Assembly (NCBI GenBank): GCA_938009235.1
Contig: CALLIK010000002.1
Location: 124,001-188,000 of the forward strand
Length of the DNA: 64,000 nucleotides
Direction: 5' to 3'
Source: an uncultured Caulobacterales bacterium
GTDB taxonomy: Bacteria > Pseudomonadota > Alphaproteobacteria > Caulobacterales > Maricaulaceae
Under the pieces are notes generated by a model that was not told where the DNA came from, did not search any database, and was given only the letters and a program-made list of their open reading frames with translations. Shown here one piece after another: positions 1 to 64,000 of this stretch (its first letter is position 1; each line of letters begins with the position of its first letter). The translations under genes and the position numbers were made by a program.

Positions 1-97
1 GGGTCGTCAAGATAAAAAATGCGCTAGACGCCCCAGCATTCCACCTAATCTAGGTAAAAACCCTGCATTTAGTCAGGCGTAAGATGGCTTTTTCCAA

Positions 98-129
98 TAA
101 AAAAGCGGCAGGGGTGCCACCCTGCCGCT
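98..129 (-). terminator. Rho-independent terminator downstream of the 180-659 lipoprotein gene
   Basis: Perfect 10-bp stem AGCGGCAGGG/CCCTGCCGCT with 6-nt loop; A-run on + strand (T-run on -) immediately after the stem. Confidence 0.75.
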
Positions 130-179
130 ACAAGTCTTTGTCAATTCAAAGGAGACGAAAATCTAAAGACTTAAATAAT

Positions 180-659
180 TTACGGAATTTCGACACCCAA
201 TTCAAGGTCGTCATACGGTGGATAAATGACCTTTGCAGTCTTTCTGTCCAAGTTATATTTTACACGCGTTTTGACGCCACATCGAGACACACTTTCGCGG
301 TTAATTATTCGGGGGTTAAATATCCATTGTTCAACCGCAGAGGTTGATGGCATTTCAAAAACCTTTGATGTGCATTGCGCGGTCACATCAACTGTGCGGC
401 CCATCACGTTCACATTATATGCGACATCACAGGCCCCAGATTCTTTCCCAACCGCAGGATGGTAGGCATGAAGGCGAATAAGGGGTTGAGCATTGGGGTC
501 CAAAGCTAAACTTGCGGGACACTCCGCAGGCTTAGGCGCAGGTCTGGGCAGATATGACCGAGAGCTAACAGACGGTGCGGAGGCTTGATTTGAAGGTTGA
601 GACGCACATCCACTTAAGAACAAGATGCCGCTCACAATCCCAAAACATAGCCTCAACAC
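180..659 (-). CDS. TonB C-terminal-like lipoprotein
   Basis: Signal peptide with lipobox LSGC; 'YNVNVMGRTVDVTAQC...WIFNPRI' resembles the TonB C-terminal fold. Confidence 0.65.
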   Translation of the reverse strand: MLRLCFGIVSGILFLSGCASQPSNQASAPSVSSRSYLPRPAPKPAECPASLALDPNAQPLIRLHAYHPAVGKESGACDVAYNVNVMGRTVDVTAQCTSKVFEMPSTSAVEQWIFNPRIINRESVSRCGVKTRVKYNLDRKTAKVIYPPYDDLELGVEIP

Positions 660-665
660 ATTGCC

Positions 666-3600
666 CTACCCCGCAGCGATGCTCTGTAGGCTCTCCACCT
701 CATAGTCACCTTTAGACAAAGCTTTGACCGCTTCGACTGTGGCTTTCGCAGCCGCAGCCGTTGTGAAATATGGAATTTTTTGCGTTAGGGCCGAGCGGCG
801 CAGAGACTTACTATCGTCTAACGCTTGCTTGCCACTGGTCGTGTTGAACACCATCGCGATTTGTCCATTTTTCATCTGATCGACGATATGCGGGCGGCCT
901 TCATGGACCTTGCGCACATATTCAACCTCGACGCCATGTTCACGCAGATGTTTGGTTGTTCCGCCTGTTGCAATAATTTCGAACCCAAGCTCGATCAACT
1001 CTTTCGCCATATCCACCATCGCTGGTTTGTGGTCTTCACGCACAGAGATGAAGACCTTACCCGAAGACGGCAATGTCACGCCGCCGCCCAATTGACTTTT
1101 CGCGAAGGCCATGCCGAAATCTTCGGCCAGACCCATGACTTCACCTGTAGAGCGCATTTCAGGCCCGAGGACCGTGTCCACACCCGGGAATCGCGCGAAT
1201 GGGAAGACCGCTTCTTTAACCGCGATATATTTCTGTGGGCGTAGCGTCAGGTCAAATTCAGAGAGCTTCATGCCCGCCATAACTTTGGCCGCGATATTCG
1301 CAACGGGTAAGCCAATCGCTTTCGCTACGAACGGTACAGTCCGTGACGCGCGTGGGTTCACCTCAATGAGGTACACAACATCGTCTTTGACCGCGAATTG
1401 CGTATTCATGAAGCCAACAACGCCGAGTTCAAGCGCAAGGACTGTCGCCTGACGGCCTAGCTCTGCGATAATTTTATCGGACAATGTGTAAGGCGGAAGG
1501 GAGCACGCCGAGTCGCCAGAATGAACACCCGCTTCTTCGATATGTTCCATAACGCCCGCGACGAAAACATTTTCGCCATCACAGATAACGTCAACATCAA
1601 CTTCGATTGCGTCGCGTAAATATTGGTCAATCAAGAGCGGTGACTTGCCAGAGACTTTGACAGCCTCATTGATGTAGCGTTTCAATTCCGCATCCGAGTC
1701 CACGATTTCCATACCGCGTCCACCGAGGACGTTGGACGGACGTAGAACGAGTGGATAGCCAACAACATCAGCGCCAGCTTGCGCCTCTTTCGCATTACGC
1801 GCGATCGCATTATTAGGCTGCTTCAGGCCAAGCATTTCGACGAGTGCCTTGAAACGTTCGCGATCTTCTGCGCGGTCGAGCGCATCGCGCTTCGTGCCAA
1901 GCAGTGGAATACCATTAGCTTCCAACGCTTCCGCCAATTTAAGCGGAGTTTGTCCACCAAATTGAACAATAACGCCTAGCAACTCGCCAGACTTCATTTC
2001 GCCTTGGATCAACTCAAGAACATCTTCTTCTGTCAGAGGTTCGAAATAAAGACGGTCTGATGTGTCATAATCGGTCGAGACTGTTTCAGGGTTACAATTG
2101 ACCATGATGGATTCGATATCCATTTCAGCCATCGCATAGGCAGCATGACAGCAACAATAATCAAACTCGATACCTTGACCGATACGGTTTGGACCGCCGC
2201 CAAGAATAACGACTTTTTTACGATCTGACACGCGGGCTTCATTTTGGACGGTTCCGTCAAAACTTGGCGTCTCATAGGTCGAATACATATATGGAGTCTT
2301 AGCCGCGAATTCCGCCGCGCAGGTATCAACGCGTTTATAGACAGGACGAACGCCTGCTTTGTGGCGAGCTTCACGAACAGCGTGCTCAGTGTGACCTGTC
2401 AATTGACCGATGCGAATATCAGAGAAGCCTTCGCCTTTTATTGCGCGCCATGTGTCTGTGTCTTTCGGCAAACCTGTTTCAGTCAACCAGTTTTCAGCTT
2501 TAATGATGGCTTCGATCTGGCGGAGGAACCACGGATCAAATTTCGTGTATGTCTGGACTTTCTCAACAGAGAACCCAGCGCGGAACGCTTGCGCGATCAC
2601 AAGGATACGGTCTGGCGCTTGAATGGTCAGGCGGGATTTCAGAGCGGAGTTAATCTCTTCTGGATCCTCAAGGCCCAAATCAATCGGGTCCAATCCCACC
2701 AAGTCAGTTTCGAGCGAGCGCAGGGCTTTTTGCAAAGACTCCGCGAATGTACGGCCAATCGCCATAGCTTCACCCACAGAGCGCATGGCCGTTGTTAGAA
2801 CAGCTTCGCTGCCTGGAAATTTCTCAAAAGCAAAGCGAGGAATTTTCGTGACGACATAATCAATAGTCGGCTCAAATGCAGCGGGTGTCGCGCCCGTGAT
2901 GTCATTATCTAATTCATCCAATGTATATCCAACCGCGAGCTTCGCTGCGATTTTCGCAATCGGGAAACCTGTCGCTTTGGACGCCAACGCTGATGAGCGC
3001 GACACACGCGGGTTCATCTCAATGACGACCATACGGCCATCTTCTGGATTCACACCGAATTGTACGTTCGAGCCGCCAGTTTCCACGCCAATTTCACGTA
3101 GCACCGCAATCGACGCATCGCGCATGATTTGGTATTCTTTATCCGTCAGCGTCAGCGCTGGCGCGACAGTGATACTATCGCCTGTATGCACGCCCATTGG
3201 ATCGATGTTTTCAATAGCGCAGATGATGATGCAATTATCCGCTTTGTCGCGGACAACTTCCATTTCGTATTCTTTCCACCCGATGAGGCTTTCATCGACA
3301 AGCACTTCACTTGTAGGAGACGCGACCAAACCAGAGCGTACAATTTCTTCGAATTCTTCAAGATTATACGCGACGCCGCCGCCAGTGCCGCCCATCGTAA
3401 AGGCAGGACGAATGATAGCTGGCAATCCTGTTTCAGGCAGTTTGCGCACAGCTTCCGCGACGCCTTCAGCGATATTTGGTTTTCCGTCAGGTCCCTTTGG
3501 CGCGCTGATCATACTTGCGCGTGGGTTTTCGAGGCCAATTTTTGTCATTGCCGCGGCGAAACGTTCGCGCGATTCAGCTTTGTCGATGACGTCCGCTTTC

Positions 3601-3953
3601 GCGCCAATCATCTCAACGCCGTATTTCTTCAACACGCCCATGTCTTCCAGCGCCAAGGCTGTATTCAAAGCCGTCTGTCCGCCCATTGTCGGCAGCAATG
3701 CGTCAGGCTTTTCAATCGCAATGATTTTCTCGACAATCTCTGGCGTGATCGGTTCGACGTATGTCGCATCCGCCATGCCTGGATCTGTCATGATCGTCGC
3801 AGGATTGGAGTTCACCAAAATGACGCGATACCCTTCATCGCGCAGCGCTTTACAGGCTTGAACGCCAGAATAGTCAAACTCGCAAGCTTGGCCAATAATG
3901 ATAGGTCCAGCCCCGATAATGAGAATGGAAGAAATGTCGGTACGTTTAGGCAT
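666..3953 (-). CDS. carB: carbamoyl-phosphate synthase large subunit
   Basis: 1095 aa; duplicated ATP-grasp halves ([41 protein letters not shown]), C-terminal MGS-like domain. Confidence 0.98.
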
Positions 3954-4167
3954 GATATCTCTATGATTTTAAAGCGCCAAAAGACGCGCGGAAAAGCAAA
4001 TTGTCTCGTCATAATGAAGTGACGACTTAGGTGCAAGCACCATGCCTGTCCTAATGTGAAAAACTGCGACCCTTTTGACCTCTATACTCTTAATATCATC
4101 TTTATGGCTTTCGGGTTGGCGTGACGCAGGCAACGCGCTAGTCTGATACCGCTTTAGGAGGCAAAGA

Positions 4168-5097
4168 ATGGTATATCGCAGACAATATAACACAGGCCAA
4201 CCTGTTCGGCGCAGCGTTCAGGGCATGGCGCAGCTTGGCGGTGGCCGTGGTATGCGTCGGCGCGGCGGGTTTCGCTGGCAGATCATGCTCTTATTCGCGA
4301 TTGGCGCAGGCATCTATTACATGATGAATCAAGAAACCGTGCCTTTAACAGGACGCAAACAACTCCGTACAATGGCGCCGCAACAAGAAATACAACTCGG
4401 CCTACAATCCTACCAACAAATCCTCAGCGACTCGGCTGTTGTGTCAGATAATGAACCTGTCGTGCAGGCTGTTCGTAAAATCGGAGACCGCCTAGCGCGT
4501 ACAGCCGATCAAATGCTGATTGAAGAAACAGGTGAGCCCTCAGGGTTTGAATGGGCCGTGAATGTCATTGATAGCGACCAAGCCAACGCCTTTGCACTCC
4601 CCGGTGGATATTCCGCCATTTATACAGGCCTGATCCCGATTGCTAAAAATGAAGATGGTATTGCTGTCATCATGGGACATGAAATCGGACATGCCCTCGC
4701 GCATCACGGCGCAGAACGTATGGCACAACAAAATATGAAACGCATTGTCGGCGCAGGTGTTTCGCTCGGCGCAGGCGGCATGGATTACGGCGCGCAACGG
4801 GCTGTCATGGGCGTTTTTGGCGGCATTAGCCAATATGGCTTCGCGTTGCCATTTTCTCGAAAGCATGAATCTGAAGCCGATTACATTGGCCTGATTTTGG
4901 TCGCACGCGCCTGTTATGATCCGCGCGAAGCGCCTGCTCTCTGGGAGCGTATGGGCGAAAATGGCGGCGCAACACCACCAGAATTTCAATCCACCCATCC
5001 TAGCCCAGAAACCCGCGTCACAGATTTCCAAAATTGGATGCCAGAGGCGATTGAAATCTACAATCAAAACTGCCCAACCAAAATTTCGATGAGATAA
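4168..5097 (+). CDS. M48-family metalloprotease, membrane-anchored
   Basis: HEIGHALAHH zinc motif, N-terminal TM segment. Confidence 0.9.
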   Translation: MVYRRQYNTGQPVRRSVQGMAQLGGGRGMRRRGGFRWQIMLLFAIGAGIYYMMNQETVPLTGRKQLRTMAPQQEIQLGLQSYQQILSDSAVVSDNEPVVQAVRKIGDRLARTADQMLIEETGEPSGFEWAVNVIDSDQANAFALPGGYSAIYTGLIPIAKNEDGIAVIMGHEIGHALAHHGAERMAQQNMKRIVGAGVSLGAGGMDYGAQRAVMGVFGGISQYGFALPFSRKHESEADYIGLILVARACYDPREAPALWERMGENGGATPPEFQSTHPSPETRVTDFQNWMPEAIEIYNQNCPTKISMR

Positions 5098-5102
5098 AAT
5101 TT

Positions 5103-5894
5103 ATGACGCGCGACGTTAAAACAAGCGTGATAGGCCTAACATGGCTGAGGGGGGCTTTGATGGCCCTCTCCGTAGTCGGTATGTTAATTTTCTCATTCAT
5201 AATGGCGAGCACTTTTGCAGACAGAGTCGTGCTTGAGAAAGCCGCGATCTTCGCTATTCAAAGCAAGGTCCAAACCGAAGTTAAGACAAAATACCCAGGT
5301 CTAGAGGCTGAAGGGTTTCTGCAAAGTGCCGACGCTCTGCGTGATAAATTCGACAGTAAAGGAACCGCCATTCGGAAAGCTCTAGAGATGAAAATGGATG
5401 TGGCGGTCGCGACTGCAATTTCTCGCTACTGTGGATGTAAAACAGTATCGCCCAAGAGACAGAATATGATCACAGGTTTATTTAAGAGTCAGAATGCCCA
5501 AGCCGTGGCAATTTCAAAAAAACTTGAGGGTTTTATTAAGGGGAAATACGACGCCACGATTTCGGGGCTTGTGCGAGATCTTCGTATTTTTTCTGGTGTA
5601 AATATTTTCGCCTTCCTACTTATCCTTATTCTAGCATGGGTCCGTCCCAATGCGAGATTACATTTATTGTTGCCTGCAGGCTTACTTCTCATCTCAACCG
5701 TCTTAACGATATGCCTTTATGTCTTTGGGCAAAATTGGTTTTACACCTTGATGCTTGGAAGCTTTTGGGGGTTTTCATATCTGGTATATATGGGAATAGT
5801 TTTAGCCTTGACGGTAGACATTACACTCAATCACGGACGTATCACGAGAAGCATTCTCAATGCTGTCTCGAATATACCCATCGTTCCGTGCTGA
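5103..5894 (+). CDS. hypothetical membrane protein
   Basis: 263-aa ORF, several TM segments, 5 nt after the M48 gene. Confidence 0.65.
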   Translation: MTRDVKTSVIGLTWLRGALMALSVVGMLIFSFIMASTFADRVVLEKAAIFAIQSKVQTEVKTKYPGLEAEGFLQSADALRDKFDSKGTAIRKALEMKMDVAVATAISRYCGCKTVSPKRQNMITGLFKSQNAQAVAISKKLEGFIKGKYDATISGLVRDLRIFSGVNIFAFLLILILAWVRPNARLHLLLPAGLLLISTVLTICLYVFGQNWFYTLMLGSFWGFSYLVYMGIVLALTVDITLNHGRITRSILNAVSNIPIVPC

Positions 5895-5910
5895 CACTTG
5901 GGAGATTAAG

Positions 5911-6936
5911 ATGACCGACACAGTTCTCGTTACCGGTGTTTCCGGCTTTATCGCCAGCCATGTTGCTGCAAGGCTTTTGGGTGAAGGCTATGCTGTGCGC
6001 GGGACGGTGCGTAATAAATCCAAAGGCGAACGCGTTGTTGCAGCCCTCACTGCCAATGGCGTGGACACGTCAAACCTAGAGCTTATCGAAGCTGATCTCA
6101 GTAAAGATGTGGGGTGGAAGTCCGCGGTCAAAGATTGCCGTTATGTCCAACATATCGCGTCACCCTTTCCCTTAGACCCGCCCTCTGATCGCGAAGCCCT
6201 TGTTCCCGCCGCCCGCGCAGGCGCGATGCGCGTGATCGAGCAAGCCATTGGCGCAGGTGCCGAACGGGTTGTTATGACCTCGTCCATCGTTTCCATGATC
6301 GGTCAAGCCGGACGCGGTGATCACATGTTGATCAAAGAAGACGATTGGTCCGATCCTGATTGGCGTCCCCTGACGGCCTACCCAGTCTCTAAAACCCGCG
6401 CAGAACGCGCCGTCTGGGATTATGTAGACTCTCAAAATGTCAAAAATAAGCTGACAACTATTTGCCCAGGCCTCGTCTTTGGACCCGATACATATAATAA
6501 TTCAGGCGCGTCATTGGCGATTATAAAAGCCCTCTTCTCGGGCAGAATACCCGTGATGCCGCGTATCGCCTATCCGATTGTAGATGTTCGCGATTGCGCC
6601 TCATTGCACGTCAAAGCGATGACAAAACCCAACGCAGGTGGACGCCGCTTGATGGCGGCCTCCAACACGCTCTGGATGTCAGAGATTGCTGCGATTTTAC
6701 GGAATGAATACCCAAAGACGAAACTCCCGACACGTGAGCTCCCTGATGTGCTTGTAAAATTCGCGAGTCTTTTTGACCCCTCCGTGAATAGCATCAAACC
6801 TGATCTAGGGACATTCCACGAAGCCGATGCAGGCTATGTAACCGCGATGACAGGCGTCATCCCTCGCCCCGCGAAAGAAGCGGTGTTGAGCGCGGCGGAG
6901 AGTTTGATCAAGGCTGGACGGATTCAAATCTCTTAG
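5911..6936 (+). CDS. NAD-dependent epimerase/dihydroflavonol-reductase-like SDR
   Basis: VTGVSGFIASHVAARLL Rossmann motif; YPVSKTRAE (YxxxK); start set at MTDTVLV after GGAGATTAAG. Confidence 0.88.
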   Translation: MTDTVLVTGVSGFIASHVAARLLGEGYAVRGTVRNKSKGERVVAALTANGVDTSNLELIEADLSKDVGWKSAVKDCRYVQHIASPFPLDPPSDREALVPAARAGAMRVIEQAIGAGAERVVMTSSIVSMIGQAGRGDHMLIKEDDWSDPDWRPLTAYPVSKTRAERAVWDYVDSQNVKNKLTTICPGLVFGPDTYNNSGASLAIIKALFSGRIPVMPRIAYPIVDVRDCASLHVKAMTKPNAGGRRLMAASNTLWMSEIAAILRNEYPKTKLPTRELPDVLVKFASLFDPSVNSIKPDLGTFHEADAGYVTAMTGVIPRPAKEAVLSAAESLIKAGRIQIS

Positions 6937-6965
6937 GAGATGAAACGCGCTTAAAGGTTTCTCAG

Positions 6966-7328
6966 ATGCGCAACTTTATGGACCGCCATTTATCTAAAGT
7001 CGTTTACGTCATTCGACTGATAACACGTTATACGATGATATATTTAGGATCCATTTCAGCCCACCCGAGAACCGTTGTCCTTCTTTTGGCGTTGAGCTTG
7101 ATTTTGGTCGCGTGGTCAATGAATGCGCCAACGACGCTATTGAAACCTAAGTCATATAAAACAGAAGACTTTAGAACAGGTGATGTCATCGCGGCTAAAG
7201 CCTTGCATGAACGTATCGATTGGCCCTTAGCCAAGACGACCTTCAAACATCTTGGCCTTGGGATTGCCATGGCCATTGGGTTTTATGGATTGGGCTTATT
7301 GTTCTTCCAAAACGGTTTCCCGTTCTAA
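6966..7328 (+). CDS. hypothetical small membrane protein
   Basis: 120-aa ORF with N- and C-terminal hydrophobic segments. Confidence 0.5.
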
Positions 7329-8497
7329 ACAACCGCCTCTGCGAACCGATCAAAGAGATAGAAACTATCTTGCGGGCCAGGGCTGGCTTCTGGATGATGT
7401 TGCACAGAAAAGACGGGTTTACCCTTCAGGCGAATACCGCAATTTGTTCCGTCAAACAGACTGACATGTGTTTCTTCAACCGTGTTCGGCAAGCTATCGC
7501 TATCCACGGCAAAGCCATGGTTCATCGACACGATTTCAACTTTATCAGTCGTATGATCTTTAACGGGATGGTTCGCGCCGTGATGACCTTGATCCATTTT
7601 GACGGTCTTCGCGCCCAGCGCCAGAGCCAACATTTGATGACCTAAGCAAATACCAAGCATAGGTAAGTCCGCTTCGATCAGCGCCTTAATGGTTGGGATT
7701 GCGTATTTGCCTGTGGCTTCTGGATCGCCAGGACCGTTGGACAAAACAATGCCGTCAGGTTTGAGCGCCAAGATATCTTCTGCAGGTGTCGTCGCGGGCA
7801 CGACTGTTACGGCCAGACCAGAGCTGACAAGGTTCCGCATGATATTCCGCTTCACGCCATAATCGATAAGGACAACGCGCTTCGCATTTTCAACATCGCT
7901 ATAGCCGCCTGGAAGCTCCCAGCGGGCCTGCGTCCAATCGAATTTTTCCTGTGAGCCGACATTTTGCGCCAAATCCGCGCCGACCAATCCTGCCCACTCA
8001 GCCGCTTGTTTCGTGAGTGCGTCTATGTCGAATGTCCCGTCAGGCGCATGTGCGATCACGCCATTTGGCATACCATTCTCGCGAATGAAGGCCGTCAATG
8101 CACGTGTATCTACACCCGACAAGCCAATAATTTTACGGTCTGCGAGCCAATCACCAAGCTCGGCATCAGAGCGCCAATTTGAGGCTGGCGTCACGGCGGC
8201 TTTGAAAATCGCGCCAACAGCAGCCGTTTGCGCGCGCGCGCTACTGGCTTCTTCATCTTCGACTGTTGTGCCTGTGTTTCCCACATGCGGGAAGGTGAAA
8301 CAGACGATCTGCGACGCATAAGACGGGTCGGTCAGGATTTCCTGATAGCCTGTCATGGCCGTATTGAAGCAGACTTCACCCACGGCCGACCCAATATGGC
8401 CGATGCCCGCTCCGTAAAACACTTGCCCATTCGCAAGAACGAGCGCTGCGGTAGGCGTCTGAGTCGGCTGATAATCCGTCATGGTATAACAATCCAT
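7325..8497 (-). CDS. carA: carbamoyl-phosphate synthase small subunit
   Basis: Class I GATase motif [18 protein letters not shown]; internal Met (MTDYQP, 8482) is a plausible start. Confidence 0.97.
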
Positions 8498-8742
8498 CTA
8501 TCGGGCGCGCCATTTTTGGCGAACCATGTGTCTTTGGGCAAACTCTACGAGCTTTTATAGCCCCTATCATATTAGGCAAGTCCGCAATCGCAAGAATTAC
8601 GCCAACAGCTCAAGTTATGTGCAAAATTTACGTCATACTTAATATCGACTTGAGACTTGGCAAGCCTGCCTGAAAAGTTTATGGAACGTCTCTTGAGAAC
8701 ACGGGTGTGGGGCTGCCCTAGGGAAAATTTTGGTTAACCGTC

Positions 8743-9216
8743 ATGACGGACTCAGCTGAATTACGAACACGTATAACTGCCGCCATTAAAGCTGCGATGA
8801 AAGACAAGGATAAACTCCGCGTCTCCACGTTACGGCTCGTTATGGCCGCTGTGAAAGACCGCGACATCGCGGCGCGCGCGGAAGATCGCTGCGACGGCAT
8901 CAATACCGAAGAAATTCTGTCTCTACTCGTTAAAATGCTCAAGCAGCGCAACGAAAGCGCGAAGACGTATGAAGACAATGGCCGCCCAGAGCTGGCTGAA
9001 CGTGAACGCGAAGAAATCGAAATCATCCGTGAATTCATGCCCACACCTCTGTCTGACGACGAAATGAAGACCATCATCTCAGGTCTAATCACTGACTCTG
9101 GCGCGACATGCCTCAAGGACATGGGCAAGATCATGGGCAAGTTGAAATCTGGATATGCAGGCCGTGTCGACATGGGCAAAGCGGGCGCCGTTGTAAAAGA
9201 GCACCTCTGTAGCTAG
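8743..9216 (+). CDS. GatB/YqeY domain-containing protein
   Basis: Family-typical 'LRTRITAAIKAAMKDKDKLRVSTLRLVMAA' N-terminus. Confidence 0.92.
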   Translation: MTDSAELRTRITAAIKAAMKDKDKLRVSTLRLVMAAVKDRDIAARAEDRCDGINTEEILSLLVKMLKQRNESAKTYEDNGRPELAEREREEIEIIREFMPTPLSDDEMKTIISGLITDSGATCLKDMGKIMGKLKSGYAGRVDMGKAGAVVKEHLCS

Positions 9217-9229
9217 CTGATTTTGCATC

Positions 9230-9260
9230 TTATAACTTAAGCTTAAAGCCTAAGTTATAA
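9230..9260. repeat. Convergent-gene hairpin (perfect 10-bp stem)
   Basis: TTATAACTTA ... TAAGTTATAA, 11-nt loop, between convergent genes; no U-tract, so a terminator role is unproven. Confidence 0.6.
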
Positions 9261-10419
9261 ATGTCCCGAGACGGTCCAAGGCCGCATCCAAATCTTCCAT
9301 CGCAGCCGCATAACTGATCCGTATATGACCTTGCGCATAAAATGCGCTGCCAGGCACTGTAGCAACACCTGTTTCTTCCAACAGCCTTAAAGCAAAGTCA
9401 GTGTCATCTTCTGTCACCGCAGATATATCTGCGAAGGCATAAAACGCACCAGGCGGGGTGAGACAGCTAACGCCCTCCAGAGCATTCAACCGCGACACGA
9501 CCCTATCGCGGCGGGCCGCGTAGGTGCTGCGCCATTCAGTCAAAAAGTCCTGTGGCCCGTTCAACGCAGCAACCGCTGCCCATTGACTAATACTCGCAGG
9601 GTTAGATGTTGTCTGGCCCATATATTTACGCATAGCGGAGATAAGCCACTCTGGACCGCCCGCATAGCCAATCCGCCATCCCGTCATGGCATAGCCCTTT
9701 GATACGCCATTCATGGTGAGGATGCGCGCGGCAAGATCGGGGGCAACCTGCGCCATCGTCGCGAAGGTGAAGTCATCATAAATAAGATGTTCATAGATAT
9801 CATCACACAGCACCATCACATGCGGATGCTCGCGTAGAACTTCGGCCAAATCCTTCAATTCAGCCGCCGTGTAGGCTGCGCCCGTCGGGTTGGACGGGGA
9901 GTTCAACATAAGCCATTTCGTGCGCGGCGTGATTGCAGCTTCCAGAGCCTCAGCCGTTAGCTTAAATTTTGTCGCTACACTGCACCGCACCACGATAGGT
10001 GTCCCGCCGCAGAGCCGCACCATATCAGGATAACTCACCCAACACGGCGCAGGAACAATGACCTCGTCTCCCAGCCCAACCGTCACGGCCAGCGCATTAA
10101 ATAGAACTGGCTTCCCGCCCGGCGAGACATTGATTTGAGACGGCGTAAACGTCAACCCATTGTCACGATCAAATTTCGAAATTATGGCGGACTTGAGCTC
10201 AGCTATCCCATCAACAGCCGTATAGCGCGTCGCCCCTGCCTCCATTGCAGCAGCGGCGGCTTGGCAAATATGCTCTGGCGTATCGAAGTCAGGCTCTCCC
10301 GCAGACAAAGAAATAACGTCTTGTCCTGCGGCGCGCATATCACGCGCAGTTTGCGTGATGACCATCGTGGCCGACGCCCCAATTTGTGTAATTCGATTTG
10401 AAAGCCTTGCGTCTGTCAT
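9250..10419 (-). CDS. PLP-dependent aminotransferase (AspC-like, class I)
   Basis: NSPSNPTGAAY, SKGYAMTGWRIGYAGG Schiff-base motif. Confidence 0.95.
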   Translation of the reverse strand: MTDARLSNRITQIGASATMVITQTARDMRAAGQDVISLSAGEPDFDTPEHICQAAAAAMEAGATRYTAVDGIAELKSAIISKFDRDNGLTFTPSQINVSPGGKPVLFNALAVTVGLGDEVIVPAPCWVSYPDMVRLCGGTPIVVRCSVATKFKLTAEALEAAITPRTKWLMLNSPSNPTGAAYTAAELKDLAEVLREHPHVMVLCDDIYEHLIYDDFTFATMAQVAPDLAARILTMNGVSKGYAMTGWRIGYAGGPEWLISAMRKYMGQTTSNPASISQWAAVAALNGPQDFLTEWRSTYAARRDRVVSRLNALEGVSCLTPPGAFYAFADISAVTEDDTDFALRLLEETGVATVPGSAFYAQGHIRISYAAAMEDLDAALDRLGTFIT

Positions 10420-10465
10420 AAGACAGGCATAGGCGCGGCAGTGTCTTTAGGAAAGCCTGTAAGTT

Positions 10466-11374
10466 ATGCCTCTTCGCGAATTTTCTGTGTTGATGATGAT
10501 CTGCACCATTTGGGGGCTGCATTTCGTCGTGATGAAATTCACGATTTTCCAAATGGGTATTCCTCCGCTTTTCTATGCCGCGCTGCGTGTGTCATTATTG
10601 GCTATTATCCTGCTTCCCTTTTTACGTTGGCATAAAGGGCAAATGCGAGCTGTCCTACTGGGCGGCGTCGGCTTTGGCGCATTAAATTACGCTTTCATGT
10701 TTCCCGCCATGCAGCTGACGACAGCCAGTGCCGCCGCTGTCGCCATTGAGCTTTACATGCCTTTCTCCATCATCCTCTCTGTCTTAATTTTGGGGGAAAA
10801 AATCGGACCTTGGCGGACGGCTGGCGCGGCATTAGCTTTCGTTGGTGTTGTTCTCATTGGGCTCGGTGCGCCTGCGGAAACCGCAGGCAAAGGCTTTGCT
10901 CTTGGTATCGGTTTGATGGCGTGCAGCGCGATGGCAGAAGCCGTTGGCGCAATCGCTGTGAAGTCGGTTAAAAGCGTTACCTCCATTCAACTCCTCGGGT
11001 GGTTCGGCTTAGTTGGCTCTGTTGTTCTATGGCCCCTGAGCCTGCTTTTGGAAGACAATCAAATGCGCGCGTTTGGGCCCGAGACCCGCGTCAATTTTGG
11101 ATTGGCGTTGATGTATTCGGTGCTGCTCGTCAGCCTTGTCGCGCATGGATCATATTATTGGCTACTACAACGCTTACCCATCCACACAGTCGCGCCTTCA
11201 GGGTTAATGACGACCTTAATCGGCGTTATTGGGGGTGTGATAATTTTAGGCGAAACGCCGACACCTATTATTTGGCTAGGCGCTTTCGTCACGGTTGTAG
11301 GCATTAGCATCATTCTTTGGCGCAACCGCCGAGAGGCCAATAAGGGACGTCAAAAAGACGCTAAGCGCACGTAA
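10466..11374 (+). CDS. EamA-family transporter
   Basis: About 10 TM segments, DMT pattern; KR-rich tail. Confidence 0.9.
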   Translation: MPLREFSVLMMICTIWGLHFVVMKFTIFQMGIPPLFYAALRVSLLAIILLPFLRWHKGQMRAVLLGGVGFGALNYAFMFPAMQLTTASAAAVAIELYMPFSIILSVLILGEKIGPWRTAGAALAFVGVVLIGLGAPAETAGKGFALGIGLMACSAMAEAVGAIAVKSVKSVTSIQLLGWFGLVGSVVLWPLSLLLEDNQMRAFGPETRVNFGLALMYSVLLVSLVAHGSYYWLLQRLPIHTVAPSGLMTTLIGVIGGVIILGETPTPIIWLGAFVTVVGISIILWRNRREANKGRQKDAKRT

Positions 11375-11460
11375 AAGTATTGTTCAGCAAAAGTTCATAG
11401 AACAGCCACTATCTCGTCATTATTGTGGGCTTATATAGCTTCATCAGAAAGATATATAAA

Positions 11461-11547
11461 ATGACACAAAATTTGAAATTTGAAAAAATGGTTCTAATCA
11501 GCTCCGTGCTGATCACCCTGTTTCTCTTCATTGCACAGGGATTTTGA
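11461..11547 (+). CDS. candidate 28-aa small membrane peptide
   Basis: ATG..TGA: MTQNLKFEKMVLISSVLITLFLFIAQGF; single TM segment; below the ORF track cutoff. Confidence 0.35.
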   Translation: MTQNLKFEKMVLISSVLITLFLFIAQGF

Positions 11548-11684
11548 ACCTACACTTTGGTTCCACGGCTTAAAGCCATCCCCAGTCTGACTGAAATTTA
11601 AGCCTATTCTATACCTACGCCGCCTTGGCCCTGCCGCCGAACCGTCCTAAGCTTTTCCCTTAACGTCGAAAAGAGCGGCCAAAC

Positions 11685-13316
11685 TTGCACCCTACAGGAC
11701 CCAGAAACGCGAGTTTTTCGCCTTATCATGATGATGATCGTCTCTCCGACTTTTTGGATGACGATGCTCTACGGGTAACGAGTAATGCTGCCGTCGTATT
11801 CGCAATCCATGTCGGGATCATTTTTGCAATGTCGGGCAATTTTATTGTCCCTGACCTAAAACCTCCGCCGCCGCCCAAAGCTGTCACTGTAGAAATCATA
11901 ACATATGACCCGACACCTGAGCCTGAGCCTGAGCCTGAGCCAGTTGTTGTTGAGATCAAACCTACAGCGCCGCCACCTGCCGCCGTGCCAGCCCCTCGTC
12001 CGCAGCCTGAGCCGCAACCCATAGTTGAGCCTAAACCAACACCGCCGCCCCCGCCGCCTATTGTAGAGCCAGAACCTGAACCTGTGTTTACGCCACCACC
12101 ACCACCGCCAGAAATTCTATTTCAGCCAGAACCAGAACCGCTCGACCCCGTCGTGCCAGTGCCTCCCCCAGAGCCTATACCCTTGCCTGAACCTCTGCCT
12201 GAACCGGAGGCTCAGCCTATCATCGAATTTTTTGAGCCAATTCCAGAACCGCAGCCGATCCCGGAACCCATCATAGAATTTTATGAACCTTTACCCGAAC
12301 CTATAATTGAACCCGACCTGATTCCAGAGCCGATCATTGAGTTTTACGACCCCATCGTAGAACCAGAGCTAGACCTAGAGCCGCTTACTGTGCTGCCCGA
12401 ACTTCCGCCAACATCAGGCGTGATTGAGGCTGACCCTTTACCTGAAATTATAGAGCCAGAGCTTTTACCGCCCGAAATCATTATCGAGTTCGAACCCATT
12501 GTTGTGCTTGAACCTACCATTTTACCAGAGCCTGAACCGATTACGCCAGAGCCCAAAGCTGAGCCTGAAGTCATTCCGCTCGCACCGACGGTATTGGCCT
12601 CACCAGAAGCGCCAGAATCACGTGAAGAAGAAATCCGCGCCGTTCCACAAGAGCAAAGCGACCCATTCCTAGATCTTTTGAAGAAAGACATTGATTCGAC
12701 TCTTGATGACCCGATTGTCACGCCTCCGCGCGGCGGCGGCAATCAAGGTGCTGTCAACCTAGGTGGAACTCAGCCGCCGAGCGGTGGAACGCGAATAGGA
12801 CGTACAAACCCCGGGGCAGGAGGCTGGTCATTAGGGCCGCAAACCACGGGGCCTAGCGAAGCCTATAAAGGCATCAATCTAGACATTCGCTGCCGTGAAG
12901 AAGGCCGTACGCATGAGGATTGTCCGCAATATGTTCCAAAAAATAGAGGCCGCAGCACTGATGGTAGCGAGAGTTTTGAAGGCATGGCAGGTACAGGCAG
13001 CGATCGAGGCGACGGAATTTCTAGCTCGAGAACACTCCCATCACGTAGCAGCCTTGGACTTCCGATTGGAGACAACTCAATCAATAGCGGCGGCCCATCC
13101 ACAAGTGCAATGGATTTCCAAGACCAAAATTTCGACCGTGAATTTGTCAATAAAACACTCAACTTAGGCCCTAAGCCGAAAGGCCTCTTAGATGTTTTGG
13201 GCCCTAATGACGCGCCCCCGCCCGTCAATGACTGGACCTTAAACAACACACCTGCTGAAACGGAAGAGACAAATGATGACTCTCGGGATTGGGTTTTAGA
13301 TAAATTACCTGAGTAA
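11685..13316 (+). CDS. Pro/Glu-rich TonB-like single-pass membrane protein
   Basis: N-terminal TM ([17 protein letters not shown]) followed by (PE)n and degenerate EPIIEFYEP repeats; no TonB C-terminal domain recognised. Confidence 0.75.
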
Positions 13317-13356
13317 CATCCCTCTCATCTTGAGGAATATAATCCAAAGGATAGGT

Positions 13357-13878
13357 TTAATTTAGCGGTGCAGTCATCTGTGCTAGCCCTGCAAGTGAAC
13401 GATTAAGAGCCGCCTGAGTCGCAGCCGTCTGCTTGAAAGGCCCAACACGCCCGATATAAGGAAAGCCGCTTAAATCGCGTTGCGCCTCAATCAAAAAGCT
13501 TGTCGTATCGCCTGTCTCGCGTAAGGCCAACGTGACTTGCTGTACGCCCAACGGGCCTTTGGTGTGAACAAGGACGAATTCACCTGGCGTAGATTGCACA
13601 ATTTCAAGCGACCCGAAGGCCTTACCTGATTTCCACGATGCCGTCTGGCCTGTACCATCAGTCGAGCCGCCAAAGACCCACTCGCTTTCAGGGCCTCCAA
13701 TGCCAGACCATTCAGAATAGGACCGTAAGTCAGCAACCACTTCATACACTGTATCGCGGTCAGTCTCTAACGTCACCACAGCGTCAACAACATGAGTGGA
13801 CGGCATAAAAAACCCTGCGACGCAAAGCGCCACAAACGCCAGTAAAATAAGACCAATAATGCGTAAGAGCCATTTCAT
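13357..13878 (-). CDS. SRPBCC-family protein
   Basis: TM anchor plus START/polyketide-cyclase-like pattern (TVYEVVADLRSYSEWSG). Confidence 0.75.
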   Translation of the reverse strand: MKWLLRIIGLILLAFVALCVAGFFMPSTHVVDAVVTLETDRDTVYEVVADLRSYSEWSGIGGPESEWVFGGSTDGTGQTASWKSGKAFGSLEIVQSTPGEFVLVHTKGPLGVQQVTLALRETGDTTSFLIEAQRDLSGFPYIGRVGPFKQTAATQAALNRSLAGLAQMTAPLN

Positions 13879-13974
13879 ACGGCAACTTTAACCTTCAACC
13901 TCTGTAGAAGCCATTAAAAACGGATTGCAGGCACCGCCCTCCCGCTTCATAGACTCACGAGGAGGAGACGACCC

Positions 13975-15510
13975 ATGCCATATACCCTAATTTTTGCCGA
14001 GAGCGATCCGACAATGATGGCGGAATTTGGAGGACTAGCCATGTCAGGCTTAAACCTCTTAGGCTCATTGTTCCTCTTCATCGTCGGACTGCTTATGGCC
14101 ACAGCAATTGTCATGTTTATCGTCGATATCACTCAGACTCGCTCTGCGGTACGCCGAAACTATCCAGTCATCGGACGGTTTCGAACTTTATTTTCACATA
14201 TGGGCGAGTTCTTTCGGCAATATTTCTTTGCGATGGATCGCGAAGAGATGCCTTTCAACAGAGCCGAGCGCGACTGGATCAGTCATGTCTGTGAAGACGG
14301 CAGCGGCGTTGTCCCATTTGGATCTACTAAAAACTTAACACCCGGGACGCCTGTTTTTGCAAACGGTCTCTTTCCTGCTCTTGATGATGACGAACGGCCA
14401 GTGCCTGATTTCATTATTGGGCCAAATACGCGTAACCCGTACAAGCCTGGGTCTTTGTTTAATATCTCCGCCATGAGTTACGGCAGCCTGTCCAAACCCG
14501 CTATTCAAGCCTTGTCCCACGGCGCAGCTTTATCAAATTGTTTCCTCAACACTGGCGAAGGCGGTGTGTCTCCGTATCACCTCGAAGGCGGATGCGACAT
14601 TGTCTACCAACTCGGAACCGCAAAATTTGGTGCGCGCAATTCGGATTCAACGCTGAATGAGGATAAACTACGTAAGCTTTGCGAAAACCCCTTCATCAAA
14701 ATGGTAGAGATCAAACTCTCCCAAGGTGCAAAGCCCGGCAAAGGCGGCATTCTTCCCGGCAAGAAAGTCACAGCGGAAATCGCGGCCATTCGCGGGATTG
14801 AAGAAGGCCAATCCGCGCTCTCGCCGAACCGTCATATTGACGCGAGTAATGTCGAAGAATTACTCGACCTCATTCACCGCGTCCGCGAAGCCTCAGGAAG
14901 GCCAACTGGAATCAAATTGTGCATTGGGCAAGTTGGCCCCGTTATCGACTTATTGAAAGCCATCAAAGCACGCGGCAATGCTTCGGCTCCAGATTATATT
15001 GCAGTTGACGGCGGAGACGGCGGAACAGGCGCAGCGCCCTTACCTCTTATTGATAATACGGGTCTCACAGTTCGCGAAAGTCTTCCGTTGATAGATGATC
15101 TACTACGCGAGTATGGCTTGCGAGAGAACGTCAAAATTATTGCTTCGGGAAAATTAGTGACATCAGCCGATGTGGCCTGGGCCTTCTGTGCCGGGGCTGA
15201 CATGGTCAATAATGCGCGCGGTTTCATGTTCGCACTAGGCTGTATTCAGGCGCTTAAATGCGACAAAAACACATGCCCAACTGGGATCACAACACATAAT
15301 CCTCGCCTACAACGTGGATTGAACCCTGCCAACAAAGCTGTTCGCGTCCATAATTACATCAAGAATATCATCAAGGAAGTTGAGATCATCGCCCATGCGT
15401 GCGGCGTTGACGAACCTCGCCAGATGCAACGCGAACACTTGCTGATTGTTCAAGCATCAGGCCGCTCAACGCCCTTTGATCAAGTCTGGGATAAATCTAG
15501 TTATACGTAG
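13975..15510 (+). CDS. FMN-binding glutamate synthase family protein
   Basis: GEGGVSPYH, YIAVDGGDGGTGAAP, CDKNTCPTGITTHNP motifs. Confidence 0.95.
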   Translation: MPYTLIFAESDPTMMAEFGGLAMSGLNLLGSLFLFIVGLLMATAIVMFIVDITQTRSAVRRNYPVIGRFRTLFSHMGEFFRQYFFAMDREEMPFNRAERDWISHVCEDGSGVVPFGSTKNLTPGTPVFANGLFPALDDDERPVPDFIIGPNTRNPYKPGSLFNISAMSYGSLSKPAIQALSHGAALSNCFLNTGEGGVSPYHLEGGCDIVYQLGTAKFGARNSDSTLNEDKLRKLCENPFIKMVEIKLSQGAKPGKGGILPGKKVTAEIAAIRGIEEGQSALSPNRHIDASNVEELLDLIHRVREASGRPTGIKLCIGQVGPVIDLLKAIKARGNASAPDYIAVDGGDGGTGAAPLPLIDNTGLTVRESLPLIDDLLREYGLRENVKIIASGKLVTSADVAWAFCAGADMVNNARGFMFALGCIQALKCDKNTCPTGITTHNPRLQRGLNPANKAVRVHNYIKNIIKEVEIIAHACGVDEPRQMQREHLLIVQASGRSTPFDQVWDKSSYT

Positions 15511-15531
15511 AGAGAGAGAGAGAGAGAGAGA
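15509..15531. repeat. (AG)11 dinucleotide microsatellite
   Basis: Uninterrupted AGAGAG tract starting inside the TAG stop of the upstream gene. Confidence 0.98.
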
Positions 15532-15534
15532 ACT

Positions 15535-15951
15535 TTGATCGTCGATATGATATCCAAAATTTGCGTCACCACTTGCACATGCGCATTCTTATTGGCGGCC
15601 TGCAATAGTCCAGAGACGCATATGTATGTCACTTACGACACGCTATCAGAGGCAATAGAAGATAGAGCAATAGCACGAGGGTGGATTCCAAATTGGACGC
15701 CTCAAGCTGCCATCAATATTCATGAAGTTCACAATCTCGATACAAGTTCACGGGCTATTAGTTTTACTTTTCCCAATGCAAACGCTTTAATCCAAACGTT
15801 AAATTGTCAAGACGTTCAAAAGCCTCTGAAACCAGCCAAAAAAACGGACTTATTCCCGCAAATGATTCATCTGAACGCGGGAGTTAAAAATTGTGATGAC
15901 CTATTTGTTTTTGTCGAAAATTCAGAACACGTCCATATTTGGGCGAACTAA
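15535..15951 (+). CDS. hypothetical lipoprotein
   Basis: Signal peptide/lipobox FLLAAC; start is TTG 15535 or, more likely, ATG 15547. Confidence 0.6.
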   Translation: MIVDMISKICVTTCTCAFLLAACNSPETHMYVTYDTLSEAIEDRAIARGWIPNWTPQAAINIHEVHNLDTSSRAISFTFPNANALIQTLNCQDVQKPLKPAKKTDLFPQMIHLNAGVKNCDDLFVFVENSEHVHIWAN

Positions 15952-16025
15952 TTAAACTAAGGATTTATCCGATGCGTAAACGCATCGACGCAGCGGTAAA
16001 TCTATCTCTTAGATCGGTTTTCACC

Positions 16026-16793
16026 TTAAGCGTATTTGTCACCGAGATAGACGCGGCGCACATCAGGGTTCGCTCGAATTTCATCTGGCGTGCCTTCAAA
16101 CAAAGCTTCGCCTTGGAACAAGATCGACGCGCGATCGACGATATCCAAAGTTTCACGGACCCGATGATCTGTGATCAAAATCCCGATACCACGTTTCTTG
16201 AGATAGAGAACCAGCTCAGAAATATCCGCAATCGCAATCGGGTCAATCCCAGTGAATGGTTCATCCAATAGAATAAAGCTCGGACGAGACGCGAGCGCAC
16301 GTGCAATCTCAACACGGCGGCGTTCACCGCCAGAAAGGGCGAGTGCTGGCGACTTGCGGATATGACCAATATTCAGCTCATCCAATAATGCTGAAACAGT
16401 ATCATCCCATTTAGAGCGATCTTTTTCAGTGAGCTGCACAACAGCTTTGATATTCTCTTCAACGGTAAGCCCGCGAAAAATAGATTGTTCTTGCGGGAGA
16501 TAACCAACACCGAGACGCGCACGTTGGTACATTGGTAATTTTGTGATGTCCTGCCCATCAAGTGAAATCGAGCCGCGATCCGCTTCGATCAAACCCATGA
16601 TCATATAAAAGCTCGTTGTTTTACCCGCGCCATTAGGCCCCATGAGCGCCACAACTTCGCCGCGTTGGACAGTCAATGTGATATCTTTAACGACAACACG
16701 GCCCCGATAAGCTTTGCCAATATTATTAGCGGCCAAGCCCGTAGCAGGTGGCGTGATTATTTTTGATTTAATGCGTGGATCAGCTTCGGCCAT
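16026..16793 (-). CDS. lptB: LPS export ABC transporter ATP-binding protein
   Basis: Walker A GPNGAGKTT, LSGGERRRVEIARAL; adjacent to lptA/lptC; start MAEADPR. Confidence 0.95.
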   Translation of the reverse strand: MAEADPRIKSKIITPPATGLAANNIGKAYRGRVVVKDITLTVQRGEVVALMGPNGAGKTTSFYMIMGLIEADRGSISLDGQDITKLPMYQRARLGVGYLPQEQSIFRGLTVEENIKAVVQLTEKDRSKWDDTVSALLDELNIGHIRKSPALALSGGERRRVEIARALASRPSFILLDEPFTGIDPIAIADISELVLYLKKRGIGILITDHRVRETLDIVDRASILFQGEALFEGTPDEIRANPDVRRVYLGDKYA

Positions 16794-17320
16794 TAATTTG
16801 TGCCTTGTGCTGTATCTGTGGAGCGGATCAAAATCGCAACGCGGCGGCCCTTGCCGCACTTTCGACCCTTACAATCGCCGCCAACTTTCGCGGCGCGTGT
16901 TGTTAGATTATAGTCCAATTTTTCACCTGTCACGACACTATCGTCTTGAAGCAACACAACATCGCCCGTCACCACAAAGCTATCCGTGGCGCGCGTGTAA
17001 ACGCCCTTGTCACCGCGAACTTCTTGCTCTGGCGTTATATAATAGAAGTTTCCTGTCGCGACCATGCGGTTAAAACCATCCGTTGAGACCAATCCACCGC
17101 CATTTCCATCTGTGTATATTTGGACTTTATCTGCCAATAGACGCACATCGCCTTGGCGAATATCTACTTGGCCCAATAATGTAATCAGACCGTTAGTTGA
17201 GACAGTGTCATCAGCGCCCAAGAATGTGTCTGCTGACGAATCCATAGAAAACTGGGCAAAAGCTGTAGTTGGTGCAAGCCCAATAAAACTAATGGCCATC
17301 AAGGTTAGAAAATTACGCAT
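16793..17320 (-). CDS. lptA: LptA/OstA-family LPS transport periplasmic protein
   Basis: OstA-type repeat; operonic position; start MRNFLTL. Confidence 0.88.
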   Translation of the reverse strand: MRNFLTLMAISFIGLAPTTAFAQFSMDSSADTFLGADDTVSTNGLITLLGQVDIRQGDVRLLADKVQIYTDGNGGGLVSTDGFNRMVATGNFYYITPEQEVRGDKGVYTRATDSFVVTGDVVLLQDDSVVTGEKLDYNLTTRAAKVGGDCKGRKCGKGRRVAILIRSTDTAQGTN

Positions 17321-17331
17321 TACATCACGTC

Positions 17332-18471
17332 CTACTTGCCTGAGCCAGGAATACGAATTTCGGTTCGTCCATTTGAAGCGCAATCGCGTCCCAAACAGTT
17401 TCCTAAGAAACGTATCGTACCTGTCTTTGTATTATATGTCATCTTTTGTGCTTCAACGCGTTTACCATCAGGTTGAACGACAATTACATCGCCTGTCACA
17501 GTCATAAGGCTTTTGTCGCGCTCATAAACGCCTTTACGTCCACGAATATCATTATCTGCCGTTACATAATGGAAATCACCTTGGGCATCGATCCGTTGAA
17601 TCGCGCCAAGTTTTACACTTCCAGTCTCTTCGCCGCCTTCGTTCACGCGAAAAATATCCATCTTGTCAGATGTAATAACTGCGCCCTCTTGGGCCACTCT
17701 TACGTCCCCGCGTAGGTCCGTGTGACGGCCTTTATAAATACCAAGATCCGACGTCACATCGATAGGTCCCGAGCCACCAAAGCCAAAACTATCCTCTGCA
17801 TCCATTGCGCCTGCACTGCGCGTCAACTTTGCAACCAAACCGTCTTTAAAAATAAATGTGCTATAGTCGTCTTTAATTTCATATCTCTGGCCGCTGACCT
17901 GACCAAAATCGCCTGTGCAATAAATAGGTTCATTGCCTGTAATTCGTTTTTCAACGTTGAAAATACGGGCATGGGTCGTGTCACATTTATTGCCGTCATC
18001 TGTTTCCAAATTGACGTCTTTATTCAAATCTAAAATCTTTTCTACATCGTTATAAGCGCCATCTTTAGCGATAACGGAACTGTTTTCCACACCTTCACTT
18101 CGCATAAATTCCAACACAGGACTGTCGAGTAAAACAGTATTGAGGTTTTTCATGCGGCGAATGGCTGTATCCGCTGTCAGGTTGAAAGGCAGACCATCAC
18201 CCGTACGACCAGAATAGCGAGGATTGGTCATCTTTACGCTTTCTGATGGGTCATTTTCGAAACTAGGGCCGCCTCGATCCGAAAAAAACTGCAAGATTAA
18301 AAAGGTCACGAGAACACAAGATATCGCGATCAACACATACCGCATCAATTTAATACGACGGGTATGCGAACGAGCTGCCTCAAGCGTCAGTGTACGTTTA
18401 GGCTCCCAAAGGCCGAGGCCTTCAGAAACGCTCCGATCAGGCGCGGATGATATGTTAGCCGTAGCGTTCAT
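17332..18471 (-). CDS. lptC: LPS export protein LptC with C-terminal OstA/LptA-like extension
   Basis: N-terminal TM, LptC-like first domain; C-terminus resembles LptA of the same operon. Confidence 0.85.
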   Translation of the reverse strand: MNATANISSAPDRSVSEGLGLWEPKRTLTLEAARSHTRRIKLMRYVLIAISCVLVTFLILQFFSDRGGPSFENDPSESVKMTNPRYSGRTGDGLPFNLTADTAIRRMKNLNTVLLDSPVLEFMRSEGVENSSVIAKDGAYNDVEKILDLNKDVNLETDDGNKCDTTHARIFNVEKRITGNEPIYCTGDFGQVSGQRYEIKDDYSTFIFKDGLVAKLTRSAGAMDAEDSFGFGGSGPIDVTSDLGIYKGRHTDLRGDVRVAQEGAVITSDKMDIFRVNEGGEETGSVKLGAIQRIDAQGDFHYVTADNDIRGRKGVYERDKSLMTVTGDVIVVQPDGKRVEAQKMTYNTKTGTIRFLGNCLGRDCASNGRTEIRIPGSGK

Positions 18472-18558
18472 TATAGACGAGCTATAGCGTTCCGCACGCT
18501 AAGGCGCGATAGGTAAATAGCTGGAATGAAGTATTCGTAATGCACGCGCATTTCGTCA

Positions 18559-19188
18559 TTAATCGGCACGTCGCATACGATGTGAGAAGATATCCACATC
18601 TGCCCAGCCCTGTAAATCCAGTTTTGCACGCGTCGTCAGAAATTCGAAACAGCCTTGTGCGATATCCCAACGCGATTCACGCATCAGGCGCGCAGATAGA
18701 ATTGTTTTGAGTTGATGCAAATACAGAACATCTGACGCCGCATAATTAAGCTGCGCGACCGTCAACTCATCTGCTGCCCAATCAGACGATTGCTGCTGCT
18801 TAGAGAGATCAACATTGATCAATTCTTTGGTCAGATCTTTTAACCCGTGACGATCTGTATAGGTCCGCACAAGACCAGAGGCGATTTTCGTACAGAACAC
18901 AGGCGCGGTTACGACCTCTAGGTCACGCAGCATCATAGCGACATCAAAACGCGCGAAGTGAAAAATCTTTACAACATCAGGGTCAGCCATCAACTTTTTC
19001 AAGTTTGGCGCATCATAACTGCTGCGGTCCATCTGCACGATATGAGCATCACCATCACCTGCGGATAGCTGCACAAGGCAGAGCTTATCACGCACCATAG
19101 ACAGGCCTTGCGTTTCCGTATCAACGGCCACGGACTTTCCAAAGTCTATTCCATCTGGGAGATCATGTTTGTGCAGGTGAACAGTCAT
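18559..19188 (-). CDS. rnd: ribonuclease D / 3'-5' exonuclease
   Basis: DEDD exonuclease motifs VAVDTETQG, FHFARFDV, YAASDVLYL. Confidence 0.92.
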   Translation of the reverse strand: MTVHLHKHDLPDGIDFGKSVAVDTETQGLSMVRDKLCLVQLSAGDGDAHIVQMDRSSYDAPNLKKLMADPDVVKIFHFARFDVAMMLRDLEVVTAPVFCTKIASGLVRTYTDRHGLKDLTKELINVDLSKQQQSSDWAADELTVAQLNYAASDVLYLHQLKTILSARLMRESRWDIAQGCFEFLTTRAKLDLQGWADVDIFSHRMRRAD

Positions 19189-19332
19189 AGCTTGGTCTTT
19201 CGTAACTCTGACCGCCTGTAGGCGGGACAGCGCAAGGTTTCAAGTTTTGAAGGTTTCAGTGTTGCTGGCCATTATCACTGTCCTGCCAGAATTTCGGCGA
19301 CCTCATGATATAAACCCTGCTAGGGCTTCACT

Positions 19333-20388
19333 ATGGACCTCTTGACGCCCCCTCACCCTGAAACAGATGCAGACTGCTACCTCATCTTCCGCGACAAGGA
19401 TTTGGCGTATGATGGGCATTTATTTGTTGGGGTCAGTTCAACAGGCATATTTTGCCGCCCAGGATGCCCCGCAAAAATGCCTAAGCCTGAGAACTGTAGC
19501 TTTTACCAAACTGCGGAACAGGCGATTTCCGCAGGCCACCGTGCCTGCAAACGATGCCACCCAGCGGGCGGTGATACAGCCTTGATCAAACACCTCATCA
19601 GTTTGGTTGAAGACGAACCAGAGATGAAATTCACGCAAGCCAGTTTGACGCAACGAGGAATTGACCCGTCAACGGCGCGGCGGCATTTTCTCAATCGATT
19701 TGGGATGAGTTTCACAGACTATGCCCGCGCACGCCGATTGGGACGCGCGGCGCGTACGTTAGCTAAAGGTGGCTCTGTGCTTGAGGCGCAATTGGACGCT
19801 GGATTTGAAAGTGCCTCAGGGTTTCGAACAGCTTACGCCAAGACTTTCGGAAGCGCCCCCGTCAAAGGACACGCAACGCCTTTGTCTATCGATTGGATAG
19901 AGACGCCAATGGGACGTATGATTACGATTTCTGATGAGACTGCGCTATATTTGCTAGAGTTTACCAACCGAAAAAATATGCGGCGACAATTCGACCGTTT
20001 ACGTAAAATACAAGGCCGCGCTGTTTTACCGGGCCGCACAGATATAACAGTTCAAATTGAATCTGAACTCTCCCGTTATTTCGCGGGCGAACTTACGCAT
20101 TTCAAAACACCACTCGCCACATCAGGCACAGAGTTTCAACGTCAAACGTGGGACGCGTTGCAAACCATTCCACACGGAGAAACACGGTCCTATGCGCAAC
20201 TGGCCGAGATGATCGGAAAACCAGCCGCCGTTCGGGCCGTTGCCTCTGCCAATGCCAATAATGGATTAGCTCTCATTATTCCCTGCCACCGCGTCATCGC
20301 AAAAAATGGCGGACTTGGCGGGTATGCTGGCGGGTTGAAACGCAAGCAAGAGTTACTGGATTTAGAGGCCCGCGCCCCAAAAAATTAA
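19333..20388 (+). CDS. ada: bifunctional transcriptional activator / O6-methylguanine-DNA methyltransferase
   Basis: Ada Zn site FCRPGCPAK...ACKRC, AraC-type HTH, IPCHRVI active site. Confidence 0.95.
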   Translation: MDLLTPPHPETDADCYLIFRDKDLAYDGHLFVGVSSTGIFCRPGCPAKMPKPENCSFYQTAEQAISAGHRACKRCHPAGGDTALIKHLISLVEDEPEMKFTQASLTQRGIDPSTARRHFLNRFGMSFTDYARARRLGRAARTLAKGGSVLEAQLDAGFESASGFRTAYAKTFGSAPVKGHATPLSIDWIETPMGRMITISDETALYLLEFTNRKNMRRQFDRLRKIQGRAVLPGRTDITVQIESELSRYFAGELTHFKTPLATSGTEFQRQTWDALQTIPHGETRSYAQLAEMIGKPAAVRAVASANANNGLALIIPCHRVIAKNGGLGGYAGGLKRKQELLDLEARAPKN

Positions 20389-20834
20389 TTGGGCGTAAGC
20401 GTGAACTGTGCGTTCAAATTTCCGTTTTGCCCTGTACTGATCAAGGCACTGTTTACGTCAACACGATAGCCCGTAATGATGTCATTCATTACACCATAAA
20501 ACGCAGTCGTCGTAACATCCTCAATCCAAATCGTCAGGCCTTCATTGTCTTGCGGTTCCATCCGCGAAAGGTCGACACCACGTTTACGCGCCACATCAAT
20601 CAGAGCGCCGCGCGTAAACTCTTCGCGGTCTCCACTGACTGAGCCTACATTTAATTTCGGCGCAGCTCGAAGCCAAAGCTCACGATCTGTTTGCGCCGCT
20701 TGAAGTTCGGCTTGACCGCTTGGCTTGCTCTCTCGCGTAACAGCGAACCAGACCAGAAAAAGAACAAGCATCGCCGCCATGACCATCAGCAGAACACGCT
20801 CTCGCGGTTCGCGAGATTGGAACCACGTTATCAT
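20385..20834 (-). CDS. gspM: type II secretion system protein GspM
   Basis: N-terminal TM, position in gsp cluster. Confidence 0.85.
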   Translation of the reverse strand: MITWFQSREPRERVLLMVMAAMLVLFLVWFAVTRESKPSGQAELQAAQTDRELWLRAAPKLNVGSVSGDREEFTRGALIDVARKRGVDLSRMEPQDNEGLTIWIEDVTTTAFYGVMNDIITGYRVDVNSALISTGQNGNLNAQFTLTPN

Positions 20835-21913
20835 GATGCTTCTCCTATGCTCAATGTGGCTTCACCAACAAAAGCCCCCTCTTGTTCGCGAACACCGCCC
20901 GTTGTCAAAACACCGCCGGCCTTCGAGATCGCAGCCTCCACCTGAGCCGCCGCGCCAAAACTTGGATAAATCAGGCGCAGGCGTAACACCTTGTCAGCCG
21001 CATTATATCGCAGTTGATCCACGCGCATATCCTCAAAGCCAGAGAGGCCTGAGAAAAGAATCGAAGAGAGATCTAAAAATCCTGTCGGTGTAGTCGGGCC
21101 CGCTTTCAAAGATTGCGCCGCTTTGCGTCCTGGGTTGGAAGGCGCACGATTACCCGTTGCCGCTAAATACTCAGCAGCGGTCTGCGCCCGTAAATCTTTA
21201 GCTTGCGCGCCCGCCGCTCGGGCTTGAACGCCCCCCCAAACAAATAACGCAAGTGCCGCCGTCGCAGCAAGTGCCCCGAAACGAATCAATGGAACGCGCG
21301 GCACATTAATATTTGAGCGCGCACGATAATCTCCTTGCAACAGATTTAATCCGCGACCTGCAAACAGGCCCTCAGCGAATAGAGCCGCAAGTTTCCCATC
21401 ACTGACGCGGCCCAAAGTTTCATCCGTCCAATCCAAATCTAACGCTGCCCGTGAGGGCTCAACCGCGCGATCAATAACGTGGAGGGCTTTGTCACCCGAT
21501 AGTAGATCATAATCCGCATAAACCGCCTTAGGGCGCAACCCGCCCAAAGTTTCCAACAAGCGGTCCATGACATCTTGGTCCACAATCGCGAGATGCGGTG
21601 GCTGACTGTCAGAGAGTGCAAAGTGCAAATCTTCGGCATTATTTGCAATATCGTCCTCGCGTGCAAAACGCGCCATTTTCAATTGTTGTGCACGGCCCGC
21701 TTTCGGCAGGTCAGTTTCATAAATCCGTACCCATTGACCTGGCAAAATAATCGTAAGGTCTGTGACCTCTAAATCAGGTAATTGCGTAGATGGGACACGG
21801 CGTGTTTCATAGCCGAGCCCCGCTCCCTGGCCAGTCTCTTGCCCTGACGCTGTCGCGACAATCGCTTCGCCGCCATCAAGGCTTGGCAAAATAAGTAATG
21901 TCGATGCCGCCAT
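20831..21913 (-). CDS. gspL: type II secretion system protein GspL
   Basis: Cytoplasmic actin-like plus periplasmic architecture; cluster position. Confidence 0.88.
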   Translation of the reverse strand: MAASTLLILPSLDGGEAIVATASGQETGQGAGLGYETRRVPSTQLPDLEVTDLTIILPGQWVRIYETDLPKAGRAQQLKMARFAREDDIANNAEDLHFALSDSQPPHLAIVDQDVMDRLLETLGGLRPKAVYADYDLLSGDKALHVIDRAVEPSRAALDLDWTDETLGRVSDGKLAALFAEGLFAGRGLNLLQGDYRARSNINVPRVPLIRFGALAATAALALFVWGGVQARAAGAQAKDLRAQTAAEYLAATGNRAPSNPGRKAAQSLKAGPTTPTGFLDLSSILFSGLSGFEDMRVDQLRYNAADKVLRLRLIYPSFGAAAQVEAAISKAGGVLTTGGVREQEGAFVGEATLSIGEAS

Positions 21914-22986
21914 TAGCGTGCGTCCACTTCAGTTTCAGATTTAGTTTCAGTTTTGGTTTTGATCTCAGGCCGGAATGACTCTTGCCCCCACCCGCGATAT
22001 GTCAGGCGCAGGGCACCCGTGTCCACCCCATCATACCGATATGTTCGCGCACGTTCAGCAAGCCCTACTTGTGTTGTGACTTCGACAAAAATGGCTGAGA
22101 CCTCTATGCTCACTCTATCGAGGTTCAAGTCTTCAACGGTTATTTCAGTCTTCTTCGTCTCCAAACCAGACGCCGAATATCCTGTCAAAGGCGGACGGTC
22201 ACGTATTAACATTTCAGCAGCAGGAACGGCATCCTCACCAGATGAAGACCCTGAAATCGCAACCGCAAGAACGGCTAGTCTTTCAGGCTGCAAACTATTC
22301 ACATTCACACTCATCGCCGTCGTATCACCATTTTCGTCTTGAGTACTTGGAGGTCCCGTACAGACGAAAGGTTGGAAAAGCTCCCAAAGGTCTTCGTCCA
22401 TGCCGTTCAAGGCGCGCATTTCATCAGGGCTTCGTAGGGCCGTGTCCGCGGTGCGATACGGAGGCTTGCGGCGCAAGTAATTTCCATCTTCCGCGCCGCC
22501 AGGTGTAAGTTGTTGATCTGGGTCCTGCCAATCCACGAGAGCGCTCGATAATGCGACAGCTTGGTTTTGCGGTACGCCAAGCAGTTTCGCTAGTTCCGTA
22601 AACTCCAACATAGCCTGACCATTTTGCTCGCCTGTTTCAAACAGGACGGAATTTAAATTGAAGCAATGACTCGCATCTTTAAGCGTCAGTGTAATCGCGC
22701 CGCCAGGCGTTGGTAAAACTAAAGGCGCATTCGCTTGCAGGAGGGCTGATTTCGCAGCGGGTTCCATCTCTAGGAAATCCGTCTCTAAATAGGCCGTGAT
22801 AAAATCCTCAGCCCCGCGCGCCTGCCAATCAACTTGCGCATAGGCTTGAACATTAATCGTACGCCGAACGGCCAGACGAATATCATCCATTAAAGCCACA
22901 GTCATTGCCGCCATAACCGTCATGATCAACAAAGTTGTCAGAAGGATTGTTCCTTTTTCGGATTGAGATTTGGATGTCTGGCTCAT
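21913..22986 (-). CDS. gspK: type II secretion system minor pseudopilin GspK
   Basis: KGTILLTTLLIM leader; cluster position. Confidence 0.9.
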   Translation of the reverse strand: MSQTSKSQSEKGTILLTTLLIMTVMAAMTVALMDDIRLAVRRTINVQAYAQVDWQARGAEDFITAYLETDFLEMEPAAKSALLQANAPLVLPTPGGAITLTLKDASHCFNLNSVLFETGEQNGQAMLEFTELAKLLGVPQNQAVALSSALVDWQDPDQQLTPGGAEDGNYLRRKPPYRTADTALRSPDEMRALNGMDEDLWELFQPFVCTGPPSTQDENGDTTAMSVNVNSLQPERLAVLAVAISGSSSGEDAVPAAEMLIRDRPPLTGYSASGLETKKTEITVEDLNLDRVSIEVSAIFVEVTTQVGLAERARTYRYDGVDTGALRLTYRGWGQESFRPEIKTKTETKSETEVDAR

Positions 22987-23645
22987 AAGCCCAACTCGAA
23001 CAAATGAGTTGTCTCACGCCCGCGTAGGTCTGTGATTAGGACCTCTAAAGCAGCAACCTCTGTCTCAGAATAATCACTCCCATCATTAGGCACGGTCCAA
23101 TTATCCAGCCGAACATCCACACTCAAAACCCGAGATACATGATAAATCTGCACATCGCGAATGTTGTCGACAATAACGCGACTTCTCCATAAGCCTAATT
23201 CAGACGGGTTTTCATGCGGCAGGCTTTCGCGGATGAATTGTCCATCGCGGAACATATATCGCACGCGCTCAGCTTGGCCTCGCTTCGCACCCGCAGGATT
23301 AGATCGACCTAACCGCGTGAAGGTCAACAGCGCCTCGCCATCAGTTGTGACAAGTGTACGTTCTGCTCCGCCAAAGCCATCCCGCGCAGGCCGTAAATCT
23401 ATAGCGGACATATCAGCGCGTAAAATAGATCGAAATGCTGCCACATCTGATAGCTCTGTTGAGGCTTCGTCTAGGCGGTCTTTGGCCGCAAAAGTCTGGA
23501 ACATCGCGCCCATCGTGCCTGCGCTAATGAGAGAGAAAATAAACAGGGAAATCAAGACTTCAACCAATGTGAAGCCACATTGGTTAGGGTATGGGTGATT
23601 GGAATTTTTCTTAATGGGCTTTGTTATCTTCATCGCGATAACCAC
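22983..23645 (-). CDS. gspJ: type II secretion system minor pseudopilin GspJ
   Basis: CGFTLVEVLISLFIF prepilin leader. Confidence 0.9.
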   Translation of the reverse strand: MVIAMKITKPIKKNSNHPYPNQCGFTLVEVLISLFIFSLISAGTMGAMFQTFAAKDRLDEASTELSDVAAFRSILRADMSAIDLRPARDGFGGAERTLVTTDGEALLTFTRLGRSNPAGAKRGQAERVRYMFRDGQFIRESLPHENPSELGLWRSRVIVDNIRDVQIYHVSRVLSVDVRLDNWTVPNDGSDYSETEVAALEVLITDLRGRETTHLFELGL

Positions 23646-23974
23646 GCACGGCGCGTTACAAAGAGGGCCTCATCTTGTGAGACACTTACCTCTAATTCAA
23701 ACAATCCATCTTGGGCCGTTTTTGACGTCTCTACGCGCCAATCATATTTCTGTCCGCCCGCAGATTCTTGGCCTGAGCGCATGCCGATTTTTGGTGTTAA
23801 CATACGAGTACGAATGAGCTGATTATCGGCCACAACACTAGCGTAGGTTTTATTCGTTAGGCGTTGCGTATGCGACACTGACTGTGCACCAGCGCCAGAT
23901 AACCCAACAATCGCGAGAGAGAAAATCAGAAGCGCCGCCATGACTTCGACGAGTGTAAAGCCCGCGTCCTTCAT
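23630..23974 (-). CDS. gspI: type II secretion system minor pseudopilin GspI
   Basis: AGFTLVEVMAALLIF prepilin leader. Confidence 0.9.
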   Translation of the reverse strand: MKDAGFTLVEVMAALLIFSLAIVGLSGAGAQSVSHTQRLTNKTYASVVADNQLIRTRMLTPKIGMRSGQESAGGQKYDWRVETSKTAQDGLFELEVSVSQDEALFVTRRAWLSR

Positions 23975-24474
23975 GGTTGAAGCTCAACATTTATTTTTCC
24001 GCGCATATCAGGTGACACAAGGAAGTTTTGATCACGCCCTGATAATGAGATCGTAAAAGGCGTCACATTTCCAGTGGCATCCAGATGGATCAAAGGCACA
24101 AGCTCTTTTGTGGATGAGGCACGTGCCTTAAGGTCAATTTCTTGTCCTTCAATATCTAGTCTGACGCTCAGAATATCAAGAAAATCACGACTCGTTTCGG
24201 AAATCCACTCCCCCTCATATCGGAAAAATTCAACGCCGCTGGCATTTAATTCAACGCCGCGGACCTTTCCGTCAATGACGCTTTCACGCGCGGCAAGGTT
24301 CAAGGTTGCCGCAAGTGTTCTCACTTCGACTTGCATCGGTGACGGCGGCTTTGGCAGGTTCAAAACAACCAAGCCCGCGGTCAGCCCCAACAAGGCCAAG
24401 ACACACAAAACCTCGACAAGCGTAAAGCCTGCCTCTTTGAGTGTCTTAAATTTATTGCGTAGAGCTATTGCCAA
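23971..24474 (-). CDS. gspH: type II secretion system minor pseudopilin GspH
   Basis: AGFTLVEVLCVLALLGL prepilin leader. Confidence 0.9.
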   Translation of the reverse strand: MAIALRNKFKTLKEAGFTLVEVLCVLALLGLTAGLVVLNLPKPPSPMQVEVRTLAATLNLAARESVIDGKVRGVELNASGVEFFRYEGEWISETSRDFLDILSVRLDIEGQEIDLKARASSTKELVPLIHLDATGNVTPFTISLSGRDQNFLVSPDMRGKINVELQP

Positions 24475-24902
24475 TTCCCGATATCCGCATTTTGCTCTTC
24501 TCCGCCCGGTTCGCCATCTGCGCCAAGGGAGTAAATATCAATCTGTGAATTTTCACCTGGATTGCGATACTCATATGGATTGCCCCAAGGATCGAGTGAC
24601 ATACGTTTGATATACCCCCCCTTACGGAAGGCGGCTTCATTCGCGCCTGCAGGTGCCGCTGTCAGCGCTTCAAGTCCCTGCTGTTCAGTTGGATATTGGT
24701 TCATATCAAGATAGAACATTTCCAACGCTGTCTCGATGTTGGCAATATCGCCTTTGGCTTTCTGGAGTTGAGCTTTGCCTTGAGCCGGCAAAACATTCAG
24801 CACGACGAACGTTGTCAGCAAGCCAATAATAACAAGCGTCACCATAACTTCGACAAGCGTAAAGCCATCTTCATTTTTTTTCATTTTCATTTTCATAGTC
24901 AT
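24465..24902 (-). CDS. gspG: type II secretion system major pseudopilin GspG
   Basis: DGFTLVEVMVTLVIIGLL; C-terminal calcium-site region WGNPYEYRNPG...IYSLGADGEPGGE. Confidence 0.97.
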   Translation of the reverse strand: MTMKMKMKKNEDGFTLVEVMVTLVIIGLLTTFVVLNVLPAQGKAQLQKAKGDIANIETALEMFYLDMNQYPTEQQGLEALTAAPAGANEAAFRKGGYIKRMSLDPWGNPYEYRNPGENSQIDIYSLGADGEPGGEEQNADIGNWQ

Positions 24903-24911
24903 ATCGCCTTT

Positions 24912-26138
24912 TTAATACGCCAGCGTGTTAAGTTGTAAGATCGGAAGGAAGATAGCCGCGACGACCAATAGAACAACGCCCGCCAACAGTATGATAATTG
25001 CAGGTTCTAAAAGTGTTAGGAAGACTGTGGTTTGCGCATTAAATTCATCTTCCAAGTAGTCTGCGGACTTTGCAAACATTTTGCCCATATCGCCTGACGC
25101 TTCGCCGCCCATCACCATTTGTGTCACGAGCGGCGGAAAAACGCCTGTCTCTTTGAGGGCAGCTGACATGGGCGCGCCAGACCGAACGCGTTCAACTGCG
25201 CCCGTCATGGCATCGCGCATGACAACATTCCGAAGCGTATGCTGCGCCGTTTCCATCGCCGCTAATGCAGGCGTGCCTGCGCTCACCAAACCTGCCATTG
25301 TGCGCGAAAAACGCGCTGCATTGACGTCGCGATGCAAACGACCTGTCATCGGAACACGCAGTTTAAAGCCATCCCAACGTCGCCGCGTGAACGGGTTTTT
25401 TAGGGCGAATCTCGCGCCCACAAACAATGCAATAATCGCAATAAAAAGGAATAGACCATAAGCTTGTAGAAACTCGGACAACCAAATCGTGGCACGGGTC
25501 AGGGGCGGTAAGTCCTGACCGAACGTTTCGAATTGTTCGACCACTTTCGGGACAACGAAAATCATCAACACAACAATGACAATTAAAGCCACCGCCGACA
25601 AAACCATCGGATAGGCCGTCGCCCCTGCGATTTTACGGCGGATCGCCTGAGCGGCTTCGAGGTCATCTGCGAGGCGCAAGAGAACCGCAGGTAATTGCCC
25701 CGACGTTTCGCCCGACGCGACCATTGCCGTATAGAGATCAGAGAAAGCCTGCGGCTGACTGCGCATCGCTTGCGAGAGCGTCGCACCTTCGGTGACTTGA
25801 GATCGGATAGAGAGTAGCACGCCCTTCATGGCTGATTTTTCGAACTGTAACGCCGTGACGCGCAAAGCATCTTCAATCGGAGTCGCCGCATCTATCAAAA
25901 TCGCGAGTTGCCGTGTGGCGCGGGTCAGCTCTTTATGTTTGATTTTCCCCGAGCCGAATTTATTCGACGCTGAAATTTCGCCAGCTTTGACGCCTTTTTT
26001 TCGTGAACGGCTCAGATCAAGTGGCGTAAGCGCCCGCCCACGTAAAACATCACGGGCTTCGCGGGCACTCGCTGCCATGAGCGTTCCAGAGCGTTTAACG
26101 CCGCCCGCGTCAATCGCGTTATAATCGAAAGCGTCCAA
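24912..26138 (-). CDS. gspF: type II secretion system inner membrane protein GspF
   Basis: T2SSF domains, three TM segments. Confidence 0.96.
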   Translation of the reverse strand: MDAFDYNAIDAGGVKRSGTLMAASAREARDVLRGRALTPLDLSRSRKKGVKAGEISASNKFGSGKIKHKELTRATRQLAILIDAATPIEDALRVTALQFEKSAMKGVLLSIRSQVTEGATLSQAMRSQPQAFSDLYTAMVASGETSGQLPAVLLRLADDLEAAQAIRRKIAGATAYPMVLSAVALIVIVVLMIFVVPKVVEQFETFGQDLPPLTRATIWLSEFLQAYGLFLFIAIIALFVGARFALKNPFTRRRWDGFKLRVPMTGRLHRDVNAARFSRTMAGLVSAGTPALAAMETAQHTLRNVVMRDAMTGAVERVRSGAPMSAALKETGVFPPLVTQMVMGGEASGDMGKMFAKSADYLEDEFNAQTTVFLTLLEPAIIILLAGVVLLVVAAIFLPILQLNTLAY

Positions 26139-26141
26139 GGT

Positions 26142-27647
26142 TTAAATTGCCTCTGCAGAATGCGCCGAGCAGACACGGAGGACTTCTTCAGAACTGGTCT
26201 CGCCCGCCAAAATAGCGTCAGCACCGCTTTGCAAAAGCGTCTTTCTAGATTTGAACGCATAAGCGGCCATGTCAGTTTCTGACGCACCATCATGAATCAT
26301 CTGGCGAAGCGTGTCATCATTGATGACCATTTCGTACAGGCCTACTCGTTTTTGATATCCAATATTCTGGCACTGCATACATCCGGTTGGTTTATGGAAT
26401 GTTGCGCCAAATTTGACGCCAAGCTCTGTGCATTCCGACGCCGTTGGTTCATATGGAGTTTTACAATGATCACACAATCTTCGAACCAAACGTTGCGCCA
26501 CGAGCGCCGTCACAGTTGAGGATAGCAAAAACGGCTCGACGCCCATATCCCGCAGACGCGCAATCGCAGCCACGGCAGAATTTGTATGTACTGTCGAGAG
26601 AACCAAATGACCCGTCAGCGCGGCTTGGACGGCAATCTCGGCTGTCTCTGGGTCACGGATTTCGCCGACCATCACAACGTCAGGGTCTTGACGCAAAATA
26701 GCCCGAAGGCCCGCCGCAAAGCTCATCCCAACTTTATCGTTCACTTGAGTTTGCCCAATTCCGTCAAGCGCATATTCAACAGGGTCTTCAACCGTCAACA
26801 CATTACGTGTGCCGTCATTCAAACGAGAGAGCGCCCCATAAAGCGTCGTTGTCTTACCTGAGCCCGTTGGACCTGTGACAAGAATAATACCATTCGGACG
26901 CGCTAACATCGCTTGGAAGTCCGTCAACATTTCGGCGTCCATACCCAACTCGGATAGGCCAATGCCTTGGCTATCTTTTTCCAAAATCCGCATCACTAGA
27001 CGCTCGCCGTGACGCGCGGGCAATGTCGAGACCCGCACATCAATTTGGCGCTCGCCAAGATTAAAGGAGAAACGTCCATCCTGCGGGACACGTTTATTGG
27101 CAATATCCAAACGCGCCATAACTTTCACGCGGCTGACCAGTACAGATGCGAGCCGCGCGGGCAGCGATAATTTTTCCGTCAATGATCCATCAATGCGGAA
27201 CCGCACAGATAGGCGTTCCTCATATGGCTCAACGTGAATGTCTGAGGCGCGGGAGCGAATGGCTTCCTGCAAGATGCCATTGATCAAGCGGATAACAGGT
27301 GCATCATCTGCATCGTCCAAAAGGTCAGACGTTTTCGGCAAACCCGACGCAAGTTGGGATAAGTCCTCTGGGTCGCCAATGGCCGCGTCGGCGGAACTGT
27401 TCAAATCAGATTGCGCATAAGTTTTCGAAATCAAATTGGAAAATGCTGTTGCATCCATAGCCTCGGGACGAATGGGCCGACCAAACACGCGGCGGGCTTC
27501 AAGTAACGCCTCGCGCGCAACACCGGGGCGATGCGCTAAAACGGGAATGCCCTCATCCCCTTCGGTCACGACGATGCCATGAAGGCGCGCGAAGGCGTAA
27601 GACAATGGCGGCGCAGATGACGCAATGACAAGTGTTTCAGTTTCCAT
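26142..27647 (-). CDS. gspE: type II secretion system ATPase GspE
   Basis: Walker A GPTGSGKTTTLYG, tetracysteine CDHC/CMQC; start METETLV. Confidence 0.96.
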   Translation of the reverse strand: METETLVIASSAPPLSYAFARLHGIVVTEGDEGIPVLAHRPGVAREALLEARRVFGRPIRPEAMDATAFSNLISKTYAQSDLNSSADAAIGDPEDLSQLASGLPKTSDLLDDADDAPVIRLINGILQEAIRSRASDIHVEPYEERLSVRFRIDGSLTEKLSLPARLASVLVSRVKVMARLDIANKRVPQDGRFSFNLGERQIDVRVSTLPARHGERLVMRILEKDSQGIGLSELGMDAEMLTDFQAMLARPNGIILVTGPTGSGKTTTLYGALSRLNDGTRNVLTVEDPVEYALDGIGQTQVNDKVGMSFAAGLRAILRQDPDVVMVGEIRDPETAEIAVQAALTGHLVLSTVHTNSAVAAIARLRDMGVEPFLLSSTVTALVAQRLVRRLCDHCKTPYEPTASECTELGVKFGATFHKPTGCMQCQNIGYQKRVGLYEMVINDDTLRQMIHDGASETDMAAYAFKSRKTLLQSGADAILAGETSSEEVLRVCSAHSAEAI

Positions 27648-27843
27648 GTTAGCATAGCCTAGCGCGTTGACTGCGCGCTGGGAAGCCGCTGCGCATGACA
27701 AATCAGAGACATTAAGTCTCTTTCTGTGTTTTAATCACCCAAGGCTTACTTTATCGTTAATCGATATTAATTGTTGTTTTGCGATATGGAGCATGCTTAG
27801 ACAGAAGCCACACTACACATCCATTTGTGTTCGGGGGAATGCC

Positions 27844-28758
27844 ATGTTGTCGATTAAAAATATCTCTAAGAGTTTTGGGAACGTTCACGCGCTCAAAGAT
27901 ATCTCGCTTGATCTAAAGCCAGGTCTGTTCGGATTACTGGGCCCAAACGGTGCGGGTAAATCCACACTCATGCGAACATTGGCAACGCTACAAAATGCGG
28001 ACACTGGTTCCATCACGCTTAATGGCGTTGATATCCAAGCCAATCCAAACGCTATGCGATCTACCCTCGGCTATTTGCCTCAAGATTTCGGCGTCTACCC
28101 CCGCATGAGCGCGAAAGCCTTATTGGATCATATCGCTATCTTGAAAGGCGTCGAGCCGAAAAAAGAACGCGAGGCGCAAATTTTGTCTCTGTTAAAAAAT
28201 GTCAATTTATTGAAACATAGTTCTGCGAATGTCTCGACCTATTCTGGCGGCATGCGTCAACGCTTTGGCGTGGCTCAAGCCATGTTGGGTGACCCAAAAG
28301 TCCTCATCGTTGATGAGCCAACAGCGGGTCTTGATCCGTTTGAGCGTCAACGCTTCCTCGACCTTCTCTCCGAAGCGGGCGAAGACAAAGTCATCATTCT
28401 CTCAACTCATATTGTAGAAGATGTTCGCGATCTCTGTTCTGACATGGCGATCATGGGCGCAGGTCAATTGATTGCGCGCGGCGCACCCGAAAACTTTATC
28501 AAGACAATTGATGGACGCGTCTGGCGCAATGTCATGGATAAAGCCGAAGCCGAAAAGTTCGTAAATGTTGCAGGCTTTCTCAACAAACGTCAAAAGCGCG
28601 GCCAAACTGAAGTCTCCATGCTCGGCCTAGATTTCAACGACACCCCTCCAGCACCAGGCTTCACTAAAGTTGAGGTCAATCTTGAAGATGCCTATTTTGC
28701 CTTCCTGAATGGCCATGTGAAACAGTCCGCATTGGGAGGCACCATGTATGTTGCGTAA
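27844..28758 (+). CDS. ABC transporter ATP-binding protein
   Basis: GPNGAGKST, YSGGMRQRFGVAQAML. Confidence 0.95.
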   Translation: MLSIKNISKSFGNVHALKDISLDLKPGLFGLLGPNGAGKSTLMRTLATLQNADTGSITLNGVDIQANPNAMRSTLGYLPQDFGVYPRMSAKALLDHIAILKGVEPKKEREAQILSLLKNVNLLKHSSANVSTYSGGMRQRFGVAQAMLGDPKVLIVDEPTAGLDPFERQRFLDLLSEAGEDKVIILSTHIVEDVRDLCSDMAIMGAGQLIARGAPENFIKTIDGRVWRNVMDKAEAEKFVNVAGFLNKRQKRGQTEVSMLGLDFNDTPPAPGFTKVEVNLEDAYFAFLNGHVKQSALGGTMYVA

Positions 28759-31700
28759 GCTCCTAAAATTCGAACTCGCCTTTCAAATTAAATCTGTTGG
28801 GTTTTGGCTCAGCGTTCTCGTGATGCTCGGACTTGGATTACTTTTCACTACAGATTCTGGGAGCATTTCAGCGAGTGGTGGCGCCAAGGTTAAAATGAAC
28901 GGCGCACTACCAATTGCCCTGACGCTGTCTGGCCTTTCCCTGGCTTGTATATTTTTCGGCGCGGTTTTTGTCGTAAATAGCGTGCTGCGGGATGACACAT
29001 TCAAATCTGTTGAAGTCATTCATGCAACACCCGTCAAAACCTCGGATATGCTTATATCGCGCATGTTAGCGGCATGGTTAGCTGTGACGCTGTGCCTGTC
29101 CGCAGCCGCCATCTCAATGATGGCTGGCAAATTCATGCCTTGGGCAGACCCCGAAGTCTTCGGCCCTATTAACGTTCTGAATTACCTACAGCCTCTGGTC
29201 CTCTTTATAGCGGTCAACGCACTCTTCATCACAGCCATTTTCACAACGATTGCAGTTATGACCCGCGACAAAGCGATGGTCTATGTTAGCGCAGTTGGCC
29301 TGCTGATCCTCTATTTTGCAGCAACCGCATTAGGCGGTGACAATGCTCCCGATTGGTACGGCCCTATGGTTGACCCGTTTGGAACATCTGCCTTAGCAGA
29401 AGCGACACAGTTCTGGCCTGCCGCAGAGCAGAACACGCGCTTTGCGCCTATCACTGGTTACATCGGTTTAAACCGCCTGATTTGGGGTGGCTTCGGGTTG
29501 GGGCTATTTGCTTTATCTTTCATCAAATCGAAGCGAGGCATTGTTAAACGCCGCGTGCGCAAAAATAAATTCGCAGATGCCGTCGAAACAAAAGACATCG
29601 AACTCTATCCTATCACACCAAAATTGGGTTTCTCGCATGACTTCAAAAACTTTGGCTTGCGCCTGAAACACGAATATCTTCGCACCATCAAGTCGACGCC
29701 CTTCGTGATCATGATGGGCATTTTCATCGCGCTGTTCGGGCTTGTCCTATGGGCCAGTCAAGTGGCGATCCCAGACCCGGTCATCCCAACATCGAGCTTT
29801 ATAGTTCAGCTTGTTCTGAACTCACTCGCGATTCCCGTTCTGATCGTGATGGTCTTTTTTGGCGGTGATATAATTTGGCGCGAAAAAACGGTGGGTATCA
29901 ATGAAATTTTAGATGCGACGCCAGTCAGTAACTCAAGCTTACTTGGGGCTAAATGGGGTGCGCTCACGCTCGTGCTTTTCACAATGATTCTAGTTGGGAT
30001 TATATTTGGAATGACGGCGCAAGCCATCATGAGCGGCGGGGAGGTCGCCGTAAACCCAATGATTTATTTCAAAACAGGCCTTCTGGCTTTTGGAGTCAGT
30101 TTCACCCTACAAGCTTTCCTCGTCATGTTCATTCAGAACTTCATGCCAAACCGCATCGTTGGCATGTTGGGCGCAGCCATGATCATCATTGGCTTCACAT
30201 TCTTCATAGGTAAACTACCAATTTTCCATCCGTTGATGGATTATGGCAGCGTTAGCCCAGGCAGTCTGTCAGAAATGTCTGGCTACGCTGACTTATCACG
30301 TTTCAAAGCCTTTGGCCTGTATTGGGGCGCGCTAGCTTTGACGCTCGCAGTCGCTTCAATCTGGCTCTACCCCCGCGGCCTGCAAACTAGCATCTTCGCA
30401 CGGTCTCGCCGCATCCGGAGTGCCATCACGCTGCCAACGACCACGCTCGCAGTCCTTGGACTGGCGGGCTTCATCAGCATGGGCGTGTCCATTCAAGGTG
30501 CCTATGAAGACGGCGAATACCGCAACAAGACCCAACGCGAGAAGCGCTCTGTTGCCTATGAAAACCTCGTCAAACCTCACGAAAACGACCCGCAACCCAA
30601 TGTCACGGCTGTGAAGGCCGACGTTCAATTCTATCCAGACAATCGCGATGCGCTTGCATCAGGGACGCTCACGTTGGTGAACCCACATGACACAGCTTTG
30701 ACCCAGTTTTTCCTGCGCCCTGCCGTGGCTCATGAGGAAGACATCCGTAAATTAGATGTCATTGGCGCGACACGCGTCACCGAAGGCGAATTGGCCGAAG
30801 GTCTGGAAGACTACAGCACTCAAATTTTCAAATTCGATACGCCGCTTGCGCCTGGCGCAACCACAACAGTGGAATTTGAAACCTATTTTCATGCACCAAA
30901 ATTAGGAGACGGCGGCGTTGTTGTCGACAGTGGCACATTTGTAGATAATGGACGCGTTATACCAGGAATAGGTATTGCGAGAAATTACATGCAAAACCCT
31001 GACACGCGCCGTAAATATGATCTTCCCGAAGCCGAACATCTCCCTGTGCGCACAAATAAGGACGCGCGTGGAAGAAACTTCTTTGACCCGCATTCTCACT
31101 ATATCGACTTTGAGGCGACCGTCTGTACGGACCTTGACCAGATCGGTATTGCGCCGGGTGAGCTGCTTCGGACCTATGAAACGGACGGGCGCTCTTGCCG
31201 TGATTATAAAGCCGTTCGCCCTATCGCGAACTTCTACAGCTTCCTGTCTGGCGATTATGTCGTCGCCACAGATGAGTGGACCGCGCCAGATGGCACAGTC
31301 ATTCCGCTCGAGATTTTCTACTATGCTGCGCATGATTATAATGTGCCGCTGATGATGGAAGCGATGAAGGATAGCTTCAAGACGTTCACACGTGAATTTG
31401 GCCCTTACCAATATTCGCAACTGCGGATCGTCGAATTTCCCTACCGGAGCTTCGCTCAGTCCTTTGCGGGCACAGTGCCCTTCTCCGAGAATATCGGCTT
31501 TATGCGCGACCCTGGTGATCCAGAGGATAATAAGAGTGTCGATCTGGCGACCTATGTGACCATGCATGAAATTGGGCATCAATGGTTTGGGCATCAAATC
31601 TTTCCCGCCATGACAGTCGGCTTTAACGTCCTCTCAGAAGGTCTCACAGAGAACGCCGCCATGACAGCTTATGAGGAAGAACTCGGCTGGCAGAAAGCGC

Positions 31701-32434
31701 GCCGTCTTTTAGAGCAACGCGCCATTCAATCTTATCTGATGTCTCGGACACGTGATAAGGATGACGAGCCACCGCTCGCCAAAGCCGAAGGCCAAAGTTA
31801 TCTGGATTACAACAAAGCCAGCTGGGTATTTTGGGGCCTCAAGCAATATATGGGCGAGGCCATAATGCAGGACGCGATCCAACACTTCGTTGTGGATTAC
31901 GGTCTCAAAGGCGCGCCATATCCGACAACCCTAGAGTTGACGGACTATCTCCGCGAGGCCGCAGGTCCAGACTATGATCAGTTGATCACAGATTACTGGG
32001 ATCGCATCACCTTCTGGGACCTTGGCTTCGCGCCAGGCACAGAGCCAGAGATCACGCCAAATGCCGACGGCGGATATGACGTCACTGTTCAGATCAAAGT
32101 CGACAAATTGATCGCCTCTGAAGAAGACGGCAAGGAAACTTCCGTCGCAGAGATGGACAACGAAGGTCTGAACGAATGGATCGAAATTGGCCTCTACACG
32201 ACTGACCCCGAGGAGACATTCGGCGATGAGTGGGACGCATTAGAACGCGTGCGCGTCACCGATGAAAACTCCAGTGCCATTGAAGGCGACGATGAAACTG
32301 CGCGAACATATTCCGTCACGATTACGGTCGACAAAGCCCCTGCTTACGTCCTCATTGATCCACGGCGTTTGTTGATCGAACGCAATGTTGGCGATAATGT
32401 TCAGAAAATTGATGGCTCGCGCGCTGAGAAATAG
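28748..32434 (+). CDS. ABC transporter permease / M1-family aminopeptidase fusion
   Basis: 1228 aa: about 12 TM segments then HEIGHQWFGHQ...E gluzincin domain; overlaps the ATPase gene. Confidence 0.93.
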   Translation: MLRKLLKFELAFQIKSVGFWLSVLVMLGLGLLFTTDSGSISASGGAKVKMNGALPIALTLSGLSLACIFFGAVFVVNSVLRDDTFKSVEVIHATPVKTSDMLISRMLAAWLAVTLCLSAAAISMMAGKFMPWADPEVFGPINVLNYLQPLVLFIAVNALFITAIFTTIAVMTRDKAMVYVSAVGLLILYFAATALGGDNAPDWYGPMVDPFGTSALAEATQFWPAAEQNTRFAPITGYIGLNRLIWGGFGLGLFALSFIKSKRGIVKRRVRKNKFADAVETKDIELYPITPKLGFSHDFKNFGLRLKHEYLRTIKSTPFVIMMGIFIALFGLVLWASQVAIPDPVIPTSSFIVQLVLNSLAIPVLIVMVFFGGDIIWREKTVGINEILDATPVSNSSLLGAKWGALTLVLFTMILVGIIFGMTAQAIMSGGEVAVNPMIYFKTGLLAFGVSFTLQAFLVMFIQNFMPNRIVGMLGAAMIIIGFTFFIGKLPIFHPLMDYGSVSPGSLSEMSGYADLSRFKAFGLYWGALALTLAVASIWLYPRGLQTSIFARSRRIRSAITLPTTTLAVLGLAGFISMGVSIQGAYEDGEYRNKTQREKRSVAYENLVKPHENDPQPNVTAVKADVQFYPDNRDALASGTLTLVNPHDTALTQFFLRPAVAHEEDIRKLDVIGATRVTEGELAEGLEDYSTQIFKFDTPLAPGATTTVEFETYFHAPKLGDGGVVVDSGTFVDNGRVIPGIGIARNYMQNPDTRRKYDLPEAEHLPVRTNKDARGRNFFDPHSHYIDFEATVCTDLDQIGIAPGELLRTYETDGRSCRDYKAVRPIANFYSFLSGDYVVATDEWTAPDGTVIPLEIFYYAAHDYNVPLMMEAMKDSFKTFTREFGPYQYSQLRIVEFPYRSFAQSFAGTVPFSENIGFMRDPGDPEDNKSVDLATYVTMHEIGHQWFGHQIFPAMTVGFNVLSEGLTENAAMTAYEEELGWQKARRLLEQRAIQSYLMSRTRDKDDEPPLAKAEGQSYLDYNKASWVFWGLKQYMGEAIMQDAIQHFVVDYGLKGAPYPTTLELTDYLREAAGPDYDQLITDYWDRITFWDLGFAPGTEPEITPNADGGYDVTVQIKVDKLIASEEDGKETSVAEMDNEGLNEWIEIGLYTTDPEETFGDEWDALERVRVTDENSSAIEGDDETARTYSVTITVDKAPAYVLIDPRRLLIERNVGDNVQKIDGSRAEK

Positions 32435-32461
32435 GCACCTACATTCATCTTAAACCCTTCG

Positions 32462-32489
32462 CAGCCGCTTCATTTGGAGCGGCTGTTTT
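32462..32489 (+). terminator. Rho-independent terminator
   Basis: CAGCCGCT/AGCGGCTG stem then TTTTCGTTTT. Confidence 0.8.
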
Positions 32490-32609
32490 CGTTTTAATCC
32501 CTTGTTTCCCCTCACTCTCTAATAGCTCTTTCCCTGACTCCTGCGGCTTGCCCAGTTGCGCCTGCCCTGATAAGGCCCGCGCGACGTCACGATGCGAAGG
32601 AGCCGACCC

Positions 32610-33173
32610 ATGAAAATGAACGGCAATGAGATCAAACCCGGCAATATCATTAAGCACCAAGATACGCTCTGGGTGGCTGTGAAATGTAATGCTGTGAAAC
32701 CCGGTAAAGGCGGCGCCTTTAATCAGGTCGAACTGAAGAACCTGCTCGATGGGCGTAAGCTCAATGAGCGCTTCCGCTCCGCTGAAACGGTTGAACGCAT
32801 CCGCCTCGATCAGAAGACACACACATATCTTTACCCTGAAGGCGAAATGCTCGTCTTTATGAACGCTGAGAATTATGAGCAGATTTATCTGCAAGCCGAA
32901 TTTGTCGGCGAGCAAGCCCAATATCTCACTGACGGCATGGAAGTCGAAGTCGAATTTTACGAAGAACGCGCGATCACCGTTGCCCTTCCAGAACAAGTCA
33001 TTCTCGAAGTTGCAGAAACAGAGCCTGTTGTTAAAGGCCAAACCTCTGCGAACTCGTTTAAGCCTGCGACACTCAACAACGGCGCACGAACAAATGTGCC
33101 GCCTTTCGTCAACGTCGGCGAGCGTTTGGTCATCAATACGAATGATGGCTCTTACGTGAAACGCGCAGACTGA
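32610..33173 (+). CDS. efp: elongation factor P
   Basis: [29 protein letters not shown] modification loop. Confidence 0.97.
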
Positions 33174-33283
33174 ATCTAAGTCCACTAAGCTTTAGACGAC
33201 CGAACCAATATCTGGGTATTTTACCCACCCCCTGATTGCGTCGACCTAGTCTTCACGATCATATTTAAGACGCGAGAAACGCC

Positions 33284-34108
33284 ATGAGCGGAATGTCAGT
33301 CATCATGACCCTAATGCAAGAAGCGGCGCGTAAAACGTCCCGCAACTTGCTGCGCGATTTCAACGAAGTTGAGCATCTACAAATCGCCCGCAAAGGCCCT
33401 GTTGATTTCGTCAACCGCGCCCACCTCAAAGCGGAACGTACGCTGGTTGAAATGCTCTCCGAAAGCCGCCCTGGTTATGGCTTCCTCCTCGAAGAAGGCG
33501 GCGAGATTGAAAACTCTGACAAGACTCATCGCTTCATCATTTCGCCGCTCCAAGGCAAAGTGAACTATTCTCACGGCATTCCGCACTTCGCGATTTCTAT
33601 CGCGCTGGAACGCCAGATTGACGACACGCCGCGCGAAGTCGTTGCCGCAATGGTTTACAATCCCATCACGGACGAAATGTTCATGGCCGAAAAAGGCAAA
33701 GGCGCCTTTGTCAATGACGGCACACGCGGCGGCGCAGATCGCCGTCTTCGTCCTGCCAACCGCGACATTTTCCAAGAGAGCCTCTTTGCGACAAGTACGC
33801 CATTCATTGGGCGCACAGGTCATACGCGCTTCCTCAAAGAATTACATAAAGTCATGGGCTCCAGTTATGGCGTGCGCACAATGGGCGCAGCTAGTCTTGA
33901 TCTTTGCGCGACGGCTGCGGGCCGTTTCGACGGATATTGGGAACGCGATCTCGGCGTCTGGGACATCGCCGCAGGTCTCCTAATCGCGCAAGAAGCCGGC
34001 TGTGTTGTCGAGAGCCTCTCGGGCGCAGACGAACTTGCCTATACAGGCGATCCACTCGTGACGAACGAAGTCTTGCTTCCGATGTTGAAAGAACGCTTGG
34101 CAGTTTAG
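33284..34108 (+). CDS. suhB: inositol monophosphatase family (SuhB-like), probable pseudoenzyme
   Basis: Fold-typical KGPVDFVNRAHLKAE, GIPHFAISIALER, WDIAAGLLIAQEAG; DPxDGT replaced by SPLQGK. Confidence 0.85.
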   Translation: MSGMSVIMTLMQEAARKTSRNLLRDFNEVEHLQIARKGPVDFVNRAHLKAERTLVEMLSESRPGYGFLLEEGGEIENSDKTHRFIISPLQGKVNYSHGIPHFAISIALERQIDDTPREVVAAMVYNPITDEMFMAEKGKGAFVNDGTRGGADRRLRPANRDIFQESLFATSTPFIGRTGHTRFLKELHKVMGSSYGVRTMGAASLDLCATAAGRFDGYWERDLGVWDIAAGLLIAQEAGCVVESLSGADELAYTGDPLVTNEVLLPMLKERLAV

Positions 34109-34109
34109 G

Positions 34110-34889
34110 TTACGGCAGAGGCTTAAAGCCTTTGGCTTGTTCCCGACCTTCATTCATCTTTGTGCTTTGTAAGACACGTTCTTCACCTTCAAGTTCGCTC
34201 AGATAATCTGCATTCCATTTATCCAACCCTTGCTTGGATACGATGATGTCCTCTACGCCAAACACAACGGCCTCGCTAGATTTACAGGCGGGACAGATCG
34301 CAAGATCATCTTCCTCTTCATTCCAGTCTGTCACATTTTGGGTGGAGTACACAGTCGCACATCTAAAGCACCCTGCATTATTAGCCTCCTCAAGAAGTTC
34401 TTTGTATGCAGGCACATAAAACATCTCTGGGCTTGATGTTTTTAAATCACTTCGAAGTATTTCCAGCAACTTTTTCTTATATCCGAGCTGCTTGGGTATC
34501 CGTAAATTAACTGTCCCGTAGTCCACACCAAAGCTGTATTCACCTTCCCCATATGCCGTAATACGATTACGTTGCACCTGTACCCATTTCAATTTCATTG
34601 TCCGATATTCCAGAACAGTTTCAGTCCACCGCACCCGTGCGGTGAGACTAAGAATTAAGCAAAACAACGCAATCAGTCCCAAAATACACGAAATGACAAT
34701 TGCTGGAATGGACGTTCTGGATTGCCCACACGCGTTTAATGAAGGATTATGTGCCCATAATGCAGCACAAACAGCGACCACACCTAAGGTGAGATAAATT
34801 ACAATATATAACCACTGCGGTCCGCTTTCATAATCCCAACGGGTTGTTTGCGGTGCAGGTGTATCTGAGTCATTTTTCATTCCCCACAC
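34110..34889 (-). CDS. hypothetical membrane protein with C-terminal zinc ribbon
   Basis: Two TM segments; CFRC...CPAC; similar architecture to 35066-35836. Confidence 0.65.
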   Translation of the reverse strand: MWGMKNDSDTPAPQTTRWDYESGPQWLYIVIYLTLGVVAVCAALWAHNPSLNACGQSRTSIPAIVISCILGLIALFCLILSLTARVRWTETVLEYRTMKLKWVQVQRNRITAYGEGEYSFGVDYGTVNLRIPKQLGYKKKLLEILRSDLKTSSPEMFYVPAYKELLEEANNAGCFRCATVYSTQNVTDWNEEEDDLAICPACKSSEAVVFGVEDIIVSKQGLDKWNADYLSELEGEERVLQSTKMNEGREQAKGFKPLP

Positions 34890-34973
34890 CTAAGTAAATT
34901 ACTTTAAATTCCATTCAAAAAACTTGCTTAAGGGCAAACTAACTTAAGGGTTGTAACACCCCTAACTTACACT

Positions 34974-35033
34974 CACCCAAGCGCCTCCTTCTATCGCCCC
35001 CCGTTGAAACTTTTGTTTCAACATGGGTGACGA
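34974..35033 (-). repeat. Leader repeat copy 1 (hairpin plus SD-like segment)
   Basis: CACCCAAGCGCCTCCTTCTATCGCCCCCCGTTGAAACTTTTGTTTCAACATGGGTGACGA; contains GTTGAAAC-TTTT-GTTTCAAC. Confidence 0.85.
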
Positions 35034-35080
35034 ATGAAGTCTTGCTACCGGTGTTGAAAGAACGCTTAGCGGTGTAGGTT
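35027..35080 (+). pseudogene. Duplicated/diverged 3' end of suhB
   Basis: 48/54 nt match to 34058-34111; translates VTNEVLLPVLKERLAV* versus VTNEVLLPMLKERLAV*. Confidence 0.9.
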
Positions 35081-35836
35081 TTCCAAGCGGGTATGGCTGG
35101 CAACATAATCCTCTGAGGTGAATGTTGCCTTCATATGTTTATCGAACGCAACGAGGCCAGACTTAGTCATAGCAACCTCTGAATCAGTCGCACTCAATAC
35201 AGATGGGCTTCTACAATTAGGGCAAGTTGGGAATTTCAATACAACTTTTTTAAACAACGTTTTGCGTCTTTCTTCTTCCACCCACGACTTAATATCTAAC
35301 TTTCGGTGTATGCGGTGGCATCTAGAACACCCATAATTTTTTACGTCATTCATTTCGTCATGGTGCTCTACTTTATACCCGAAGTATGGAATACGCTGCC
35401 GAGCTTCACGTTTTAAAATCCCAATCAACGGTTTATAACGCCACGCAGCCTCAATCACATAATGATCGCTGGTAAAATTTAGTAACATCCCACCATCGTC
35501 TTCAAAATGCGCCCAGTTGAATTGCTCAAGCGTGTAGCATTTCCATTTTAAATTCCATCTTCTGATACAAATTCCGTCGTGATTAAATTTAATCTGCTCA
35601 TGCCAAATAGTCATAGTACTAGTGACTGCAAAGTAACCTATGCCGAGTAACAACCAACTCCAACCAGAATGCAGAATCAGAACGATCATCAAAACCATCC
35701 AAAACAATGCCGAAAACAAGGCATGATAATCCAACCCTGAGTTAAATGATTTATTGTTGTTTTCGCTTTTTCTCATTTCATCATACTGACGATGCGACCT
35801 TAACTTACGCCTAAAAATTTGATAGTTTACATGCAC
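35066..35836 (-). CDS. hypothetical membrane protein with C-terminal zinc ribbon (diverged paralogue)
   Basis: GTG start; two TM segments; CSRC...CPNC; stop codon lies inside the suhB-tail remnant. Confidence 0.6.
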   Translation of the reverse strand: MHVNYQIFRRKLRSHRQYDEMRKSENNNKSFNSGLDYHALFSALFWMVLMIVLILHSGWSWLLLGIGYFAVTSTMTIWHEQIKFNHDGICIRRWNLKWKCYTLEQFNWAHFEDDGGMLLNFTSDHYVIEAAWRYKPLIGILKREARQRIPYFGYKVEHHDEMNDVKNYGCSRCHRIHRKLDIKSWVEEERRKTLFKKVVLKFPTCPNCRSPSVLSATDSEVAMTKSGLVAFDKHMKATFTSEDYVASHTRLENLHR

Positions 35837-35892
35837 CCAAGCGTCTTCTCCTATCGCCCCCGTTGAAACTTTTGTTCAACATGGGTGACGAC
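35834..35892 (-). repeat. Leader repeat copy 2
   Basis: CACCCAAGCGTCTTCTCCTATCGCCCCCGTTGAAACTTTTGTTCAACATGGGTGACGA; aligns to copy 1 with few substitutions and two 1-nt gaps. Confidence 0.85.
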
Positions 35893-35903
35893 TAAATTAA
35901 GCA

Positions 35904-36037
35904 GGACAGCCCGCGTGGTTGATACTCGCGACGGAGTACCGAAAGAATAGTTTTGTTTTACGCAGGTATCATTGAACTGGCTTGTAAATCCAATTCACCA
36001 CGCGGCGACGGTTTTTGACGAAGCGGCCCATCTGTCC
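35904..36037 (-). ncRNA. Candidate structured RNA / cis-regulatory leader
   Basis: 9-bp closing stem 35911-35919/35997-36005, two 7-bp internal stems, flanking GGACAG/CTGTCC; internal stems pair fully only on - strand (G.U). Confidence 0.4.
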
Positions 36038-36330
36038 CTACAGTTTGGCCATTAGACCTAGTTCGTGCAATTTTTGGAAACAAAAAATGCACCTGTCGGC
36101 TCTCACTCCAAAAGGTCCGGTACAAACTCAGCTCTCACACCAAGTCACTCAACCCCACCGCCTCTCGAACCAGATAGAGAGCGCTACCCTGTCCCTGTCC
36201 GAAAGAACGAGATCACTATGCCACAGTTTTTGAAGGCGTGGACGCATCTCGCTTAATTTGTTGCAAGGGATTGAAAACAAAGGGGTCTGAGTTTTCTAAA
36301 ACGTGGACCATTATTCTAATTTCAAAATAA

Positions 36331-36447
36331 CATCCGTTCATCCCAGCCCTGAGCTGGGATCCAGTGAGCCTATGGACACATATTCACGAGTGCTCTGGAC
36401 CCCAGCTCAAGTCGTTTGGTAAACCAAACAACAGGCTGGGGTGAGCG
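36331..36447. repeat. Imperfect inverted-repeat element (palindromic intergenic element/MITE-like)
   Basis: CGTTCATCCCAGCCCTGAGCTGGGATCCAG versus the reverse complement of CTGGACCCCAGCTCAAG...AGGCTGGGGTGAGCG, with an inner GTTTGGT-AA-ACCAAAC hairpin. Confidence 0.75.
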
Positions 36448-36529
36448 GAAAGGCGATGTGTATTTAGAGTGAGGACTTCAGACGTGGAACATTAACCCAT
36501 GCTGTTGAAGTTACAAAACTTAAAAACTC

Positions 36530-36871
36530 TCAGAGTTGAGTGCTGTTAAGAAAGATACAAGCCTCTTCCGAAGCCAACACCTTGGAAATATCTTCTTTGT
36601 TTAAGTTAGCTTTTATACGCATCCACTCAACGAGACCGTAAAACCCTATATGTTCATCGCTAAATGACAGCACTTTGGGGCCAACGTTAAATTCAACATA
36701 ATGGCCTGATACCCCATGTTCTTTTGATGAAATCAATTTCGGGTTTTTTATATCTGGCCACGAAAAAGTAAAATGGTCGCCATAATAATCCACATCAATA
36801 ACATCTACGGACACTTTGACCGTGACAGAAAGTCGAAACAGGTTCCAAAACCATGATCGAATATTCAACAT
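36530..36871 (-). CDS. hypothetical protein
   Basis: 113-aa ORF; no recognised motif. Confidence 0.4.
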   Translation of the reverse strand: MLNIRSWFWNLFRLSVTVKVSVDVIDVDYYGDHFTFSWPDIKNPKLISSKEHGVSGHYVEFNVGPKVLSFSDEHIGFYGLVEWMRIKANLNKEDISKVLASEEACIFLNSTQL

Positions 36872-36964
36872 TTACATCCTACTTTGCCTTGCTTTCCATC
36901 ATTTAGGTAAGGAACGAAAAGCTTAAATTAGTTTATGCTCTTAACGTTACAAAACTGAACACCG

Positions 36965-37363
36965 TTAAGAAGACGGCTTCCTTTTCACGTAACACTCAGT
37001 ATGCATTGTTTCATTGTAATAGCACAAACTAAGCCTCCCCCATATTATTTCAAATAACGCAGGCCAATCACTGGAGATGGTCTCAGATGGAAATTGGAAA
37101 TTCACTAAATCATATCGAATTTCATCGTCCTCCGGAAAATAATCCACCCAGACCCGAGTGTTTATAGTAATTATTTCCCCATCTATTTTCGTCTTTTGGG
37201 TATAGGTCCCATCGCGCGAGATAATGAGGATATGATCGACACCATCGACAACAAGCGAATACTCACCATAAATCGAGTTCTTATCGATTTTAGCCATGCA
37301 TGCATTTAGCGCAAAAGCTACAAATATGGAGGCCAATATATACTTGAATATAGTGTTCATCAT
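36965..37363 (-). CDS. hypothetical lipoprotein
   Basis: Signal peptide MMNTIFKYILASIFVAFALNAC lipobox. Confidence 0.55.
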   Translation of the reverse strand: MMNTIFKYILASIFVAFALNACMAKIDKNSIYGEYSLVVDGVDHILIISRDGTYTQKTKIDGEIITINTRVWVDYFPEDDEIRYDLVNFQFPSETISSDWPALFEIIWGRLSLCYYNETMHTECYVKRKPSS

Positions 37364-37442
37364 TTCAAAGCCTTCGCCGAAACCATTACTTATCGCAAGA
37401 GTGTTTTGCTTCAGGTTTGTCCCTCCCCAAAAAACCACCCAT

Positions 37443-37471
37443 AAAAAAAGCCCCGATCCAAAGATCGAGGC
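37443..37471 (-). terminator. Rho-independent terminator after tRNA-Asp
   Basis: GCCTCGATC-TTTG-GATCGGGGC followed by T7 on - strand. Confidence 0.8.
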
Positions 37472-37506
37472 GTTTTAAATCTTAATACCATTTCCTAAAA
37501 GGAAAA

Positions 37507-37583
37507 TGGCGCGAGTGACGGGACTCGAACCCGCGGCCTCTGGCGTGACAGGCCAGCGCTCTAACCAACTGAGCTACACCCGC
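37507..37583 (-). tRNA. tRNA-Asp (GTC)
   Basis: Cloverleaf: 7-bp acceptor, GCTC/GAGC D-arm, loop CTGTCAC, TTCGAGT, encoded CCA. Confidence 0.96.
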
Positions 37584-37655
37584 TAAGATGTGAGGGGCTA
37601 TTAGCCACGGGGTTTCGTTTGGTCAACGCGGAAATGCCTGTTTTTGCAGATTTAT

Positions 37656-38009
37656 TCAGCCAGAGCTCAACTTGTCCCTCACAGACCTCGGAAGGTTCGG
37701 TAAAACCGTGTTATATGAGGCCTCTAGACGTGCCAAAACGTCATCTTCGTCCAGTTTATCTAGGAATAAGACCATCCAATCCCCGCGCGGCAGATGGGAA
37801 TGGGCCTCTGCAACGCCAACTTCGAACAACATTGCGCGAATCTCTGGGTCTGGAGCCTTCACCGTGAGTCGATTTGCGGCAGGACGAAGAATCGCAAACA
37901 TCTTAAATTGGGTCTGCGTGCCCACTTTGAACACATGCGCACCGCCCCATTGCTCTGTCATATATGTAGATGGCAGAGACAGTGCCATTTTTGTGATATT
38001 TTCATCCAT
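37656..38009 (-). CDS. MmcQ/YjbR-family DNA-binding protein
   Basis: Family pattern 'WGGAHVFKVGTQTQFKMFAIL..PEIRAMLFE'; start MDENITK. Confidence 0.8.
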   Translation of the reverse strand: MDENITKMALSLPSTYMTEQWGGAHVFKVGTQTQFKMFAILRPAANRLTVKAPDPEIRAMLFEVGVAEAHSHLPRGDWMVLFLDKLDEDDVLARLEASYNTVLPNLPRSVRDKLSSG

Positions 38010-38077
38010 GAAATCACATACAGCAATTGCATGTGTGATCAAAAGCAGTATAAGCCCCACTTCGCATGAAATGCGTG

Positions 38078-38153
38078 GGGCGGTTAGCTCAGCTGGTAGA
38101 GCATCTCGTTTACACCGAGAGGGTCAGCGGTTCGAACCCGTTACCGCCCACCA
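38078..38153 (+). tRNA. tRNA-Val (TAC)
   Basis: GGGCGGT acceptor, anticodon loop TTTACAC, TTCGAAC, encoded CCA. Confidence 0.96.
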
Positions 38154-38336
38154 TTCATTTCACTCGCGGCCTCCCCTGATCTTGAAGACAATTTCCAGAC
38201 AGGGTCGATCGCCGTTTGCGCGCCCCCCTTTATATATAGAGTCCTAGCTGCGTGAATTGTCTGAGTTGAATATATGGGCTGAAGTGTCTCCACTGCGTTT
38301 TCCAGATGTTTTTGCGAATTAGTCGCATTTAGTTCT

Positions 38337-38391
38337 TGCAACTCATTCTCAATCTCTCTAATCGAAACTCGTAATTAAGACTTATTCGCAA
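38337..38391. promoter_or_regulatory. Possible Fur/iron-responsive site(s) upstream of the receptor
   Basis: TTGCAACTCATTCTCAATC and CTCGTAATTAAGACTTATTCGCAA, Fur-box-like by eye. Confidence 0.3.
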
Positions 38392-38594
38392 GAGGGCTTC
38401 CATGATCGTTCAAACACAAGCTTCAATCCTCACGGGCCTAATGGCGGCAGATTGCCACCATAGCCAAAGTGAGTTTTTTGATGCTGTGCAAGATGCCTTG
38501 ATCATGGCCCGCGAAACCGCCGCCATCCCTACCCCACACAGTTCAGTCAGCAATGACCGCACAACACTGCCCCACCAGAATAGATAGAAGACAC

Positions 38595-40709
38595 ATGTCC
38601 CACAAAACCCTCTGTAGCGCCGCCGTATTACTTATTGCGCTTGCCCCGTCCGCTTATGCTCAAGACGTCTCTAAGCAAGAGATGGAAGAAGACGTGATCA
38701 TCGCAACAGGCCAATATTTGTCCATCGACAAGGTCAATGCCGTGAAGACGCCAACCCCGATCATCAATGTCCCGCAAAGCCTCTCCATCGTGGACCGTAT
38801 TCAGATCGAAGATCAGGCGTTCACAAATATCGCAGACATCACGCGCTACACGCCGGGCCTGACGAACTCACAGGGTGAAGGGCATCGCGACGCTATTATT
38901 ATTCGCGGACAGCAAACGACGGCTGATTTCTTCCAAGACGGCGTGCGTGATGATGTTCAATATTTCCGCCCGCTTTATAACCTAGAGCAAGTCGAAATTC
39001 TGCGCGGCTCTAACGCCCTCCTCTTTGGGCGCGGCGGCACAGGCGGCATCGTCAACCGAGTCACAAAGAAGGCGGTTATCGGAGAAACATTCACCGACCT
39101 CAGCGCGTCTGTCGACACATTCGGCGCCTATGTCGGGTCATTTGATACGAATTCTGACGTCTCTGATACAGCAGGCGTCCGCGTGAACGGCTTTTACGAA
39201 GAGCTAAACAATCACCGTGATTTCTTTGACGGAACACGGTTTGGTTTTAACCCAACAGCGAAGTTAGAGCTCTCCCCGCAAACCACTCTCGATTTATCCT
39301 ATGAATATCTGGATGATGATCGCGTTGTGGATCGCGGCGTCCCGTCCCGCGATTTCAGCGGCGGAGCAGATGTGCCGCTCAAGGATTTCGACAACACCTT
39401 CTTCGGCTCACCTGATGAGAACTTCACGACGCTGAAAGCCCACATCCTACGCGGTACGGTCAATCATGAGTTTAGCGATGCATTGCGCGGGAACTTTAGC
39501 GCGCAATATGCAGATTACGACAAAGGCTATCAAAACCTCTTTGCCAGCGAAGAAGTTGAAGTTGGCGCGGACGGCACATTCGATCAGGTCGAATTAGATG
39601 GCTACCGCGACCTAACCGACCGCCAGAACCTGTTCCTTCAAGGGAACCTCGTCGGAGAGTTCCAGACAGGATCAATTGGGCATACAATTTTAGTCGGCGC
39701 GGAATATGGTCAACAAGACACAGAGAACGCGCGGTTTGATAATGTCTTTGCCGTGAATGGGATCGACCAGCTGTCCATCCCCTTTACAGACCCACTCGAC
39801 ATTCCAGCCTTTGACTTCACCAGCCTATCCAGAGACCGCGCCTCTGAAGTGACAACGCTCTCCGTTTATGCGCAGAACCAAATCGATCTGACGGATCAGT
39901 TTAAACTCATCCTTGGCGGCCGTTATGACAGCTTCGATATTGAAGTTGATGACCTCGTCGCGGGCACAGAGTTCAGCCGTAAAGACGAGGAATTCACCCC
40001 TCGCCTCGGCGCAATTTACAAACCTGCGGAAAATGTCTCTATCTACGCCAGCTATAGCGAGACATTCCTGCCGCGCTCAGGCGATCAATTCCTGACACTG
40101 AACCTGACAAATAGTCAAACAGCTCCACAAGGGTTTGAGAACCGTGAAATTGGCCTGAAGTGGAATATCCGTCCAAACCTTAGCTTCACGACATCAGTGT
40201 TTGAAATCGAACGCGATGACTTTCTCACCCAAGATACGGAGGGCGATCAAGACAACCAAGTCAATGTCGAAGGCTCAAACACCAAAGGCTTTGAACTACA
40301 ACTCCAAGGCAATTTAACAGAAAATTGGTCGTTCAATACGGGCTATACTTATCTTGATGGTGAAGTCACATTTGAGGCCAATGAAGATTTAGACGGCAAT
40401 GACACACGCCAAACACCAGAGAGCAGCTTCTCTCTCTGGAGCCAATATGACCTGACCGACAAATTCGGCTTTGGCGGCGGGTTAACCCATCAAGGTAGCT
40501 TCTTTGTCCGCGAAGATAACAGTGTCAAAGTCCCAGCCTACACCCGCGTCGATCTCGCTGCGCATTATGACGTGTCAGAAGACCTTAAACTACAGGTGAA
40601 CATCGAAAACCTCTTGGACGTAGATTACTTCCCCGACGCCCACAGCAATGACAACATCTCGACAGGCAAGCCGCTAAATGCGCGCTTCACCGTCCGCAAA
40701 GGGTTCTAA
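38595..40709 (+). CDS. TonB-dependent siderophore receptor
   Basis: Signal peptide, plug domain (QSLSIVDRIQIEDQ, EILRGSNALLFGRGGTGGIVN), C-terminal F. Confidence 0.94.
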   Translation: MSHKTLCSAAVLLIALAPSAYAQDVSKQEMEEDVIIATGQYLSIDKVNAVKTPTPIINVPQSLSIVDRIQIEDQAFTNIADITRYTPGLTNSQGEGHRDAIIIRGQQTTADFFQDGVRDDVQYFRPLYNLEQVEILRGSNALLFGRGGTGGIVNRVTKKAVIGETFTDLSASVDTFGAYVGSFDTNSDVSDTAGVRVNGFYEELNNHRDFFDGTRFGFNPTAKLELSPQTTLDLSYEYLDDDRVVDRGVPSRDFSGGADVPLKDFDNTFFGSPDENFTTLKAHILRGTVNHEFSDALRGNFSAQYADYDKGYQNLFASEEVEVGADGTFDQVELDGYRDLTDRQNLFLQGNLVGEFQTGSIGHTILVGAEYGQQDTENARFDNVFAVNGIDQLSIPFTDPLDIPAFDFTSLSRDRASEVTTLSVYAQNQIDLTDQFKLILGGRYDSFDIEVDDLVAGTEFSRKDEEFTPRLGAIYKPAENVSIYASYSETFLPRSGDQFLTLNLTNSQTAPQGFENREIGLKWNIRPNLSFTTSVFEIERDDFLTQDTEGDQDNQVNVEGSNTKGFELQLQGNLTENWSFNTGYTYLDGEVTFEANEDLDGNDTRQTPESSFSLWSQYDLTDKFGFGGGLTHQGSFFVREDNSVKVPAYTRVDLAAHYDVSEDLKLQVNIENLLDVDYFPDAHSNDNISTGKPLNARFTVRKGF

Positions 40710-40737
40710 GCTAATCCCACCAGATAAGCTTGAGGAA

Positions 40738-40770
40738 AGCCGTCCCGGGATGCCAGCGGGGCGGCTTTTT
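40738..40770 (+). terminator. Rho-independent terminator of the receptor gene
   Basis: AGCCGTCCC...GGGGCGGCT then TTTTT. Confidence 0.8.
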
Positions 40771-41171
40771 CATTTACAAATCAGGTAACGTTTCAGCAGA
40801 AAGACTGTAGAAGCAGACGTTAGGCGAGAGACTTAGAACGCCCAAAGTAAGCCACTCGATTTGGTTTAAGCTTTGGTGAATTGGGTCTATTGTCATTGCC
40901 AATGGTAGCCAAGCCAAGCTATTGATAGAACAATCATCATCGGCAATAAAGCGTAGATGCCGAGAAATACACTCCAGTGCAAAAGACCCCAAAATAGATT
41001 CTTGATTTTGTCTATAGTGAGCCTGAGCATATATGCAGGTTAGATAGTTTTCGTTAAATTGCTGCAAATGCCCACTGTCTTGAGCGGCTTAAAATCGCCC
41101 AAAGTAAGCCGCTGGAATCATCATCTCGAACGACCGATATTTGCGAGAAATTTACCTGCCCAAATAGACGC

Positions 41172-43574
41172 TTAATGCGCCGCAGAGCCGCCTTCTGGCA
41201 TTTGCGCGGGCGGCGTGCCCATCATGAGGCCTGCGAATTGGGCTTCATCTTGGCTCGTCCATTTCACCGGTTTAATTTTCTGGGTCAGCGCATGTTTGAG
41301 GACTTCGCTGACATGGGTGACAGGAATGATCTCTAGCGCAGCTTTGACGTTGTCCGGAATATCCGCGAGATCTTTTTCATTCTCAATCGGGATCAAGACT
41401 GTCTTCACGCCACCGCGTAGCGCCGCGAGGAGTTTCTCTTTCAATCCGCCGATTGCCGTAACGCGGCCACGCAATGTGACCTCGCCCGTCATCGCAATAT
41501 CATTGCGAACTGGAATTTGCGTCAGCACAGACACAATCGCCGTGACCATGCCGATACCCGCACTCGGGCCATCCTTCGGCGTCGCGCCATCAGGAACGTG
41601 AACGTGAATATCGTTGGAGCGGAACTTCTTCGGTGAAATACCCAGCTCTGGCGCTTTGGCCTGAACATAGGAATTAGCCGCCGAGATCGACTCTTTCATC
41701 ACGTTCTTCAGATTACCTGTGACGGTCATCTTGCCTTTACCGGGCATTGCGAGCGCTTCGATGGTCAGGATGTCGCCGCCAACGGATGTCCACGCCAAGC
41801 CTGTGACGACACCGATTTGGTCTTCGGTATCGGTCTTGCCATAGCGGAATTTCTTGACGCCTAGCAGGTCATCCAAATGCGTCGCCGTGACGTCGATTTT
41901 CGTGACTTCTTTTGTCACGATTTTCGTCAGCACTTTACGTGCGAGGGATGCGATTTCGCGTTTCAATCCACGGACGCCCGCCTCGCGAGTGTAATAGCGA
42001 ATGATGTCGCGAACGGCATCTTCGGACAGCGTGAACTCTTTGGCTTTCAGGCCATGTTCCTTCGTCTGCTCTGGGATCAAGTGACGCTTGGCGATTTCAA
42101 CCTTCTCGTCCTCTGTATATCCAGGGATACGGATGATCTCCATACGGTCCAGAAGCGGTTGCGCCATATCGAGGCTGTTCGCCGTCGTGATGAACATGAC
42201 GTCGGACAGGTCGTAATCTACGTCCAGATAATGATCGTTGAATGTGTCGTTCTGTTCGGGGTCGAGAACCTCAAGCAGCGCCGCAGCGGGGTCACCGCGA
42301 TGGTCTTGTCCCATCTTATCTATCTCATCAAAGAGGAAGAGCGGGTTGTTAAACTTCGCTTTTTTCATCGACTGAATGACACGGCCCGGCATGGAGCCAA
42401 TGTAGGTGCGGCGATGACCACGGATTTCGCTCTCATCACGCACGCCGCCAAGTGACACGCGTACAAATTCACGGCCCGTTGCGCGAGCGACAGATTTACC
42501 GAGTGACGTTTTACCCACGCCCGGAGGTCCGACGAGGCAAAGGATTGGGCCTTTGACTTTTTTCGTACGGGTCTGAACCGCGAGAAATTCGATAATCCGT
42601 TCTTTGACTTTATCGAGGCCATAATGGTCGGCATCTAATATCTCTTGCGCTTTGGCGAGATCGCGCTGAACGCGTTTCTTCTTGCCCCACGGCACAGAGA
42701 GCATCCAGTCGATGTAGTTACGCGACACGTTTGCTTCGGCGCTCATTGGAGACATTTTCTTGAGACGCGAGAGTTCCTTGTCGACCTTTTCCTTGGCCTC
42801 AACGGTCAGCTTCGTCTCTTCGACTTTCGCGCGTAGCTCCTCCATCTCATCGGGTTCGTCCCCGCCAAGTTCGGTCTGGATCGCCTTCATCTGCTCATTG
42901 AGATAATATTCGCGCTGGGTCTTCTCCATCTGGCGCTTTACGCGGCCACGGATTTTCTTCTCGACTTTGAGAAGCGACGCTTCGCCATCCAGCAATTCGA
43001 GGATTTGCGCAAGACGGTCACCGACTTCGGTGGATTCCAGCAAGGATTGCTTACGCGCAATATCTGCGCCCAAATGCACAGAGACAATATCGGAGAGCTT
43101 TGAGGCATCGGTCGTTTCCATCACGGAGGTAATGACTTCATCCGCGACTTTTTTGTTCAATTTACCGTAGGATTCGAATCCATCACGCACTTGCGTGGCC
43201 ATTGCGCTGACATGGTCTTTATCGGCCTGCTCGCTATCGGTGATACGAACGTCACCTTCTAAAAACTCACCCACCTTGAGGCCAGAGACAGCTGCGCGGT
43301 CTTCACCCTCGACAAGTACTCGAACGGTGCCGTCAGGTAATTTCAGAAGCTGTAGGATTTTCGCAATACAACCACGCTCAAACAGATCATCCGCAGTCGG
43401 GTCATCCGTTGCCGAGTCCTTTTGCGTGAGAAGCAGGATGCGTTTTTCCGCCTGCATGACCTCTTCAAGCGCTGCAATAGATTTTTCACGCCCAACAAAG
43501 AGCGGAACGACCATATGCGGGAAAACCACGATATCGCGAAGGGGTAAGACTGGTAGGCGTTGAATGTCGCTCAT
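41172..43574 (-). CDS. lon: endopeptidase La (Lon protease)
   Basis: GPPGVGKTSLGKS, KDGPSAGIGM, GGLKEKLLAA. Confidence 0.98.
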   Translation of the reverse strand: MSDIQRLPVLPLRDIVVFPHMVVPLFVGREKSIAALEEVMQAEKRILLLTQKDSATDDPTADDLFERGCIAKILQLLKLPDGTVRVLVEGEDRAAVSGLKVGEFLEGDVRITDSEQADKDHVSAMATQVRDGFESYGKLNKKVADEVITSVMETTDASKLSDIVSVHLGADIARKQSLLESTEVGDRLAQILELLDGEASLLKVEKKIRGRVKRQMEKTQREYYLNEQMKAIQTELGGDEPDEMEELRAKVEETKLTVEAKEKVDKELSRLKKMSPMSAEANVSRNYIDWMLSVPWGKKKRVQRDLAKAQEILDADHYGLDKVKERIIEFLAVQTRTKKVKGPILCLVGPPGVGKTSLGKSVARATGREFVRVSLGGVRDESEIRGHRRTYIGSMPGRVIQSMKKAKFNNPLFLFDEIDKMGQDHRGDPAAALLEVLDPEQNDTFNDHYLDVDYDLSDVMFITTANSLDMAQPLLDRMEIIRIPGYTEDEKVEIAKRHLIPEQTKEHGLKAKEFTLSEDAVRDIIRYYTREAGVRGLKREIASLARKVLTKIVTKEVTKIDVTATHLDDLLGVKKFRYGKTDTEDQIGVVTGLAWTSVGGDILTIEALAMPGKGKMTVTGNLKNVMKESISAANSYVQAKAPELGISPKKFRSNDIHVHVPDGATPKDGPSAGIGMVTAIVSVLTQIPVRNDIAMTGEVTLRGRVTAIGGLKEKLLAALRGGVKTVLIPIENEKDLADIPDNVKAALEIIPVTHVSEVLKHALTQKIKPVKWTSQDEAQFAGLMMGTPPAQMPEGGSAAH

Positions 43575-43696
43575 ATTATCACTTAATCCTATTCGCTATC
43601 CACATGTCTAGCCAGACCTATGTGGGTTAGATGAACGTAGTCGGCAAGGTCCAAGCGTAAATTTCAATGCCGTGAAATACAGCAAAAGCCCTCATC

Positions 43697-43728
43697 AAAC
43701 GAAAACGGGAGCCCCCTGAGGCTCCCGT
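43697..43728 (-). terminator. Rho-independent terminator downstream of clpX
   Basis: ACGGGAGCC/GGCTCCCGT stem followed by TTTTCGTTT on - strand. Confidence 0.75.
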
Positions 43729-43755
43729 ATCAATTCTTTGGCCAAAACCTAGATC

Positions 43756-45024
43756 TTAGGCAGACTTGTCAGCTTTTTTCTTAGAGGATTTTTTTGCATG
43801 AACCAAAAGCGGCTCTGCGTTGCCCTCTACGACTTTAGCATTAATCACGACTTCTTCGACGCCTTCATAGGTCGGCAGATCGAACATAGAGTCGAGCAAG
43901 ATGGCTTCCATGATGGAGCGCAATCCACGCGCACCCGTTTTACGGGTCAAAGCGCGCTTGGCTATGGCTTTAAGTGCATCTTCTGTGAACGTCAGTTTGA
44001 CATTTTCCATCTCGAAGAGTGTTTGATACTGTTTCACGAGCGCATTACGCGGCTTCGTTAGGATGATGATCAAGGCTTCCTCGTCCAGATCCGTCAGTGT
44101 CGCGATGACAGGCAAACGACCCACAAATTCAGGGATAAGTCCAAATTTCGTCAAATCTTCTGGCTCAACACCTTGAAGGATGTCTCCAACGCCGCGCTTA
44201 TCAACTTCTTTGACGGACCCGCCAAAGCCGATGGAGCTGTCATCACCGCGACCCGCAATCACTTTATCGAGGCCAGCGAATGCGCCGCCCACAACGAAGA
44301 GGATATTGGTTGTATCAACCTGCAAGAATTCTTGCTGCGGATGCTTACGGCCACCTTGCGGCGGTACAGAGGCAACAGTGCCTTCCATAATCTTGAGAAG
44401 AGCTTGCTGTACGCCCTCACCCGATACATCACGCGTGATTGATGGGTTATCAGACTTACGTGAAATCTTATCGACCTCATCGATGTAAACGATACCGCGT
44501 TGGGCGCGTTCAACATTATAGTCAGCTGACTGTAGCAATTTCAGAATGATGTTCTCGACATCTTCGCCGACATAACCAGCTTCGGTCAATGTCGTTGCGT
44601 CAGCCATCGTGAACGGAACATCCAAAATGCGCGCCAAAGTCTGCGCGAGCAATGTCTTACCACAGCCTGTTGGGCCGACGAGCAAGATGTTGGATTTAGC
44701 CAGTTCGACATCTGGATTAGACGCGGCGTGGTTCAGACGCTTGTAATGGTTATGGACAGCAACGGACAACACGCGTTTGGCGTATTTTTGACCGATGACG
44801 TAATCATCTAGTGTCTGTGTAATTTCTTGAGGTGTTGGAACACCTTCTTGTGTCTTCGCGAGAGAGCCTTTGCCCTCTTCCTTGATGATATCCATGCAAA
44901 GTTCTACGCATTCATCACAGATGAAGACTGTCGGGCCCGCAATCAGTTTGCGGACTTCGTGCTGAGACTTCCCACAAAAGGAGCAGTAGAGCGTATTCTT
45001 GCTGTCAGTCGTATTCTTGCTCAT
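43756..45024 (-). CDS. clpX: ClpX ATPase
   Basis: Zinc-binding CSFCGKS...[19 protein letters not shown]. Confidence 0.98.
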
Positions 45025-45203
45025 CGTCTAACTTCCATTCCACCGGTTCCAACTTACAAATCACTGCAAGAAAAGTGCCGATTACGTCCCGTTTGCGCCC
45101 TATTATCTGCGAGGCATTGAATCACCATCGCAGATAAACCTTAAGTTCAGACTTACACAGCGAAATAAGTGCTGTGAAAGCCTGCGTTACAGTGAATCGC
45201 AGC

Positions 45204-45821
45204 CTAACCCTCGCCGCGCTTCGAGTAGACATGGTCTACAATACCGAAATCTTTGGTTTCTTGCGCTGTCATGAAATGATCGCGGTCGAGTGTTTTCTCG
45301 ATAACAGAGTATTTGTTGCCCGTGTGTTTCACGTAGATTTCGTTCAAACGCTTTTTCATCGCTTGGATGTCGTCGGCGTGGCGCTGAATGTCAGATGCCT
45401 GGCCGCGGAAACCGCCTGATGGTTGATGAACCATGATACGCGCATTTGGCAGAGCCACGCGCATGTCAGCTTCGCCAGCTGCGAGAAGCAATGAGCCCAT
45501 TGAACAGGCTTGACCGATACACACAGTCGACACTGGGCATTTAATATATTGCATCGTGTCATAAATCGCCATGCCAGCCGTCACAACGCCACCAGGGGAG
45601 TTGATATACATGCTAATTTCTTTCTTCGGGTTTTCTGACTCTAGGAACAAAAGTTGTGATGTAATCAAGGCAGCCATGTTGTCTTCGACAACACCCGTGA
45701 GGAAGATGATACGGTCTTTGAGAAGACGCGAGAAAATATCAAACGCGCGTTCACCGCGTGATGTTTGCTCAACAACCATCGGGACAAGGCCCATAAGTCT
45801 TTCTTGGTGATCGTGCATCAT
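45204..45821 (-). CDS. clpP: ATP-dependent Clp protease proteolytic subunit
   Basis: [20 protein letters not shown]; start at MMHDHQ preceded by AAGGA. Confidence 0.96.
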
Positions 45822-46095
45822 ATCAATATCCTTAAAGTCTAATCGGCAGTCTGCCGCAAGCAAATCAGTTGAGTACATATTGCCCCGCCGAGCCACTCTT
45901 TCAAGAGCATAGGCAAGGGAATCTTAGGTTAGGGTAAATTCCAGTCCTTTCGAATCAAATTATGACAGCTAAATGGGACTTGGATAAAAATATCATAGTC
46001 CACCTTCAGATGAGCTTACCACAACCAAAACCTCATACCTCATTCACGTTAGGTACTTTATCGTGTGAGTGATTATAACGCTTGGAGATTACGTT

Positions 46096-46641
46096 ATGGC
46101 TTTACGATATGTTTTAAGCGCGCTTGCAGCCTTAATCTTACACGCCCCTAGCGTGTCTGCACTGAGCTGTGCCCAACCTGACCTCATGCAGGCGATGGAA
46201 ACAGTAAAAGTCAGTCACAAGACCTATTACGTCTTAGTGGGTACATTTAAGCCTGATCCGTCAGCGCCGAGATCAAAACCTAATCCACCCCCAAAAATGA
46301 CCACTGGTGTATGGCCACCGCGCTCATCTGCGCCTGCGCCAATGCAAGTTCTATTTGAAGGCTATTCATTGACACAAGACCGCCGCAGTGATGTGTATTT
46401 GTCGGAGTTCCCGATCACGGTGAGAACAAGCTGCATAGGCTCTTGGTGTAGCTCGCCTCCGTCATTTGGAGATCAAAAAATCGCCTTCGTTCAGGTCAAC
46501 CCAGGTCAACCTCACATGCTTCGCATCGCGCCATGCAGTGATAAGATTTTTCAAGTCCGCCCTCAAGAAGACCCAATAAGGCGCTTGAGGTCATGCTTTG
46601 ATAAGCCTTGCATCGAAGACTGGAAACCCCCGCGCCATTAG
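46096..46641 (+). CDS. hypothetical secreted protein
   Basis: Signal peptide MALRYVLSALAALILHAPSVSA. Confidence 0.6.
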   Translation: MALRYVLSALAALILHAPSVSALSCAQPDLMQAMETVKVSHKTYYVLVGTFKPDPSAPRSKPNPPPKMTTGVWPPRSSAPAPMQVLFEGYSLTQDRRSDVYLSEFPITVRTSCIGSWCSSPPSFGDQKIAFVQVNPGQPHMLRIAPCSDKIFQVRPQEDPIRRLRSCFDKPCIEDWKPPRH

Positions 46642-46677
46642 TGTGCAGACACTGGCGAAACATAGCCGTTGTATAGT

Positions 46678-48405
46678 TTACTCTTTCCCTACGGGATAGA
46701 ACCCAATGGTATGACTGACCTTAGGGTCACCATAATAGCCGTAATCATTATACCACGACATGATGACGCGATTATCAGCTAGCACGAGTGTGTGCAGCCT
46801 TTCATAGCTCTCCGCTTGCGCACCAGTTGCGATCACAAACTCATTCGAAACAACTTCAAAAGTCTCATCCACGACAAGGGCACGAATTTCCGTTTCGCCA
46901 GAAGTTTCATCTGTCCACGTCACCAGAACCTCATTCGTGTTCAACGCCGTAAGAGTGAAAAAATACTGACCTGAAAGTGTCTCATTATCAAAGGCCTGCA
47001 GAATGGACGGTAAGACCGCCTCATCAGAGGCAAAACTTCCGTTAGGACGAACGATACGGCCCCGAATTTCAGCTGTCTCTGCACCTACCGCATTATGCAT
47101 CCACGCCACGAAAATATTCCCATCCGTCATCGTAACCGCCACAGGATTGAGTTGATCGCCGTCCGTTTCCACATTTACAATCTCGGTCATTCCTAACGAC
47201 GCTCCGTCTTTATCGGCGCGAAGCATATTGATGTCGTAACCCGTAGTTTCAGTATTCTGAGACCATGCGACTAAGACATTATCGTCGGTATAGCTCGAAA
47301 CGGCCAAGTAACTTTTTTTACTTATTGAGCCATGCGAGGGAAACTCGCCAAGCGTATGGACCGTCGTTTGCCCCACTGGGTCAACAACATAGGCCTTCAT
47401 GACGATGTTCACATCCTCGGCCTCTGGGTTCAGAGTGGACAATTCCGAAAATACAGTCAGCAATTCATTGTCACCAACAGCCGTAATGTCTCCGCCGAGC
47501 CATTTTTGATAGTCTTCAGCTGGGTCGATAAAACTATCACCGAATCCAAAGACTTCACCCTCAACGGCTCCGCGGTGAAAATTATACCCAACCGTAAATG
47601 CTGGGTTGGCCTCTAATACGCCTGTAAGATTATAAAGCGTGTCACCGCTTTGGAAGGTCGCAAAAGGAATGCCCCATAGAAATCTAAAATTTCCATCCTC
47701 ATCATATCCGTAACCAGCCTCTTCACCGCCTATGAAAACGCCGTCAACTTGTGTTCCAACGGGGTCTCCCTCGGCCGAAAAAATTTGCGAGGAGATAGGC
47801 ATATTATGTCCAAGACCATCCGCGGTCCAATGCACTGTATAACCGCCATTCTCTGCGCGCGTCAGACCGATGATCTTCACAAGCGGTTTATTCCCCTCGA
47901 AAAGACTCGGATCGCCAACAGTCACTGTCGGATTTGTGGGTCCGCCCGTTCCAAATTCGGTGGCCTTCGACGCCACAGCCGCAACCTTCAAAGTTTCAAT
48001 ATCCAGAGAGACAGTGGACACGCGTGTAAATGCCCCGTCTGATACGGACACCTCAAAGGACGCGGTTTGGTCATTGTCCAAAAGCGGCGCAGTTAAGCCT
48101 AATTTCGCCTGAGTGGGAGACACGATTTCCATTGCAGGTCCAGAAATTTGACTCCAACTATAGGTCAGGGCGTCACCGTCTGAATCACTGGACCCAGACG
48201 CATCCAACTCAAACGGTTGACCTTCCGCAACGATGCTAAGCTTCGAAACCCTAACAACAGGCGCTTGATTGACTGCGACTTGTGGCGTTGCCGAGCCAGA
48301 AGAACTGCCTCCACCACAGGCCGTACACATCAGAAGACCAAATGAATACGCGGCAAGTTTCGCGTTGCGGTTCATAAAAATTTTCTGTGATGTGGTTTTA
48401 AACAT
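46678..48405 (-). CDS. PKD/Ig-like-domain surface lipoprotein
   Basis: Lipobox LLMCTAC-GGGSSSG; PKD-like DASGSSDSDGDALTYSWSQ. Confidence 0.75.
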   Translation of the reverse strand: MFKTTSQKIFMNRNAKLAAYSFGLLMCTACGGGSSSGSATPQVAVNQAPVVRVSKLSIVAEGQPFELDASGSSDSDGDALTYSWSQISGPAMEIVSPTQAKLGLTAPLLDNDQTASFEVSVSDGAFTRVSTVSLDIETLKVAAVASKATEFGTGGPTNPTVTVGDPSLFEGNKPLVKIIGLTRAENGGYTVHWTADGLGHNMPISSQIFSAEGDPVGTQVDGVFIGGEEAGYGYDEDGNFRFLWGIPFATFQSGDTLYNLTGVLEANPAFTVGYNFHRGAVEGEVFGFGDSFIDPAEDYQKWLGGDITAVGDNELLTVFSELSTLNPEAEDVNIVMKAYVVDPVGQTTVHTLGEFPSHGSISKKSYLAVSSYTDDNVLVAWSQNTETTGYDINMLRADKDGASLGMTEIVNVETDGDQLNPVAVTMTDGNIFVAWMHNAVGAETAEIRGRIVRPNGSFASDEAVLPSILQAFDNETLSGQYFFTLTALNTNEVLVTWTDETSGETEIRALVVDETFEVVSNEFVIATGAQAESYERLHTLVLADNRVIMSWYNDYGYYGDPKVSHTIGFYPVGKE

Positions 48406-48836
48406 ATCAGCTTATCTTTGCTCCAAATTAAGATTGCTTTCAATTTTTAAACATGCACAAGTTGAAAAACCATGTCAAGATTTGCACCCTGCGGCAGGCT
48501 CGGAGTTATCCTACATTCAGAATGTGAGATGTTTATTCGCTCGTAAACATTAAAGCATTCATCGAGTTAAGATACGCCATGAATGTCGAAAACCAGCAAA
48601 TATTCACCTGTATCGACGTTGGGAAAGTCGACGTTAATCCGGTGAAGAAACGCATATCAGGACAGGCACGAGTGTCTCGCGCGCGATGGCCGCGCGGATA
48701 GAATTTGTAGGAAATTAGACAATTGGAAAAATGTTTCAATATTAGAGACGACACAAGATCTGCTCAGGAGAAAAAATGAAGATTTTGAAAATAAATCCAC
48801 GTCCAAAGCCTACGCAGATACGTAAGTAAAACTGTT

Positions 48837-49205
48837 ATGATATTTAAACGCAAAAAATCTCCGCAAAGCTCCTCCGCTCAGCGCGCAAACACATCTCGCG
48901 ACTACGCCAGAGTCACCCATCGTGAATGGGCGAAGGCGGTTGAAATAGACCTCGACTCTGACGGTCATGATCGACTCGAAATCGGAAGCTCGCCCGACTG
49001 TTGGCTAACTCTGCCCGACCCTGATTTACCGGACGTCGTTGGAGTCATCCACTTCGAGTCAAATCAAATTATGCTGCGAGACCTACAGCGAGGCGATTTC
49101 GCGCGCGCCTCTGAAATTGACCTTCAAACCATTCCCGCCCGGCAGGTCGATAGAAGTCCGTTCACTATTGGTGATTACCGCATACAGATAATCCATCAAC
49201 AATAG
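48837..49205 (+). CDS. hypothetical protein with FHA-like pattern
   Basis: RLEIGSSPDCWLTLPDPDLPDVVGVIHFESNQIMLRDLQRG...FTIGDYRIQI. Confidence 0.5.
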   Translation: MIFKRKKSPQSSSAQRANTSRDYARVTHREWAKAVEIDLDSDGHDRLEIGSSPDCWLTLPDPDLPDVVGVIHFESNQIMLRDLQRGDFARASEIDLQTIPARQVDRSPFTIGDYRIQIIHQQ

Positions 49206-49223
49206 ACGTGGCTGTGTCAGTAA

Positions 49224-49379
49224 ACCGCTGTCTTGGATACTCAGGCTGAAATGCGGGTGATGGAATTGCGCCGCGTGAATAAAGACCGTCGCCTAGTGGA
49301 GCTGTAGCACATTAACGAGCTGCGAACAGATGGAGACCTAGGCGACATGCGCTTCCCCGAAGATGGTTGGCGGAATTAG
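49224..49379 (+). pseudogene. Degraded ORF fragment with one in-frame stop
   Basis: TAVLDTQAEMRVMELRRVNKDRRLVEL*HINELRTDGDLGDMRFPEDGWRN*. Confidence 0.3.
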
Positions 49380-49414
49380 GAGTGATGGGTTTCGTTGGAC
49401 TGGATAAAAGTGAT

Positions 49415-50260
49415 TTATTTACAGATTTTCCGCTTTCTTGAACGCCATATACAGTACTGATCTAACATCATCATCATAACAAAAAAGAACATCAAAAAGG
49501 ACATCAACGTCCATAAAAAGCTAATCATAATTGATTTCTTCTGTAGGATATAGAAAAAAGAAAAACCCATCGCAAGCGATGAAAGAAGACCAATATACCA
49601 TATTTGATCACGGCGCTTTACACTTCTGATGACGCTCTCTTCTTCGTCCGTCAGTAAAAGTACGCCCCGTTGGTTAGATTCTTTAACAATTGTATTTTTA
49701 CCTCGGTGGTCGAGGGCCACACGATCACCAACATTGGCCACGCCGAAATCGAAAATATCGATGTTCATTTGCTTTGAGTGGACTATCTTCGATACAGTCT
49801 CAATTTCTGGCTCCCAATTTTTTAGATATTCATCTAGCAGGCCAAAGTGATTTTTGGGTCCATATGAAGTAAGGAAGACCCGAAGATCATCAAAAAAGTC
49901 CGCTGGAGATTTTGCCAGCACGGTGACTTCAGAGGGGTCATGACAGACAAATAATACGAGGCTATCCATCTTGGAAACATCCATCCAGATGGCAAAATTC
50001 CCACGACCATCTTGACCAATAGTAATAGAGTTTTTAAACATCCAATCTGGCGAGAACTTACGGGCTTTCTTATTTGGTGCAATATTGAACGCTTCCGTAA
50101 TATGGCAGTTCTTGGCACTCACAATCAGGTCTTCATGAGCCTCAAGTTTTTTGAGATACTCAATATCCGCCAACTCTACATTAAGATGATCATTGTTATT
50201 TTTAGCATTTAATGCCTTTGCGAAGGCGTCCCAACTTTGTTGAAATTCTGATTTCTTCAT
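49415..50260 (-). CDS. hypothetical protein, possible SMI1/KNR4 (SUKH)-like domain plus two C-terminal TM segments
   Basis: ITIGQDGRGNFAIWMDVSKMDSLVLFVCHDPSEVTVLAKSPADFFDDL pattern; hydrophobic C-terminal hairpin. Confidence 0.5.
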   Translation of the reverse strand: MKKSEFQQSWDAFAKALNAKNNNDHLNVELADIEYLKKLEAHEDLIVSAKNCHITEAFNIAPNKKARKFSPDWMFKNSITIGQDGRGNFAIWMDVSKMDSLVLFVCHDPSEVTVLAKSPADFFDDLRVFLTSYGPKNHFGLLDEYLKNWEPEIETVSKIVHSKQMNIDIFDFGVANVGDRVALDHRGKNTIVKESNQRGVLLLTDEEESVIRSVKRRDQIWYIGLLSSLAMGFSFFYILQKKSIMISFLWTLMSFLMFFFVMMMMLDQYCIWRSRKRKICK

Positions 50261-50425
50261 TTTTAGCCTCCCTTTATTCTGCGCTAAATATAACGCTAAA
50301 TTCCTGTGGAAGTTTTAACGTTGAACTTTACAAGTAACATACTGGCCATTCTCCAATACGCCCTTTGATCGCCTTTATTAAGACCGCTAGTCGTTCTACA
50401 ACCTCAAATCTGATGAGAAACACCC

Positions 50426-51610
50426 ATGACCACCCTAGGAACAGCCCTCACCCCTAACGCCACCAAAGTTATGATGTGCGGGTGTGGGGAGTTGGGCAAA
50501 GAGGTTGTCATCGAGCTGCAACGCTTGGGGGTCGAAGTCATCGCCGTGGACCGCTATGCCAATGCGCCTGCCATGCAGGTCGCGCATAGATCCTATGTCA
50601 TCAATATGCTGGACGGCGCGGCGTTACGCAAAATTGCAGAAGACGAAAAACCCGATTTGATTGTCCCCGAGATCGAGGCCATCGCGACGGAGACTTTGCT
50701 CGCCCTCGAATCCGAAGGCTTCACCATTGTTCCCACCGCGCGGGCCACGCAGCTCACTATGAACCGCGAGGGCATAAGACGGCTCGCAGCCGAAGAGTTG
50801 AGCCTGACCACCTCCCCCTACCGCTTTGCCGATAGCGAGGCCGAATGCCGCGCCGCCATGGCAACGATTGGCCTGCCCTGCGTCGTGAAGCCTGTCATGT
50901 CCTCTTCGGGCAAGGGACAGAGCACAGCCCACACAGAGGCTGACATCGCGGACGTCTGGAACTATTCACAAACGGGTGGCCGCACAGGGAAATCGCGGAT
51001 CATTGTCGAAGGCTTCGTTGATTTTGATTATGAAATCACGCTGCTCACCATTCGTCACAAAGGCGGCACCTCATTTTGCGCGCCCATTGGTCATCGTCAG
51101 GAGGACGGCGATTATCAAGAAAGCTGGCAGCCTCACCCTATGACCAAAGCGGCCCTCAGCGCGGCGGAAGATATGGCCTGCACCGTCACAGACGCGCTGG
51201 GCGGATACGGGTTGTTCGGCGTCGAGCTCTTCGTCAAAGGCGATGAGGTTATCTTTTCTGAGGTTTCCCCCCGCCCGCATGATACGGGCTTGGTGACGCT
51301 TATCTCGCAAGACCTGTCCGAATTCGCGCTGCACGCCCGCGCGATTTTGGGCCTACCTATTCCAGCGATACGTCAATTTGGCCCTACCGCCTCTGCCGTG
51401 ATTTTAGGCGATGGCGTCTCCTCCAATATTAGCTTTGAGAATGTGGGCGCAGCCTTGGCTGAACCCGACACGCAAATTCGGTTGTTTGGGAAGCCTGAGA
51501 TTGATGGATCTCGGCGATTGGGTGTTGTGGTGGCGCGCGGCGAGAGTTTGGAACAGGCAAGAGAGAAAGCGATGCGCGGTGCGAATGCGGTGGTAGTTGA
51601 GTATGGTTAG
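50426..51610 (+). CDS. purT: formate-dependent phosphoribosylglycinamide formyltransferase
   Basis: ATP-grasp; [37 protein letters not shown]. Confidence 0.96.
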
Positions 51611-52167
51611 GGGGCAGAGGTCAATACGATTTCCTCATAAATCCTTTCGCGCACATAAATTGTTTGCAGTGCAAGTGGAGCCAACACTGTCTCTGCCAGG
51701 CTCACATCATCCTTTTCAACCGAAATCAGAACATGGCCATCGGTCGTGACGAAATTCTCTGCATTTGTGTCAGCCCAATTACCAGAAAATCCATAAGGGT
51801 GCACAAAGCTGTAAGACTCTATACCGACCTCTCGAAGAGCTGCATCTGCGAGGCGTTGCTCTCGTTCAAAATCTGCCACGCTGAACGGCGTCTCTATAGC
51901 CACCATAAGTCGCGTGCCTAAAACTTGGAGCTTTGGATCCTCAGTACAGACTGAGAGTTTTTTTGCGGCATCACCTTTGAAATAAGATCGAACTTCAACA
52001 AATGGAGACCGAATATAAACGAGCCCCGCATATCCTGGCTGTCTCCTTACACATTCATACGGAAATGTGCTCAGGGCGGCGGATTCTTCTGATGTTCTAC
52101 GGGGCGACTCGGGAGCGCTCGCGCAGCCCGTTAGGATGAGTCCAAAGATAAGAAATCTGTAAAACAT
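51607..52167 (-). CDS. hypothetical lipoprotein
   Basis: [15 protein letters not shown] lipobox. Confidence 0.6.
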
Positions 52168-52237
52168 AGAAACAGGGCTATCGTAAAAATTGCAATGCCG
52201 CAAATCATCACTCAAGCGTTCTTCAATCCTAACTCAC

Positions 52238-52269
52238 AAAAAAGCCCGACCACATTGCTGTGACCGAGC
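52238..52269 (-). terminator. Rho-independent terminator downstream of tig
   Basis: GCTCGGTCACA-GCAA-TGTGGTCGGGC then TTTTTT on - strand. Confidence 0.75.
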
Positions 52270-52369
52270 GGTGTTCTTAAATCTGCTATCGCAGCTGAGC
52301 ATTTAGGGGCTCAGAAATTGCACGAAAGGTGTGCATTTTCTGAGGCAAAACATAATGAAGCGAATTGCT

Positions 52370-53710
52370 CTAAATCATGCCGTCTTCTTCAAACAACGTG
52401 TCTTTATCGACCTTCTTATCCGTCATCTTGGCCTTCTCAACGATTAGGTCGACGACCTTCTCTTCATAGATAGGCGCGCGGAGTTGAGCGATGGCTTGCG
52501 GGTTCTTTTGGTAGAACTCGATAACTTGCTGCTCTTGTCCCGGATACTGACGGGCTTCTGCGACCATAGCCTGCTGAAGCTCTTCGTTCGTGATTTGGAT
52601 TTCGTGTTTTTGGCCCATTTCAGCCAAAACAAGACCAAGGCGCACGCGGCGACCAGCAATCTTACGGTAGTCTTTTTCAAGAGCCTTATCCGTTTTCTTA
52701 GCGTCGTCTTCGTCAAGGTTGCCAGCTTCTTTTTCAGCCTGAACCTGAGACCAGATGTTTGTGAACTCAGCTTCAACCATTCCAGGCGGAAGGTCGAATG
52801 TGTGTTTCTTGTCTAGCTCATCAAGGATCGCGCGCTTCAAGCGAAGACGGGACTGAGTTTCTAGCTCACCTTCATATTGCTCTTTAACGGCAGTTGTCAG
52901 CGCTTCAGCGGACTCAAGACCAAACTTCTTAGCGAAGTCATCGTCGATTTTCGCTTCTGTCGCGCCTTGTACTTCAACAACCTTCGTTGCGAAGACAGCG
53001 TCTTTACCCGCCAAGTCAGCAGACTGGTACGGTTCAGGGAATGTGACTTTAACGTCAAGTTCGTCGCCAGCTTTTACGCCGATCAATTGATCTTCGAAAC
53101 CAGGGATGAATGTGCCAGAGCCAAGAACGAGCTGATGTCCGTCCATTGCGCCACCTTCAAAAGGAACGCCATCAACAGTACCTACGAAATCAATCAGGAC
53201 GGCATCATCCTTCTTGGCTTTCGCAGTTTTCGCTTTTTTCTTGTAGGACTTCTGTGAAGAGGCCAGCTCTTTCAAACGCTCATCAAGGTCTTTTTGATCA
53301 GCTTCGTGAACCAAACGCGTGAACTTCAATTTTTCAGGATCAACAGGCTCGAATTCAGGGATTGATTCGACAACCATTTGATACTCAAGATCGGCTTTGC
53401 CGTTGACGACCTCTTCGCCATTTGCGCGAAGGTCGATTTTAGGCTGGCCCGCTGGACGAAGTTTGTTGTCATTGATGGCTTTTTGCGAGCTCTCATTGAC
53501 GACTTCCTGAACGAGGTCATTCATCATGGATGTACCGAACATCTTACGGATGTGGGCTTCAGGCACTTTACCAGGACGGAAGCCTTTTAATGAGACTTGC
53601 GGCTGCATTTCTTTGATTTTTGCCGTTAGCTTTTTAGCTAAGTCCTCTTTCGGGACCGTAATGGCGAAAGTCTTTGATAGGCCTTCGGCCGAGAGCTCTT
53701 TGATCTGCAT
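52370..53710 (-). CDS. tig: trigger factor
   Basis: FRPGKVPEAHIRKMFG ribosome-binding signature; FKBP domain. Confidence 0.97.
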   Translation of the reverse strand: MQIKELSAEGLSKTFAITVPKEDLAKKLTAKIKEMQPQVSLKGFRPGKVPEAHIRKMFGTSMMNDLVQEVVNESSQKAINDNKLRPAGQPKIDLRANGEEVVNGKADLEYQMVVESIPEFEPVDPEKLKFTRLVHEADQKDLDERLKELASSQKSYKKKAKTAKAKKDDAVLIDFVGTVDGVPFEGGAMDGHQLVLGSGTFIPGFEDQLIGVKAGDELDVKVTFPEPYQSADLAGKDAVFATKVVEVQGATEAKIDDDFAKKFGLESAEALTTAVKEQYEGELETQSRLRLKRAILDELDKKHTFDLPPGMVEAEFTNIWSQVQAEKEAGNLDEDDAKKTDKALEKDYRKIAGRRVRLGLVLAEMGQKHEIQITNEELQQAMVAEARQYPGQEQQVIEFYQKNPQAIAQLRAPIYEEKVVDLIVEKAKMTDKKVDKDTLFEEDGMI

Positions 53711-53960
53711 GATGATTTCACCAAGGTTGGGCAGACGCGTTAGCCCCTGCCGAGGGTTTTCAAAATTTCGCGCCTTATGTCATGACCTTTCACGTATCGC
53801 AACGCCTTAGGCGAGGCTTATTTCAGTCGATCGTATCTATTTTATGGCTAACGTCATGAGAGGGTGACGATTTGCCCCTCTGTGGGTGTTCTCGCAGCGC
53901 ACCCTTCTCGTTTTGAGCGTATGTTGACCTTTGCGCAGCCTTGTGGTCGAACACCACATT

Positions 53961-54503
53961 ATGGACCCTTCTTGGTATTTATACGCGGGAATTTTTATCG
54001 GCCCATTTGTGCAGGAAGACACAGCCGTCATCGCGGCGGCTACCCTCAGCGTCTCAGACCCACAACATTTCCCGAGTGTGTTTTTGGTGATTCTCTTTGG
54101 TTTGTTTGTCTCGGATATTTGGAAATATTGGATCGGTTATTCCGCGCACGCCTCTGCGAGAGCGCGGCGTTGGGCGGATAAAGAACGTGTAATGGCCCTG
54201 TCAGAGCGCGTGGAGCGGCATGCCCTAACGACATTATTGGCCGCGCGTTTTTTGCCAATGGCGCGCATTCCGACCTATATAGCTTGTGGGTACTTCAAGA
54301 TGAACTACGCGAAGTTTTGCGTGATCATTTTCATCACCGCCCTGCTCTACACTGTCATCATCTTCGGAATTATTCATTTACTAGGCGACGTTTTGAGAGG
54401 CCGTATTGAGATCATGCTAGGTTTTATTGCAGTCATAATGATCGCCTTATTAACGATCATATTTTCGCTCAAACGAAAGCGTGCCAACCAACCAATGGAT
54501 TAG
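53961..54503 (+). CDS. DedA-family membrane protein
   Basis: TM pattern; 'FLPMARIPTYIACGYFKM'. Confidence 0.75.
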   Translation: MDPSWYLYAGIFIGPFVQEDTAVIAAATLSVSDPQHFPSVFLVILFGLFVSDIWKYWIGYSAHASARARRWADKERVMALSERVERHALTTLLAARFLPMARIPTYIACGYFKMNYAKFCVIIFITALLYTVIIFGIIHLLGDVLRGRIEIMLGFIAVIMIALLTIIFSLKRKRANQPMD

Positions 54504-55117
54504 CTACCCGTGCGGCCACGTTCTGTTTCCAACCAATTCACAATATCAACCATCGCGGCTTGGTTGGCAGTCTCCATCGCATTGATGATCGACGACACTT
54601 TAATCGAATCAGCGCGACGGGTCTCTCGTACAATGTGAGTTCCCAAGAGTTTGCGGTCATCAGAGCTCGCATAGGTGACGCTATACTGCACGACTGCAAG
54701 GGGTGCTGAACCAGATCCATTATCAAAATTAGCTTCAAAATTTTTGATCGTTAAATGCACGCGAGTTTCCGACTTCGCGCCAGAAGACGGAGCCAACCCA
54801 ATGAATTGAGCAGACCCTGAGAGCGCATCAATAATGGCCCCTTGGATCATGACAGGTGTCGCTTCAGACCAACTCGCATTCGCAACGGCGGACATTTTCT
54901 GCCCATCCATTGTCACGACAATATCACTCGTATTGAATATGCGAGTCGACGATGGTCGGCTCACACGGATGATTTCTGCGTTCGCAGAGGCTTTTACAGG
55001 GTCAACATTTGTGCTGAGACGATAGACGGAAGGCGCTAATTTTGGGCTCGGCAACAGAGACAGGCAGCCAGATAGTCCGACTGACACGCCAAGAATAACA
55101 AGGGATCGATATATCAT
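54500..55117 (-). CDS. ABC-type transport auxiliary lipoprotein
   Basis: Lipobox LSGC; VYRLS...; adjacent to MCE genes. Confidence 0.82.
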   Translation of the reverse strand: MIYRSLVILGVSVGLSGCLSLLPSPKLAPSVYRLSTNVDPVKASANAEIIRVSRPSSTRIFNTSDIVVTMDGQKMSAVANASWSEATPVMIQGAIIDALSGSAQFIGLAPSSGAKSETRVHLTIKNFEANFDNGSGSAPLAVVQYSVTYASSDDRKLLGTHIVRETRRADSIKVSSIINAMETANQAAMVDIVNWLETERGRTGS

Positions 55118-56094
55118 TGCGGTAAAACCACTTCTTCACGCTCAGTGCCGACGATGAATTGCGCTGGATTTTGCTCCAAACTATCAGCAACACGCCCCAA
55201 TGTTGAGACAAGATGTTGAAGCGCGTCAACCGTGTCCTGCAAATCGGTCAGTCCTGAATTTGATAACAGATTAACGGCCTCTGTCGCTTCAAGGAGCATC
55301 GAATCAATACTGTCCGCTGTGCCGTCAAAACTGGCCGCTGTCGTATCGACAGTTTTCAAGGCGCTATCAGCCTGCACTAACAAAGTTCGCAGGTCTTCAG
55401 TTATGATGGTGTCAAGACTAGTCGATACGCCTTGGAAGGACGTCGCCGTGTCAGCAATCGCATCAGCAGCGGACCTAAAGCTATCCATCATGTCATTGAG
55501 TTTCGAAGCATCCAGTTCGGATACATCGAGAGATGAGGTAATAACCTCCACATTCTTAAGTATGCTGCTGAAGGTCGTAATGTTGTCTTCAGACAGGAGT
55601 AAATTCGCGCGGGTTAAAGCCATTTGTGCGGCGACAACAACATCACCGCCGCCGGTCAAAAGTTCGTCAACCGAGCTCTCAGCGCCAATAATACGCTTCT
55701 TTCCACGCCCTGGCATATCCGCCATGAGTGGCGCGTTGGTGTCTAAACCTGGCGTAATTTCAATATAATTCATGCCCGTGAGGCCAAGTGGCGTGAGCTG
55801 CGCAGTCGAATTCACATCAATTGGGGTGCGTTCAGAGACTTGAATGTCGGCCAAAACTAGATTTGGGTCTTCGCGGTCATAGGAAAGGCTCGTCACCTCA
55901 CCGACACCTAGGCCGTTAAAGCGAACTTCGGAACCTTGGCTCAAGCCTCGTACGCCGCCTTCAAAGGCCACTTCATAAACATCATATGTCTCATTGAACT
56001 TCGCGCCTGTCTGCCAGAATGCGAATCCGATTATGGCCGTAACCGCAGCTATAACGAATAAGCCGATCAATGCGTAATTTGCTTTGTTTTCCAC
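55114..56094 (-). CDS. MlaD/MCE-family protein
   Basis: N-terminal TM; FEGGVRGLSQGSEVRFNGLGVGEV MCE domain. Confidence 0.93.
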   Translation of the reverse strand: MENKANYALIGLFVIAAVTAIIGFAFWQTGAKFNETYDVYEVAFEGGVRGLSQGSEVRFNGLGVGEVTSLSYDREDPNLVLADIQVSERTPIDVNSTAQLTPLGLTGMNYIEITPGLDTNAPLMADMPGRGKKRIIGAESSVDELLTGGGDVVVAAQMALTRANLLLSEDNITTFSSILKNVEVITSSLDVSELDASKLNDMMDSFRSAADAIADTATSFQGVSTSLDTIITEDLRTLLVQADSALKTVDTTAASFDGTADSIDSMLLEATEAVNLLSNSGLTDLQDTVDALQHLVSTLGRVADSLEQNPAQFIVGTEREEVVLPQ

Positions 56095-56096
56095 GT

Positions 56097-56924
56097 TTAT
56101 CCCTTCCGCTCGATTTCAGACTTTTGTTCATTGTTTTCGATAGCCCGCGTTGCCGCACGCGATCGAGGACCGCCGAAATACTCACGGACCCACGGATGGT
56201 TATACTGACTTACAGCCTGCAGGCTATCGGCTATGGGGATATGTTTATCAACCAATACTGCGATCCGATCACAGATCAGGTACAGACTATCTAAGTCATG
56301 GGTGACCATCAAAACGGTTAAGTCCATCGCCTCGCGTAAACCTAAGATAAGTTCATCAAAAGCATTCGCGCCAACAGGATCAAGGCCCGCTGTCGGCTCG
56401 TCTAAGAAAAGCAGTTTAGGGTCCAGCGCCAAAGCCCGCGCCAAGCCTGCCCGCTTCTTCATCCCGCCTGAGAGGTCCGACGGGTACAAGACTGCACTTT
56501 CCGGCGGCAACCCAACCATATGAATTTTCATATCCGCCAGTTCGCGCATCAAGCCTGAGGAAATATCCGTATGCTCGCGCATAGGAGCCATGATATTTTC
56601 ACGAACCGTCATAGACGAAAATAATGCGCCGCCTTGGAACAAAACGCCCATTTTATTGTTAATCACCATGCGCGCTTGAGTGGTCAGATCATTTCGGTTT
56701 TGACCGAAATATTCGACATGTCCGCCCTCAGGCTCTTTCAATCCCAACATCGTATTCATCAAAACAGATTTGCCAGTGCCAGACCCACCAACCAAACCGA
56801 CAATCTCGCCTTGATTAACAGTGAAATTCAAATTCTCATGAATCACATTTGGGCCAAACTGCGTCCGAATTCCCACAGCGCGCATTGGCGGCGCAGACAG
56901 ATCAATTATAGGGTCAGAGGCCAT
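56097..56924 (-). CDS. MlaF-like ABC transporter ATP-binding protein
   Basis: GGSGTGKSVLMNTMLGL; LSGGMKKRAGLARAL. Confidence 0.93.
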   Translation of the reverse strand: MASDPIIDLSAPPMRAVGIRTQFGPNVIHENLNFTVNQGEIVGLVGGSGTGKSVLMNTMLGLKEPEGGHVEYFGQNRNDLTTQARMVINNKMGVLFQGGALFSSMTVRENIMAPMREHTDISSGLMRELADMKIHMVGLPPESAVLYPSDLSGGMKKRAGLARALALDPKLLFLDEPTAGLDPVGANAFDELILGLREAMDLTVLMVTHDLDSLYLICDRIAVLVDKHIPIADSLQAVSQYNHPWVREYFGGPRSRAATRAIENNEQKSEIERKG

Positions 56925-56928
56925 CGTT

Positions 56929-58068
56929 CTAAACTCCCATTTGGAAGAAGAGAATTGCGAATATTGCATTTACAATAATCACAGCAAAAATAGCCTGAAC
57001 AACAGAGGTTGTGGTGCGTTGCCCCAAGCTTTCAACACTGCCCGTAACCGCAAGTCCCTGACGGCACCCGATAATTGCAATGATCAATCCAAACACAGGC
57101 GTTTTGACTAAGCCCACCCAAAGATTTTCAATTCCGACAGCCGTGTTCAAACGATTCAAAAACAGAATAGGCGTAATATCCGCCGTCACCCACGCCACGA
57201 TCAATCCGCCGAGTAAGCCGCTCATCATTGCCAAGAATGTCAATATTGGCATCACAACAACGCACGCAATTGCACGCGGTACAACGAGAACTTCGAATGT
57301 ATCAAGCCCCATAACTTTCATAGCATCAATTTCTTGGCGCATTTTCATAGCGCCCAGCGAGGCCGTAAAGGCAGAATCAGATCTCCCCGCGAGCAAAATC
57401 GCGGTGATAATCACGGCGAGCTCTCTCAGAACGGCGAACCCTACAAGGTCGACCATAAAGACGCTAGCGCCGAAACTCGCCAAGAGGTTAGCCCCCATAT
57501 AGGCAATGACCGCGCCAATAAAAAACGACAACACCATTACGATTGGAACCGCATCCAACCCAACACTCTCAATCAAATTAATGATAGCCCGCCAACGCAA
57601 ACGTTTAGGTTGCGCGATAACCTTAGCCATAACGACAAAAAGTTGACCTAAAAAAGCAAGTGTTTCTACAGTTTCATTCCAGATACGAACCGACGCTTCA
57701 CCTACCTTAGCAAATGCATCATACCACTGTCGTCGAGGTTCAGGCTCATGTCCCAAAACAGAAGATGTCGCGACGTTCATTAGCGTTTTATGACCATTCG
57801 AGCCTGTGCAAACATCCCAACTCTCCGCTGGAGTCATGCCGTATCGTATGGCGCGCGCAAGTAGATAAGCCCCTGCAGTATCCAGTTCTTTTATCTCAGT
57901 CATATCAAAGTCGACGTGACGATAGCTCAGAGCCGCGACATCCTTAGATAAACGCCCTTCAAGATCTGCAGCTTGGGCAATCGTCCAATTGCCATTCGGA
58001 TGAACCACGAGAACATCCTCGCGCATCTCCAGCTTATAATCTGAGGTGGTTGCCAACATGTGCGGCAA
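56929..58068 (-). CDS. MlaE-family permease with N-terminal STAS domain
   Basis: STAS-like N-terminus; 'MKMRQEIDAMKVMGLDTFEVLVVPR'. Confidence 0.93.
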   Translation of the reverse strand: MPHMLATTSDYKLEMREDVLVVHPNGNWTIAQAADLEGRLSKDVAALSYRHVDFDMTEIKELDTAGAYLLARAIRYGMTPAESWDVCTGSNGHKTLMNVATSSVLGHEPEPRRQWYDAFAKVGEASVRIWNETVETLAFLGQLFVVMAKVIAQPKRLRWRAIINLIESVGLDAVPIVMVLSFFIGAVIAYMGANLLASFGASVFMVDLVGFAVLRELAVIITAILLAGRSDSAFTASLGAMKMRQEIDAMKVMGLDTFEVLVVPRAIACVVVMPILTFLAMMSGLLGGLIVAWVTADITPILFLNRLNTAVGIENLWVGLVKTPVFGLIIAIIGCRQGLAVTGSVESLGQRTTTSVVQAIFAVIIVNAIFAILFFQMGV

Positions 58069-58137
58069 AGTGCAAAGCTAGGCTCTCTGGGTCAATAGCC
58101 TATTGCCTCATAAACTGTTTAGACTGCGATTTTTATC

Positions 58138-59112
58138 ATGTTCACAGCGTTTGATATTGAAGCTAAAAATTACCCAACCAAAGACGCATTCATAATTTCG
58201 CGCAGTTCAGTGACGTCCGTTTCCGTTGTTCAGATCACATTGCAAAAAGACGGTCATACGGGACGCGGCGAATGCAGGCCCTACCCTCGCTACAATCAAA
58301 CCGTAGAGAGTGTTACAACCGAGTTAGAAAACGTGCGAGATTTTGTTGAAGCTAGCGATTTTGATCAAGCCCTTAAAGGCTTGTCCAGCGGCGCGGCTCG
58401 TAATGCACTGGTGTCAGCTTGGGTCGATTTAAGGGCTAAGCAAGAACATACCTCTGCAGCTGATATACTGCAGGTGAAACAGCCTGTCATTCGAGAGACA
58501 GCGTTCACACTCTCATGGGGGTCCGTGAAAGACATGACGGAAGCCGCCATAGCCGCGTCCATCTACCCATGGCTAAAAATCAAAATTGGCGCAAATGGCT
58601 TACCACAAATTCTAGCTCTCGCAGCCGCGAGACCAGATGCGCGCCTGATCATTGACGCAAATGAAGCCCTTACAAAATCCGAATTGCCAACCTTTCTCTC
58701 CGCACTTTCAGGGCTGAATATTGCCCTGATCGAACAACCTTTACCCGCAGGCCATAGCGAAGACTTACCTGAGACAAACCTCATTATATGTGCAGATGAA
58801 GGGCTACATTCTATTGCGGACCTCAAACGACTCTGGGCGCAAGGCTATCGGTCGGTCAATGTTAAGCTAGACAAATGCGGCGGACCGTTGGCGGCGCGGG
58901 ACTTAATCATGGAGGCGAAGTCCATAGGGTTCAGCGTAATGGCGGGATGTATGGTCGGCAGCTCACTTGCCATGGCACCAATGTTAATGCTCGAAAGCCT
59001 GTGCGATATTATAGATTTGGATGGTCCGCTATTGCTCGCGGAAGATATAGAGAATGGCCTGCAATATGATGGCGCGAACGTATTCCCGCCTAGCCGAAGT
59101 CTTTGGGGTTAG
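58138..59112 (+). CDS. dipeptide epimerase (enolase superfamily)
   Basis: KIKIG, DANEA, IEQPLPAG, CADEGLHS, VNVKLDKCGG. Confidence 0.9.
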   Translation: MFTAFDIEAKNYPTKDAFIISRSSVTSVSVVQITLQKDGHTGRGECRPYPRYNQTVESVTTELENVRDFVEASDFDQALKGLSSGAARNALVSAWVDLRAKQEHTSAADILQVKQPVIRETAFTLSWGSVKDMTEAAIAASIYPWLKIKIGANGLPQILALAAARPDARLIIDANEALTKSELPTFLSALSGLNIALIEQPLPAGHSEDLPETNLIICADEGLHSIADLKRLWAQGYRSVNVKLDKCGGPLAARDLIMEAKSIGFSVMAGCMVGSSLAMAPMLMLESLCDIIDLDGPLLLAEDIENGLQYDGANVFPPSRSLWG

Positions 59113-59138
59113 CCGTTGGAGGCCAAGAGCTCTGGAAG

Positions 59139-59744
59139 TTAGGAGGCTTCCCGGCGACGAGCTGCCAATTCAGCGGCGGCGGCCTGCCTTACACGGTAGC
59201 CAAACTTATCGGTCACGGCAGTAAGTCTTGCGATTTTAGTATTTAAGGCACGAATTTCAGTTTTGTCGCGGCCTAGAACTTTCTCAAATTCAGATGCTGC
59301 CTCACGAGATGAAAGTAAAGCCATCTCAAGACTCTCCAATTCGTCACGCAACGAGTTTTGCACGTCAGACATTTCAAAATAGACTTCAGCTGCATTGGAC
59401 GTGCGTTGAATATGTTGGGCCGCGTAAGTAATATCAGCCAAGACAACCGAATGGTATGGCTTTGTATCCGCATAGCTCGCGTCTAATGGTGACAGCTCGT
59501 GAACTTCAAAGCCGTTTAACAAAATAGAGGCCGCGGATTGTTCATTCTTTTGCGAGGCCTTCACGACAAAGCCTTTTTGCTGAAACGCGACGTAAAGCTT
59601 ATCAGCAGAGCGCTGGACTACATTCGCTTCTGCTGGCGCCACGGCTCTAGCTGATACGGATTGACTCATTTCCGTCATATCGACGGTCGCACAACCACTG
59701 ACGAGTAAACCTACCGTCGTTATCATAGCAATGCGAAGTCGCAT
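59139..59744 (-). CDS. hypothetical lipoprotein
   Basis: VGLLVSGC lipobox; C-terminal coiled-coil-like segment. Confidence 0.65.
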   Translation of the reverse strand: MRLRIAMITTVGLLVSGCATVDMTEMSQSVSARAVAPAEANVVQRSADKLYVAFQQKGFVVKASQKNEQSAASILLNGFEVHELSPLDASYADTKPYHSVVLADITYAAQHIQRTSNAAEVYFEMSDVQNSLRDELESLEMALLSSREAASEFEKVLGRDKTEIRALNTKIARLTAVTDKFGYRVRQAAAAELAARRREAS

Positions 59745-59918
59745 ATTTATCGTTCCCTACAAGGCGCAAGGATTTACAATCCCACACTTCAGACTTTCGA
59801 GCGACCTACACTGGTCTTATTGAATAAAGGCTGAATGCCTATGTAATAACACTAAGCGTGGTTGCAGGCGATTCAAGCGCCCAAGACCACACATTAGGTT
59901 ACATTCGCGCAAGATAAC

Positions 59919-61292
59919 TTAGGCGAAGAGAGGTGCAATCCATCGGCTCCACGTACCCAAGATGAGGACAAGCCCCATAAATACTGGCGCGACGAAGCGA
60001 ACAAAGAACAGAATGAAACGCCCCAAAGACTCCCCTGACCCTGCCATTTCTTCGGCAAGGATAACCTTATTCAAGCGCCATCCTGTGAACAATACGATGA
60101 TGAGGGCTGAAAGAGGTGCGAGAATTGGTCCAGCTAAACCTGTATCGATGAAGTCAAAGAAAGCTGGAATATAAAGAGACAGAAGCCCAAACGCCATTAT
60201 CGCTGCGCCCGTAATCCAAGCTGCTTTTTTCTTTGTCCATTTCATTTTCTCGGCCACAAATGCGACCGATGGTTCAAGAAGAGACACTGAGGACGTAATC
60301 GCCGCAAAGAAAGCCAAGAAAAAGAACGCCGCACCGACAATCATACCGCCAGGTGCATTGGATAAAGCCGTTGGAATAGTCGTAAAGAAAATACCTGCAC
60401 CCGCTTCAAAGTCCAAATTATTGGCGAAAACAACAGGGAAAATCGCAAGGCCAGCAACAATCGCCACACAAGTATCAACCAAAGATACCGTCACAGCCGA
60501 CTTTGGGATGGACACGTCTTTTGGCAGATAAGAGCCATATGTGATCATGATCGCATTACCGATACCGATTGAGAAACAAGCTTGCCCCAATGCAGATTGT
60601 GCCACCTGAAAATTGATTTTACTAAAGTCAGGTGTGAACATGAAGGCAAATGCGTCAGACGTACCGCCGCTACCCATTGAAGAAATCATTGAGTAGGCAG
60701 CGAGAGAGATAAGTAACAAAAAGAAGATCGGCATGAGCAAACGTGCCGCGAGTTCAATACCTTTATTGACCCCTCGAGCCACCAACCATGATGTCACAAG
60801 TCCAAAGAATAAAAACCAAGGTAAAACCTGTGTCGTTGGATTATCCAACATTATTCCAAATTGTTGTGAGACCTCAGCGGCAGGCATGCCATTAAACGTA
60901 CCGAACACAAACTTTGGGATATAAGCCAGAACCCACGCAGCGACCACGCAGTAAAAACTAACAATCAAGAATGACGCAAGCATACCGAACCAGGCGCCCG
61001 AACTCCACACCTTGGAGACACCAGACCGAACCGCCAAATCATCGTTAGACCCAACAGCAGAGGCCGCATTACCCGCGCGTCCAATGATATACTCACTCAT
61101 GAGAACGGGGATGCCAACAAAGACAATACAGGCGATATAGACGATCAAAAAGGCTGCGCCGCCATTTGTCCCTAATTCAGCCGAAAAACGCCAGAGATTA
61201 CCAAGGCCTACTGAACTCCCCACGGCTGCCATGATGAAGGCAAATCGTGAGGACCATTGTGCCGTACCGCGTTCAACAGGAATGCTTGCCAT
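59919..61292 (-). CDS. sodium-dependent transporter (NSS/SNF family)
   Basis: WSSRFAFIMAAVGSSVGLGNLWRF signature. Confidence 0.95.
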   Translation of the reverse strand: MASIPVERGTAQWSSRFAFIMAAVGSSVGLGNLWRFSAELGTNGGAAFLIVYIACIVFVGIPVLMSEYIIGRAGNAASAVGSNDDLAVRSGVSKVWSSGAWFGMLASFLIVSFYCVVAAWVLAYIPKFVFGTFNGMPAAEVSQQFGIMLDNPTTQVLPWFLFFGLVTSWLVARGVNKGIELAARLLMPIFFLLLISLAAYSMISSMGSGGTSDAFAFMFTPDFSKINFQVAQSALGQACFSIGIGNAIMITYGSYLPKDVSIPKSAVTVSLVDTCVAIVAGLAIFPVVFANNLDFEAGAGIFFTTIPTALSNAPGGMIVGAAFFFLAFFAAITSSVSLLEPSVAFVAEKMKWTKKKAAWITGAAIMAFGLLSLYIPAFFDFIDTGLAGPILAPLSALIIVLFTGWRLNKVILAEEMAGSGESLGRFILFFVRFVAPVFMGLVLILGTWSRWIAPLFA

Positions 61293-61433
61293 TATGATAA
61301 CCCCTAAAACTCATCTGCGCTCCATGACGCCTATACTTTGCCCTTAAAGGGAATCTAAGACGGGTCAAGATGATGTGACGTAAAGGGCCTCCATAATAAC
61401 GATATCTTAGGTTGTGTGTGGGAAATATAATAC

Positions 61434-62273
61434 ATGACCCAAGCCCCCTCAACACCTAAACTCAAGATACTTCTTGCTGATGATAATGATGCGAACCGCC
61501 TCATTGCGAGGACAATTTTAGAACGAGCGGGTCACAACGTCACGACAGCGCAGAATGGGTCCCACGCCCTAAGCCTTGCAAAATTAGCCTCTTTTGATCT
61601 GATTATCCTTGATATTATGATGCCTGTTATGGACGGCATGCGAGCCCTACGACAACTTCGTCGGGACAAGTCTTCCAATAGCGACGTTCCGATTTTTGCC
61701 TTAACGGCGTATTGCAGCGCAGAAGACAAGCAGAGGTACTTTCTAGCCGGATTTGATTCCGTCCTTTCCAAGCCATTGCGAACAGGGGACCTTGAGAACG
61801 CTTATATTCGACACAAGGATAAACGTGTTTCACCTTTGTTAGACACAGTTGATGTTCGCACAAGCGCTAACGTGCCACTTTTAGATTATGAAATGATCGA
61901 ACAATTATCTGAGGCTGGAAGCGCAGAGCGCCTGTCTGATATTCAAAAACGGTTTTGGGATTCTGTCCAAATCAAATGTGAAATAATAAAGGACTCTTTG
62001 CCAGAGGCCCTACGTGGTGATGGACATTTCCTCTCACAATTCAGGCGAGCAGTACATGCCGTTAAAGGCGCCGGTGGTGCAATCGGCCTTGCCCGTGTCT
62101 CGCACATCGGCAGAGAACTACAAAATGCCCCACCAGAAGATATAGCGCCGTTAATGATTGCCTTCGCGGATGCCTTAAGCCAAAGCCGCCCAGAACTAAC
62201 CGCAGCGTTAAATGGGGATATCGACTTAGTTCGATCTCGGGAGCTCAACACTTCGGTGCAGATGAGCGGATAG
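61434..62273 (+). CDS. Response regulator receiver-HPt protein
   Basis: REC: LADDND, ILDIMMPVMDG, KPL; HPt: AVHAVKGAGGAIG. Confidence 0.92.
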   Translation: MTQAPSTPKLKILLADDNDANRLIARTILERAGHNVTTAQNGSHALSLAKLASFDLIILDIMMPVMDGMRALRQLRRDKSSNSDVPIFALTAYCSAEDKQRYFLAGFDSVLSKPLRTGDLENAYIRHKDKRVSPLLDTVDVRTSANVPLLDYEMIEQLSEAGSAERLSDIQKRFWDSVQIKCEIIKDSLPEALRGDGHFLSQFRRAVHAVKGAGGAIGLARVSHIGRELQNAPPEDIAPLMIAFADALSQSRPELTAALNGDIDLVRSRELNTSVQMSG

Positions 62274-63380
62274 GATCAAACCGAAACCTCCCATAACGGC
62301 CAAGATAACCGTGCCGCCATATGAAATAAGCGGCAAAGGTACGCCCACAACTGGAGCTAACCCCATGACCATTCCGAGATTGATAAAAATATATAGCGAA
62401 AACGTTGTCGTTAACCCCATGATCATCAGCTTTGAGAACATCTCTTTACATTGAAGGGATATCCAGATGCAGACCCCTATTACAGCCATATAAATGCTCA
62501 ATGTCAGTAATCCGCCGATGAGTCCAAACTCCTCACCAATAACCGTAAAGATAAAGTCTGTACGGTTCTCTGGCACATATTCGCCTTGGCGTTGCGTACC
62601 TTTCATAAACCCTTTGCCATTCACACCCCCACTCCCCAGTGCGATTTTAGACTGAGTAATGTGATAACTGGCGCCAGAAGGGTCCCGTGATGAATCGAGA
62701 AACGTCATAATTCTTTCTTGCTGGTACGGCTTCAACCCAAACTTAAAAAACATTGAAATAGCAACGACAGCAAACACGCTAGCCAAACCAATAATCCGCC
62801 ATGAAACCCCAGCTAAGAATATAATCGCCACCCCTGTCGCCACCAAAAGCAACGTCGTGCCAAGATCTGGCTGTTGAAAAACCAAAACCATGGGGAAAAC
62901 CATGAGTAAAATAGCCCCCATCAACCCCCAAACATTACTGATCCGCCAGTCAGATAAGTCATGATAATATCGAGCTAAGGCCAATACGATGGCAGGTTTC
63001 ATGATTTCTGACGGTTGCAGCCTAGCAATCCCTAAGTCTAGCCACCGCTTTGAACCATTCACCTCTATGCCTGCCAATTCCACGCCTATCAAAAGAGCCA
63101 GACCAATGATGTAAGTTGGGTAAGCCAACCGATACCAAACACGAATATTGATCATCGCGACACCCAGCATAATAAATGCCCCAAACGCAATTCGCGTGAG
63201 ATGCTGAAACGCCCCGCGTTGCCAGACCCCATCTGTCGCAGCAAAAATCATGGCGACACCCACAAGACCAACCGTACATACGAGCGTCAGCAGCAGCCAA
63301 TTAACCTCGAATAATTTAGACGTTAGGCTTCCCGAGGATATAGACTGGGCACCTCTAAAAGACGTGATTTGAGGCTTCAC
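62226..63380 (-). CDS. rodA: rod shape-determining protein RodA
   Basis: FtsW/RodA/SpoVE family; QPDLGTTLL, ISYGGT; next to mrdA. Confidence 0.95.
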   Translation of the reverse strand: MKPQITSFRGAQSISSGSLTSKLFEVNWLLLTLVCTVGLVGVAMIFAATDGVWQRGAFQHLTRIAFGAFIMLGVAMINIRVWYRLAYPTYIIGLALLIGVELAGIEVNGSKRWLDLGIARLQPSEIMKPAIVLALARYYHDLSDWRISNVWGLMGAILLMVFPMVLVFQQPDLGTTLLLVATGVAIIFLAGVSWRIIGLASVFAVVAISMFFKFGLKPYQQERIMTFLDSSRDPSGASYHITQSKIALGSGGVNGKGFMKGTQRQGEYVPENRTDFIFTVIGEEFGLIGGLLTLSIYMAVIGVCIWISLQCKEMFSKLMIMGLTTTFSLYIFINLGMVMGLAPVVGVPLPLISYGGTVILAVMGGFGLILSAHLHRSVELPRSN

Positions 63381-64000
63381 GGTTTAAACTCTCTAGCCTT
63401 AACATCAGCAGATGACCCAGCACTGTCTCGGCGTAAAGCCTCTCCAAGAACCGCTCGCGTAATATTTGCCGCACGTTTTGCGCCCGAGCCGCCATGTTCA
63501 ACAATTGTACCGACGGCAAACCTAGGTCGATCAAACGGGGCGTAACCAACAAAAATAGAATGATCCCGCAATTTCCAAGGTAACTTGGAGTTTTTTCGAA
63601 TGCCCGTGGCACGTTCTGAGGTACTAATCCCGCGCACTTGCCCGGTTCCTGTTTTTCCAGCCATTTTAATTTCATCGAGCCCAATACCTGCGGCAAACGG
63701 CTTGTTCCTATAAGCAGTTCCCCCAGGCTCTGATGTAACGGCCCACATGGCATCGCGTACAAAGGCAAGATGACTAGGATCAAAATCGAGTGGCTCGAAT
63801 GTCTGCATGTCTGGCCCAATGACTAACTGAGGCACAACGGCCTCCTGCATATTAGCTATCCTTGCCGTCATCACCGCAAGCTGTAAGGGCGTCGCCAGCA
63901 CAAAGCCTTGGCCGATTGATGCATTAAGCGTGTCTCCCATCCGCCAACCAGTTCCCAGACGTTGTTTCTTCCAATCTTGAGTAGGGACAATTCCAGAAAT
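63377..64000 (-). CDS. mrdA: penicillin-binding protein 2 (C-terminal part, truncated by window end)
   Basis: KMAGKTGTGQV (KTG box), frame open to window edge, GWRMGDTLNASIGQG. Confidence 0.92.
   Translation of the reverse strand: MSGIVPTQDWKKQRLGTGWRMGDTLNASIGQGFVLATPLQLAVMTARIANMQEAVVPQLVIGPDMQTFEPLDFDPSHLAFVRDAMWAVTSEPGGTAYRNKPFAAGIGLDEIKMAGKTGTGQVRGISTSERATGIRKNSKLPWKLRDHSIFVGYAPFDRPRFAVGTIVEHGGSGAKRAANITRAVLGEALRRDSAGSSADVKAREFKP

Follow-up and report, generated by a model that had tools for sequence, protein, structure and literature searches.

A probable integrase-free cassette-exchange slot beside suhB in marine bacteria, and its core-gene relics

The stretch of DNA analyzed here (the window, 64,000 nucleotides) carries, directly downstream of suhB, what is very probably a cassette-exchange slot, a fixed site at which nearly all related marine bacteria carry a different small gene. 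In the genome to which the window belongs (G000) this slot holds two cargo genes in tandem, separated by a copy of the suhB 3' end, here called a relic, which is likely to have been formed by one-sided illegitimate recombination. The reading preferred here, an exchange slot without an integrase in which a one-sided event explains the tandem state of G000, is given a probability of roughly 70 %. The features concerned are collected in Table 1.

Table 1 Features of the suhB slot in the window and loci examined elsewhere
Feature	Position	Strand	Basis or remark
suhB, inositol monophosphatase family	33284..34108	+	PF00459, 1.5e-40; left border of slot
suhB 3' end, functional copy of repeated 54 nt	34058..34111	+	direct-repeat search
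Cargo gene 1, protein with TM pair, possible PH-like domain and zinc ribbon	34110..34889	-	ORF
Leader 1, truncated 5' end of element, cut at GTGACGA	34967..35033	+	89.6 % vs 35827-35891
suhB 3'-end relic	35027..35080	+	48/54 vs 34058-34111
Junction GTGACGA, 7-nt microhomology of element and suhB	35027..35033	+	sequence reading
Cargo gene 2, distant homologue of cargo gene 1	35066..35836	-	ORF and homology; 3' end overlaps relic
Leader 2, 5' end of intact element	35827..35891	+	GTGACGA at 35885-35891
Dispersed structured element	35840..36312	+	core 35903-36269; right border of slot in close relatives
Element copies examined as loci	L084-L123; L200-L239
pccB-pccA intervals	L211 7853-8813; L222 7459-8214; L254-L264

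The suhB relic and its junction

Orthologues of suhB were found in all 40 relatives searched. A search of the whole 64 kb window for direct repeats no shorter than 30 nt and no more than 6 kb apart returned only two pairs, repeat D1, formed by the suhB 3' end and its relic (54 nt, 89 %, E 1e-12), and the leader pair (67 nt, E 6e-16). Since these are the sole repeats of this kind in the window and their E values are low, neither is due to chance, and a chance match was rejected for both. An earlier, sequence-only reading of this DNA had reported 48 matches in 54 nt, with five of the six differences synonymous, and these values were exactly reproduced. The relic keeps the suhB frame through to the stop codon and translates as VTNEVLLPVLKERLAV, compared to VTNEVLLPMLKERLAV for the suhB end. 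It was likewise seen again that the relic directly abuts the leader, its start being the exact end of leader 1, that the next gene (cargo gene 2, stop at 35066) ends within the relic, and that the motif GTGACGA is shared. This motif is present at 34058, 35027 and 35885-35891. Leader 2 reads ...CAACATGG-GTGACGA-CTAAATTAAGC and suhB reads ...CTC-GTGACGA-ACGAAG, while the G000 junction reads ...CAACATGG-GTGACGA-ATGAAG, an overlap of exactly 7 nt. The proposed search for the lineage whose suhB tail best matches the relic yielded no donor: the nearest sequence is the suhB of the same genome (48/54), followed by a match of 38/54. Along the gene, suhB identity to relatives shows only a mild and not unique drop in the last 75 nt, so that a replaced 3' end is neither shown nor excluded.

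Cargo genes of the window

The stop codon of cargo gene 1 lies 1 nt from that of suhB, and translation may instead begin at an in-frame ATG at 34880. For cargo gene 2 an ATG near 35776 is more probable as start codon than the GTG of the ORF list, which is sited in leader 2. Both proteins have a TM pair, a possible PH-like region and a zinc ribbon. The two proteins had been described as alike in architecture only. They turned out to be real distant homologues sharing CxxC...CPxC, at 22-23 % identity with E about 1e-4 in both directions. The GC content of the cargo genes is 0.445 and 0.402 versus 0.549 for suhB. For the TM/zinc cargo, the cargo 1 protein included, Pfam gave nothing above cut-off and PADLOC found no match, and among 18 genus genomes the cargo 1 protein matched nothing but the product of cargo gene 2. 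In a single-sequence search the TM/zinc family was found within the genus in the suhB slot only. A profile search across the taxonomic family retrieved one good further homologue, in G191 of another genus (E 1.3e-19), and the ORFs lying up to 1.5 kb from this homologue do not include suhB. The AlphaFold model of the TM/zinc cargo is poor (pLDDT 62), and a Foldseek search with it gave PH-domain matches only, all non-significant. From the Tdi1-type content of the slot in G016 (see below), a role of the TM/zinc cargo in competition may be guessed.

The suhB slot among relatives

The slot was read in G000 and in eight close relatives with SuhB proteins 80-91 % identical, among which Litorimonas cladophorae KCTC 23968 (G013; NZ_BMYV01000002.1). 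In these bacteria suhB comes first, a minus-strand cargo gene may or may not come next, and a repeated element closes the series. In seven of the eight relatives this element lies 3' of suhB and has the orientation of that gene. In G012 neither an element nor a cargo gene flush with suhB was detected. The cargo strand is always minus in the slots read, tail-to-tail with suhB. Slot contents differ between species. The slots of G010 and G009 are empty, with the element directly after suhB. G005 and G013, the two nearest species, have one unplaced protein of ~185 aa in common, G008 holds a third TM/zinc protein and G016 a T6SS_Tdi1_C immunity domain (5e-15). The G002 slot contains a gene for a BACON lipoprotein and one for a DUF4272 protein (1e-33), unrelated to each other and separated by a diverged suhB relic of about 66 nt; that of G000 contains two TM/zinc genes and a relic. 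Other genes follow suhB in more distant members of the genus. In close relatives the space from suhB to the element is thus either empty or occupied by differing, mostly single genes. The exchange slot postulated after suhB by the sequence-only reading is supported by these differing or missing genes, and the comparison of alleles across related genomes that it called for added G002 as a second species with a relic, there between unrelated cargo.

No recombinase or transposase was found by Pfam among the cargo of the suhB and pcc slots examined. In ~244 kb of sequence (the window and 15 suhB-region loci) the close direct repeats outside the element comprise the two suhB relics and one intragenic repeat. 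The scan for relics covered the stretches around slots and element copies.

A second slot between pccB and pccA

A direct-repeat scan of 40 loci with element copies, taken from G000 and G013, revealed, in both genomes, a copy of the start of pccA between cargo genes. pccA, named from its sequence, encodes a biotin carboxylase subunit. The pccB-pccA interval was then read in ten further genus genomes. It is empty in G015 and contains a macro domain and DUF7079 in G016, an M15-like gene in G013 and G007, DUF2442 in G014, a membrane-protein family in G009, G002 and G017, and several unplaced gene families elsewhere. Relics of the pccA 5' end measure 93 nt in G013, 57 nt in G000 and 159 nt in G017.

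These relics bear on the possibility that the G000 arrangement is an old in-place tandem duplication of suhB tail, TM/zinc gene and leader, followed by fast divergence of the cargo. Cargo genes 1 and 2 are indeed distant homologues, and both flanks are doubled in the same order. However, the flanks are 89 % alike while the cargo proteins share only about 20-23 % identity, and unrelated genes flank the relic of the suhB slot in G002 and those of the pcc slot in G013 and G000. Simple tandem duplication is excluded in these three cases, and as an explanation of the suhB slot of G000 it is quite improbable, since most relics separate unrelated cargo.

The dispersed structured element

The leader had been regarded as part of a private cassette. 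This view has to be abandoned: leader 2 runs into the element, and the leader hairpin GTTGAAAC-TTTT-GTTTCAAC recurs in element copies L090, L099, L104 and L116, so that leader 1 is a cut copy of a dispersed structured element, of which the leader is the 5' end and which forms the right border of the slot. BLAST gave 59 matches to the element in G000 and 16-57 in each of the eight close relatives. G003 gave three weak matches, and eight members of the same GTDB genus that are less closely related gave none. The copies are roughly 420-640 nt long and modular, with interchangeable 5'-end hairpins. In an alignment of 36 copies the pairing of one helix reaches 99.4 %, and four of its pairs have both partners changed; the covariation score, counted over the whole structure, was reached by none of 500 shuffles. 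G-U pairs are present on the suhB strand, suggesting an RNA on this strand. Of 119 family genomes, 16 had matches to covariance model R1, built on the first domain of the element; they belong to four genera. Rfam searches at gathering score gave no match in 10 suhB loci. A known RNA as right border of the slot was rejected, as only tRNAs reached this score in window positions 33000-38500. A literature search on the dispersed element gave nothing relevant.

It could be supposed that the element itself drives exchange, its many copies being recombination hot spots at which neighbouring genes are swapped. In most close relatives the suhB slot does have the element as a border, and in the element/REARRANGEMENT comparison of G000 with G013 the neighbour genes differ at 9 of 10 element gaps versus 17 of 38 others (p 0.013). 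With a stricter gene cut-off, however, the same comparison gives 7 of 10 versus 13 of 32 gaps (p 0.15), and the association is suggestive only. Moreover, the pcc slot works with no element in its interior, and in G017, which does have a relic, neither BLAST nor the covariance model matched the element. The element is thus not needed for relic formation, and a driving role for it is as doubtful as the tandem duplication.

Several contigs of G000 (C8, C10, C11, C12, C13, C14 and C16) end in or beside element copies, so that the element probably limits the assembly of these genomes. Just after an element copy of Litorimonas cladophorae (L233, element on +), a 41-nt repeat (90 %; 5542-5582 and 5918-5958) brackets an ORF of 90 aa. 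In the window, a 36-nt repeat (75 %; 36499-36534 and 36935-36970) brackets a low-GC gene of 113 aa (36530-36871), which together with a gene of 157 aa (36965-37438) may form another small slot beside tRNA-Asp.

Origin of the relics

In the preferred reading, DNA fragments of close relatives would arrive by gene transfer agent (GTA) or natural transformation, and homologous recombination in suhB and in the element or the sequence beyond it would normally replace the slot content. The event in G000 would have been one-sided: a fragment consisting of suhB, cargo and element would have recombined by homology at one end, the other end being joined at the 7-nt GTGACGA that the 5' part of the element and the suhB tail have in common. 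Because one end was homologous and the other a microhomology join, the old cargo would be kept and a scar left. The expected product is suhB, cargo 1, cut element, suhB-tail relic, cargo 2 and intact element. The two kinds of join together would account for the anatomy of G000 base by base, making it a candidate product of homology-facilitated illegitimate recombination. They explain the tandem state better than flanking homology alone, as had been proposed earlier. The same process may have produced the relics of G002 (suhB slot) and of G000, G013 and G017 (pccB-pccA slot). At the join of the G002 suhB relic no microhomology partner was identified; only the suhB junction of G000 shows a clear one.

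Two mirror versions of the event fit equally well, the relic being either donor DNA joined into a cut element or the displaced suhB end of the recipient. The suhB tail, attributed by the sequence-only reading to another lineage, may accordingly be the recipient's own. Over all five relics, 49 of 81 differences are in third positions. This excess shows that part of the relic divergence took place under coding constraint; it is also given by drift in a dead and a living copy together, and cannot tell foreign from old local sequence.

Site-specific integration at the suhB 3' end, in which a tyrosine or serine recombinase would use the repeat to attach and the cargo would be a tiny island, is the least probable alternative, since, although duplicated gene ends around inserted DNA are a classic mark of integrase islands and a 7-nt direct repeat borders each unit, the relics differ in length (54, about 66, 93, 57 and 159 nt) and in the gene end they represent (3' at the suhB slot, 5' at the pcc slot), a common core site was not found among them, and no integrase gene is present in any slot examined.

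A family-wide integrase-free cassette system, in which structured RNA-like elements of 450-620 nt, many to a genome, would serve as portable homology borders of single-gene cassettes and each core-gene-end relic would record a failed replacement, is speculative and on balance unlikely.

Strain variation and delivery

The suhB stop codon of G016 marks the end of one contig, whose last 141 nt reappear at the start of another (exact; ends of L006 and L033), and in G002 an exact contig overlap of 141 nt ends at codon 5 of pccA (ends of L255 and L256). These forks, in metagenome assemblies at contig level, suggest strain variation. They are expected where one core gene has two alternative neighbours in a population, or with a long identical relic in the same genome, and they speak for the slot. 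Cargo differences between species were directly observed, and variation at strain level is indicated by the two assembly forks alone. In principle there is a route by which DNA could be delivered: the GTA hallmark PF13547 is encoded in 15 of 18 genomes and ComEC in 17 of 18, in both cases including G000, although such genes are common and are no proof of transfer.

Comparison with known systems

One-sided recombination is an outcome known mainly from laboratory transformation, and core-gene-end relics can be considered its readable scars. A count of relics across genomes would make it possible to measure how often, and with what polarity, cassettes are added versus replaced in nature. Relics also point to further hidden exchange slots, as they did here for pccB-pccA. 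The structured element, found in at least four genera, is a lead of its own; the stretches searched with Rfam gave no match to it.

Minimal mobile elements (MMEs) of Neisseria reportedly go back to Saunders and Snyder in 2002. They are defined as whole-gene cassettes between conserved genes that vary by strain through homologous recombination in the flanks (PMC3082526). The slots described here resemble MMEs in having differing whole-gene cassettes between fixed conserved neighbours and, according to Pfam analysis of the cargo, no mobility genes of their own; exchange by homologous recombination in the flanks would be a further likeness. Two conserved border genes are present at pccB-pccA, whereas the suhB slot has a gene on the left only, its right border being a repeated structured element. 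Furthermore, cassettes in the suhB slot sometimes pile up in tandem with core-gene relics, and the variation shown here is between species, while in MMEs it is between strains.

For displaced immunity arrays of Vibrio, homology at one end combined with an illegitimate microhomology join has been proposed (PMC5361080). In the reading preferred here the suhB slot would share with these arrays, and with Rhs/CDI orphan modules, the homology anchor at one end and the illegitimate join at the other, the old gene pushed aside and the displaced gene end left behind. The scars differ, in that they derive here from the housekeeping genes suhB and pccA and there from the effector gene, and the cargo is here mostly not recognised as effector or immunity gene, with the exception of the Tdi1-type immunity domain of G016. 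Genomic islands at gene 3' ends also have a duplicated core-gene 3' end beside inserted DNA, but the slots lack an integrase and a constant core, carry single-gene cargo and have a 5'-end version at pccA. The closest known systems are the MMEs of Neisseria and the displaced immunity-gene arrays of Vibrio; the slots described here are a variant of the MME kind, distinguished by core-gene-end relics as an unusual and useful feature.
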